Source of the DNA: Antedon mediterranea
Taxonomy: Eukaryota > Echinodermata > Crinoidea > Comatulida > Antedonidae
Assembly (NCBI RefSeq): GCF_964355755.1
Contig: NC_092671.1
Location: 5,095,001 to 5,159,000, forward strand
DNA length: 64,000 bases
Direction of reading: 5' to 3'
The notes under the pieces were generated by a model. That model searched no databases and was not told where the DNA came from. It was given only the letters and a program-made list of their open reading frames with translations. Of the stretch, positions 1 through 64,000 are shown piece by piece; within the stretch, counting starts at the first letter, position 1, and every line of letters starts with the position of its first letter. Made by a program: the position numbers and the translations under genes.

Positions 1-408
1 ATTCTCTGCCTATACTGTAAGTAAAGTATTAAATCATCCAATTAAAAGTTAACCTGCTGATAAAATGCATTATCACTTTTTGCACATTTACAATATATTT
101 GCCATTAAATTAAATGTCAACCATTTTTTAAATCAATATTTCTGTTATGCCCAGTAAGCAGTATCTGCTGACCATGTTTTGTTTTTCCTTTCTGGCAACA
201 ATTTAAAATGCTACTAGTTGACAACTCTGATTTCCTCCATGACTGGTAACACCTCCCATTTATGTGTTTTCACAAATTGGGGTCAAAATCACATAAGGGT
301 CAGGAAGGGTAAATTTTAATTTAAAACTTTGCACATATGTATTTTTAGGATAAACCTTTTGTGAAAGAAAGATTGTCTAATGGTGTTTTTAATTACAAAT
401 TTATTTAG

Positions 409-492
409 CTGATGAAGTAGGAGAAATAGATGTGTTTAAGTTTGGATGTAGTAGGAAATTGGTTGTCAGTCTTAAGAAATTAAAGTTTGAAG
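409..492 (+). CDS. First senataxin-like exon in the window
   Basis: Acceptor TTTATTTAG precedes 409 and donor GAAG|GTAAGA follows 492. It reads (A)DEVGEIDVFKFGCSRKLVVSLKKLKFE and ends in phase 1 with a single g. Both candidate downstream acceptors (1977 and 3002) begin with 'at', so both give an Asp at the junction. Upstream exons lie outside the window; nothing else in 1-408 looks coding. Confidence 0.6.
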
Positions 493-3400
493 GTAAGACA
501 AACACAGCTGTAGGAATTAACAATAGCATTGTTAAAAGTGTGCATGATGTCAATACAGCAGTGACAGTAGTGTTTTGCACAGACAGCAGCCCTAAGTTCT
601 CTCTTAAGACTTGTGTAAAAGGGAATCACATTTTTGTTAAAGCATTTTATTTTGCACCGTTGAACATTAATTAAAGATGTATTGTCCCCCTGAAAAAATT
701 ATTCTTAAAACATTTTTTTTTAATATTCCATTTTAATGTACTGTAACATAATATTTATCCCCTTTGACCAAAAATTTGATTGAAAAAAAAAATGTATTTA
801 CCTGAAAAATGTAATTTAAAGCAAAAAATGGTCAAAGTGGCTGCCACAATGGATTTTTGGTTGAATTTAACCATTTATTTTCTCATTGATTGAAAACATT
901 TTTTTTCCCCGTTTTTTTGTCTATGGAAGTTATTAACTTTATTAAAACTACAAAATAACAATAGCATATTCAAAGTCTGATTAAATTAATCTTCATTTTC
1001 ATGTTTTTGGGGGACAATACATCTTTAATTAAAGATACTAGACCTACAATTGTTGACGTTTGTAAAAGTAGGGCATATATCTTACTTTAAAAATATTAAA
1101 CCAGGTCATTCCTTTTCTTAAATGTACGTTTTATGGTAAATTATGATAAAAAGAGAGAAACAATGCATTACCTAAGTGGCTCGCGTCGAATGTCCTCTAG
1201 TGGACGGTCTTAGGCCTAGTTTATATAGAATCATTTTTGTAAGGCTAACTGCTAAATAGCGGTAATGTACGAACATCGTACACTATCTTTAGGCCTAGCC
1301 TGACATTTTCTTGTTACTAATTCAATTGTCTTTCATTTTTTGGCAAAATCTGTTAATAATAATTGGGAAAGACCTGGTATTTTCGCTAAAAAGTTATGGT
1401 TCTTTTATTTGGTTATCTTTCACACAATCGATCGAATTGAGTGCATCACAATGAAGATCAATCTGCGCGCAATGCATGTTGGGATTAATAGCGGGCCGCT
1501 ATAATTACTAGAGTTCCCTTAATTTTCTACCGTTTAAAGATTATTATTATTATTGCAATAGGTTCATATAGTATTTATGTTTACATAAAGCAAAAAAATG
1601 TAGGTCTAGTGTCTTTAAGTTTCCACAGCAAGTTTTCTTACCCAGTGTAAAAAAAAAACATTTTTTAACATGTTGTTGTATATGAATAAACAATAATACT
1701 ATTTGTATTCTTGAATCTTGGCCATACTAAAATAATTGACATCATCAAACCACACTATTAAATCATCTGGGATATACTGTACTAATAACTATACTATAGT
1801 AGACTGGGATAGAGGTGTTCATATTTCCAAGTAGTATTTGAAACTGAGACGCTCTACTTGGATGTAAAACAAAAAGTTATATGTCTTTTTACAGTTTTTC
1901 TACCAAACTGGTAGTAAGAATTATTAAAAGGAATGAAGTTGAAACCTTTACAACACCACGTTCAATTATTTTACAGATATAGAGTCATATTCTGAACAAA
2001 CTAGTTATATTCCTAATGACAACAGTCGCCCGGAGCATGGAAGAGAAAATTATAACAAACACAAAGTAGTTAAACAAGAAAAAACCTTGTTATACTCTGA
2101 ACAGTTTTCTACTGATGTTAGTGACCAAGACATTTTTCCGCAAGACCTTCAAGCATATCCTGAACATCACAGTTACCAAGACATTTTTCCACAAGACACT
2201 CAAGTATATCCTGAACATCACAGTGACCAAGACACTCTTTCACCACAAGACATTCAAGCATATCCTGAACATTACAGTGACCAAGAAACTCTTCCACAAG
2301 ACACTCAAGTATATCCTGAAGATTACAGTGACCAAGAAACTCTTGCACAAGACACTCAAGTATATCCTGAACATTACAGTGACCAAGAAACTCTTCCACA
2401 AGACACTCAAGTATATCCTGAAGATTACAGTGACCAAGAAACTCTTGCACAAGACACTCAAGCATATCCTGAACATTACAGTGACCAAGAAACTCTTCCA
2501 CAAGACACTCAAGCATATTCAGAACATCACAGTGACCAAGAAACTCTTCTACAAGACACTCAAGCATATCCTGAACATCACAGTGACCAAGACACTCTTC
2601 CACAAGACACTCAAGCATATCCTGAACATCACAGTGACCAAGACACTCTTCCACAAGACACTCAAGCATATTCAGAACATCACAGTGACCAAGAAACTCT
2701 TCCACAAGACACTCAAGCATATCCAGAACATCACAGTGACCAAGAAACTCTTCTACAAGACACTCAAGCATATCCTGAACATCACAGTGACCAAGACACT
2801 CTTCTACAAGACACTCAAGCATATCCAGAACATTACAGTGACCAAGAAACTCTTCCACAAGACACTCAAGCATATCCAGAACATCACAGTGACCAAGACA
2901 CTCTTCTACAAGACACTCAAGCATATCCAGAACATTACAGTGACCAAGAAAATCTTATTCTGAACATCCACAACATACTTATAAGCATTTTGTTTTGCAA
3001 GATAGCACTAGTGAAACATCTCCTACACATAGTAGTGATGAATCTGATAAAATGAACAACGCTAAACATGTTTCACCAAGTATGAAAAATGAAAATACTA
3101 AACCTTCACTATCAAATGTGTTAAATTCTGTAATTCAGCGTTTAAAAGGTTCTCCTGTTCGTAAAAAAATAAAGGCGGTTCTAACAAGTAAGAAACAAAA
3201 GAGACATGAAGGAAGTAATTCAGATTCGAACAGAAATGAAAGAAGACATTTGGAATTTCCAACTGACGGCCTATCAACTTCCAGCAGTTCTAATGCAGAA
3301 ATTTCTGATTTTTCTCCAAATGATAAAAGTGTTTATAAATACACAGATGAAAGGATTCGTGATGTTAAATATAATTCCCAAAAAAAAGCGGTCATTTTAA

Positions 3401-6400
3401 ATGAGAAAATAAAATCTATGAAAGAAAAAAGAAAAAGCAGATGTATTGGTGAAACAGCAGCAGAACCGTCAACAAGCAGCTCATCTGAAGAAATAGTTTA
3501 TTCTAATTCTAAGAGTTGCCAAGTAAGCTCAGTACAAGAAACTGCTGATCATAAGTTTAAAGTAAGAAATATAGAAGAAAGTTCAAACTTAGAAGAAATA
3601 ACATTATCAAGTGATACTTTAAGTACCAGTGACATCGAGGCAGGGCTAGATTTACCAATAAGTACTGAAAAAGTTGCAGTGGCTAAAAAAAGTTGGAAGA
3701 TAGAAGTAGTTTCTTTAATATCAGATTCAGATACTGACACTAATTCTGTATTAAAATCTGTACCAGAGACTGGTAACAGAAGTGACCTTATGCCACAAAG
3801 ACTGGAAAGTGAACAAAGTAAAAAAACACCTGTAAATCACCACCATCAAACGTATGTTAATGCAATAAAAGAGGTTGCCAGTACATCCAAAGTTACATCT
3901 ACAGGAGCTGTCAATTTGAAAATTCATAAACAAGTTAGATCAGAACAGGCAGTCACTGCTGGTCTTCAAAGTACAGCTGCCTCTACAGTTGCCCATAAAC
4001 AAGTTAGATCAGAACAGGGAGTCACTGCTGGTCTTCAACAGACAGCTGTATCTACAGTTGCCCAACATCAAGTTAGATCAGAACAGGTAGCCACTGTTGG
4101 TCGTCAAAGTACAGCTGTCTCTACAGTTGCCCAACATCAAGTTAGATCAAAACAGGTAGCCACTGTTGGTTGTCAAGGTACAGCTGTCTCTACAGTTGCC
4201 CAACATCAAGTTAGATCAGAACAGGTAGCCACTGTTGGTCGTCAAAGTACAGCTGTCTCTACAGTTGCCCAACACCAAGTTAGATCAGAACAGGCAGCCA
4301 CTGTTGGTTGTCAAAGTACAGCTGTCTCTACAGTTGCCCAACATCAAGTTAGATCAAAACAGGTAGCCACTGTTGGTTGTCAAAGTACAGCTGTCTCTAC
4401 AGTTGCCCAACATCAAGTTAGATCAAAACAGGTAGCCACTGTTGGTTGTCAAGGTACAGCTGTCTCTACAGTTGCCCAACATCAAGTTAGATCAAAACAG
4501 GTAGCCACTGCTGGTCATTATCAAAGAACAGCTGTATCTACAGTTGCCCAACACCAAGTTAGATCAGAACAGGCAGCCACTGTTGGTTGTCAAAGTACAG
4601 CTGTCTCTACAGTTGCCCAACATCAAGTTAGATCAAAACAGGTAGCCACTGTTGGTTGTCAAGGTACAGCTGTCTCTACAGTTGCCCAACATCAAGTTAG
4701 ATCAAAACAGGTAGCCACTGCTGGTCATTATCAAAGAACAGCTGTATCTACAGTTGCCCAACACCAAGTTAGATCAGAACAGGCAGCCACTGTTGGTTGT
4801 CAAGGTACAGCTGTCTCTACAGTTGCCCAACATCAAGTTAGATCAAAACAGGTAGCCACTGCTGGTCATTATCAAAGAACAGCTGTCTCTACATTTGCTC
4901 AACACCAAGTTAGATCAGAACAGGCAGCCACTGTTGGTCGTCAAAGTACAGCTGTCTCTACAGTTGCCCAACATCAAGTTAGATCAGAACAGGTAGCCAC
5001 TGCTGGTCATTATCAAAGAACAGCTGTCTCTACAGTTGGCCAACATCAAGTTAGATCAGAACAGGTAGCCACTGCGGGTCATTATCAAAGAACAGCTGTC
5101 TCTACAGTTGCCCAGCACCAGAGATCCTCAGAAAGTGGAGAACATAATGTCCATAGATGGCAGAGTGTTGAAATCAATCTTAAACCCACTTATAATGTTA
5201 AGTGTGAAGGTCTTGTTAATGTCATCTTGCACTGGAAACCTGAGTGGTTAGAACAACATGAAGGTAATTGTTTGTTTTTTTTTATTATTATTATTATTTC
5301 TTAGTTGAAAGGTATTCTCCAGTTTCATTCGTCAAAATTTGTATAGCACAGAACAAATCCTAGACATACTCACTTTTAATAATCTCTTTTCTTGAATGCT
5401 GACACTTTATAATTCTCCTATAAACCACTTCCAAAAACTTTTGTTTCAATTACCTTCCTCATTACATCAATTAGCTGTTACTGAATCTCTTCCCTATCTT
5501 TATCATCTATTGACTCTCTTCCTGCTATTTATCTTTAATTCTTTTTTTGTTTTGAATATTTAATTTAATTTATTTTATATACAATAATTGTTTTTTTGTT
5601 GTATATACATGTCTAAATATATTGTTTATTATATATTTATTTTAGTTAATATCATGGAACTGCTGACTCTTGTAGTTATAGTAATCTTGTTTGCTTTAGA
5701 AGTCTCTGACCAGTTCATATCTGTATATTTTATATTATGGTTTGTTGGTAAAAAATTCTCAGTGAAAATTCCAACAAGCATTCTAGGTACTTTATATAAC
5801 TGAGTTTTATAAAGTATTAGGGGACTATTTAAATGTCTACTGAATTATACTTTTGATATTCTTATATAGTGAGACAAGAAGAAATTCTCAGGCCCTTGGG
5901 GTTGAATGTTCCATTGAGAGAAAATCCTAATCTGTTTAGTTCCATTGATGAATACTACAGAGGGTTTGTGCCACTGCTTCTCCTAGAAACTTGGAGTGAA
6001 GTAAGTTTTGTTGAGTAACAATTGTTTGTGAAGTTGCATAGAGAAAGAGACAAAGTGCTGGTTCTTCCAGTCTATGGTCGCACAGAAAAAGCTTATCTTT
6101 CAGGCCACGGTTTCACAAAAAGAGCTGGTTCTTTCAGGGTATAGTCGCACAGAAAGAGCTTATCTTTCAGTCCACAGTTTCACAGAAAGAGATGGTTCTT
6201 TCAGGCTATGGTCGCACAGAAAGAGCTTATCTTTCCGGCTACGGTTTCACAGAAAGAGCTAGTTATTTCAGACTATGGTTTTTACAGAAAGAGATGGTTC
6301 GTTGAGACTTATGGTCACTTAGAAAGAGCTGGTTCTTTCAGGCTATGGTTTTTACAGAAAGAGCTGGTTATTTCAGACTACGGTTTTTACAGAAAGAGCT

Positions 6401-9400
6401 GGTTATTTCAGACTATGGTTTCTACAGAAAGAGCTGGTTCTTTCATGCTATGGTCACATAGAAAGAGCTGGTTCTTTCAGGTTATGGTCACACAGAAAGA
6501 GCTAATTCTTTCAGGCTATGGTCGCACAGAAAGAGCTGGTTCTTTCAGACTATGATCACATAGAAAGAGCTGGTTCTTTCAGGCTATGGTCGCACAGAAA
6601 GAGCTGGTTCTTTCAGACTATGATCACATAGAAAGAGCTGGTTCTTTCAGGCTATGGTCGCACAGAAAGAGTTGGTTCTTTCAGACTATGATCACATAGA
6701 AAGAGCTGGTTCTTGTGTGTTTAATGTACTGTTTCTGATTTCAGGTAGTTCAGGAATACCCTCAAAACAAAAAAAACAAATTACGTTGTCGATGCATAGG
6801 GTGTCCTGGTTGCTTTATAAAATGCCAGGGTAAGATTTTATTTATTATTTAGAAAGAATTCAAACCTTCCAACTTTTCCAATTAGAATAGAATGTTGTTC
6901 CTTGTGGTCAGTTTTGATTTTTCTTTTTTAGCAATGTCAGGAGAACAGGAGACATACCCAGCGGTCAGTGATTTAGTTATCTTGTCACCGAATAAACCTA
7001 GAAAGGACAACAACTACTTTGTATTTGGTATCATACGTGATCGGAAAATTGAAAATGTGTTAAAAGATAAAAAAACAGGTGCGAATAAAATAAATGAAGG
7101 GAATATTCTGTAATAGTGTTTTTGGAAAGAGAAATAATTTCATCACTTCAAGGAAAATGTTTTCTAATATAGTAGTGCTATATCCTATAGCCATGAAATC
7201 TATGCAGATTGAAGGATCTCAATAGTTATGGTGGTGGAAGAAGTCTTCTTGAATAACAACATCAGAACACTTATGGCGTGTGTGCACTTAAAAGAACCCA
7301 TTGCATGAAGAGTATGGGGTTACTTCAGTATCCAGTTGTGTTTACAGCAGTTCATGATGTTTTATTTATTATTTATACCGGGTGACCTCTTCCGTCAAAG
7401 ACTGGTCTCCCAGACGGCCCAGATATGATGAGTGGACGTGTGTGAAAAGTAATTTGTTTGTTTTTTCAATATATGTTTCTATTTATAAGAAATTTTAATT
7501 TAATTTTTTTCTTTTTAACAGTTAAATTGATTTACAAGTTGCAAATAGAGACAGACATTTCACAATATATTTCTTATGATGTTGATATGAAAATGCAGGT
7601 ATGTTTAAAAATATATTGTCCTTCTGGACAAATGTTTAATTTTATTGTCATATAATAGTTTAATATTTACTTTGATCAAGAATTGGATTGAGAAAGAAAT
7701 TATTTACATGAAAAAGGGTAAGGTTGAAGTGAAAAATCAACTGGACAGGTTAAATTGGTTAAATTTTACTGTTTGTCTTTATAAAACTGCAAGCAAATCT
7801 GATTTTATTAAGTGATGTTACAGTGAAATCAAGAGTTGTAAGAGACACATCACATATTTTAATGGATTTATTTTTGTGCTTGTAGGTTGTTGCAAGTTTG
7901 GTTTCAAATCTGCGAGTCTTTTCTATTATTGAAGATCTACCGAAACTTGTACTGGCGCGAGATATTTTGTACCCCAGAAAACGGCGTAAAATACAGACAA
8001 TCCCTAGCCTTTGTCCAATCACAACGGTTTGTACACTTTAGTTTTCAATAACAGTGTAAAGACATTTAATAATATTTTTGAATGACTGTTTATATTTGTT
8101 GAACATTCGATTTGAATTTGTGGCACTTACAAAAAATGGTGCGGTCCAGAAACAATATCTTAATATAAAATGTAAACAAAAACAAACATAACTTATAATA
8201 AAGTTATATTTGACATTGTTTAAATGAAAAATATATTTTTTTTTATAGCTTCCTACCAAATATTTCCCAAATTTAGGCAAAGTTGCTTACCACTAACGTC
8301 CTATTTCTGTCATATTCTAGACTTGAATCCACAATCTCTCAATCACTAGTAATTATAATTTTGTTTTTGTTATTATTTAGAAGCTTAACGATTCTCAAAC
8401 AAAAGCTGCAGATAACATTTTTACCTGTGTTGAGAGTGCGTATGGAATCCCTCATATCAATTTACTGCATGGTCCGCCAGGCACTGGAAAAACACGGACA
8501 ATTGTTAACATCATTGAAAGAATTTTAAAGGCAAGTCATTTTTTCCTTTGCATTCATTTTTTTGTTTTACAATCTCTATTTGTGAAGGTTCATAAGTTTG
8601 GGACCCCTTATTGGAAAGATAGCCAACTACTTCCTAAATATAACTAAACCTAACCCTCTAAATAATCTCTCTCTCACTATAAAGTAAAAGAACTTGCTAA
8701 TGGGATTCGAACCACATACATTGACATGTAAAGTCCACAGTCTAATTCACTTGACTACACAGACGGATCGATAGAAACAGTTTCCAATAGCAAATTGTAG
8801 TTTCATTTCATTTTCATTTCAAAAGACATTTATTTTCCTCCATGCATTACAATACAAAATAGTATACAGAAATGATAATGTAAAATAATTAAGATTATGA
8901 TGATTGTTGGATGGACAAAAGAAAAGAGAATAAAAATAAAAAAATAGGCTATGAAGGAAGATCATAATCTCGAGAAGATGTGGGTATCTTGTGCTAGGTA
9001 TGCCTATGCAAATAAAATGGGTATGTGTATAACAATGGGAATTAAGAGAAACAAGCAATAAAAAAAAAGACGCACAGACAAGGGAAAAAAAAATATTTAA
9101 AATAAATAAAAAATAAATAAATAAATAGAAAAGAAGAAAAAAAAAGAATAGTTACCTCAATTCTTACGTCGCACTTTATGGATATGACTAATAAATATTC
9201 AGGTTTATTTTGTGACGTTTCATGAGGGGTCCCCAACTTATGTACGGAAAAAAATATCGCACCCTGGCTATTTTAATATCTTATATGAGTTAATATCACA
9301 TATATATACCATTATGTTTTAAAACCCTGGAATGTTAAATTTGCTCAAATATATTCTCTAATGTAAAACGGTACTTTTTATTCAATTCAAAATGACTGAC

Positions 9401-12400
9401 CTGTGGCCCTGTGTTTTCATTTTTTCAATATACTAGAAAAATCGAGAAGAAGAAAATGGGTCACTACTTCCTGGGCAGAGACCTACCACCGATAACCGGC
9501 CAAAGATCTTAGTTTGTGCTCCATCAAACACAGCTGTTGATCGGTTGGTTTCGAAGGTGGTCGAGATGTGTTTATATGAACGAAATTCATGTAAGTCTCC
9601 ATTAACTTTTTAAATTAATTAATTAAATTAAAAATTAAAATGTTTTTTCTAGTAATGATATATAAGAATAAAGATTTTGCCTTAACATTAATCCTCTGCA
9701 GTGCATGGTGAATGCCTGTGGCTTTATTCACCAATTACACTTGGGCTAAGAGCGGCAACATTTACCTTTAAAATTAAAAAAATCTTCTATCTAAGTGAAT
9801 ACAATTAAATGAAAATAAATTTTTATTGAGTTAAGTGAAATACTTAGTAAAGGAAATATCTCACTGTATGATTTGTATACAGCCACTGGTCCCTCTGTAC
9901 TGAGCAAGCCTCCCTAGGCTGGTCTAATTAATAAGATTCAATTCCTAAACTACTGTTATTCTCCATGTGTCCTTTAGTCTGCCCCTCTCGTGTCAATCGC
10001 ATTGATCGTCTTTGTGTATCTGTTACTGTTCATTTTACTGGATGAACTTTAACATTCCATAACTGGTCAAAAGTGCTTCATTTAATTTTCTTTTTTAGAT
10101 GATCAAAAATTTAACTGTGGTAAATACAATATTGTTCGTATTGGAACAAATGTTGATAGAAGGTGTATAAAGTTTCAGTTAACCACAATATTGGAAAAAC
10201 AAGTGACCAAAATGAAAGGTAAAACTTGCACCATAACAGACTTGTCAATTTTAAAAAAATATAATAATTCATGGCTTTGCAGAATAAAAAAGTTTACAGT
10301 ACGAGACAATAACAATTGTTAAAAGCACTATATAAATATGACAACATTAATAATAAAAGTTTTTTAGTAAATCTAATTTAATTTTAATAAATCTTGTCAG
10401 CAATTAGTGAGGATATACCTCATTGTGTGTGTTTTCACTGGATCTTCTTTTTTATTGTTTTAAAAAAATCAAATATACTTTTTTCTTCATTGTTATCAAC
10501 GAAATATAAAAGAAAAATCGGTCAAATAAAGAAATGTTGAGGCTATAAATTGTATTTTTATATCCAGCTTATGATGTAGAAAAGAATAGAAAAGAAATTG
10601 CCAAGTATGAACAGGAGCTTAAGGCGGTTCAAGAGAAGTGTGCCAAGTTAAGATTAAGTTCAGAAACAGCAAACTCAGATGAAGTAAGTGGGATATCTGT
10701 AATTTGATCATTTAATAAAAATATAGAGTCCATGTTTTTCCTTATGACCATTTACACAAAACAGGAGAGGACAGCCGGTATTCTCTCAGGATAGATACAA
10801 ATTCTACCTGAGACAAGCTACACGGTTTTCTACTTACTGTTACTACTTGTCTGTGTGAATCTGCCTTAAGGCTGGGTTCACACTAGGACGCAACTGCAGG
10901 ACGTAAAATGCAATGTAAGTGAGTTGACCAATGACAAACGACAGTTTTTAATAATCCATCGCGTGTGATTGGTGGAATCGCTAGCGTTGTGCGTATGTTT
11001 TTGCGTTGTGTCCTTGTTGGGACAATATGCTTCATTCTGTCATTCTGAATTACGGTAAACAGAAATTTTTACACTGACCATCACCCTTAACTGACCATAG
11101 CCAAAAAACTCAACTGACCACCATAAATGTAGTTCTTCTTTTCCGAAATTGACTAAACCACCAGCTTGCACATACTTGTTCCGCTTTCAGCTACGAATCA
11201 TGTCCTATGTGTAAACACAACCAATTGTAATTAGTTTTAGCCCGAATATTGACATGCATGGTTGAACTTCTAATTAAATACAAATGCATTATTTATTTTT
11301 TTATTTCATATGCATCCAACAGCAATTCAAATATCCCAAAAATTCTTTTTTTTTTTTCAGAATACTTAACAATTTATATTAATTTTGTGGTAAGCTTTAT
11401 GTGGGTTTTTTTTCTGTACAATTTAGCTTTTTTTCCAGCTATGACTTTGCTTGATTCAATTATTTATTTTTATTTGTTGTATAATTCTTGCAATACTGAA
11501 CATATTTTGTCAAAAAAACGTTTACTGATACATTGCTAATACCTAATTCACATAAACAAAACTAAAATCTGTCTAGAAAACTCAGAACTCTGAATCTAGA
11601 AATCCCAGATATCTGTGTTTTCTAGATCTAGAAAACCCAGATATCTGAGTTTTTTAGATCTAGAAAATTCAGATATATCTGAGATCTGAGTTTTCTAGAC
11701 ACCCTAAAATCTCCTGAGATCTTACGCTTTCACAGGCTAGTCTGGTGTAATGTAAAGGCTGTGTAAACCTCATTAGATGCTAAGATAATGATTTTATAAT
11801 CAGTGCCATTCCTATAAGCTTCAACAAGATATTTTTAATCAGATACGGAAACACTGTCACACAATTCTTACCATGATAACAATTTGTTATAATGTTACAT
11901 TTTCTAAAATTGTTTCTTTGTGTGAATCAAGTATTTGTATTTCTAATTAAAAAATTGGTGGTAATTCTCACTCAGCTTGCATACGATTTCTGTCATCCTA
12001 TCAAATAAAGTTTCGGTTAACAGGTCCAATTTGTGTGGGTTTATATATACAATATTAACACTCTTTGAAATGCAATGGTTTATTGAAACAGTTATTCTTG
12101 TATTATACACCTAGCAATTTTTTTTGTTTGGTTTCCTATATTTTAATATTTTCTTGCTCAATCAATTATCTTTTGTAGGAATGTGCGAATTTGTAACAAA
12201 TGTTGCATATGGTGTTTGTTGTGCGGATAACTAACTCGTCAAAGTGGCGAGTTCAAATCTAGTTTTTCTTACTTTTGCCAAGAAAAATCATTTTTGCAGT
12301 GTGTAACCCTTGTTATGAAATGTTTTTAATAGTGCAAGAAGGCGAAATCGAAGAGAGAAGAATTAGAAAAATGCATCAAAGTTCTAAAGAGAAAATCAAC

Positions 12401-15400
12401 TATACATTATCAAGATAAAGAAAAACTGCGTAATACAGTATTAAAAAATGCTGATGTTGTGTTCTGTACATTGAATGGCAGTGGATGTTTGGATCTACAT
12501 TTCCTTGCAAAGCAGAAAGGACATTTCAAATGTGTGATTGTCGACGAGGTTAGTCCAGTTCTACCATTTTCACACGCTTTCATTTGATTCAGTGTTAGTC
12601 AACTCTTACATTATGTGATATTTTTATATACAGACGCAAGTGTTTAGCAAAACTGCATCTCTGACAAATTAGATCATTTTAAGTGCCCTTTTTAATCTAG
12701 AGACCAGTAGTGGAGGTAATGGTCTATCCTAGCTAACGATTTTTCCCCTTTTGTGGAAAGAAGACTCCTTATGGCTATGGCCTTGGATGGTTAACTCTCT
12801 TTTCTTATTCTTCCACATTCATTTACCAGGCTTGTCAGTGCACAGAGCCGGATACACTAATACCACTGAGGTTTAAAAGTAGTAAGCTGGTACTTGTTGG
12901 TGATCCACTGCAGCTTCCAGCTACGGTGGTATCAAAGGTAAATATCTGTTTAGCTCTGTCTACACTATCAAACTAATTTGACAAAAAAAGTGTGATGTGC
13001 CCAAATATGGTAGTGATATGCCCAAATTAGGTATTGATATGACATCATCATGTCCATACTGTATATGGCCACATCACATTAGTAGTGCATACAGAGCTTT
13101 AGATAACCAAAAAAGGAAGAAACCCAGACTATACCGCTCTGTTCTCCAGTACTTTGAAGCTCCCATATGAGAGCTCGCTGGAACAGTAATCACAAGAGGT
13201 CAAGAGAAAAAGGCATCTGTTTATCCTATCCTACCAAATTAAGATGAAAAAAGATGTTGCTTAAAGGCCCATTTACACTAGGACGATAACGATCGACGAT
13301 AAATATGCATGTTTCATACATAAAACAAAGGAAATTTAAAATGTTTTCCTCCTAGAACTATAGGATTATGACGTCATGATCGGTAAGAGCATAAAACGAT
13401 GTTATTGTTTTTATTGATCCTGACGTCATTTGATTGGATTTAAAAAAATATTATTATTATCAATGACGGCATAAATGATTATCTAAAACTTTTCCAATTT
13501 ATTTTATTTCATGCAAGAAAAATGTATGTTTATCTATTTATCATTATCGTCCTAGTGTAAATGGGCCTTTAGACTTTTGTTACTTATTAATTGTAGACCC
13601 AATAAAACTTTCAATGTAATTTCAACAATTATTAGTTTTAAGATAGGCCTATATGAGAATCATCATATTAATTATTATAGATAGAGTGAGCTACAGTATA
13701 TTAGCAGGCACATGGTATGCTAGAGAGCATTATTTTTGTTCCCAACATGTTAAAGCAGTGAGTGTTTAAACAACAGGGCTATCAACCCTTAAATAATCAA
13801 ATCAGCATGCATTTGCACTGAACCTGGACAAACAGCATTCACAGCTACCAACTTTATTTTGTTGACAGAAAGCGACACAATTGGGTTTTCATCGCTCCCT
13901 ATTTGAACGTATATACATGTATTATAGAAGCCAAGGGACGGAAGCAAACCATGTGTACATGTTGAACACCCAGTATCGAATGCACCCTGAGATATGCAGG
14001 TTTCCGTCACAGCATTTTTACAATAACAGACTAGAAACTCATAGGTACATTGTTTTTTTTATTCTGAATACTCACTCTGTGTTAAATGTTGTTTTCTGTC
14101 ATACACCCACTGCTAACTTTGTTTCCCACTTGGACGCAACGCAAAAATGTAAGTTAGCCGACCATAAATAATTTAACCAATCACGATGGGATGTGTCATC
14201 CAAACTGTCGCTTGTGATTGGTCCACTCACATCTACGAGCGCTCACTATTAAATTTCTGTTATTCAGATCTGATCAAGAAAAGCCTTTCCCATTCAAACC
14301 TTACTTGGTGTTTGATGTCATCAATGGACGAGAGGAATGCAATGAAAAGTAAATATTAATTGCTTTATTATTTGAAAACAATTTATTATGAAACACAAAA
14401 TTAAGATGCCATTAAAATACAAAAATATAATTTTTGTTCAATTTACATTATGTATATTTATTACAAAATGTTATATCGAATAATTCCTACCTGTAAACTA
14501 GATTTACAAACACACTTAGAGTGCAAAATTGGTAGGCACTGCACTGCTGACTGCCGTGAGTCCGTGGAGTGCCTAATCCATATTTCCTCAGTTTCCAGTT
14601 AAGAATAAATACATTTTAATATGATGATTGTATATAGTGCATGAAATAGAATCTGAATTTATTTTATTTTTGTAGGGATATTAGTAACAGAGCTGAATGT
14701 GATATGGTAAAGGAATTAATCTTATCTGTGGTCCATCTGGAGAAGATCAGGATAGGTATTGTAACACCATATAGAAAACAGAAAGAGTTACTTATGGATT
14801 GTGTTGAAAGGTAATTTAACCTAAATTCTAACTTCATTTTAGCGCCAAGAATGCCACAACTACTAGTGATAAATGTAGATGATGAAAAACGGCTAAAAGT
14901 GAGATTTTAATTAGGTTCTTCTTGATATGCAGATGCATTAGATCACTTTTGATTTTTATTTTTGTCATGTGTCATGAGTTTTGCTACAGGCCCATAGACA
15001 AGAGTTTTTATCTGTCTATTTCTGTCTACACTTTCAAACTTGACAAAGTGATATGTGACAAATAAATGTGATGAGGTCATATCACTACCATATTTAAGCA
15101 TATCACTACCATATATAGGCACATCACACTTTTTTTTGTCAAACTAGTTTGATAGTTTAGACAGAGCTTTAAGTTTGATCTCCACTAGGATGTATGCGCA
15201 ACATAAGTAATTTGACCTACTCACAACACGATGAACCATCTGAACTATCGATTGTGATTGGTCAATTTGTTGCATTGCATTTAAGTGAGATCCAAGCTTT
15301 ATAAGACGAGACATTAATTTTGTTGTGTATAGTGGAGCTTGGTGGTTAACTTTCCTTCCAATCACATGGTCTAGGGTTCAATCCTGACCTAGTGCCAGTG

Positions 15401-17914
15401 TTGTAACTCACGACTCTTTCAACTCCGCTCTCTAAGCCTCAAATGAGACTTGGTTCATAAGCACAATAAATTATAAAATAGGTCTGTTGGACGCGTATAA
15501 AAAAATAAAAAATGCACTATAGTGAACACCCTATTCGAAAGAGTATGTGACCATCTGCACTTTGGCTGCTATGGGTTTTTGTATAAAGCATACTAGTACA
15601 CATCTTAACTGAAGACTATAAATATTTATTTACATTCAGGCTAAATATCGGTACTAATCAAGGTATTAAAGAGAAGATCATGATATCCACTGTGGATGGA
15701 TTCCAAGGACAAGAGAAAGATATCATTATTCTGTCATGTGTACGTGCAAAAGGGCGAGGAAACAATATTGGGTATGCATTACAGTAGAACCCCTATTAAA
15801 GGAACATTTTCAGGTCCGGAGTGTCCGATGAATAGTGTTCATAGTCTAAATATTTACCATACCATTTACCATATTTATTTTTTGCTAAGTTAGATTTTAT
15901 TTTTTGTGTCAACCTCTGTTTGCTAAAAATACAATGCAACTAAAATTGACATGATTACTAATTATTGAAATCCTTTAGGGCATAAACATTTTGACAACTA
16001 TGCATTATAATAATTATGATTAAATTCATTCATACTTTAAATGATTTTGTTCCACTTTTTATGCATTTTATATATTTATTTGAGTGTTAATGATCGTGTA
16101 CTACTTGCTTGTGCTTTCCTTGTTTAAGCTTGTCACATAAATATTAATATTAGATTCTATAATTTCACAGATTTGTTGCGAATCGTAACAGAATGAATGT
16201 AGCTCTTACAAGAGCAAAGTTGGCTCTCTACGTTGTAGGTCATCTGGAAACTCTTAAGGTATTCTAGACATATTTATTCATCAACATACAGTATCTTCTG
16301 GAAATAATTCTTAGTTACTTACTTATTTTTAATTTGTATTTTATTCAGACAAACCCAGATTGGTGTGCATTAATAAACGATGCAAATGATCGAAAGCTTA
16401 TTTTCAAAGTGCGTGATCGTGATTACAGACAAGCAGCTAACTATTGTGAAAAAGAAAATAGAACAAGTAAACGAGGATCTGCAAGTTCTGACCAGTCACA
16501 TGACAGTTACCACCATTCACATGACAGTGACCACCGGTCACATGACAGTGACCAAGGAACAAGAGGACGGCATAGAATAAAGGCCAATCATTCTGGACAA
16601 AATAGATCAAACAATAAATCAGTTACTTTGTCTGATCGTCTTGGAGAATTGGAAGATGGAGAAATCAGATCACAAAGTAACAGTCCTCAATTAAATGAAG
16701 ATTCTGAGCCATCTACCAGTAGCCAACATCTTGAGAGGACCAAACAAGCCATTATGGCCAAATATCCAGGCGGGCCTCTCATTAGGCACATGGACGGGTT
16801 ACCTTATGAGCAATGGGATGCCAGAAAAACTAAAAGCAACCAACCTAAAAACTCCAGCAATGGACATAAACAGTTAAAAAGAAAAAGGAGTCGTGAAGAA
16901 GATCTCGGAAATAAAAGTAAAGGCGAAGAAAGAGATTCTAATAAAATGAAAGAACACAGAGGAATTACAGCTCACACAAGTTTTGATTCTTCTGTTAATA
17001 GGCAACAGGTACATCTAGGCCATAAAAGACACAAGAGCAATAATATTACAACATTTAAACGTAGGAGACACAGAAGTGATTCCATAACAATTAAACCAGT
17101 GGAAAAACGAAAAAGACACAGAAGTGGAGAACTACATACATCTACATGTAAGATGCATGGTGACCAAGGTCAACAGAATTCTACTGCCTCTGCTGTTAGA
17201 GCTTCCACACCAAAGTTACAGCCACTGCTAAAAGGAAGAAGAATAGCACACACAGCCAGGAGTGAGCTACCAAAGTCCGGACAGACTTCTTCAAACTCTG
17301 ATGGCCAATCAAAGTCAAGTACATTGCAATTAGGTAACGATGAGGTAAGAAAAACTGCAGTAGGTTATCTTAAGGACAGAAATGATGTAAGATCTACACT
17401 TAGAGAAGGCTCTAAATCCAAGACAGAAATGAAAACTACTGTGCAGAGAAATTTGGCATCAAAAAGTAGAAATAAGACAGGAACACAGGGCAATTCTTCT
17501 CTTGCGTGTTCATTGGCTTATAGTTCAAACAGTTCTTCAGTATTTTCGCTGGAGAGTAATAGTCTCCACCATGGACAAGACAGTAATGCACCACAAATTA
17601 CTGCAGACTCTGCAGCTGGAAGCACCCAAGCCAATAGAACTACACATGGCACTGAGCTAAGTACACATGGCACCGAGCCAAGTACATATGGCACCAAGCC
17701 AAGTGCATGTGGCACTGAGCCAAGTACACATGGCACCGAGCCAAGTGCATATAGTGCTGAGCCAAGTGCACATACCATAGACAATTTGTATAGTCCATTC
17801 AGTATGGAAGGATCATTTCCTGAAAGTAATGACAATAATGATTATGTAGTTTGTACAGATGAAAAACAAGAAAATTATGAATTTGAAAATTTGTATAGCC
17901 CAATGAGTCCGTAA
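409..17914 (+). CDS. SETX-like: Senataxin/SEN1-like superfamily 1 helicase, 3' part of gene (N-terminus lies left of window)
   Basis: Predicted RNA/DNA helicase of the Upf1/SEN1 branch; family members resolve R-loops and help terminate transcription in the nucleus. Exons joined by splice signals and codon phase: 409-492, then 1977- or 3002-5263, 5870-6000, 6745-6829, 6932-7078, 7522-7598, 7886-8026, 8381-8530, 9437-9590, 10099-10218, 10568-10683, 12333-12548, 12830-12937, 13869-14044, 14268-14348, 14676-14810, 15640-15771, 16171-16258, 16349-17914 (TAA stop). All SF1 motifs are visible: GPPGTGKT (I), CAPSNTAVDRL (Ia), VDEACQ (II), VGDPLQLPATV (III), NTQYRMHPEI (IV), VDGFQGQEKD (V) and NVALTRAK (VI). 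The segment with FSSIDEYYRGFVPLLLLETW matches the region that precedes the beta-barrel in senataxins. The N-terminal half is repeat-rich and the C-terminal tail is basic and disordered. One intron is GC-AG. The family call is firm; orthology to SETX rather than a lineage-specific SEN1 paralogue is less sure. Confidence 0.88.
671..1028. mobile_element. MITE family B, copy 1 (TTAA-flanked inverted-repeat element)
   Basis: The left end TTAAAGATGTATTGTCCCC is matched in inverse by GGGGACAATACATCTTTAA at the right end. The interior is AT-rich and non-coding, about 358 bp in all. Flanking TTAA suggests a TTAA target duplication. It lies in the first intron seen here. A second good copy is at about 34868-35204 and a decayed one at about 7606-7830. 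Confidence 0.8.
1977..5263 (+). CDS. Large repeat-rich senataxin-like exon with internal frame conflict
   Basis: Acceptor TTTTACAG at 1975-1976 opens a reading frame (frame 2) that is free of stops from 1977 to 3055. It holds a serine/acid-rich start and then about 15 copies of a 17-residue repeat. From 2944 on, however, the frame that continues to the helicase is frame 1, giving serine-rich and basic sequence, then 17 copies of a 23-24 residue repeat, then NVILHWKPEWLEQHE at the donor 5263. The two frames do not join without either one extra base near the AAAA at 2949-2952 or use of a second acceptor at 3000-3001 (TTTTGTTTTGCAAG). From 3002 to 5263 the frame is intact and splices in phase to exon 5870. 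No recognised domain is seen in this exon; it is probably disordered. Confidence 0.55.
2125..2965 (+). repeat. 51-bp coding minisatellite (17-residue repeat, about 15-16 units)
   Basis: Units of 51 bp encode variants of AYPEHHSDQETLPQDTQ. One early unit carries an extra codon (54 bp, near 2240). Variation is concentrated at a few positions (H/Y, E/D, P/S/L/A). Because the unit is a multiple of three and lacks stops in several frames, long spurious open frames also exist in frame 3 and on the minus strand. The last unit decays at about 2950-2965, exactly where the frame conflict occurs. Confidence 0.9.
3927..5117 (+). repeat. 69/72-bp coding minisatellite (23/24-residue repeat, 17 units)
   Basis: Seventeen units encode HQVRSEQVATVGRQSTAVSTVAQ-type repeats of 23 residues. 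A 24-residue variant carries AGHYQRTAV in place of VGCQSTAV; by my reading it occupies units 9, 12, 14, 16 and 17. K/E alternation after HQVRS changes local charge. It ends at HQRSSES. No known fold is recognised; the composition (Q, S, T, V, R) suggests a disordered, possibly phosphorylated linker ahead of the helicase. Confidence 0.9.
5870..8026 (+). CDS. Senataxin-like exons before the helicase core
   Basis: Five in-phase exons (5870-6000, 6745-6829, 6932-7078, 7522-7598, 7886-8026) encode the region that in Upf1/SEN1 proteins forms the stalk and beta-barrel before motif I. The 85-nt exon 6745-6829 encodes VVQEYPQNKKNK followed by a cysteine-dense stretch, CRCIGCPGCFIKC. Since 85 nt is not a multiple of three and its phases match both neighbours, skipping it would break the frame. 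The next exon (AMSGEQETYPAVSDLVILSP) resembles the substrate-binding barrel of SEN1 proteins. Confidence 0.75.
6055..6716 (+). repeat. 34-bp intronic minisatellite, about 19 units
   Basis: Imperfect tandem units of about 34 bp of the form cacagaaagagctggttc + tttcaggctatggtcg. It fills most of the 744-bp intron 6001-6744. Open frames across it are by-products of the repeat and not genes. Confidence 0.88.
7606..7830. repeat. Decayed MITE family B copy
   Basis: Shows degraded versions of the family-B left end (ATATTGTCCTTCTGG) and the same interior order of motifs (a run like TTTGATCAAGAATTGGATTG, then TTTACATGAAAAA), but no clear right terminus. It lies in the intron 7599-7885. Confidence 0.45.
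8381..8530 (+). CDS. Helicase motif I exon, followed by a GC-AG intron
   Basis: Encodes KLNDSQTKAADNIFTCVE (Q-motif region) and LLHGPPGTGKTRTIVN, the P-loop that binds ATP. The reading frame ends at AAG|GCAAGT at 8531, a classical non-canonical GC donor, and continues in phase 0 at 9437. No GT donor close by keeps the frame. Confidence 0.85.
8620..8775 (-). repeat. tRNA-derived SINE-like fragment
   Basis: On the minus strand a B-box GGTTCGAATCCC lies about 40 nt after a weak A-box-like TGTAGTCAAGTGAATTA, the spacing of a tRNA-derived SINE head. It is too degraded to fold as a tRNA. It lies in the intron 8531-9436. Confidence 0.4.
8790..9000 (-). mobile_element. LINE/SINE 3' end with short tandem tail
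   Basis: On the minus strand, sequence ending in AATAAATGTCTTTTGAAATG and then ATGAAA-type repeats resembles target-primed retroposon 3' ends, comparable to 42591-42996, 18437-18500, 53768-53945 and 54545-54760. No coding part remains. The A-rich stretch 9058-9145 follows. Confidence 0.4.
10866..11020. repeat. Dispersed intronic repeat (GCTGGGTTCACACTAGGACG class)
   Basis: A segment with GGTTCACACTAGGACGCAAC and a CCAATGACAAACGACAG/GTGTGATTGG pair recurs in degraded form at about 14108-14250 and 15172-15300 (CACTAGGATG, TTGTGATTGGTC). It is probably a family of short inverted-repeat elements. Termini are not resolved. Confidence 0.4.
11572..11700. repeat. 129-bp near-palindrome built from TCTAGAAAA / CAGATATCTG words
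   Basis: TCTAGAAAACTCAGA at the left is mirrored by TCTGAGTTTTCTAGA at the right. Between them, alternating AGATCTAGAAAA and CCAGATATCTGAG motifs are individually palindromic. As RNA this would form a long hairpin within the intron 10684-12332. Confidence 0.85.
12333..16258 (+). CDS. Helicase core exons, motifs II-VI
   Basis: Eight exons (12333-12548, 12830-12937, 13869-14044, 14268-14348, 14676-14810, 15640-15771, 16171-16258, with 10568-10683 before) carry a lysine/glutamate-rich coiled-coil-like insertion typical of senataxins (KKAKSKREELEKCIKVLKRK), then NADVVFCTLNGSG, VDEACQ split across an intron, GDPLQLPATV, QYRMHPEI, VDGFQGQEKD and RMNVALTRAK. Every ATPase and helicase residue expected by motif is present, so the enzyme looks active. 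Confidence 0.88.
12951..13100. mobile_element. MITE family A, copy 1
   Basis: Inverted-repeat element with end AGCTCTGTCTACACTATCAA and interior words TGTGATGTGCCCAAATATGG and TCATGTCCATA. The right end is degraded to CATACAGAGCTTT. The family recurs at least eight more times in this window. Confidence 0.8.
13261..13571. mobile_element. MITE family C (AAAGGCCCATTTACACTAGG ends)
   Basis: Left end TTAAAGGCCCATTTACACT then AGGACGATAA; the right end is the exact inverse, TTATCGTCCT then AGTGTAAATGGGCCTTTA. About 311 bp, interior non-coding. It lies in the intron 12938-13868. Confidence 0.85.
15021..15170. mobile_element. MITE family A, copy 2
   Basis: Left end CTGTCTACACTTTCAAACTT and right end CAAACTAGTTTGATAGT then TTAGACAGAGCTTT. 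Same interior words as the other family-A copies. Confidence 0.8.
15330..15500 (+). repeat. tRNA-derived SINE, sense copy
   Basis: A-box-like AGCTTGGTGGTTAACTTTCC and B-box GGGTTCAATCCTGACC, followed by a shared body (AGTGCCAGTGTTGTAACTC). Related copies are at 62770-62880 (minus) and 63890-64000 (plus, cut by the window edge). Confidence 0.6.
16349..17914 (+). CDS. Senataxin-like last coding exon: disordered C-terminal tail
   Basis: Starts TNPDWCALINDANDR, the usual end of a SEN1 helicase domain, then about 500 residues of low-complexity tail. Features in order: HSHDSDHRSHDSDQ repeats, KRKRSREED and KRRRHRSDS basic clusters that could be nuclear localisation signals, six or seven THGTEPSAYG-like repeats near 17640-17770, and two copies of the short motif NLYSP (DNLYSPFS and ENLYSPMSP), the second ending the protein. 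TAA/UAA-type stop at 17912-17914. A strong internal donor GAG|GTAAGA occurs after 17344. Confidence 0.85.
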   Translation, partial: TNPDWCALINDANDRKLIFKVRDRDYRQAANYCEKENRTSKRGSASSDQSHDSYHHSHDSDHRSHDSDQGTRGRHRIKANHSGQNRSNNKSVTLSDRLGELEDGEIRSQSNSPQLNEDSEPSTSSQHLERTKQAIMAKYPGGPLIRHMDGLPYEQWDARKTKSNQPKNSSNGHKQLKRKRSREEDLGNKSKGEERDSNKMKEHRGITAHTSFDSSVNRQQVHLGHKRHKSNNITTFKRRRHRSDSITIKPVEKRKRHRSGELHTSTCKMHGDQGQQNSTASAVRASTPKLQPLLKGRRIAHTARSELPKSGQTSSNSDGQSKSSTLQLGNDEVRKTAVGYLKDRNDVRSTLREGSKSKTEMKTTVQRNLASKSRNKTGTQGNSSLACSLAYSSNSSSVFSLESNSLHHGQDSNAPQITADSAAGSTQANRTTHGTELSTHGTEPSTYGTKPSACGTEPSTHGTEPSAYSAEPSAHTIDNLYSPFSMEGSFPESNDNNDYVVCTDEKQENYEFENLYSPMSP

Positions 17915-19065
17915 GAGGAAAAAGCTAAATGATGCCATTTTTTTAAAAACAATATAAATACAACAAAATTGAAATTACAATTATTTAAAATTCAGTGCAA
18001 TTTTAATATCGTCCAGGAGGACAGAAAGGACCTTTTAGGCGAAAGAGAGGAAATGGGGAAAGGTAGAATGGAGGAAGTTGACGGTCATGAAATCAGAGAT
18101 ATTACCAAAAAATGTCATGTTAGAAAAAGTGAAGGAGCACTAGAATTTATTCTTTGTAACATATTCTGTAACATTCTTTATGGAATTGAATTTTATACAA
18201 CTCATCTACCATATGATACTTTTACAGGATAATTGTGACCATTATGAAAACAGAAGAGATACAAATCCAATTTTCATTCTACTGAATTACCTGTACCTTG
18301 TTAGCATTTCAGCCATTTTTCTCTTCTGGTCACAAGTTGGCCATCTTACCTTATTTATGAGCATTATAAGTCATTCATAGTTCATTATTCAATATTGTGC
18401 TGTAGTACCGTATCCCGTCTCTCCTTGCAATATCAATCAATCAAAGTAACATTTATTTCTCTTCTTCTCTTTCATAGAATATAAAAATTAACAGTAAATA
18501 TGATTAAAATAAGAGGGGCAACATTCCAAAAAATCTCTGCTTTTTGCTCTCTCTATCAGCTTTCTTCCCATCTCTTATTTACATAATACATTCTACAGTT
18601 CAGAAGTATCAGGCGACTGAAAAATTTGTTGATCTCTTGTGACGCAATCATGCCTACTGCTACAAAACTAGCAGTTTCGTGATTGATGGCACCCAAATCA
18701 TTCATCATAACAGTAACCTAGCCTAGCACTTTCTAGCCTGAATGACTATGAATCAATATTAATGACTTCATGAGCTTTGCTACTTCTGATATCGTTATAG
18801 TGGTTCAGGTTCTTATAAAACACAATATCAAGTAATCTTGAAGAAACTAACTATATTCAGTTGCGTTTTGTTTTACTAACTATTAACACATTTTTTTGAC
18901 CGCAAAATACAAACATAAAGTTCTTCCCAACGATTTGACCACTGAGCTGGATGTCCGGATAAATTTGTACAAAATATAAATGTTTAGGTTGATGTAATAC
19001 CGTAACAACCTAATTAATAACATTTTAATTAATTGCATGGTTTTAAACATTTCTCTAAACACTAG
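17915..19065. other. Region after the main stop: 3' UTR or intron
   Basis: No convincing gene. A short purine-rich open stretch (about 18017-18160) has no recognisable product. A retroposon-like 3' end with a tail of ATTG repeats lies at about 18437-18500 on the minus strand. If the alternative last exon at 19066 is real, this whole stretch is an intron in that transcript. Confidence 0.4.
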
Positions 19066-19281
19066 GAACTAAACACTGGTGCAAGTAGAAACTATATATT
19101 TGGGAATAGTAGGGAAAGAGATGTTGAAGATTCTCCACAAGGTAGTGATGATGAAGAAGGAACTACAACCTTTACCAGATCCATTCTGGTACCTCCATCC
19201 AGAACCAGGATACCATCAGAAAAACATGTTTCGTTTACAATGGAACCAGATATTCATGAATTTGCGAAAGATCAAATGTGA
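19066..19281 (+). CDS. Candidate alternative last exon of the senataxin-like gene
   Basis: After acceptor TTCTCTAAACACTAG the frame reads ELNTGASRNYIFGNSRERD, an acidic segment (VEDSPQGSDDEEGTTTF), then RSILVPPSRTRIPSEKHVSF and an acidic end, TMEPDIHEFAKDQM, and stops with TGA. It begins in phase 0, matching the GAG|GTAAGA donor after 17344 (also phase 0). Amino-acid composition looks like real protein rather than random AT-rich translation. It could instead belong to an unseen gene. Confidence 0.4.
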   Translation, partial: ELNTGASRNYIFGNSRERDVEDSPQGSDDEEGTTTFTRSILVPPSRTRIPSEKHVSFTMEPDIHEFAKDQM

Positions 19282-20178
19282 TTCGTACCCCGATTATGAG
19301 ATCATGTTCCGAATATGAGCACTGTTTCTATAATTTACAGTATGATTTATATATAATTTACACAGTGCTACGCAACATCATTGATTTATATATATATATA
19401 TATATATATATAGTACATATTTATAATAACTATTTATTGTACCAAAGAAATAGGCTGAATATCACAGCTTACTGAAATATCGCAAATGAGATTTTAAATC
19501 ATTATTTCACAGAAAGATTTCTGCCAATGTTACCAATTTAATGAGGTTGCTATTGTTTATTATTTTGATTTTCGAATAAACAAATAAATTCATTGAAAAT
19601 GGTTATATATATATATATATATATATTACAAATTTGGGTGATCGCCAAACATTGCCAGACATTAGGCTAAACTTGATGAATTGTGTGACAACACTCCAAT
19701 GTCAACCTTGCCAACAACAATTAATAATAATTAAACTGCCATAATTAGTCTGCTAAATTGAAAATTGGAAGGTTTTAAGTTATATTCCCAGAATAGTACT
19801 ATCCATCTTTTGGGACAGTCCTTTTACATTCCTGTGAAACAATTGAAGGGTATAAAGGCCAACCCATGTTCAATAAACGCCTATTAGATAGGCATGTTGT
19901 TGTTGTTTAAAATGTGTCTTACTAAGGGTTCTACTGTAGTAGGCCTATATCTATGATCCTAAAATTGTTTATGTTATCGTTGAAACTACGAACATTTCTA
20001 CACATACCCACTCCGTCCAGAAATTAGCTTCCAAATTGTCCTTTTTGAGTAAAGTTTTATTGTATTAAAAAGATGGTGCTTACTTTTTTCCATTGTTTAT
20101 GAACAGTATTAGTTTTTAAAGTTCTTATTTCTAAAAGAACACATTTCCAAACATTAAGTGTAAACATAGTAGGCTGTT

Positions 20179-20211
<33 letters not shown>

Positions 20212-20781
20212 CTAGAGTAGTGGAAGAAGGGAATTATCACTCTTCCCTGAAGAAGTAATATTCAATTATGCGTTATAATATCTTGTTTAAAAACATTTTA
20301 TGCAGATCTAATAAATGTATATTTATATTGCCAAATTTTCTAAAAAAAATAAGGTAGGTTTGCCCAATGCAACAAATTTCAGGGGGCCGGGAAAAAATTG
20401 TGAAAATACAATTTTGAACAACTTGTTTGTGCTTTGAAATTTGGTGCAGCAGTAGAGGACAAACAAATAGGAGAAAAAATTGAGTTGAGTATTAAATTAT
20501 AATTGTAATGATGTACAGTATTATGTTTTTGCAATGTCTGATGTGTAGGCCAAGTGTAAAAGGGGTAAAAATGGTTTCATAATTTTTTTAAAAGTACTGT
20601 ATATGACATGGCTTTAAATGGTTTATATATGCCTCATCATGTTAGACATAGGTGCATAGATATAGGTCATATGTTTTAAAATAAATATTAATAAATTTTA
20701 TAGTTGTCCATGTGTTTTTATTATTATTTTAATTTTTATTCACCAACCACATTTTGGTTGTATGCAGCGCACATCATCATG
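19282..20781. other. Intergenic region with microsatellites
   Basis: No gene seen. Contains (TA)n at 19387-19412 and 19604-19627, AATAAA words near 19575, and (TG)n at 20180-20210. The last 60 bases align to the upstream flank of ACP-2 near 39420-39470, marking the left part of the duplicated module. Confidence 0.6.
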
Positions 20782-20791
20782 GCATTCAAAC

Positions 20792-22206
20792 GGTTCTAGG
20801 ACACCTACCCCCTAGACAGTTACCCCCCCCCCCCCGGATGTTTACCACCCGGACAACTACCCCCTTAGGACAACTACCCCCTTAGGACAACTACTCCCCG
20901 GACAACTACCCCTTAGGACAACAACCCCCGGACAACTACCCCCTTAGGACAACTACCCTGGTCAATTACCCCCTACCACCCCCCCCCCCCTCTCCCAATC
21001 CAAAAGTAGACAAATATATAGGACCGGTTTATGTAAAAATGAAATCATCTGTTTTTAACGGGAGACCTATATTTGGGTCTCCCTTTTCGTATATTAGGAT
21101 CTCCCTTTTCGTATAGTGTGGTCTCTCTTTTTGTATATTGGGTCTCCCTTTTCGTATATTTAGGTCTCCCATTTCGTATATTTGGTCTCCCTTTTCGTAT
21201 ATTTAGGTCTCCCTTTTCGTATAGTGGGGTCGCCCTTTTCGTACGTGGGTCTCCCTTTTCGTATATTTAGGTCTCCCTTTTCGTATTGGGTCTCTGGTCT
21301 CGGGTCTCTTGTTTCGAAACACCCGTTTTTAACCGGTTATTCTGTTTAACAGCACGCTAGACCCTAGATGTGCTAGATTTTTTATTGAAAAAACGGCCTG
21401 GGCTGTTTATTGTTTAGGTGGTTTTTAGGTGGACATTTATTGGAAGAAAGTTGTTTATTCAATGGGAGGGGGTATAATCTAATGGAAATAGACGCCGATT
21501 ATTCCATATGATGTGTCATGGGAGTGACATGGTCATCGTTTATTTGAGGGGAATTTATTTAAAGATCGCCGTTTATTCGGTGAGTGAACATTGAGGTCAA
21601 ATATGAAAAGTGATATTATTCTTCAAGTGTACAAAAATACAAATGACAAATTTGAGACAAAAATTAATTCTTTTAAGACCAGTGGTTATCGAAGCATTGT
21701 CCTGACGCAAAAATTATTATTATTATTAGCGAACCCAGTAAACTTTATAGTAAATACAGGGAGTACTATATAATACGTTCGACTATCCTATGATCATGTG
21801 TGACAATCTTCAGTTTATACCAGGCTATATTTATGTTCAATCTTTTACTTTTGTTTACAATAATGAATAGTAATTCGTCAAAGTAACGAATTAAAATATA
21901 GTTATTAATTCCTATTATACGCTGTTGCAGAGTCAGGTAATTGTCCGGGGGTAATTGTCGGGGGGTAATTGTTCATAGGGGGTAATTGTCCGGGGGTAGT
22001 TGTCCAGGGGGTAGTTGTCCAGGGGGTAGTTGTCCTAAGGGGGTAGTTGTCCGGGGGGTAGTTGTCCTAAAGGGGTAGTTGTCCTAAGGGGGTAGTGGTC
22101 CAGGTGGTGGTTGTCCGGGGGGTAGTTTTCCAGGGGGTGAATTTCCAGGGGGTGAATATCCAGGGGGTGAATATCCAGGGGGCCGGGCGGGGTGAATATC
22201 CGGATC
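20792..22206. mobile_element. Foldback-type transposon with minisatellite arms, inserted in the ACP-1 5' flank
   Basis: The left arm (about 20795-20990) is tandem GGACAACTACCCCCTTA; the right arm (about 21930-22200) is its inverse complement, GGGGGTAGTTGTCCTAA, ending in GGGGGTGAATATCCA variants. Between them lie a second tandem array (21060-21310, GGGTCTCCCTTTTCGTAT, about 11 units) and about 600 bp of unique sequence without a recognisable transposase. It is flanked by the direct repeat GCATTCAAAC at 20782-20791 and 22207-22216. The paralogous site in module 2 (39462-39471) has a single copy and no insert, so this is a real insertion with a 9-10 bp target duplication. Minisatellite inverted arms plus a 9-bp-class duplication recall Drosophila FB elements (Mutator-related). 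Confidence 0.8.
21060..21315 (+). repeat. About 22-bp tandem array inside the foldback element
   Basis: About 11 units of GGGTCTCCCTTTTCGTATAT with spacers of 0-3 bases. It lies only on the left side of the foldback element; no inverse partner was found on the right. Confidence 0.88.
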
Positions 22207-22285
22207 GCATTCAAACAACTTTTTTTGTCTATAGAGGGCGTTTTTTTTTTAAAGACTAAACAAAAACACGACGGCAAAAAATAAA

Positions 22286-25200
22286 ATGGAATCGTTTGGT
22301 TCTTCAAAAATGAAATCATTAAAAAATGTATTGTTAATTATGTTTTTCTTACATGAAATATCTATTAGTTTTGCAGAAAAAAATTTAAGACAGGTGCATG
22401 TTGTAAGTATTGTGTCTAATTGTATAAATATGCAGGCTCTGCTTTCTTCCTAAACCTAGCTTCTAGGCTAGCCTAGCTAAATAAAAAATAAAAAGGGCAC
22501 CGGAACACGATCGGATGAGCCTGCAATCTGTCGGCATTGCTGACTTAAGGGTTGACGGGTATAGGCCTAGGCCTAACAATTTTAATTATTATTCAGTGTT
22601 AGTTGACCAATTAGTATTTATTTCTTAGTATATTTAAATGTAGCCTAATTATTGCTTAAAAATGGAGTGTCAAGTGAAGAATTTTAATACTGTATTATTG
22701 TATAGAAATATACCTGTACCTAGGCCGGAGTATGGTCGAAGCGGCCGCCAACCAAAGCGGCCGCCAGTTTAATATCGTCATTTGTATGGAACGCCATGTG
22801 CGCTTTAATCTTTGATTGTCGTTGTCAACGCCATGGCCTATGGTGAGTTGAGTTACAGCTAAATAAATATAAGCCAACTCATGTACTACTATCAAATCTT
22901 TATATTTATATTTCTGAATCCTTATACAGTATTGCAATAATAATTTACGTATACGGTATAGGTATTGCCGAATCTTTATATCTCGTTTATATACTATTGA
23001 ATCCTTATACAGTATTTGCAATAATAATAATAATTTACGTACGGTATTGCCGAATCTTTATATCTCATTTACATACTATCGAATTTTATACAGTATTGCA
23101 ATAATAATTTACGTACGGTATTGCCGAATATTTATATCTCATTTAAATACTATTGAATTTTATACAGTATTGCATTAATAATTTACGTACGGTATTGCCG
23201 AATCTTTATATCTCGTTTACATACTATCGAATCTTTATACAGTATTGCATTAATAATTTACGTACGGTATTTCCGAATATTTATATCTCATTTATATACT
23301 GTACTATCGAATCTTGGTTTTTATTATTAGTAATGCACTTGTCAATTGTATGACTCACTATACGACCCCCGGGAGAGGTGCGTCATGGGTGCGTCATTTA
23401 CAAATAATTACTGACGCAGGGGTGCGTCAAAAAACCTAGATGGTACGTCACATCAATGAACAAGGTGTGTCAATGTCCGTCACTTTACCACCCACCATAT
23501 CATAAACAACATGGTCACAGTGCGTCAAAATGGGTGCGTCATGGTCACCTAAAGGTAAGTCACCTTTTTGATGCACGGGTGCGTCATGGTATTCAAAAGT
23601 ATGACGCACATCGGACAAATGACGCACCTCTCCCGGGGGTCGTATAGTGGGTCACACAATTGACAAGTGCATAATAGGGTGTGTTATACATTTAAGTGTT
23701 ATTCCATTGTAATATATTGTTTGTGTTTTCAATAAAGCAACATGGGACGCGCACCTAATGTGCAGCAGCACTATTGCTGACCGTCAGTCGAGTTATTAGC
23801 AGAAATTCGCGTAATTAATTACCGTATCAAACAGACACTTTCATCTTATTTTAGTATTTAAAACTCATTTTCAATTGATCAATATTTAAATATCTGAAGT
23901 AATAAAATAGTGTAGGATATTAAATAAATTGCTGTCATCATGTTAATTGTAATTAAATTATGATCGCGAACACTACTATAGTTACTTTACTAATTAATTA
24001 ATATACAATAACAAATATTTTTAATTATTAATATATTTATATATTTTGATATACTTTATTGATTGGTTTATTTATATATAATTCTTAATAATTGGCTTAT
24101 TATTATATTATATTAATATACAACATAAACACCGCAATGTATTTTATAGACTTTATTAAACATATGTATATCATTTAGAACAGAAAATAAGTAATCATCG
24201 ATTCGCCCTTTCGTTTAAAAGAACGTACGCGTATCACATTCAATCTGTAAAAAAAAGAGAATAAATTACATAATAATGTAGATTGTTATTTACGTCCGAG
24301 GTAAATAAAACCTTTCGAAACAATGACAATCAAAGATTACAAAACAACGACAACCAAAGCGCACACGGCGTTCCATACAGATTACCGTTATTGAACTAGC
24401 GGCCGCTTTAGTTGGCGGCCGTTTCGACCGTAAGCCCCTAGGCCATGGAGGTATAAAAATATATATTATACCTCCATGTATAGGCTAAGGTCCTCTAGCC
24501 GCTGTAATATATAAAGTAATTAATTTGAATAAAAATGTTGGCATTTTCACCATGTATAATGCATGGCCATGTGGTTTAATTGTGGCAAAACAAATGGTGA
24601 ATAAAAAACGCCGTGGTTAGGATTCCGACACCGGAACTCAACTGCCTAGCGTTAGGGAATCCGACACGCTATTGCGCATGTCCAGAGCGAGGTAATTGGC
24701 GACTCTATACTTATCAACAGCTAGCGATGGGTCATTTCATAGCTGCGCCACACAGCGAACTATAATCTTTGGCCTAGATGCCTACTAATAGTAATACGGG
24801 ATCCACTTAGACGTGACCAGTGGGCCTATTTATTTTGTAATTCATATTTATAAACTTCATATAATTATGAATTATATAATTACATGACTAGTTTATGATT
24901 TTTCAAGTACAAAATAAAAGATTTCATATAACGCATTATACTGTAAAAGTGTACATAACATGCAATCACAAGTTGATTTGTTGACACGGCAGCCACACCG
25001 CGGCGTGGATGTGTGAAAAAACTGTTCGGGAAGTCGGGGTCAGACTAATTACAGCATTACAATTCTTAGATAGATACTGATTCTTATTAATATCATAATA
25101 ATTATTTTAACGCTTGGCGTAGTCGTATTTTAATTATTAATTATTCACTTCCCAGAGCTCTGGGCATGCGCAATAGCGTGTCGGATTCCCTAACGGTGGG

Positions 25201-28200
25201 CAGTTGAGTTCCGGTGCCGGAATCCTAACCACGGCGAATAAAAAAAGCTGGTCTGACCCTACAGTACCTAGCCTAGTTGTCAAGATGATTTTGAGTAAAT
25301 AAAAATATAACAAAAGAAAATGGTACGCCACATCAATGAACAATGTGTGACAAAACCAGGCATCATCATGGTGACGGAACAGTTTCACATTTGAAGCTAC
25401 TTTCTGTATTCTTCTAGTTTCCAGCCTGCATGCCGCTAATTTTCATTTGTTTTTTTAAGTTATATCGCCATGGAAATAGGTCTCCAGCTAACAGTTATCC
25501 TAAAGATCCATACAATGAAACAGTTTGGCCACAAGGATTTGGAATGCTAACACAGGTACAGTAAAGATTCGTAGTCTCCATGGTAGTAGTGGCACAGTAG
25601 CTGGGCACAGTAGCTGGGCACAGTAACATGCTTACTTTACAATGTTTTTTTGTTCATATCCTGCCTCAAGGATTTTTTATATGTTGTCATGATAAGTGGA
25701 GGCCATTTTTTTTTATTTGAAGATTTTTTTGTTTAAACTCTGTTATAAACTTACTGTATAATACATTTTGATTAATTACTTCAGAACATAAGATAATCTT
25801 TTTGTTTCTATCTAAAAATTGTGAAGAAATATAAACTTACTGGAAATTGTAGTCCATTATCAATTGGTATTTTCTGGAACATATGCAGAATTTTATATTC
25901 AAAACATTCTAACTGTAGTAACTGGTATCCATTCCCACTATGTAGCTAATTATACATTTTAATTATGCAGAATGTTGCCCCTCAACATATTGTAACTTCA
26001 TCATTCATTGTTTTTTTATATTTATATATATATTTATACAGCTATTTGTAACAGATGTAAGCTTGTTTTCCAGTCGACGTTAGTGTAACGTCGACGCTAT
26101 CATCGTTAAACGTTAAAAGTTCAACGACGAGTGTTTGAAAACGATCAAGTTAAAATAATGAATAGCGAGTACCTTTTCTTGTAAATCGTTAACATTTCAA
26201 TGTTTACGTAGATGATCGCCGATTATTGTTAACGATAGCGTCAACAGGAAAACAGGCTTAATACATAATTAAAATTAATTCATAATCTTAGCAAGGAATG
26301 AATCAGCATTACGAGCTTGGGCAGTGGTTACGGAAGCGGTACATAGAAGACGTCAAATTCTTGCAGCCATCATACGTTGCGAAGGATATCGTTATACACA
26401 GCACAGACACTCATCGTACTGTTATGTCGGCACAAAGTAACCTGGCTGGAATGTTTCCTCCGAGTGGTCGTCAAATTTGGGACAAAAACCTATTATGGCA
26501 ACCGATTGGTATCTTCACATGGCCTAGAGATGAAGACCCTGTAGGTGTATAATTTTGTAGAACCTAAAACCCTATAAAGGATATAGATAGATGGAGATAC
26601 CATCAATCAGGACCCAGTATTTAAGTGCCCCCGCTCAATAAAAGTGTCCACTGAGTAGGGGTTGGCCATATTGTTTTGTTTATTAAACATTCTCCACACA
26701 TTATTATTGAACATCAAGTAAAATATTTAATGTTTAGAAGGAAGCCTAAATAAGTTTAAAGAAACTTTATGCCTAGGCTCCCAGAAATAAATGAAATAAC
26801 AATGTAGTTAGACATATTGCCCATTGTTCATTTCATGAGAATATGTCCTCTGGTTTTCCCTGAATAGTGATGTCCCAAATAAAAATATTTATCAAAACAC
26901 AAAAGCTTGTAGGATTAAACTTTAAAACTAGTGTATAAAGTTCTACAGTTATCTTTCTTTTTGTTTTTTAAATATAGAATTTGCCTTCTTTGTTTACAGT
27001 AATTAACTGAATTAAAAGCTTAGGAACAATTTTGTTTTCACAGGTTTTAAAATCACGTATACCTTGCCCGAAACGAGATATTATGATTGAAGAAAAAACC
27101 AAGCCTCTGTATGATCAGTTTAATAAAAAACACAAGGTAACAAATAAATAATGGCATAAAAATACAGGAAGCCTGATATCCCAAATCTTATTATAATTTG
27201 AGTAGGAGAAAAAAATACTTGTTATTGAAAACTTGTCAGTGAGTAAATGGGAAAAAAATATCACTGCTGCTGTTTCAATTTTTCGATAAAATATATATTT
27301 TACAAAAATCACTCAAAAAAACAAGTGAACAAGCCCACGCTATTTCACATGGTATTAATTTCTTTTGTATATTGTTGAGAGACACTCCTTTCCACGTACT
27401 CCACCCACATAAAAAGCGGATTTTTATTATAATTTGAGTTTCAGCGGCCTTTTTCCGAGTGTAAACAAAATTGTTGGTCCTTCAAAAAAAGTCTTGGTTT
27501 TAAGCGACTTTTCAGAGAATCCGGTATTGGGAGAGTTACAGTAGTGTTCTGGGATAAAAACTTTCTAATTACTTTTGTTTTTTGTACTAAAAATTATAAA
27601 ATTATTTATGTATATAACAGGTCATTTGTTATCATCCTAGTATAAACAGTGCCGTTATACTCTCGGATTAGATTTAATCATATACATTTTTTTAAATATA
27701 CAAACAACAATGTACATTTTTTCTTCTTTTTACAGAAAATAATTGATTATATTTCTCAACATAGTGGTGTTAAAGAACAAATACATTCACTTGGGCTAGT
27801 TGCAGATGCGTTATATTTTGAGGTTTGTAACAATTCGTTTTTTCACAATTACCTAAGCAAATATTTTTGTTCTTAAATCTTAAAGGACGAATTCATTCTA
27901 CTATAAGATTAAAAGAACTGGTTTGATAAAACAAAACCTTATTTTTTCACTTAAGCACTTATTAGATATTGACTTAAGCAAAAAGATTTGATAAATGCCA
28001 GCACTATTCATAAGAATAGTGTTAATCTCTTATTGTCGTTTTAACTATTTATAGAAAGCAGCAAATTTGATATTACCAGATTGGGCACTAAAGAAGGTTG
28101 ATGGCTGGGATGGTACTTATTATCAGTGGACAATACTTCTTAAAAATTACCAGTGGGAAGCTGTGTATCAAAATCTTAGCTCTGAGGTGAAGAAGCTACT

Positions 28201-31200
28201 ATCAGGTAAATCTAGTTTCATCTTGAAAAAATAACTGTTATTTTTACCACATATATGATCAGGGAACCTATTCACCACTGTAGAATAAAGGCAATCTAAC
28301 AACAGGACACTGAGCTCGCCTTGCAAGATGGGAACTCGTAACAGTCCTTTGATCTTAAGTCTAGCTGTGACAAAACTAACTATGTACATATTCTCTGTGG
28401 CGCAGTTTCTGTTAAGAGGCGTGGAACTTATCGTGTCGCAGCCACACATAAACCCTTTGATCTCCGGAGCTCAGCATCATGTTTTCAGATTGCCTAAGTG
28501 TTAAAGCTTGTGTACACTATCAAACTCAATGGGACAAAAAAATGTGATGTGCCCATATATGGACATGATGATATCATATCACTACCATATTTAAGCATAG
28601 CACTACCATATATGGTATATATTATTTCCTAATCCAATTTCACAATAATCAGAAATGCCACTAACCACAATTTTGTTCTGCTCTACACAAGAAAGCGTAT
28701 TTAAAATACATTTTTCATCGGTACTACTGTAGATAGTTTCTAAATTTCTAATGGTAACTGTAGGGTGATTTTTTTTTATATCATTACCCTTTTTTAAAGC
28801 TCTGTCTACACTATCAAAGCTAGTTTGACAAAAAAAAGTGTGATATGCCCAAATATAGTATTCATATGCCCAAATATGGTAGTGATATGACATCATGTCC
28901 CTATATGGGCACATCACATTTTTTTTGTCAAACTAGTTTGATAGTGTAGACAGAGCTTAAGTCTTTAATCAACAATATGTTGTGGTCTATGGATCCTGAA
29001 CCTGACATAAAGTGGAAATGATTGAATCTTATTGGTGTGCTAAATGAAATAACTTCTTTCTTTTATTCACTAAGGTACCCTAGTGGCTGCAATAGCTGCT
29101 CATTTTAGTGCTGTTGGAATAGGGCAGCCATCTCCTAAATTCTTTATGTATTCTGCAGTAAGTATTTAAAATGATATTTTTTACTCATTTGCCCATATTG
29201 AGTAGTAATTGTCTAAATCCAGTTACTTTCGGGTGTCCGGTTCGGGCATCTTATTCCTTTGATTTTATTAGTTTCCATATGCTCCATATTATATGCCCAT
29301 TGGAAATAATGTGTTTTGTTTTAATTTAATGTATTGAAATAAAATTAATAGTGATGGGGTGTGAATATGCTTACTATAACTGCACAAACAAGTTTCTTGC
29401 AAATGCGGAATTTAATTGTTCTCCAACTTGATCCGATTTACTATAACAAATAACTAATTATTACAAAATAATATATACGGTATAATAAATAATTCTATAC
29501 AATAATAATAATAATAGGCCTTACATAAGTATCTAAATAAGTCATAGATAAAACACTACAATATAAATAATTCTTTGTTTAAAATAATTACAACTATAAT
29601 AATAATAATAATAAGATAAGACTCAATTGCTTACCAAAGATATGCCTGGATAACATGTACAGCTATAGCTATACACTATATCAATTACTACTGTACTACA
29701 GCTTTAGGCTTCTAAGTAAGCCTTGGTACATCTACCACTTCTATAGCTAGGCCAGCTTAGGCTTCTAAATAAGCCTTTTGTGCTTGCTAGGTCCTTACCC
29801 AACAAGCCTAACTATCCAACTGCCAGCCACAGCCCAAGCAAGCTATGCCCTCATTAGCATAACCCATATGGTTGATCACCTGTTCACTTGACACCCTTCA
29901 GTGAACACAAGCACAGTATACCTAGCTTGGATTTGGCACTTACACTTAGGCGTCATGTCCAAATGTTTTCAAACTGACAAAGCGCGTTAATCGCATTTTC
30001 TTTTGTTTTAGCGTTAGCGTGAAAATTCTAAAATCGTCAGACCATTTGGAAAATGGACAATATGCATAGCTTGTAATAGTTCCGCCCACTAACATGCTTG
30101 ACTGATTTTTACGAATCGTTTAACGTCGTTGCGAATCGCTTCGTGAACGTCGTTTAACGATGAGTCATCACAAACAGGCCCAAACAATTCCCGTTTCAGT
30201 TTACCTTTTAATTAAGAGAGTTTGTAGCTGAATTGTATTCCAGGGGTGCCGATCTCAAACATCATTCTAAAATGTTTAAAAGTTCGTAACCTCAATAAAT
30301 AATTTAATATTAATAATAAACAGGGGCCTGGAATGTTTTTTAGTCGCTTTCTTTTACATAGCCGACTGAAATTATCATTAGGAAGTTCATACGATGAACT
30401 AAGCACCTATAATAAGCAACACGATGTGCTGCCACGCCACCGGTGAACTATTCACATCTCACTTCTAAATGCATTAGCGAACGTCTACAGTAGCCGATCG
30501 ATAAAAAAAAAAGGTTTTCTAAAAATATGTACATGTATATGTACATATTCCATGCTGCGCGCAGTGTCTGTTAAGGGCCGTGGTACTGATCGTGTCGCAG
30601 AGCTCAGCATCCTGTTGTTAGATTGCCTTGCTTTCAGAGATAGCTAGAGCTTGGTTCAATAATTGATCAATCACAAGCAATAGATAATTAGAAATGTTGC
30701 TTGTCATTGGTCAACTTGCTGGCATTGAGCTTTACATCCTAGTAGGAAACAAGCATGTAAGCAAACTGCTTTGATCTGAAAACCAATTTTAATGAGGATA
30801 TGTTAGATGACAACCACTCTTTGTATACTGACTTTCAATTTGTGTTGTTAAATAGATTATATATTGAATCATTGTTTTTTTAGCATGATACCAATGTAGC
30901 TGGGTTTCTGTCCAGTATAAGTATGTTTAATAACATTCTACCTCCACCAGCCTCTTGTGTTATAGTAGAACTTTATAAAGATTTAGATAAAAAGTAAGTT
31001 TTTTTTTTCAAATTACTGACAAAAATGACAATGCTGTGGGTATTATAAGAAGTGGCTGGATCTCAATGGAGATACAAAATAAAATAAGCACAAAGCTTAA
31101 TCCAAACTAATAAAGCAAAACAGCCAAACAAATTCTTCGTGCAACACTATTCATCAGTGCAACTGAATACACTGTATACCCAGTTATCTAATAGTTAACT

Positions 31201-32262
31201 AATTACTGTAGACCAATCCTTACACAATTATCCACTAAACAGTTAACTAAAGTAGTTACTATAAACCAATCTTTATACATAGGATCTACCAACGGTTAAC
31301 TATTACTGTAGACCAATCCTTATACACAATTATCCACTAAACAGTAGCTACAGTAGTTACTATAGACCAATCTTTATACGTAGGATCTAATAACTGTTAA
31401 CTAGTTAACAGTGACCAATATTTATACCCACTTATACTAAAAAGTTAACTACAGCAGTTACTGTAGACCAAGTTCATACCAAATTATCTATTAACAGTTA
31501 ACTAGCGAGTCAAATCTGTATACCTAGTTATCTACTATACTAACAAATAACTAATTTTTTTTTTATGAGAATCGTAAGGTGTTTTTTTTTTTTGCAGTTT
31601 GTTAACTGTAGAATTATTATATAAAAATGATACATCGAAACCACCTTACAAACTCAGAATAGGACCTGATGGAGACAAATGTGCAGAACAGTGTCCTATT
31701 GACCAATTCTTAGAATATGCCAAGTCAGTCACCCCAGATGACTTTCAAAAGGAATGCAATCAACACGTTCATTTAACTATGCCTGTTGAATGGAACACAG
31801 GTAAGAACACGTAGTCTGCAAATTTTTATAATCTTACATTCTGTTACAGTATTATTATTTGCGTTCAAGGATGTAGCCAATCAGACGCACTGAAATAAGT
31901 CAATTGTGCGCTCTTTATTTTTTCACTATCATACACTGGAGTGCAAAAATTGCCTTGTGCATGTTGCACTATTGTGAATACCCTTGAGTGCGCCGCATCT
32001 CCACTAACGCACACTGACTTGTTTGTTATTTGTATAATAATGTAAATGATATCAAGTGATTGCTATCATCATCATAGGTTGGTTGATCTTTGCCGTTGTC
32101 TTCTTGATGTTCATCTGCCTGTTAGGCCATCCTAAAAAAAAAGTTTGTTTCCTGTCGATTTTTGGCCCAAAAAAGTTCCAGTCGGGAGGCCGGATAATTT
32201 TTGTTGTTATTATTATTTTATTTGTTTGCGCACTGAAGACGTACATAGGCACGGCTAACTAG
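22286..32262 (+). CDS. Histidine acid phosphatase ACP-1 (lysosomal/prostatic type), C-terminus altered by insertion
   Basis: Secreted/lysosomal phosphomonoesterase of histidine phosphatase clade 2. Exons: 22286-22402, 25460-25555, 26292-26540, 27044-27136, 27736-27822, 28055-28205, 29075-29157, 30884-30993, 31598-31800, 32078-32262; all junctions keep phase with GT-AG. The start is the ATG conserved in ACP-2. A signal peptide (hydrophobic [16 protein letters not shown]) is followed by the catalytic RHGNRSP, the phosphate-binding Arg in [12 protein letters not shown], and HDT in exon 8. The Cys-x3-Cys (CAEQC) typical of PAP/LAP is present. The final exon encodes the first part of a transmembrane helix ([15 protein letters not shown]), then runs into a 1.47-kb insert, giving a new tail with another hydrophobic stretch and a stop at 32260-32262 (predicted 457 residues). 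Expression of this tail is unproven. Confidence 0.8.
22890..23320 (+). repeat. About 73-bp tandem array inside the 1.7-kb element
   Basis: About six imperfect units containing GAATCTTTATACAGTATTGC, AATAATTTACGTACGGTATTG and CCGAATCTTTATATCTC. Non-coding. Confidence 0.85.
23335..23670. mobile_element. Nested 336-bp inverted-repeat element
   Basis: Left end GCACTTGTCAATTGTATGAC then CACTATACGACCCCCGGGAG; the right end is the near-exact inverse. The interior is rich in TGCGTCA words. Fragments of the same family lie at 40318-40430 in ACP-2 intron 1 and at about 25320-25380 in ACP-1, so the family was present before the module duplicated. Confidence 0.8.
24609..25236. mobile_element. 628-bp MITE with CGCCGTGG ends and 9-bp target duplication
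   Basis: Begins CGCCGTGGTTAGGATTCCG and ends with its inverse, CGGAATCCTAACCACGGCG; inverted similarity runs about 80 bp (CCGGAACTCAACTGCC, TTAGGGAATCCGACACGC). It is flanked by AATAAAAAA at 24600-24608 and 25237-25245. Module 2 has an uninterrupted site near 40140-40165. The size and 9-bp duplication suggest a Mutator-like non-autonomous element. Confidence 0.85.
26057..26260. mobile_element. About 204-bp MITE (TAAGCTTGTTTTCC ends)
   Basis: Left TAAGCTTGTTTTCC and right GGAAAACAGGCTTA are inverse. The interior has paired words (CGTCGACGCTATC / GATAGCGTC, ATCGTTAA / TTAACGAT). It is absent from the corresponding ACP-2 intron 2 (40673-41279). Confidence 0.75.
28503..28615. mobile_element. MITE family A, partial copy 3
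   Basis: A left half (GTGTACACTATCAAACTC, TGTGATGTGCCCATATATGG) without a right terminus; it is followed by a full copy at 28796. Confidence 0.65.
28796..28958. mobile_element. MITE family A, copy 4 (best preserved)
   Basis: Left AAAGCTCTGTCTACACTATC and right TTGATAGTGTAGACAGAGCTT form a near-perfect inverted pair, with GTTTGACAAAAAAA / TTTTTTTGTCAAAC just inside. ACP-1 intron 6. Confidence 0.88.
29377..30540. other. About 1.16-kb segment in ACP-1 intron 7 absent from ACP-2
   Basis: The two paralogous introns align up to GGGGTGTGAATATGCTTAC (about 29376 and 46027) and again near TACATATTC before a GTGTCTGTTAAGGGCCGTGG motif. The extra sequence contains AATAAT-rich stretches and repeated AGGCTTCTAAATAAGCC-like words. 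Termini and class are not resolved; it could be an insertion here or a deletion in ACP-2. Confidence 0.5.
31165..31555 (+). repeat. About 60-bp minisatellite in ACP-1 intron 8
   Basis: Six to seven degenerate units of the form ACTGTAGACCAATCC / TTATACACAATTATCCACT / AAACAGTTAACTA. Absent from ACP-2 intron 8, which is 258 bp against 604 bp here. Confidence 0.75.
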
Positions 32263-33587
32263 GCCTAATGTTTTATAGACCTGACACAACCACACAAACG
32301 GCACAAAAGCGCCCGTCTGTCCAGATAAATAAAGAAAAATAGCCTATCCTAGTCTAGGCCTAGGCTACCTATAGAGCCTAAGATAGACCTATTTCAACAG
32401 ATTATTAAATTACTAGGCTAGAAAAATTAATATTAAATAAGCCCTAGGCCTAGGGCATACCCTCCTAGGCCTAGACAAAACATTAAACATAATAATTGTA
32501 ACCAAAGCAATATCGTCCCGGCCGCCATGCATGGTAAATCATGGTATAGATAAATAAAATACGTGGGTGTACACTTTTAATAATCAAGCTAAATACGTTC
32601 CTCGATCGGAGTTAATTAAAATGTATTAATGTCGCACCCCCCCTCCCCCAATAATCGAGAGCTAGCCGCCCTCGTTGAAAATCAAACGCACTCCAATTCT
32701 CCCCGTCGGCTGCCGATTCCATCAAACACGCAATTCAATTCATTGGGAAAACAATTCCATTTGACGTACACGCACCCTCTGATAAGTAATTCCACACAAA
32801 GTCGTACGAAGGATCGTTGGAAATCAATTCCTTTTGACGTACACGCACCCTCTGAAAAAAAATACCATGTGCGTTCCTGCATGGTGTAGTCCATTATACG
32901 TTTAAAAAGAGGGGTTTACGCTTTTAGTACCAAAGTTAAACACACACTTCAACCCGAAGATCATTGAAAGTGTAAGAATTTTATAGCACCCACCTCAATA
33001 ATCCAGCCCTCAGATCATCGAAAAACGTCGTACACTAAATTAACGAACGTGTTTTTACCGAACTCAAGGAAATGGTATAGTCCACCACAATACTTGTGTG
33101 CAGGAGGCTAGGCAGAAAGAGGTCGGCCGTCACCATGGCCATGTCTTCCTCCTGAAGAAACATGTTTTAAATTTGTATAAATATGGATTATAATAACAAA
33201 AAAAGCTTCAGAAATCGAACCTTGGAAAATAAATAAATAAATTTTATGTTATTGGCTTAATTTTTACCGTGGTTAAAAAAACTGTGTGTATGAATAGTTG
33301 TTAGGTAAGGCCTGTTTTTTTTTATCGCATTGTTTTAAACTAAAACGAAACATTCAACACAGAACGGTAAACGTTAAACATTGTGCCTTCTTATTTACAT
33401 AGATCGTACTGTAAATACACGTAATAAATGAAATACAAAAAGACATAGACAGTCCTACTAGTACTACTACGCTATCTGATGAATGGGGGAAATCCCCAAA
33501 AACATTTCTGCGGGTAGAATTTTTTAATTTTTTTAATCCACCTGGGCGCTCGACCGGAAACAAGCTATTTTTTTTATTTTTACCTTA
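32121..33587. mobile_element. 1.47-kb insertion splitting the transmembrane exon of ACP-1
   Basis: ACP-2 reads continuously from ATCTGCCT to CGTTTACTATG across this point; ACP-1 is interrupted between the same words. The ends are imperfect inverted repeats: AAAAAAAAAGTTTGTTTCC then TGTCGA on the left, and the inverse of the right end reads AAAAAAAATAGCTTGTTTCC then GGTCGA. A clear target duplication cannot be read because the flanks have diverged. The interior has two copies of TTGACGTACACGCACCCTCT (32760 and 32837) and a long GC-richer stretch; no transposase is recognised. Confidence 0.7.
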
Positions 33588-33733
33588 CGTTTACTATGTG
33601 CGTGCCAACGATAATAATGGCCTGTAAAGGTACGGTCTACTACAAGCCACAGAGTTCAAGGCAACTGATAAATTTCCATCTGTTAGGGACCGGTTTGAGT
33701 GAGTCAGAAGATGAGGCTGTATTTGACGCATAG
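33588..33733 (+). pseudogene. Stranded cytoplasmic-tail remnant of ACP-1
   Basis: Downstream of the insertion the original end of the gene survives as an open frame (FTMCVPTIIMACKGTVYYKP, then [19 protein letters not shown] and TAG at 33731-33733). It matches the tail of ACP-2 with a few substitutions, including D to N just before FHLL. It is unreachable by simple read-through but could be rejoined by splicing (see findings). Confidence 0.7.
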
Positions 33734-33750
33734 CATTGTTTTTATATATA

Positions 33751-34849
33751 TGTGGGGATTAATCTAATCATGTGATAATTAAATACTGCCCCCTATAGGT
33801 GTTGCTGCCCCCTATAATTGTAACAGTCTTTTTCAAATGATTTGCTTTCTTTTGTATTTCATGAACCGGTCAAGGAAGCAGATAGTTTTGTCTCTTATTT
33901 AATTAAAGATCTGATTAAAAGGTAATTGCTCTACTTTTTACATATATTACTTTGTTATACATTTATAAGATTCTGTTATGTTTAAGAAACATTGATGTTG
34001 TATTTTAAGATGATTGCATTCATAGGCCTAGACATTTGTTTTGGGTTAACCTTGACTCATGGAATGTGCAGTTAGGAAGCCTATTGAATAGTATTGTGTT
34101 ACAATCTTTGAACTAGGATTTTATGCCATATAATGTTATAATATATACTTTTGTGATAAACCTTCTTTGTATTAACAAAATATGTTTAGATAGATTTAGT
34201 AATGTTTAGTTTATAGAAGATAGTTTCTAGTTAACAGTTTGTATAAAATAGTTCATCCTACAGTTCACACTTGATTAATTTGTATACACGAGGCTACCAT
34301 GCTCGTGATAGATCGTCATGTAGTGCGCCCTCTATTTATCATACAAAATGGCTGCGCCCATGGATTTGTTATTGTTTATATATTTTACACAAACCTAAGA
34401 TTATAACTCCTTGATTCAATGAATAGACTAAGTTTAGTATTCAAATAGTGTGAGTAAATTCCAACATGCATTTATTCTAGTAATATAATAGTAATATTCA
34501 GGCACTTATGATGCAATTGTGTAGGTAATTAATTAGGTATTTGTATACTCTAACAAAGTATACAGAGGCTGTTTAGGTAGACGTGCCGTTTGACGTAATA
34601 GTCGCAGTCCTCAGAGAGAATCCTTTTTATTAGAGTCGCCTGTTAAGTTGAGGTCGTTACTAAGAATTGGCTTGTATTTTAGAATATTATTTACTTTTGT
34701 TTCTCATTGTATTTATCTTGTGGTTTTCAGGACCATACTGATCTCTATTGTTATGCTAAAAACAAATTAAAACCAAATACACCACCGGACCGTGGTAAAA
34801 GTGAGAAAAGGCGTGTTTTTCCTTTTGTGTTGTCGTCCACATCCTTACA
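33751..34849 (+). mobile_element. Candidate solo LTR, about 1.1 kb
   Basis: Begins TGTGGGGATTAATC and ends CATCCTTACA (TG...CA termini with TGT/ACA inverted ends), flanked on both sides by TATATA. Module 2 at the same place (47791-47806) has only an uninterrupted TATATA run, so it is an insertion. No internal retroelement genes flank it, as expected of an LTR left by recombination. Orientation is inferred from the TG start only. Confidence 0.6.
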
Positions 34850-34867
34850 TATATATAGAATATTTGA

Positions 34868-35204
34868 AGATGTATTGTCCCCCTGAAAAAATAATTTTTA
34901 ACAAAATTTGTGTTGAATATGCCATTTTAATGTAATAGTTAAATCCACTTTGACCAATATTTAGATTTTAAAAAAAATGTTTTTACTTGAAAAAACTGTA
35001 ATTTAAAGCAAAACATGGTCAAATTTTGGTTTTTGGTTGAATTTAACCATTTATGTTGTCATTTTATAAGTGAAAATATTTTTTTTTTTTCGTTGTTTTT
35101 TCTACGGAAGTGATTAACTTTATTAAAACTACAAAATAAGATATTTAAAGTCTGATTTAATTAATCTTCATTTTTCATGTTTTTGAGGGACAATACATCT
35201 TTAA
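34868..35204. mobile_element. MITE family B, copy 2
   Basis: Left AAGATGTATTGTCCCCCTG and right AGGGACAATACATCTTTAA are inverse, and the interior matches copy 1 at 671-1028. It interrupts the sequence GAATATTT/AAATTAAATTTAAAC that is contiguous in module 2 at about 47806-47830. Confidence 0.8.
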
Positions 35205-37242
35205 ATTAAATTTAAACTAAAAATAATATACAAAAATTAAAATATCTGTATTTGAGGTGCTGATTTATGATCTGTTTCATTTGGGATTTGAACCCAATAT
35301 TTGTATACAAAAAACAATGTTTTAAGTAATCAATAATTATAATTGTCCTGATTATAAGTGATAATTGGCATGTTTATTAACCAGTAGTACTGTGGTAACC
35401 TTATTGTATTAACCATTCATTGATTTTACTTTTTGAAATTGTATTTAGTATTCGAACTAAGTATTTGTTGCACTGTGTACTGTAGGGCACTCGATCAATT
35501 AACCATATTTTATCATTGTTTTAATGTTTTTAAAATATTTACCTGGTTGGTCTAAAATGTATTTTAGACTTTGTCTTTCAAGATTTTATCAAATTTAATT
35601 GCCAATTTATGCTCTTCCAGTAATTTTATAAGCAGGGTAAGTTTATGTTATTATGCCAAAAAAAAAAAAAAATTGTTACCACCGTACTGTAAATTATAAA
35701 ATAAGCATAGTGCTAAGCTTTTTTGCCATATTGGTGGGTGAATTTGTGGTACGTCTCTCTAAATAAATGAAATATGAACATTTTAATTTTCCAAAATACT
35801 AAAATTATAGATTAACAATTGAGGTAAACAAATAAAGTGTTGCAGTTGAAAAAAAAATCACTAAACCCTCCATTTTAAAAATCTTTGTAGTACAGTATTC
35901 ATAATACAGTACCTATAAATAAAGATTGTAATTTAATATAACTGTAAAAATTTTGCAATACTGTTAGTTAGTAATTTTTAAATGATGGTACAGTTTAAAA
36001 GTTATGGAATAGATATCATAAATTGTAGAAATATATTAATTATTAAACAGATATTCGTGTTTCTTGACGCGCAAGAATTCTATATGTTCGAATATGATTT
36101 CATTACAGTACTCGAGTCTTTCCAAAGAATATTCATCATTCCTCCTATGTTAATATTTCACTTCATATTTTTACACTACGTTTAGTTTTGTGCTGTGGAA
36201 TATATTGAGGTAATTTGCTGAATAGTGTTTGACTATGTCTAGCTTGGGTGCTTCAATCTTGTGTGTGATTGTGCTAGTGTGCACTATGGACTACAGTATA
36301 TATCTGTAGGTTGTACAGACATTCTTGCCGCCTTGTGCCCGTTTCCTTGCCCTTGGGTTACTTCATTTCTGATTGGAATTATATAGCATTAAAATAATAT
36401 GTAAGCTCTGTCTACACTATCAAACTAGTTGGACAAAAAAATGTGTTTAGATATAAAGTTAGATAAATCATGAATGATTCCACCGAACTTACATATGGCA
36501 TTTAATGAATAGGCAAACTGCAAAGGAAAATGTGACATGTTTCTGATGATGAGAATAGTTTCTCGAAACATGTCTCATTTCAAGGCAGTTTGCCTTACTA
36601 TAGTTATTTTAACTTTTTAGATTTAAAGTGCAATAAATGTTTAACTTTTTAATATTAGTACTAAGAAGTACTGTAGTTTTTGGCAACTGCTCAAACACAC
36701 TTAAGCATGTTTTTAGGACATATATTGTAAATGTTATTCAAGGGTTTTATGAACTTTTTAAACTCAAACTACTGTAACTGTAAAAATACATTTCACCAAA
36801 AATATTAAAAAATCAATGTTCTATTTTTTAAAATTTGTGTTTTAATCACTTTCATTTTAAGTTTTGTGATTTTTTAAAAATCAAACTGTAATAATGTATT
36901 ATGTAATTATAATATACAGATATATATATATATACAGACTTAATTTAAATATTAAAAAAAAAATAAAAATTTCAACTTTGTTTTTAAGTTTAAGTAAGTT
37001 TGTAATATTCTTAATAAAAATGATACAATATGCATAATCTGTCTTCATATATTTATTAGTGCCATACTTAAAAATAATCTTCTAAAATAATTTTTTTTTA
37101 TAAGGAGTTTTCAGAGTCAATTTCTTCTACTCAACATTCATAGGGCTCTTTCATTTTTATGATGTACTTCTTCTGCATGCTCATATGATTTTTGCAATTG
37201 TTATTTCATGTCAATTTTGAGGATGTTCACAATCAATGTTCA
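35205..37242. other. Module 1 region between ACP-1 and the GNAT pseudogene
   Basis: Aligns over most of its length with 47820-50075. It contains a decayed tRNA-like SINE near 35286-35340, the left end of a family-A MITE at 36402-36445, and a 20-30 bp palindrome-like GACATGTTTC/GAAACATGTC pair at 36534-36573. No new gene was seen. Confidence 0.55.
37013..37057. terminator. Back-to-back poly(A) signals, module 1
   Basis: AATAAA on the plus strand (37013-37018) and AATAAA on the minus strand (TTTATT at 37052-37057) lie 34 bp apart. The arrangement is kept in module 2 (49870-49875 and 49909-49914), fitting convergent 3' ends of the phosphatase and the acetyltransferase. Their use is inferred. 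Confidence 0.5.
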
Positions 37243-37952
37243 TCATCCCACATTTGTATCAACAATAGCAAACATTTTATGCGTTGATATTTCGTGATCT
37301 TTCTTTGTGTACATCCTTACAGTTTCGTTAATCTGTTTGAGACGAAGGTCATTCGTAAGTAATCGTATAAACGAAGGGTTCGTAAGAGGCGCAGTTATAT
37401 AAAGCACCTCATCTGGTATTACGGATATCAGAGCCAAAATTAAAACCTGCGTTTCTGCTGTGTTGAGAGCATACAAAGGTCCAATACGATGACATTTGGT
37501 TTCTTGTAGAGGGCGTACTACACAGTACCCCATAATTTTATCATCTGAAATAAAAAAAATTATTAAAGAATAAAGTAACATTTTTAAAATAGAATAATTT
37601 TGCAATTTAATCTGTTTGTGAAAATGCATTATCAATTTTTTGCTTAAGTGAAAAACTGGTAAGTGAAAATGCATTTATCAATTTTTTGCTTAAATGAAAA
37701 ATAGTGATCAAACCAGTTTTTATATCTTAAAGAATGGCATTTTTCTCATTTAATAAAACAAATTTGCTTGGTTTATTTTGAAAATTGACTTAAGCTAAAT
37801 CATTGACAGATAATTTATTTGCTAAGCAAGTTGGCGCTGTTATTGGAATTCAAGAGATATTGTGCAGTAGTATATTTGAAATCTAAAATGAAAAAAATGA
37901 AAAGTCTGAGGCAACATGGGGTTTTTAGGATGGGAAATTCAAAGCAAGATGT

Positions 37953-38092
37953 TTAAGCTCTGTCTACACTATCAACTTGATGTGACAGAAAATGTAATGT
38001 GCCCATATATAGATATGATATCATATCACTACCATATTTGGGTACATCACACTTTTTTTGTCAAACTAGTTTGATAGTGTAGACAGAGCTTT
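37953..38092. mobile_element. MITE family A, copy 5, in the GNAT-A intron
   Basis: Left TTAAGCTCTGTCTACACTATC (first base flanking) and right GTTTGATAGTGTAGACAGAGC with the usual interior. Absent from the intact copy's intron 50378-50668. Confidence 0.8.
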
Positions 38093-38333
38093 AGTAATGC
38101 TTACGTTCTGTCACTAGTAAGCTAGTTCCTTTCTTTTCAGTTTTAGTCCAGCTCATGATGATTAGCCGTCTGTCTACACCAAAGATCTCTGTGACATATT
38201 CCACAACTCTTCCCAAAGGTCCTTTGGGAATAGAATGTATGGAAGGATTTTGACCCAGCTCCGGGAAAAATGGTGTCTTTTTTGTTTTAAAGCAGCCATT
38301 ATGCCATGCTGTGATAAACCCTAATGTCTCCAT

Positions 38334-38735
38334 CATCATCCCACATTTGTATCAACAATAGCAAACATTTTATGCGTTGATATTTCGTGATCTTTCTTTG
38401 TGTACATCCTTACAGTTTCGTTAATCTGTTTGAGACGAAGGTCATTCGTAAGTAATCGTATAAACGAAGGGTTCGTAAGAGGCGCAGTTATATAAAGCAC
38501 CTCATCTGGTATTACGGATATCAGAGCCAAAATTAAAACCTGCGTTTCTGCTGTGTTGAGAGCATACAAAGGTCCAATACGATGACATTTGGTTTCTTGT
38601 AGAGGGCGTACTACACAGTACCCCATAATTTTATCATCTGAAATAAAAAAAATTATTAAAGAATAAAGTAACATTTTTAAAATAGAATAATTTTGCAATT
38701 TAATCTGTTTGTGAAAATGCATTATCAATTTTTTG
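38334..38735. repeat. 402-bp duplicate of 37241-37642
   Basis: The two blocks read identically by eye across exon 2 and the adjacent intron of the GNAT-A pseudogene, in direct orientation 1093 bp apart. Near-identity points to a recent event or gene conversion. Confidence 0.85.
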
Positions 38736-39239
38736 ATCAGATGTTCTAATCCTTGTTCCTTTTTTTTTCTCATCCACATGACAAAATCCTATATCCAAAG
38801 GAATCACTATATCGGATCTCTCCTATTGTGCCAATAACTTCTGTCAGTGACGTATAGTATAACAATTTATGAAACATCTTTAAATCTGTAGTTTTAGCTC
38901 TACAACCCTCAAGAGCTAAGCTGTTTGCTAGTATGCACGATTCTGATAACGTGCACATTCTATGAACATTGAGAATAATCGTTTTCAGAAGTTTTCTCGA
39001 GGTTTGTTTGAAGAAAGTCGACATTTTTCTGAAATTCAGAATAGAAAGTATATAAGTTGTATTTATATTCTCTTTTTTCATTGTAGTGTAGCTAGTTTAA
39101 TACAAACATTCAAAATCCAACAGAAATAATTATTTGACAGTAGGCCATTTGTATAGCTAACTACTGTATAATAATATGCAAATTAGTATGCAAATTGCGC
39201 ATGGAGATAATTTAGCCTAGTCTTGGCCTAGGCTAATTT

Positions 39240-39470
39240 TACATTTAATATTTTATTGGTTGGAAAGCAAATATGAATACAAAAATGTGACAATGAAATG
39301 ACACAATCAAAAACAAATTTGAAATAATTAATTTTTTCAGAGGAACAATATATCTTTAAAACTGTTACGTCAACAAGCGAGCGGCGTTTTTTGTAAGAAA
39401 TATTTCTTTATTCCAAGATTCACCACCATATTTTGGTTGTTGCATGCATGAGCGCATAATATGGCATTCA
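39240..39470. other. Junction of the two duplicated modules
   Basis: The left part (to about 39300) matches 51430-51600 upstream of the intact GNAT gene, and the right part (from about 39420) matches 20750-20790 upstream of ACP-1. The join of module 1's end to module 2's start therefore lies between about 39300 and 39420. Confidence 0.55.
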
Positions 39471-39538
39471 AACCAACTTTTTTTATCTATAGAGGGCGTT
39501 TTTTTAAAAAGACTAAACAACAAAAACACGACGGCAAA

Positions 39539-42500
39539 ATGGAATCGTTTGGTTATTCAAAAATCAAATCATTAAAAAATGTTTTGTTAATTATGTTTTT
39601 CTTGCATGAAATATGTATTAGTTCTGCAGAAAGAAATTTAAGACAGGTGCATGTTGTAAGTATTGTGTCTAATTTTATAAATATGTCGGCTCTCTTATAT
39701 CTCTGGGGCCTAGGCCCCTAGCCAAATAAAAAATAAAAAGGGTACTGGAACACGATCGGATGAGCCTGCAATCTGACGGCATAGCTGACTTCAGCCTCAG
39801 GTTTGACGGGTATAGGCCTAGGCTTAACAATTTTATTTATTATTCAGTTTTAGTTGACCAATTAGTATGTTCTATTATTTAGGCCTATTTCTTAGTATAT
39901 TTAAATGTAGGCCTAGCCTAATTATTGCTTAAAAATGGAATGTCAAAAATGAAGAATTTTAATATAGTTTAGGCCTAGCTAGGCTAGTACGTAGTAGGAA
40001 GCCTAGAAAAATATAGGACTAGACCCTTTACTCCCTAGCTAAGCTAGCCACTTTCATATAAAGTAATTCATTTGAATAACAATTTTAGCATTTTCACCAT
40101 GTATAATGCATGGCCATGTGGTTTAATTGTGGCAAAACAATGGTGAGTTAATAAAGCCGGTCTAACTCTACAGTACCTAGGGCCTAGTCCTACTCCTAGT
40201 CAAGATAATTTTGAGTAAAAATATAACAAAAGAAATGTTAAAAAGTCATGGAAATGGAATAGAATCCACAACCCCCAGCTCCTTAATTATGCTCTTGTAC
40301 TATATGAGCCACTGTGTATACGACCCCCGATAGGTGCGTCTTTACATTATAAATGATTATTGATGCAGGGGTGCGTCAAAAAACCTTGATGGTACACCAC
40401 ATCAATGAATAATGTGTGACAACCCAGGGCCCAGGCATCATCATGATGACAGCAACAGTTTAAGCTTACACACATTCATCATTAAGTACATATTTCTTTT
40501 CACATTTGAAGCTACTTTCTGTATTCCAGCCTGCATGCCGCTAGTTTTAAAAATAATTTTTATTTGTTTTTTAAAGTTATATCGCCATGGAAATAGGTCT
40601 CCAATGAACAGTTATCCTAAAGATCCGTACAATGAAACAGTTTGGCCACAAGGATTTGGAATGCTAACACAGGTACAGTAAAGATTCGCAGTGTCCATGG
40701 TAGTAGTGGCACAGTAGCTGGGCATAGTAACATGCTTACATAACAATGTTCATATCCTACCTCAAGGATTTTTATTTGCTATGATGATAAGTGGAGGCAA
40801 TCTGTTTAAACTTACTGTACAATACATTCCGATTTATTACTTCAGAACATAAAGCTCTGTCAAACTACTGTAGTTTGTCAAAGAAAGTGTGATTTGCCCA
40901 AATATTATAATTATTTGCCCAAATATGGTAGTGATAAGACATCATCATGTCCATATATGGGCACATTACATTTTTTTCACCTAAAAGTTTGATAGTGTAG
41001 ACAGAACTTTAGATAATCATTCTTTCTATCTAAAAATTGTGAAAAACTATTTAAATTAATACTTGAATTTTTTGTCCATTATCAATTGGTATTGTCTGGA
41101 ATATATGCAGAATTTTACATTCAAAACATGCTTAGTAACTGGTGTATCCATTTCCACTATGTAATTATAAATTTTATTTATGCAGAATTTTGCCCCTCAT
41201 CATATTGTTTTTCATATTTATATATCTAGTATAGTTGTAAAATATTAATACTATAATTAAAATTAATTCATAATCTTAGCAAGGAATGAATCAGCAGTAT
41301 GAGCTTGGGCAGTGGTTACGGAAGCGGTACATAGAAGATGTCAAATTCTTGCAGCCATCATACGTTGCGAAGGATATCGTAATACACAGCACATACACTC
41401 ATCGTACTGTTATGTCGGCACAAAGTAACCTGGCTGGAATGTTTCCTCCGAGTGGTCGTCAAATTTGGGACAAAAACCTATTATGGCAACCGATTGGTAT
41501 CTTCACATGGCCTAGAGATGAAGACCCTGTAGGTGTATAATTTTGTAGAACCTAAAACCCTATTAAGGAGATACTGTACCATCAATCTGGACCCAGTATA
41601 AGTGTGCCCTCAATAGAAGTGTCCTCTGAGTAGGGGTTGGCCCTACAGTATTGTTTTGTTTATTAAACATTCTCCTGACATTATATTGAACAGGCTTAAA
41701 AACAACATAAAGTAAAATATTGAATGTTTAGAAGGAAGCCTAAATAAGTTTTAAACTTTATGCCTAGGCTCCCAGAAATAAACGAAATAACAATATAGTT
41801 AGACAGTGAAAGATATTGTTAAAACATGTTGCCCTTTCTTGCTCATTTCATGAGGCAACATTCTATTTTCACAGGTGTTAAAATCACGTATACCTTGCCT
41901 GAAACGAAATATTTTGATTGAAGAAAAAACCAAGCCTCTGTTTGATCAGTTTAATAAAAAATACAAGGTAACAAATAAATAATGGCATAATACAGTACTG
42001 TATGTCTAGTTTTCCAGAAAGCCTGATATTCCAAATCTCATTATAATTTGAGTAAAAGAAAAAATGTTTGATATTGTAAAACTCGTAAATGGATGATGCC
42101 CTAAAATATATCACTGTTGTTTTTACAAGCAGTTCCATGTAAAAAAAATGTATTTTGTTTTTAAAGCAATTTCAATTTTTAGATAAAATACATTTTACAA
42201 AAATCATTCTTGTGTAAAAAGAGACACTCCTTATAGTTTTTTTAATGTATACAGAATATGATGGAAACAAGCACGAATGTGCAATACTCGGGGTACAGCG
42301 AAAGAAGCTGTAATGACGTAAAGACCGGATGTAACGTAACATACACATCAATAACCGCGCTACCAAATACGGCTATACGGTACCATCTTCGAGACGTGAT
42401 ATGGCTGCATCCGGTATGAAATTAAAAAATCCGGCTCTATAGCTTTGAGGACATGTCCCTGTAGTATATTCATGCTAAATCCGAGCTCAATACTACAACG

Positions 42501-45500
42501 AAAGGGAGCAGTATTTACCGATTACACAAAATAAATATTTAAAAAAATAATAAAAATAAGATATACTGTGTATAATTATCATATTGCGTAAAGGACGCCT
42601 TGAAACTTTCATCCGTCGGGCTGGTAAAATGATTGGTCTGGAACTGCCTTCCTTTACCGATGTGCACCTAGAACACCTCCAGAAAGATTTCGAACGCATT
42701 GAGTCGGATGCCTCTCATCCTCTCCACAAAGTAATCATAGACCAACTTAATCCAAGTGGTAGATTGAGGCTCCTCAGTGTGAAAACAAATCGATTTGCTA
42801 AATCCTTTATTCCCTCCGGTATCATCTAGTACAACAGGAAGTCAAGAAGATAATTTTATCTTGTAATTTTTTAGATGTTTTTATAAGAATGGTTTTATGC
42901 TATATTTGTTTTTATTGTGTGTTCTTTGTTATTATGATGAGCAATGAATTTCCTTTTTGAGGATCAATAAAAGTTATCTTATCTTATCTTATCTTATACA
43001 CTACTTTTCACCATAAAGTTAAAAAAAAAAGGTTTCGCCCGGGCTCGAACCAGGTACCTTCTGCGTGTTTTTAAGTAAACGTGATAACCACTACGCCAAC
43101 AAGCCGCATATAACTACATAGCGCTGTGGTGTGTGTCACACATTGTGGCTTCCTAATTAAACAAATTAATTAACAAAAAAGCACGAATGTGCAATACTCG
43201 GGGTACAGAGAAAGAAGCTGTATACAGACGTATACAGTTAAAGTTAAAGAAAAATAGGTTTCGCCAGGGCTCTAACCGGGACCTTCTGCGTGTTAAGCAG
43301 ACTTGACAATCACTACACTACGAAACCCACTTACACTAAAAATGTGGGTTACAGAAAGTTTTTTAATCCATTTAAATTACAAATAAATATGGTAATAAGC
43401 ACAAAGAAAAATAAACATGTGTAAAAGTGATAATTACCGATTACACAAAATAAGTATTTAAAAAAATAATAAAAATAAGATATACTGTGTATAATTATCA
43501 TATTGCGTATACAGTACTTTTCACCATAAAGTTAAAAAAAAAAGGTTTCGTCCGGGCTCGAACCAGGTACCTTCTGCGTGTTAAGCAAACGTGATAACCC
43601 CTACGCCAAGAAGCCGCATATAACCATATAACTACATAACGCTGTGGTGTGTGTCACACATTGTGGCTTCTTAATTAAACAAATTAATTAACAAAAAATT
43701 AAAAATCCGGCTCTATAGCTTTGAGGACATGTCCCTGTAGTATATTCATGCCAAATCCCAGCTCAATACTACAACTAATAATGGAGGAATAGTACTTTAA
43801 AAATCGCACTTTTTACTCAATAGTGTCCAGATGGAGGAGGAGAAAATGAGTAAGTCCTAGACTCGGGTACCCCAAGTAAAAATTGATTCGTATACTCAAA
43901 TTATAATAAGATATGGAAATTTGGTTTCTCTTATGTTCTAATAAAGGATGGGGTACGTTCTCGTTTTGTATTGTCTTTTCCACATCCCCCACCCATAAAA
44001 GGCTGCCAAAGGTGGCTCTTATGCGACTGTGTTTTAATAGTAAAAAGAATTTGTGAACTTTTTTGACCTAAAAAAGTCTTGGTTTTGGGAGAGTTTTCGG
44101 TTTTGAGAGAATCCGGTATAGAGAGTTGACTGTAGTTTTCTAGAATGAAAACTTTATTTTTTGTGTGAAAAAAAATTAAATTATTTATGTATATATCATC
44201 GTTCATTATCATCCAACAGTAGTATAAACAGGTCTTTTTACTCTTGAATTAGATTAGATCATATCAATTTTTTAAAATATACAAGCAATAAGGTGCATTT
44301 TTTCTTTTTACAGAAAATAATTGATTATATTTCTCAACATAGTGGTGTTAAAGGACAAATACATTCACTTGGGCAAGTTGCAGATGCGTTATATTTTGAG
44401 GTTTGTAACATTTACCATATTGACGCAGGTATAAGACATGGTTTTTGCTTAGGTCAGTTTTCACAATTACTTAAGTAAATTTTTTTTTTCTTAAATCTTA
44501 AAGGACGAATTAATTCTACTATAAGATTAAAAGAACTGGTTTGATGGAATAAAACCTTAATTTACTTAAAACTCAGGTACAGGCATGAATTTTAAATATA
44601 ATATTTGGTTAGTTGTACATAAATCAAATATTTGCAACAGAAATCAAGACGAAAAAACATGAACTTCCCTTAATATGGTCAAATACAAAATTTGGCAAAA
44701 TTCTTCCATAATAACCAGGAAGACTTTTTTCAGTAGTTAGGTAGTTAATCTAATGTAATAACATGTCTTCCCTAGAAGATGGAAAAATATGGTGGATATA
44801 CGGTGGATAATTTTTGCTATAGCATGAAAATTAAAATCTGAAGTTGAATAAAAATACCAGAAATGTTAAATTCAAGTTATATTACCTATATTTAGTCATC
44901 TGATAACATTTTTGACTGCACCGTTTATTTTTCATAGCTTTGTAAAATTTGTGTACAAAAGAATATAGATTTTACTCTGTAATTTGAAGTATCCCCCCAT
45001 TGATAAGAAAGTGCTTATTTTCAACAAGCTTGTGTAACACAAATAAAATCCCAAAAATTATGAAACATAGAGGGAAACTATAGATCGATAATTATTGGAA
45101 TGTATGATCAATAGAAATGTTTTGCCTGCACCTGGCCTTTAAGCAAACAGATTTGATAAATGCTAGCACTGGTCTCCTGGAAATAGTGTTAATCTCTTAT
45201 TGTTGATTTAACTATTTATAGAAAGCAGCACATTTAACATTACCAGATTGGGCACTAAAGAAGGTTGATGGCTGGGATGGTACTTATTATCAGTGGACGA
45301 TACTTCTTAAAAATTACCAGTATGAAGCTGGGCATCAAAATTTGAGCTCTGAGGTGAAGAAGCTCCTATCAGGTAAATCTAGTTTCATAGGTCTTGAAAA
45401 AATAACTGGTTAATATTTTTACCACATATGATTAGGGACCTATTCACCAGTGTAGAATTTAGGCAATCTAAAGCTCTGTCTACACTATCAAACTGACAAA

Positions 45501-47780
45501 AAAAAGTGTGATGCACCCAAATATGGTACAGTAGTGATATGACATCATCAGGTCCATATATGGACACATCACATTTTTTTGTCACATAAAGATTGATAGT
45601 GTAGATAGTCTTTTTTCAACAATATGTTGTGGTCTATGGATCATGAACCTGACATAAAGTGGAAATGATTAAATCTTTAATTGGTGTGCTAAATGAAATA
45701 ACTTCTTTCTTTTATTCACTAAGGTACCCTAGTGGCTGCAATAGCTGCTAATTTTAGTGCTGTTGGAATGGGGCAGCCATCTCCTAAATTCTTTATGTAT
45801 TCTGCAGTAAGTATTTAAAATGTTATTTTTTACTCATTTCTCCATGTCTAAACAGTTTGAGTGATAGGTTTGTCTAAATCTAGTTACTTTCTGGTTGCGG
45901 TTGTTTGAGGCGTCCAGTTCAGATATCCGGTTCAAGCATCTTATACCCATGATTTAATAGTGTACATATTTGTTTTAATTTAATGTATTGAAATAAAATT
46001 AATAGTGGATGGGGTGTGAATATGCTTACACCTTCTCCCATCACACCCCTTGCCCTCATGGCTACTTCATGTTTCATAGAGATATAACCTGTGATGTATT
46101 GTACAAAACGTCAGTCATTCTAAAGTAATCATACAGAGTAGCACCCTTACTTTGACCAAGGTAATCTAAATGTATGACACAATGGCAAGATAGAAATTTG
46201 TAACACTCCTTTGATCTTATGTCTGGCTGCAACAAATACCAACAGTACTGTACTATGTACATATTCTCCGTGACACGCAGTGTCTGTTAAGGGCCGTGGA
46301 ACTGATCGTGTCGCAGCCACAGATAAACCCTTTGATCTCTTGAGCTCAGCATCATGTTGTTGGATTGCCTTTCTTTGAGAGACTAACTAAAGCTTGGTTT
46401 TACTAATTGAACAATCACAAGCTATAGATAATTAGAAATGTTGCTTGTCATTGGTCAACTTGCTTTCATTGAGCTTTACATGCTTGCATTGTGCAAGCTT
46501 ATAATAAGCCTGTAAAATAGCAAACTGCTTTGATCTGAAAACCCATTTTAATGAAGATATGTTTAGATGACAACCACTCTTTGTATACTGACTTTCAATT
46601 TGTGTTGTTAAATAGATTATATATTGATTGATTATCATTGTTTTTTTTTAGCATGATACCAATGTAGCTGGGTTTCTTTCCAGTATAAGTATGTTTAATA
46701 ACATTCTACCTCCACCAGCCTCTTGTGTTATAGTAGAACTTTATGAAGATGTAGGCAAAAAGTAAGTTTTGTTTTGGTAGATTATATATATAATAATTTT
46801 ATTTTTTTGGGTACTCATAGATTTAAACCTCATTTCGTAGTATTTTATTTATGATAAAGTCCTGTGATATCACATTTGCTACAGCAAAGTCAAAATGATA
46901 AAAATCGGAAAGAGGTAGAGATTAGATATCAGTAGTATCAGTGGCTGGATCTCATTGGAGATTTCATGTTTTTTTGTGAGAATGTAAAGCTTATATAAAA
47001 TCTTTTTTTTTTTTTGCAGTTTGTTAACTGTAGAATTATTATATAGAAATGATACATCGAAACCACCGTACAAACTCAGGATAGGACCTGATGGAGACAA
47101 ATGTGCAGAACAGTGTCCTATTAACCAATTCTTAGAATATGCCAAGTCAGTCACCCCAAATGACTTTCAAAAGGAATGCAATCAACATGTCCATTTAACT
47201 ATGCCCGTTGAATGGAACACAGGTAAGACGATTTGAGCATGTAGTCTGCAAAGATGTTTTAAAACTAGGGTTCTCCAAAGGGGAGAGTACCCGTCAGGGT
47301 CCCACCCTGGGTTACAGGCAGCGTAATTATCTATACAATATAAATATTTTAATAAATAACATAGTTCTTATTCTCAATGGTATATAAATTTAAAATAAAA
47401 TGTATAGCATAAATGTAGATCTTGAGTACATCAGCAATGAAATCAACTGATACATAAGTATCCGTCGGCCATGTGTCTTCAGAAGAAGACAGCTACAAGA
47501 ACAGTAACAGTATAAAATCTTGCATGATATTATAATTTTATGACAATTATATCAAGCGATTGCTACCATCTACATCATTCACATCATAGGTTGGTTGATC
47601 TTTGCGGTCGTCTTCTTGATGTTCATCTGCCTAGCGTTTACTATGTGCGTGCTAACGATAATAATGTCCTGTAACGGTACGGTCTACTACAAGCCGCGGA
47701 GTCGAATGCAACCGATCGATTTCCATCTGCTAGGGACCGGTATGAGCGAGTCGGAAGATGAGGCTGTATTTGACGCATAG
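39539..47780 (+). CDS. Histidine acid phosphatase ACP-2 (lysosomal/prostatic type), intact, membrane-anchored
   Basis: Predicted type I membrane phosphatase hydrolysing phosphomonoesters in lysosome/endosome. Ten phase-consistent exons: 39539-39655, 40577-40672, 41280-41528, 41875-41967, 44314-44400, 45222-45372, 45724-45806, 46652-46761, 47020-47222, 47590-47780; 459 residues. Signal peptide about 1-30; catalytic RHGNRSP at 42-48; Arg113 in STYTHRT; His293-Asp294; CAEQC near the end of the lumenal domain; TM helix about 398-422; 37-residue tail with YYKP, DFHLL (440-444) and acidic [10 protein letters not shown]. Catalytic residues known for prostatic acid phosphatase (two Arg and His of RHGxRxP, the later Arg, and the HD pair) are all present. 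Length and TM tail fit lysosomal ACP2 or the TM form of ACPP. An in-frame upstream ATG (39461) exists, but the start aligned with ACP-1 precedes a cleaner signal peptide. Confidence 0.87.
40318..40430. repeat. Fragment of the TGCGTCA inverted-repeat family
   Basis: TATACGACCCCCGATAGGTGCGTC and then CAGGGGTGCGTCAAAAAACC match the left half of the element at 23335-23670. Intron 1 of ACP-2. Confidence 0.6.
40851..41010. mobile_element. MITE family A, copy 6
   Basis: Left AAAGCTCTGTCAAACTACTG (degraded) and right GTTTGATAGTGTAGACAGAAC. ACP-2 intron 2; absent from ACP-1 intron 2. Confidence 0.7.
42591..42996 (+). mobile_element. 5'-truncated LINE: reverse-transcriptase C-terminus, 3' UTR and (TCTTA)n tail
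   Basis: Open frame to TAG at 42827-42829 reads [16 protein letters not shown]...SHPLHKVI...[21 protein letters not shown], the typical end of non-LTR reverse-transcriptase proteins of marine animals (HPLH, SGR, TNR, SF.P). It then has about 160 bp of 3' UTR ending AATAAAAGTTATCTTATC with short tandem repeats. The neighbouring repeat copy at 43490-43525 reads through the insertion point uninterrupted, which fixes the edges. It is dead, lacking nearly all of the element. Confidence 0.82.
43034..43107 (-). pseudogene. tRNA-Val-like sequence 1 (degenerate)
   Basis: On the minus strand: A-box TTGGCGTAGTGGTTATCACG, B-box GGTTCGAGCCC, 3' end GGGCGAAACC and then a T-run (pol III-type terminator). 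The anticodon loop is expanded (CTTAAAAACACG in place of CTTAACACG) and the acceptor stem pairs poorly, so it is unlikely to be functional. Confidence 0.6.
43258..43327 (-). pseudogene. tRNA-Val(AAC)-like sequence 2
   Basis: On the minus strand a perfect 7-bp acceptor stem (GGTTTCG/CGAAACC) and anticodon stem (TCTGC/GCAGA) around loop TTAACAC (anticodon AAC). The T-loop reads TTAGAGC instead of TTCGAGC and the T-stem has a mismatch, so B-box function and folding are compromised. It is closest to a real tRNA of the three. Confidence 0.6.
43544..43617 (-). pseudogene. tRNA-Val(AAC)-like sequence 3
   Basis: On the minus strand: GGCGTAGGGGTTATCACG, anticodon arm TTTGC-TTAACAC-GCAGA, intact B-box GGTTCGAGCCC, T-run after the 3' end. 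The acceptor stem has mismatches. It belongs to the same duplicated unit as copy 1. Confidence 0.6.
45470..45612. mobile_element. MITE family A, copy 7
   Basis: Left AAAGCTCTGTCTACACTATC and right GATTGATAGTGTAGATAG, with TTTTTTGTCAC inside the right arm. ACP-2 intron 6, at the place where ACP-1 intron 6 has its own copies, so it may be shared by descent. Confidence 0.75.
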
Positions 47781-47893
47781 CATTGTTTTTATATATATAT
47801 ATAATAGAATATTTAAATTAAATTTAAACTTCGAAATAATATACAAAAATGAAAATATCCAAATGTAGTTGATGTGCTGTTTTATGATCTGCT

Positions 47894-48040
47894 TAATTTG
47901 GGATTTGAACCCGATATTTGTATACAATGTTTGGTGCTCTACCAATTAACCATACAGTACATGTATTATGATTTTCTATGTTTAATTAGGATTTGAACCC
48001 AGTATGTGTAATGTTTGGTGCACAACTAATTAACCAGGCA
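47894..48040 (-). repeat. Two tRNA-derived SINE heads in tandem
   Basis: On the minus strand: TTAATTGGTAGAGCACCAAAC (A-box region) about 35 nt before GGGTTCAAATCCC (B-box), followed by a second, less complete copy. The body is AT-rich. Confidence 0.5.
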
Positions 48041-49110
48041 TGTATTAATGTCATAAGTGGCACAAACCTTTTTATTAACTAGTACTGTATTAACCTTATT
48101 GTATTAACCATTCATTGACTTTACTTTTTGAAATTTTATTTAGTATTCAAACTATTGTATTTGTAGCACTGCATAATATAGGGCACTTGATCAATTAACC
48201 ATATTAATGTTTTTAAAATATTGGTCTAAAATGTATTTTAGACTTTAATTGCCATGTTATGCTCTTCCAGTAATTTTATAAGCAGGGTAAGTTTATGTTA
48301 TTGTACAAAAAAATTTTTACCGCCGTACTGTAAATGATATTAATAAGCGTAGTGCTAAGCTTTTTTTGCCATGTTGATGAGTGAATTTGTGGTACATCAC
48401 TATAAATGAAATAAAATATGTGTGAAATATATTTACACTGTCAATTAGAAACACAATTTAAATTATATTCAATTTGAACATTTTAATTTTCTAAAATACT
48501 AAAATTATAAATTAACAATTGAGGTGTAGCATTTAAAAAAAAGTTTAAATAAGCCACTAAACCCTCCATTTTAAAAGCATTGTAGCAACCAATAATACCA
48601 ATACATTTGTTGTAAATGTTTGCAATACTATTAGGAAAGAATTTTAGCAGTAATTTTTAAATGATGGTACAGTTGACAACTTATGGAATAGGTATCATAA
48701 ATTGTAAAAATATAAAACAGATAATTTTTTTGTTTGTGTTTTTGACATGCAGGAGAACGATGTGTAAATTCTAAATGTTCGAACAGGGCCAATTATGTTT
48801 CATTACAGTACAGTACTCAAGTCTTTCCAAAGAATATTCATCATTCCTCCTATGTTAATATTTCACTTCATATTTTTAGTTTTGTACTGTGGAATATATT
48901 GAGGTAGTTTGCTGAATAGTAGTAATAGACCATGTCTAGCTTGAGTGCTTCCATCTTGTGTGTGATAGTGCTAGTGCAATTAGCCAAGTCTATTGCACTG
49001 TGGACTATATAACTGTAGGTTGTATAGACATTGTTGCCTTGTGTCCATTCCCTTTCCCTCGTGTTACTTCATTTCTGATTGAAAGTATTATTAAGTATTA
49101 AAATTATACG

Positions 49111-49242
49111 AAGCTAAATCTACACTATCAAACTAGTTTGACAAAAAAACTGTGATGTGCCCAAATATGGTAGTGATAAGATTTTGTCATGTCCATATAT
49201 GGGCCCTCACATTATTTTGTCACATAAAGTTTGATGGTGTAA
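49111..49242. mobile_element. MITE family A, copy 8
   Basis: Left GAAGCTAAATCTACACTATC and right AAAGTTTGATGGTGTAAGC, more diverged than the others; interior TGTGATGTGCCCAAATATGG intact. Confidence 0.7.
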
Positions 49243-49869
49243 GCAAATTACACTGCGCCTTTTTTTTTCTGTAGTGGTAAATCCTTAAAGGGCTTTAATG
49301 CCATGTCTAGATGCTTGTTTTTTTTTTCTGATTCTAATTCATTTTCTGCCAACAATTGGACAACCTTAACAGGTTTATTTAAGAACCATATTGGTATCAA
49401 TAATAAAACCAGTAAGATTTTGATATAATTTAATACAGTAGATTATATTATTATTTGAGAAAAATAAAAGATATTCTTTTTGGTGTAGAATTTTTAGATA
49501 TAAAGTGCAATAAATATTTAACTTTTTAATATTTAATACTATGAAGTAGTTTTTGGTAACTGCTTAAACACATTTAAGCATGTTTTTAGGACATATATTG
49601 TAATTGTTATTCAAGGTTTTATGAACTTTTATTTTTAAAATATACATTTCACCATAAATATTTAAAAATCAATGTTCTATTTTAATCCACCAGATTTTTA
49701 ATTTGTGTTTTATTCACTTTCATTTAATGTTTTCCAAAGTTTTGTGATTTTTTAAAAATCAAACTGTAATGTAACCAATAGTATACAGATTTAAACATTT
49801 CTTAATTTCAATATTGTTTTGTCAATTGCAACTTTGTGTTTAACTTTCATATTATCTTGTAATGTTCTT

Positions 49870-49914
49870 AATAAAAAAGATGATATGCATAATTTGTCTT
49901 CATATATATTTATT
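49870..49914. terminator. Back-to-back poly(A) signals, module 2
   Basis: AATAAA (+) at 49870-49875 and AATAAA (-) at 49909-49914, the same arrangement as module 1. Confidence 0.5.
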
Positions 49915-50075
49915 AGTGTCGTATTTATGTTCCTCTTCTAAAAAAATTAACAAAATTCTTTAAAAAAAATTCTTCCACTCAACCTTCACAGAGCACTTTC
50001 ATGTTTTACTCACTTGTCATGATTTATAAAATTGTTGTTTTATTTCAATTTTTTCGCATCAATAATCAATGTTCA

Positions 50076-51326
50076 TCATCCCACGTTTGTATCAACAATC
50101 GCAAACATTTTATGCGTTGGTATTTCGTGATCTTTCTTTGTGTACATCCTTACAGTTTCGTTAATCTGTTTGAGACGAAGGTCATTCGTAAGTAATCGTA
50201 TAAACGAAGGGTTCGTAAGAGGCGCAGTTATATAAAGCGCCTCATCTGGTATCACAGATATCAGAGCCAAAATTAAAACCTGCGCTACTGCTGTGTTGAG
50301 AGCATACAAAGGTCCAATACGATGACATTTTGTTTCTTGTAGAGGCCGTACTACACCGTACCCCATAATTTTATCATCTGAAATTAAATTAAATAAATTA
50401 TTAAAGAATAAAGTAACATTTTTAAAATAGAATTTGTAAATTTAAAAAATTTAAAATGCATGTATACATTTTTTGCTTAGGTCAATACTGTATATTTAGT
50501 TATCAAGCTTGTTCTTGTCATTTAAAATTAAATTTTTTTAAATCGGCTTAGTTATTTTGAAAAAAGACAGTTTATCCATCCTGTAATTGGCGGGTTTGTG
50601 CTTGCTATTGTATGTGTATGAAGGGTTTTTAGGATGGGAAATTCAAAGGGAGATGTTAGTATGCTTACTTTCTGTCACTAGTAAGCTAGTTCCTTTCTTT
50701 TCAGTTTTAGTCCAGCTCATGATGAATCGCCGTCTGTCTACACCAAAGATCTCTGTGTCATATTCCACAACTCTTCCCAAAGGTCCTTCGGGAATAGAAT
50801 GTATAGAAGGATTTTGACCCAGCTCCGGGAAAAATGGTGTCTTTTCCGTTTTAAAGCAGCCATTATGCCATGCTGTGATAAACCCTAATTTCTGAAATGT
50901 TTCTACTTCATCTGATTTAACTTCTATGCCAAGCCATCGGTCTTTCAAATGTTTTAACGCAACATTTAACAATCCTTGTTCGTATCCTTGTTCCTTCTTT
51001 TCCTCATCCACATGACGAAATCCTATATAACCGAAGGAATCACTATATCGGATCCCTCCTATTGTGCCAATAACTTCTCCAGAATCTGTCAGTGACATAT
51101 AGTAACCTGATGGATCCAATTTATGAAACATCTTTAAATCTGTAGTTTTTGCTCTACAACCCTCAAGAACTAAGCTGTTGGCCAGTATGCCAGATTCTCC
51201 TTCATGGATGTTCCTTATTTTTATTGACTGTGCTGCTTCTGATAATGTGCACATTCTATGGCATTGAGAACAATCGTTCCAAACCATTTTAAGAAGTTTT
51301 CTTGATGTTTGTCTAAAGAAAGACAT
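50076..51326 (-). CDS. GNAT-family N-acetyltransferase with YitH/HolE-type C-terminal domain, intact
   Basis: Two exons on the minus strand: 51326-50669 and 50377-50076, joined in phase 1 across a 291-bp GT-AG intron; 319 residues. The start MSFFRQTSRKLLK is conserved in copy A; an upstream in-frame ATG at 51404 is also open. The N-terminal half has GNAT features (GEVIGTIGGIRYSDSFGYIG strand pair, then VDEEKKEQGYEQGLLNVALK as the acetyl-CoA loop and helix). The C-terminal exon reads NDKIMGYGVVRPLQETKCHR then IGPLYALNTAVAQVLI, typical of the second domain of YitH-like acetyltransferases of nematodes and marine invertebrates. Substrate unknown. Confidence 0.8.
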
Positions 51327-52544
51327 TTTTCTGAAATTCAACATGAAGCAAGTTGTATTTATATTCTCTTTTTTATTGTGGAGAAGCAAGTTAAATACAT
51401 TCAACAGAAATAATTATCTGTACAGTAGGCCAAGCTAAAGTGTATAATAATAAATATGCAAATTAATATGCAAATTACCCATCAGATCAGGTGGAGTATT
51501 TTTAGCATAGTTTAGATAATATTTAACATTATTAATCAAACATTTTATTGGAAAGCAAATAATTAATACAAAAATAACAAGAAGTAACATTCAAAGCAAG
51601 ATGTTGTTTGAGTCAAATAGTTTCCTGGTGTAGCTAGGCCTAAAGGTTCCATCACGTTTACGGGTCGTTATGCACATTCTCTGGCGAACAATACATCGTC
51701 ATATAGGCCTAGCTGGAGTTTTAGACGTCCGGCCTAAAAAGCCTAATAAAGGACCTTTAGAGAATGTGACGGAATATTGTGATGTATATGTTAGGACAAA
51801 TGTATAAATAAATTCATATTTAATAAACAACTATATTACTGTTATTAAATACAAAACTTACAACGCGGTTTGATTTTCTATCTTTTTTTGCAACACAACA
51901 CACAATCAAAACATAGAAACTTATCTAGTACTTCCTAATTTATTAAAAGCTGATCGTGCCAGACCGTAACTACTTTTAGTTCTACTTGCAATAAATTCTC
52001 GGGGGACAAACCGGAAAAACAAATCTACTGAACGTAAACAAAAAACAATTCAGTTTTCATTCACATTAAAAACCGGTGTTTCTTTAATAATTTATTCCAA
52101 TAATGTGCTGTATGTGTTAGCATCAGTTTTCATTTAGATAAAGTTGATTTGGTATGTATACTACAGGCTAAATAATTAAGAAATACATACTTTTGTCTAG
52201 GTAGGCCACAGAAAAGATAACAAATTCGAAGCGGAGGCAGCACCTAGAACCGCTCCACTTCCTGTTTAAAACACACTGATGTCATGATAGGCCTGGTTCA
52301 ATAAACAGGGCTACAGTTAGGTAAAATCTATGAATATCGAATATATTATACACATTAAAAAAAGGAAAATAAATAAGACAAACAATGGACTATTTAACTA
52401 GGCCTAGAGTATAAGACTAAATAAATTAAAATCAATTTAATGAATAATGATTGTTTCTATTCTATATTTATAAGGTAGGTCTAGGCCTATAATAAGAAAG
52501 AATGTTTTGTGGGTGCTATTAAGGACTAAAGTAACAGTTACAGT
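51327..52544. other. Divergent intergenic region between GNAT and the kappaB-Ras gene
   Basis: The two genes point away from each other across 1.2 kb, so this should hold both promoters. The left 270 bp is shared with 39030-39300. No TATA box or initiator can be asserted. TAGGCCTA words are frequent, as elsewhere in the window. Confidence 0.5.
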
Positions 52545-55500
52545 ATGGGGAAAATATGCAAGATTGTTGTGTGTGGAGGAACTTCTGTTGGAAAGACGTC
52601 CATCCTTCAACAGGCGTTGCATGGCAAAGTAGAGGTATGTGAAAAATAAATTATTAATATTATTGTTTATCTTGATTTTCCTTTTTTTTTGGACATCTAA
52701 GCTATGATTCTGTGTCCCTCTGGTACATTCTATCTATAGTTACTGATTCTTCAGATTCTTCCAAAACTTCTAAACAGCTTTTAAGTTGGTTAACATTCAT
52801 AACTGCTATTACGTATTTTCACTAACCTTTTTTTAATACAGTATATTTAATTAATCTACAACTGAAATAAAGAGCTACGCTTTCAAAGTATTTTTATAAA
52901 TTGACTAAAATTAAAAGATATTGTTTTATTTTTGTACACAGACACCACCATTTAAAACAATTGAAGATATCCATGTTGCAATAATTGACACAGACAGAGG
53001 GGCAAAGGAGAAAGTGCAATTCTATGACACTAAGGGTTTGGTGAGCTGGTTTATTTTTTTATTCTTTGAATTCATGTGATTTTAAAATGTTTTAAATTAC
53101 ACAAGAATCCAAAGAATAAAAGACAACAAAAAACAAACAAAAATCCACTCACATCATTAAAATGATGAATTTTGAAAAAGTTCAGCTGACATGATCTAGC
53201 AAACTCCATATTAATTTTTTTTATTCTTTAGGATGTATCAACATATCAAGAATTACCAAGGCAGTACATACTAATGGCTGATGTAAGATTTAATATTAAT
53301 GAATGTTTATGAGTGGAACATAGAAAGTATTATGAGTTTGAAGGCAAACAGGTCTATTCAACGAAGCGAAGCTGGGTTGAATAAACCAGGTCATCTTTCA
53401 TCATATTTCTTCAATTACATGATTTGTTCTTTATTTTCTAGGGGTTTATTCTCGTATTTAGTCTTGCAAATCTTGATTCTTTTCATCAAATGGAGCAACT
53501 TAGAAAGAGCATAAAAAAAGAAAGAGATTTTAAAGATAAGGTTGGTAATTAATAGGTATCTGATATCTTTGAAATAAGTGTGTAGTTACAGACAATTAGA
53601 AAGTGTTTTATGAACCAATATGACGCTTAAAAACTAATCGATTTTATAAACAATATAAATATGATATGTTTATGAAATATATTGCGTAAATAAATTTATA
53701 TAAATATTGTAGAACACCCTTATTCATGAACACCTCTATTAAGGAGACACTTGTGAAATAAACGAGGAAGAAACAATGTATGTTTTGATTTGATTTGAAT
53801 TTATTAGGGAAACCATCATAAAAAAACATATACAAAGTGATAACATAAATTTCGGACATATAAACAAATAATACATTTATAAAAGATTTTCCAGGATAGC
53901 CCAAAAAGCTTATTAGCTTATTTCCATTGGGATCCTTTTACAATCTAAAATAAACAAGAATATTTCTTACAAAAAACGCTGCTCGCTTATTGTTATTGCT
54001 AAGGTCAAGTCTGGGGGTCACTTCATCACGCCTAGATACTTCAAGTATCCTATTACAAACAAAAACTTCAATGGGCTGTTTTGATAATAATTCAATGATT
54101 ATCTGACAGTGAATTATATCATGGGACTCATAAATACCAGAATGCTTTGGGATTTGTCGTTAGACTCTTTTCTCAGCCGTTTTTGGATTCAACAGGTGGT
54201 ACCAATAAATTATAGTGGAGTTTCCATTTTAACAAAAATGTCAAAGTGTAGTACTATAAAGCTGCTTGATTTCATCTAATGAATGAGTCATCTCGTGTGA
54301 CGTAGCGGGCTAGAGCAGCAGCGTGAAAATATAAACATTACAAAGTATTGCATTAAACACGTAAATATAACAAAAACAATAATATAATGAAACAAGTTAA
54401 ATTTAAAGACTATGATTGACTTATAGTTATTTTGTTAAACAGAAATGTGATTTAACGTTTTTCTTAAAATTAAATTTGTGTTCTATTTGCTGAATGGAAT
54501 GAGGTACAGTAGGTTAGCACTGCGACCAACCATTTCTTCAGAGGATTCAAAGTTCAAAAAACATTTATTTATTCAACAATGGCATTATACAGTATAATAT
54601 AATTATAGGTGTGTACATAAATGAAAACATAGTAATAAGCCATCATTTGGGGTCTTCTCTAGAAGAAAACAAGTTTCTTGTCTCGAGAAAGACCCCAGAA
54701 ACAATACACATACATTTAAACTAATACAATTTACTACATAAAATAAAAAATAAAAACAAAAACGATGAAATAAAAAAAAATAAATAGATACTTTCAGTAT
54801 TCCTATTAATGGGACAATTTCTTGTGAAACAAGGGAGAAGCAATGCGTGTTATAGCAGTACGACCAACCAGTTTTTAGGGAAACCTCTATTAAGGGGACA
54901 CTTGTGAAACAAACAAGGAATGGGCAATGTGTGTTTAGCAGTACGACCAACCAGTTTTTAGGGAAACCTCTATTAAGGGGACACTTGTGAAACAAACAAG
55001 GAATGGGCAATGTGTGTTTAGCAGTACGACCAACCAGTTTTTAGGGAAACCTCTATTAAGGGGACACTTGTGAAACAAACAAGGAATGGGCAATGTGTGT
55101 TTAGCAGTACGACCAACCAGTTTTTAGGGAAACCTCTATTAAGGGGACACTTGTGAAACAAACAAGGAATGGGCAATGTGTGTTTAGCAGTACGACCAAC
55201 CAGTTTTTAGGGAAACCTCTATTAAGGGGACACTTGTGAAACAAACAAGGAATGGGCAATGTGTGTTTGCAGTACGACCAACCAGTTTTTAGGGAAACCT
55301 CTATTAAGGGGACACTTGTGAAACAAACAAGGAATGGGCAATGTGTGTTTAGCAGTACGACCAACCAGTTTTTAGAGAAACCTCTATTAAGGGGACACTT
55401 GTGAAACAAACAAGGAATGGGCAATGTGTGTTTAGCAGTACGACCAACCAGTTTTTAGGGAAACCTCTATTAAGGGGACACTTGTGAAACAAACAAGGAA

Positions 55501-58500
55501 TGGGCAATGTGTGTTTAGCAGTACGACCAACCAGTTTTTAGGGAAACCTCTATTAAGGGGACACTTGTGAAACAAACAAGGAATGGGCAATGTGTGTTAT
55601 AGCAGTACGACCAACCAGTTTTTAGGGAAACCTCTATTAAGGGGACACTTGTGAAACAAACAAGGAATGGGCAATGTGTGTTTAGCAGTACGACCAACCA
55701 GTTTTTAGGGAAACCTCTATTAAGGGGACACTTGTGAAACAAACAAGGAATGGGCAATGTGTGTTTAGCAGTACGACCAACCAGTTTTTAGGGAAACCTC
55801 TATTAAGGGGACACTTGTGAAACAAACAAGGAATGGGCAATGTGTGTTTAGCAGTACGACCAACCAGTTTTTAGGGAAACCTCTATTAAGGGGACACTTG
55901 TGAAACAAACAAGGAATGGGCAATGTGTGTTATAGCAGTACGACCAACCAGTTTTTAGGGAAACCTCTATTAAGGGGACACTTGTGAAACAAACAAGGAA
56001 TGGGCAATGTGTGTTATAGCAGTACGACCAACCAGTTTTTAGGGAAACCTCTATTAAGGGGACACTTGTGAAACAAACAAGGAATGGGCAATGTGTGTTA
56101 TAGCAGTACGACCAACCAGTTTTTAGGGAAACCTCTATTAAGGGGACACTTGTGAAACAAACAAGGAATGGGCAATGTGTGTTTAGCAGTACGACCAACC
56201 AGTTTTTAGGGAAACCTCTATTAAGGGGACACTTGTGAAACAAACAAGGAATGGGCAATGTGTGTTTAGCAGTACGACCAACCAGTTTTTAGGGAAACCT
56301 CTATTAAGGGGACACTTGTGAAACAAACAAGGAATGGGCAATGTGTGTTTAGCAGTACGACCAACCAGTTTTTAGGGAAACCTCTATTAAGGGGACACTT
56401 GTGAAACAAACAAGGAATGGGCAATGTGTGTTTAGCAGTACGACCAACCAGTTTTTAGGGAAACCTCTATTAAGGGGACACTTGTGAAACAAACAAGGAA
56501 TGGGCAATGTGTGTTTAGCAGTACGACCAACCAGTTTTTAGGGAAACCTCTATTAAGGGGACACTTGTGAAACAAACAAGGAATGGGCAATGTGTGTTAT
56601 AGCAGTACGACCAACCAGTTTTTAGGGAAACCTCTATTAAGGGGACACTTGTGAAACAAACAAGGAATGGGCAATGTGTGTTTAGCAGTACGACCAACCA
56701 GTTTTTAGGGAAACCTCTATTAAGGGGACACTTGTGAAACAAACAAGGAATGGGCAATGTGTGTTTAGCAGTACGACCAACCAGTTTTTAGGGAAACCTC
56801 TATTAAGGGGACACTTGTGAAACAAACAAGGAATGGGCAATGTGTGTTATAGCAGTACGACCAACCAGTTTTTAGGGAAACCTCTATTAAGGGGACACTT
56901 GTGAAACAAACAAGGAATGGGCAATGTGTGTTTAGCAGTACGACCAACCAGTTTTTAGGGAAACCTCTATTAAGGGGACACTTGTGAAACAAACAAGGAA
57001 TGGGCAATGTGTGTTTAGCAGTACGACCAACCAGTTTTTAGGGAAACCTCTATTAAGGGGACACTTGTGAAACAAACAAGGAATGGGCAATGTGTGTTTA
57101 GCAGTACGACCAACCAGTTTTTAGGGAAACCTCTATTAAGGGGACACTTGTGAAACAAACAAGGAATGGGCAATGTGTGTTTAGCAGTACGACCAACCAG
57201 TTTTTAGGGAAACCTCTATTAAGGGGACACTTGTGAAACAAACAAGGAATGGGCAATGTGTGTTTAGCAGTACGACCAACCAGTTTTTAGGGAAACCTCT
57301 ATTAAGGGGACACTTGTGAAACAAACAAGGAATGGGCAATGTGTGTTTAGCAGTACGACCAACCAGTTTTTAGGGAAACCTCTATTAAGGGGACACTTGT
57401 GAAACAAACAAGGAATGGGCAATGTGTGTTATAGCAGTACGACCAACCAGTTTTTAGGGAAACCTCTATTAAGGGGACACTTGTGAAACAAACAAGGAAT
57501 GGGCAATGTGTGTTTAGCAGTACGACCAACCAGTTTTTAGGGAAACCTCTATTAAGGGGACACTTGTGAAACAAACAAGGAATGGGCAATGTGTGTTTAG
57601 CAGTACGACCAACCAGTTTTTAGGGAAACCTCTATTAAGGGGACACTTGTGAAACAAACAAGGAATGGGCAATGTGTGTTATAGCAGTACGACCAACCAG
57701 TTTTTAGGGAAACCTCTATTAAGGGGACACTTGTGAAACAAACAAGGAATGGGCAATGTGTGTTATAGCAGTACGACCAACCAGTTTTTAGGGAAACCTC
57801 TATTAAGGGGACACTTGTGAAACAAACAAGGAATGGGCAATGTGTGTTATAGCAGTACGACCAACCAGTTTTTAGGGAAACCTCTATTAAGGGGACACTT
57901 GTGAAACAAACAAGGAATGGGCAATGTGTGTTATAGCAGTACGACCAACCAGTTTTTAGGGAAACCTCTATTAAGGGGACACTTGTGAAACAAACAAGGA
58001 ATGGGCAATGTGTGTTTAGCAGTACGACCAACCAGTTTTTAGGGAAACCTCTATTAAGGGGACACTTGTGAAACAAACAAGGAATGGGCAATGTGTGTTT
58101 AGCAGTACGACCAACCAGTTTTTAGGGAAACCTCTATTAAGGGGACACTTGTGAAACAAACAAGGAATGGGCAATGTGTGTTTAGCAGTACGACCAACCA
58201 GTTTTTAGGGAAACCTCTATTAAGGGGACACTTGTGAAACAAACAAGGAATGGGCAATGTGTGTTTAGCAGTACGACCAACCAGTTTTTAGGGAAACCTC
58301 TATTAAGGGGACACTTGTGAAACAAACAAGGAATGGGCAATGTGTGTTTAGCAGTACGACCAACCAGTTTTTAGGGAAACCTCTATTAAGGGGACACTTG
58401 TGAAACAAACAAGGAATGGGCAATGTGTGTTTAGCAGTACGACCAACCAGTTTTTAGGGAAACCTCTATTAAGGGGACACTTGTGAAACAAACAAGGAAT

Positions 58501-61500
58501 GGGCAATGTGTGTTTAGCAGTACGACCAACCAGTTTTTAGGGAAACCTCTATTAAGGGGACACTTGTGAAACAAACAAGGAATGGGCAATGTGTGTTTAG
58601 CAGTACGACCAACCAGTTTTTAGGGAAACCTCTATTAAGGGGACACTTGTGAAACAAACAAGGAATGGGCAATGTGTGTTTAGCAGTACGACCAACCAGT
58701 TTTTAGGGAAACCTCTATTAAGGGGACACTTGTGAAACAAACAAGGAATGGGCAATGTGTGTTTAGCAGTACGACCAACCAGTTTTTAGGGAAACCTCTA
58801 TTAAGGGGACACTTGTGAAACAAACAAGGAATGGGCAATGTGTGTTATAGCAGTACGACCAACCAGTTTTTAGGGAAACCTCTATTAAGGGGACACTTGT
58901 GAAACAAACAAGGAATGGGCAATGTGTGTTTAGCAGTACGACCAACCAGTTTTTAGGGAAACCTCTATTAAGGGGACACTTGTGAAACAAACAAGGAATG
59001 GGCAATGTGTGTTATAGCAGTACGACCAACCAGTTTTTAGGGAAACCTCTATTAAGGGGACACTTGTGAAACAAACAAGGAATGGGCAATGTGTGTTATA
59101 GCAGTACGACCAACCAGTTTTTAGGGAAACCTCTATTAAGGGGACACTTGTGAAACAAACAAGGAATGGGCAATGTGTGTTATAGCAGTACGACCAACCA
59201 GTTTTTAGGGAAACCTCTATTAAGGGGACACTTGTGAAACAAACAAGGAATGGGCAATGTGTGTTTAGCAGTACGACCAACCAGTTTTTAGGGAAACCTC
59301 TATTAAGGGGACACTTGTGAAACAAACAAGGAATGGGCAATGTGTGTTATAGCAGTACGACCAACCAGTTTTTAGGGAAACCTCTATTAAGGGGACACTT
59401 GTGAAACAAACAAGGAATGGGCAATGTGTGTTATAGCAGTACGACCAACCAGTTTTTAGGGAAACCTCTATTAAGGGGACACTTGTGAAACAAACAAGGA
59501 ATGGGCAATGTGTGTTATAGCAGTACGACCAACCAGTTTTTAGGGAAACCTCTATTAAGGGGACACTTGTGAAACAAACAAGGAATGGGCAATGTGTGTT
59601 ATAGCAGTACGACCAACCAGTTTTTAGGGAAACCTCTATTAAGGGGACACTTGTGAAACAAACAAGGAATGGGCAATGTGTGTTATAGCAGTACGACCAA
59701 CCAGTTTTTAGGGAAACCTCTATTAAGGGGACACTTGTGAAACAAACAAGGAATGGGCAATGTGTGTTATAGCAGTACGACCAACCAGTTTTTAGGGAAA
59801 CCTCTATTAAGGGGACACTTGTGAAACAAACAAGGAATGGGCAATGTGTGTTATAGCAGTACGACCAACCAGTTTTTAGGGAAACCTCTATTAAGGGGAC
59901 ACTTGTGAAACAAACAAGGAATGGGCAATGTGTGTTTAGCAGTACGACCAACCAGTTTTTAGGGAAACCTCTATTAAGGGGACACTTGTGAAACAAACAA
60001 GGAATGGGCAATGTGTGTTATAGCAGTACGACCAACCAGTTTTTAGGGAAACCTCTATTAAGGGGACACTTGTGAAACAAACAAGGAATGGGCAATGTGT
60101 GTTTAGCAGTACGACCAACCAGTTTTTAGGGAAACCTCTATTAAGGGGACACTTGTGAAACAAACAAGGAATGGGCAATGTGTGTTATAGCAGTACGACC
60201 AACCAGTTTTTAGGGAAACCTCTATTAAGGGGACACTTGTGAAACAAACAAGGAATGGGCAATGTGTGTTATAGCAGTACGACCAACCAGTTTTTAGGGA
60301 AACCTCTATTAAGGGGACACTTTCTTGGAAGTATTGCTATATTATATAGTGTATTATTTTTCTTTAGGTATGCATGATAGCTCTTGGCAATAAAGCAGAT
60401 TTAGTGGAAGAACGACAAGTGAGCGCTGAATCTGTCAATACATGGGAAAAGAAACAAAAAGGTAAATTTCAAACCTTGGATCACGATTTCACCCATTACA
60501 TACTTTTGAATACTCTACAGTAAAACCCTTCCTATAAAGTTTACACAAAGAGCAATATATTTCACACTACAGCCAACTCCTATTCAGAGAAGACCATTTG
60601 TTGTCTTTTTTTACTCTGCTTCTCTCTTATCAAAGCTAAAATATCTATTTTTGACAGACAGATTAAAATAATATGTTAGCCCTTTTTAAATCATGAATCC
60701 ACCCCTGTATATAGTTCTCTATATTACAATTATTTTGCTAAGCCCCCTCTTGAGGTTTATGAACTGGGACAAAGTCAACACCAGTGACCGAAAACATGAC
60801 CTAAATTAGCCTGACCACAAATTGTGTTAGCTGGATGATAGACAGGTTGACTTCAATTTTTTGGTGGTATTAACAAGGAACCATTAACCTTCTAAATTAT
60901 GTACTACACGACAATGTTAAGCTTCTTTCAACAGAATTACCGCTGTCAGACATCTCACTGTTGTGTATATTGATACTGTCGTTTAGTTGTCAATCACCCG
61001 ATGCATTGGTGACAGATACGTACCACATTGATAAAATCGCCTAGAAAACCCCCCCTTGTTTGCAAATACCCCTTTCCCATGTGTGTAGTTGTCAGCCCAT
61101 ATTTTCTCATGGTTAATCCGCACCTTAAGTATTTCTTACAAGCCATGACACGATTTGAAATGTCGTTTTGCCAAGAAATAAAATTCAATTTGCACAGAGA
61201 TCTTGAAAAATGTTCTGTATTTTAGGGATACGGAATTAGGTACTTTTAAAATCGTCTGTCATTTGAAATAAAAATTGATCTGCTTTTAGCAAAACTTTAA
61301 AATTTGCTACATCATGATATAGGTATAAACGTAATTGACAGTAGTTTTGTTACTTTAAATTACTTATTCTGCGGGATCGAGTGATGTGTTCCATTTTCAA
61401 GAGTTTTTTTCTTGCTACTGTACATGACAAACAATGTTCTCAGCCTGTTGTTATCATTTCTATTGTTTGTTAGAAAATACAAGCCTTTGCAACAACATTG

Positions 61501-63788
61501 ATAATAACGCCACTATATGTCAGCAGTAAAGCAGAATAAGCGTCGTAAATAAAGCCTCTTTTTTAAAAAAGTGATGCTACAGGACTTTTTCATAATGGTG
61601 TTATTACGTTGTTGCAAATGTTTATATTTTATAATAAACAATACAAACTATATAAAGGCGGTTCCAGAGCGGCCGTCAGCGATACAAAAATTAAAACAAA
61701 TTGACTTCCAACCAATCAAATTTATTCCTGCAGACTACATTTTCACCACTTAAAGTTCTTTCGGTCTGGGTCCGACCAATACAATCGCATCTCAATGTTT
61801 TTTCTCCAGGATGCTCCATGCGGCTATGCGCCAAACTTTTTAGTCGATATGCCACAAAGACTTGAGCTGGATCCGGACCGGAACAGTGTGAAAGTCCCCC
61901 TTTAATCAAATCTAAACACTTTCTTACTTTTGTTTAATGAAAGTTCCATAAAAATAATTGTGATAATTTACAATTTACCATAGGGTAATGTTTAGCTTGT
62001 GGATAATGTTTTATACTGTGTTAATATTTCTCTACGTTGATATATATACATTTGTTTGAGGCATGACAGCATTTGACAAGCCATGATCTGTGCTCACATG
62101 GGTGTTTCAGATGGTATAGAAATGTTATGCCATTTGGCCGTACCCTTCTGTCCAAAGCTTCATGCGTCACCTTAACATTTATGTCAAATCATCGTTTCTG
62201 CGTTCCATCACCATGTTCTAACCCCTTCTGTCTAGTTAAAAATGTTGTGAATTTGCGTTTTTATTAACTCCAGATTCCTAGCCTAGCCCTGAGGTATACA
62301 TACTCCGTCTGTGGTACTCATCTGCACCCAGAATACTGTGGTATGCCAAGGGTAGATTGAACTTCTTAATGTGTACACTCATCAACTATCTAAGCCTAGA
62401 ATTTTTTTACAGTCTCGTGGGAATTGGGATGACACATCTTTTCAATTATATGTTTATCCAATTTCAAGAGCTTTTAATAACATAATCCTAACATTATTAG
62501 AGATATTGAACTTTTAACATGGCCCATAAATCAGAACGAAGTAAAGATTTTTTTTTATTTGTGTATTTTATTATATTTTTAAAGCAACTTTCTATAGATT
62601 TTTATGACAATTTTTTTTATAGTTATATCTTAGTGTGAATTGTAAATGAAATTTTAATGTCCATTTAATGTTTTTGTGTATTTGTAAATGTAACTGCATT
62701 TTAGCCATTGGCTATGAATGTTACAAATGGTGTGGTGTTCAGATAAAAGTGATATATAATAAGGATCATGTATTTAATTTATCATTGATTTCAATCACTA
62801 AATGATATACTAAGTTAGGATTGAACCCCGGATCTTGGGATTGGAAGGTATGCACATTAACCACCAAGCTCCACTCCATTTCATTAACAATACAACCAAA
62901 ATCTAGAGAAAAAAAAATTGAAATTGACAATGTAGAATAAAAGTATAAATAAATATATTTAAAATACAGTAGAACCCTAATAAAGGGGAGACACCTTCGG
63001 GCGGGTCCTAACAAAGTGTACAATAGGCGTGGTCATTTTTGCTATGAAAATCTTATAATTATAAATATTTTAACATCAATATTTGTTCTCATTATCATCA
63101 GTATCCAAACTCCTATTTAAAATGTGCTATTTTTTTACTCATTTTTGCAATGTCATTTTTCTTTTTAAATGCTGTCAAATTTCTTCTGAACATAATTATC
63201 GTATCTGCCAACTCACATGGGTGTGAAACATATGTAAAAATGAATGATGCATTCAGACAGACATTGAACCAAACCCGACCATCAAATTTAATCATATTAT
63301 TTTTTTAAAGCAATATAAACATTTTAAATCTATTTCAAAGTTTACATTTTCTGATGTTTTAAATTATATTAATCATTGGTATCATATGTTTTAATATTAA
63401 TTATTATAATTCAACTCATTGACTATCAAATTTAATTATCATTTATATACAAAATTATGTTTTTAAAAGTTATAATTTTTTGATGTGTCAAATTATATTT
63501 CTTATGAATATCATATGTTTTTGCTAATTTAAATGATCTCATTTGATTTTTTTATCTAATTTAATGTTATAGGTCGTTGTACAGGAAAGTTTATGTGCTT
63601 CTATGACAATATCTGAACTCATAAACAAAACACTTCAAAATTGTATAGTTTTCATTGATGTCTTACTATTAACCAAGATTATGTGTTATTTTCTCCTTTA
63701 GTGCGTTCATTCGAAGTATCTGCAACTGATCGCAACAGTTTAGTGGAACCAATCATTTACCTTACCTCTAGGTTAACACAGCCACCAG
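52545..63788 (+). CDS. NKIRAS: kappaB-Ras GTPase (NF-kappaB inhibitor-interacting Ras-like), 3' end missing
   Basis: Small Ras-like protein; vertebrate members bind IkappaB and restrain NF-kappaB and Ral signalling. Exons: 52545-52634, 52942-53040, 53232-53282, 53442-53540, 60368-60461, 63702-63788, all in phase. MGKICKIVVCGGTSVGKTS carries the P-loop (11-18); YDTKGL (58-63) replaces the DTAGQ of Ras, so the catalytic Gln is Leu as in human kappaB-Ras; GNKADL (120-125) is the guanine-binding NKxD; EVSATD (149-154) is the SAK-like motif. Residues at Ras positions 12 and 13 are Thr-Ser instead of Gly-Gly. The coding sequence ends in phase 1 at residue 173 of a protein usually near 190, so one short exon lies beyond or near the right edge. 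Intron 4 is 6.8 kb because of the 83-bp array. Confidence 0.88.
53768..53945 (-). mobile_element. LINE/SINE 3' end with (AAATC)n-type tail
   Basis: On the minus strand a 3' UTR-like sequence ends CCCTAATAAATTCAAATC with repeated AAATC, like target-primed retroposons. No coding part. kappaB-Ras intron 4. Confidence 0.45.
54545..54760 (-). mobile_element. Second retroposon-like 3' end in kappaB-Ras intron 4
   Basis: On the minus strand ends TTGAATAAATAAATGTTTTTTG. Contains the inverted pair GGGGTCTTCTCTAGA / TCGAGAAAGACCCC. The repeat array starts about 40 bp after it. Confidence 0.4.
54800..60322 (+). repeat. 83/84-bp satellite-like tandem array, about 66 units, in kappaB-Ras intron 4
   Basis: Unit core: ACACTTGTGAAACAAACAAGG, GGGCAATGTGTGTT, AGCAGTACGACCAACCAG, TTTTTAGGGAAACCTC and TATTAAGGGG. 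Units differ almost only at one site: TTTAG (83 bp, type A) or TTATAG (84 bp, type B), plus one 82-bp unit near 55265 (TTTGCAG) and one TTTTAGAG variant near 55370. By my count 26 of 66 are type B. Near-identity across 5.5 kb means recent expansion or strong homogenisation. The first unit (54800-54890) is degenerate, as are isolated relatives at 53705-53780 and 54513-54545. Long minus-strand open frames here are artefacts of 84-bp (28-codon) units. Confidence 0.95.
60462..63701. other. kappaB-Ras intron 5
   Basis: No gene seen in 3.2 kb. It holds a GC-richer stretch at 61655-61905 with loosely inverted ends (AAAGGCGGTTCCAGAGCGG / CCGGAACAGTGTGAAAGTCC), perhaps an old MITE; a tRNA-derived SINE at 62770-62880 on the minus strand; and AT-rich DNA with repeated ATTTTTTGATG/AATTATATTAA words at 63300-63520. 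Confidence 0.55.
62770..62880 (-). repeat. tRNA-derived SINE, antisense copy
   Basis: On the minus strand GGAGCTTGGTGGTTAATGTG (A-box) and CGGGGTTCAATCCTAAC (B-box), the same family as 15330-15500. Confidence 0.6.
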
Positions 63789-63889
63789 GTAAGCATAGCT
63801 GTCAGGTGATTCAGATACAATTATCACATGACTCATTTCCTGTCTCTAAACAATTTCTGTTTTATACCAATTTTTTTATTTTTAAAGAA

Positions 63890-64000
63890 AGTAGAGTTGT
63901 AGCTTTATGGTTAATGTACTTGCTTTCCAATCCCAAGGTCTAAGGATCAATTCTAACCTAGTGTCGGGGTTTTTGCCCAGCCTACCTCCACCCAGCACAA
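63890..64000 (+). repeat. tRNA-derived SINE cut by the right edge
   Basis: TAGCTTTATGGTTAATGTAC, then AGGATCAATTCTAACC (decayed B-box) and the shared body AGTGTCGGGGTTTTTGCCC. Follows the last visible kappaB-Ras exon. Confidence 0.55.

Follow-up and report, generated by a model that had tools for sequence, protein, structure and literature searches.

The closest described family to the element analyzed here is Tm1 of root-knot nematodes, a Mutator/Foldback family of the Phantom subclass (PMC3169594). The inverted ends of Tm1 are composite, with ~14-bp tandem repeats that vary in number and asymmetric terminal motifs; the family shows 8-10-bp duplications (mostly 9 bp) and an empty paralogous site, and a single copy encoding FLYWCH and MULE domains occurs alongside many non-coding derivatives (PMC3169594). 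The Phantom clade (PMC6446971 Table 1, group 20) is described as having a FLYWCH finger in some members, 8-10-bp duplications, and TIRs of 18-613 bp; it is listed from Platyhelminthes, Crustacea, Arthropoda, Tunicata, and an ichnovirus, with a minisatellite beside the transposase gene in aphids (PMC6446971). Foldback anatomy, with tandem repeats in inverted arms, is also found in FB of Drosophila and in Tetris of D. virilis, the latter having ~220-bp units, 8-10-bp duplications, and no transposase found (PMC4079207). Galileo of Drosophila, whose transposase belongs to the P superfamily and which we therefore treat as an analog of mechanism only, carries tandem repeats in its long inverted arms, and the THAP domain of its transposase binds some of these repeats (PMC3688188). 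Foldback TU elements have been reported from sea urchin, as far as a secondary source relates (Lieberman et al. 1983, cited in PMC4079207).

We analyzed a 64-kb window, by which we mean the whole stretch C2:5095001-5159000, and searched the 354-Mb assembly of 18 contigs to which it belongs. Next to an acid-phosphatase gene lies what is almost certainly a non-autonomous, deletion-derived copy of a foldback Mutator-like (MULE) DNA transposon. The features of the locus are as follows.

20783-20791, no strand: left copy of the target site duplication, 9 bp, CATTCAAAC, read directly from the sequence, its edge set by the family left terminus GGTTCTAGGACACC
20792-22207, plus strand: the whole non-autonomous foldback Mutator-like element, 1416 bp, delimited by family termini, flanking duplication, and genome-wide copies
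20792-20990, plus strand: left arm, 9 detected units of GGACAACTACCCCC(TTA) type
21068-21286, plus strand: one-sided internal tandem array, 10 copies of a ~22-bp unit, TATATTAGGGTCTCCCTTTTCG
21302-21931, plus strand: middle region
21936-22207, plus strand: right arm, 13 detected units that are the reverse complement of the left-arm units
22208-22216, no strand: right copy of the target site duplication, 9 bp, CATTCAAAC
22286-22402, plus strand: first coding exon of the adjoining acid-phosphatase gene, start codon at 22286
39465-39473, no strand: unfilled target CATTCAAAC at the paralogous acid-phosphatase gene

The inverted arms of tandem units proposed in an earlier note on this DNA are present. 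Their 14-17-bp units (GGACAACTACCCCC) face inward, and a local alignment between the left arm and the reverse-complemented right arm scored 206, against a maximum of 46 in 500 dinucleotide-preserving shuffles (mean 28.8, sd 4.3). Folding of the strand as single-stranded DNA predicts that the two arms would pair with each other. The internal array, of TCTCCCTTTTCGTAT type, occurs on one side only. The same note had given the duplication as 9-10 bp; the duplication exists, but its length is 9 bp. The canonical right end of the family, CCGGATACG, reads CCGGATCG in this copy, with one A lost, so the G counted as a tenth base is in fact the element's final one; in other copies the right end, ...ATATCCGGATACG, directly abuts each copy's own duplication. 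CATTCAAAC was found four times in the window: twice flanking the element, once at 39465 in the paralog, and once at an unrelated site, 14291.

A search for a second family copy elsewhere within the 64-kb window found none, but in the genome the element matched 350 times, with the best 40 of 584 candidates scored. The left terminus occurred 254 times (31 bases, <=3 mismatches; 0 for a reversed-pattern control) and the right terminus 257 times (24 bases, <=3 mismatches; control, 1). Some of these termini lie in duplicated DNA, since five copies (L042, L043, L045, L047, L048) have one flank in common and four others (L034, L035, L041, L050) nearly share another; independent insertions thus number fewer than 250. 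Exact 8- or 9-bp duplications flanked 33 of 40 examined copies, 23 being 9 bp, the length the earlier note had suggested looking for at other copies, and 10 being 8 bp. Beside the canonical ends of 30 full copies, including the coding relative L061 described below, the flanks matched at 9/9 positions in 18 and at 8/9 in seven, of which six have exact 8-bp duplications and one a 9-bp duplication with a mismatch. When flanks were swapped between copies, 9/9 matches arose in 2 of 870 comparisons and 8/9 matches never. The 10 further copies, paired from terminus coordinates, contributed five exact 9-bp and four exact 8-bp duplications. No clear duplication was present in the full copies L014, L020, L023, and L027 or in L083/L084, and that of L030 is ambiguous, its flank being repetitive.

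The window is rich in tandem repeats (31 rows in the tandem-repeat listing), as would suit two inverted minisatellites brought together by chance, or an error of assembly. However, the termini are fixed in hundreds of copies that carry duplications of their own, and there are both a coding relative and an empty site at the paralog; we give such an origin a vanishingly small probability. The earlier note had staked its reading on the existence of other copies and on the arm repeats not being an assembly collapse, and both points held.

The family has a constant plan with variable arms. Across 25 measured copies we detected 5-14 units in the left arm and 11-31 in the right, spaced mostly 17 and 15 bp apart, with all detected units facing inward in each arm in 25/25. 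The outermost ends, GGTTCTAGGACACC and CGTATCCGGATATT, differ, yet align gap-free into the same unit series. The TCTCCC array lies on the left in all 25 copies, the coding relative included. Thus, the internal array earlier called unmatched is indeed one-sided, but is a fixed part of the family. The supposed 600 bp of unique DNA is not unique: the middle (~630 bp) is shared with 28 other copies at 94-97% identity, and its first part (to ~21717) matches a non-coding part of L061 at 92%.

We also noted several unusual arrangements of copies. Four composites carry two left arms ~670 bp apart (L022 375-2687, reverse strand; G000:C1:4344015-4346279; G000:C1:15570265-15572565; G000:C4:25936288-25938592). 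The junction TCTCCCTTTTC|GGTTCTAGG is identical in the three that were read (L022, L037/L038, L054/L055), and all four are enclosed by separate outer duplications of 8 or 9 bp; the two-left-arm form itself thus appears to be mobile as one piece. The five copies with one flank in common lie within 1 Mb (G000:C1:10004220-10987392), and that flank, ATAACTGCTTTCAAT, suggests a segmental duplication carrying the element. L021, L024, and G000:C5:8176962-8178651 have the same 9-bp duplication, GCTATAATC, and the same flank where it was read; either insertion occurred repeatedly at one base of a repeat family, or these copies were copied along with that family.

A transposase-bearing relative, which the earlier note had proposed seeking, exists. 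A search of the genome for the MULE domain gave 36 matches, the best of them 2.3 kb from a left terminus. The coding element L061, located elsewhere on the chromosome of the focal copy, is 4,659 bp long and has both canonical termini, the arms, the TCTCCC array, and a 9-bp duplication, ATTTAAAAG. With its exons searched separately and the reading frame left unrepaired, it encodes a MULE transposase domain (PF10551, E=3.5e-16) and, upstream of the MULE exon, a FLYWCH zinc finger (PF04500, E=3e-07; L061:3936-4139). The motifs ADGTF, IDYE, and NHVEGWH can be read, and we take them to hold the three acidic residues that a MULE DDE domain should have. The zinc-finger and catalytic exons are in different frames, with an apparent break near L061:4690-4707, so we do not claim that this copy is active. 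No second near-complete coding copy was found in the genome, where elsewhere there are only high-identity fragments of the gene. L062, a more diverged transposase relative at C5:17.81 Mb, was left out of the family evidence; it has none of the exact terminal motifs tried, and its coding part gives only 73-78% matches.

Because L061 shares its ends, arms, and array with the focal copy and encodes a MULE domain, the family is a foldback Mutator-like element. Sequence comparison establishes this kinship between the focal copy and a MULE-coding element with the same ends. Two other superfamily assignments have to be weighed. Rehavkus, a sister group of MULEs with 9-bp duplications, long inverted ends, and minisatellites, would as described (PMC6446971, PMC10218199) fit both the duplications and the minisatellite arms seen here. 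We nonetheless consider a Rehavkus-type element very unlikely: Rehavkus transposases are described with a PHD finger (PMC6446971), whereas L061 combines a FLYWCH finger with a strong MULE match, and its scanned reading frames gave no match to a PHD finger. That 10 of the 33 exact duplications are 8 bp would agree with a P- or hAT-superfamily foldback element with ~8-bp duplications, and Galileo of flies illustrates that foldback arms have arisen in the P superfamily too (PMC3688188). Such an assignment is extremely unlikely, however, as the other 23 of 33 are 9 bp and a MULE transposase is the only one that turned up between these ends.

The focal copy, which itself codes for no transposase, and other short copies can be placed relative to the coding element. 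In two 2-kb copies, L063 and L064, the match to L061 runs up to position ~1,684 of the latter and the right arm follows at once; of the transposase gene, these copies retain just the end. Copies of the focal type keep ~0.9 kb of the left part (arm, array, middle), followed by ~220 bp that adjoin the right arm and are absent from L061, and then the right arm. These non-coding deletion derivatives were presumably moved in trans.

The foldback reading of the earlier note is thus borne out by the arms, by dispersed copies with their own duplications, and by the coding relative. The assignment to foldback elements follows from long inverted arms of tandem repeats and from dispersed copies with duplications and an empty site, and that to the MULE superfamily from a MULE domain inside the same ends and duplications in the 8-10-bp class. 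As in Tm1, there are arm units of the ~14-bp class, asymmetric ends, mostly 9-bp duplications, a lone FLYWCH-MULE coding copy, and an empty site. The host differs, however, an additional one-sided TCTCCC array is present, and there are ~250 termini as opposed to tens in Tm1; nor are the sequences of termini and units identical, the Tm1 unit being CGATTCAGTATCCGC (PMC3169594) and the unit here GGACAACTACCCCC. The N-terminal FLYWCH finger and MULE domain of L061 resemble Phantom, a likeness of domains and description. The likeness to fly FB, to which the earlier note had pointed, is structural, whereas the transposase type matches Mutator/Phantom elements such as Tm1. Tetris has the same arm anatomy and duplications close to the 8 or 9 bp seen here, but its units are far longer than our 14-17 bp. 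TU is likewise a foldback element in a marine invertebrate, its arms reportedly built of ~15-bp tandem repeats, a likeness of description; its duplications, reportedly 8 bp, set it apart. If the present host is an echinoderm, the earlier note's suggestion that such architecture is little described in this kind of animal has to be set against the sea urchin elements. We conclude that the family is a further foldback MULE, large, recent, and with unusually complete evidence, and not a new class.

The insertion also has an empty counterpart. The adjoining gene encodes a histidine acid phosphatase (later exon 26292-26549, His_Phos_2, E=1.3e-14), and the element lies 69 bp upstream of its start codon. 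At the paralogous gene a single unfilled CATTCAAAC is found, as had been claimed from the first reading. The upstream flank then described as ancestral does show homology to the paralog, but only for ~57 bp, after which homology ends. With ~57 bp before the insertion and 69 bp after it, the element interrupts a short run of conserved proximal sequence. In the ~630-bp middle, the focal copy is 0.8% away from the family consensus. Downstream of the insertion, by comparison, 472 aligned bases show 11% divergence between the two acid-phosphatase paralogs. It follows that the insertion took place long after the gene duplication, in agreement with the relative dating first proposed, and the site in the paralog is best read as a true empty site and not as a loss. 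In addition, the copies L016/L017 and the copies L011/L012/L015 are identical over ~635 bp of the middle but have different flanks, and we conclude from these sequences that the family has been recently active. The duplications, the empty site, and identical copies at different sites together establish, as read from the genome, that these elements have moved.

That the insertion splits a stretch conserved between the paralogs, and that MULE TIRs are said to carry transposase promoters (PMC6446971), could mean that it has been co-opted as a regulatory or promoter element of the acid-phosphatase gene, or that it silences the gene, which would be compatible with a foldback MULE origin. The insertion is young, though, at 0.8% from consensus, and its sequence carries no sign of selection; we regard such a role as unlikely. 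The two acid-phosphatase paralogs, one filled and one empty, offer a natural test case for what such an insertion does to a gene.

For a foldback MULE, the following course of events would fit. A transposase of the L061 type would bind the arm units and termini, excise the element, and reinsert it by a staggered cut, mostly of 9 bp. The repeated arm units may form a putative array of binding sites that strengthens end recognition, by analogy with Galileo, whose arm repeats bind transposase; for Foldback and Phantom such binding has been described as untested (PMC3688188). The arms could lengthen or shorten by repeat slippage or unequal exchange. The focal copy landed upstream of its acid-phosphatase gene after the gene duplication. 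It is uncommon for a large foldback MULE family with recent activity, such as this one, to have a coding relative that can be found, Tetris having none (PMC4079207). The differing arm lengths of the present copies suit asking whether transposase binds the arm repeats, which for Foldback/Phantom is stated to be an open question (PMC3688188). The locus might represent a foldback MULE lineage with recent activity, from a host group without described ones, with arms that act as tunable transposase-binding arrays, a TCTCCC array with a separate function, two-left-arm composites mobile as units, and a possible effect on the expression of one acid-phosphatase paralog; this full combination we offer as speculative and rather doubtful.

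Several minor observations concern the surrounding DNA. To the left of the coding transposon and outside it, L061 88-807 holds open reading frames of 148 and 90 aa that have no significant Pfam match. In the window, two near-identical open frames of 143-150 aa on the minus strand (37243-37674 and 38336-38788), ~1.1 kb apart, form a local duplication between the two acid-phosphatase genes. An 83-bp satellite occupies 54840-60322, with ~66 copies at 99% identity and a strong GC skew. Long minisatellites are found at 2120-2956, 3931-5114, and 6052-6714, with units of 51, 69, and 34 bp; as 51 and 69 are divisible by three, the first two minisatellites may encode repetitive protein.
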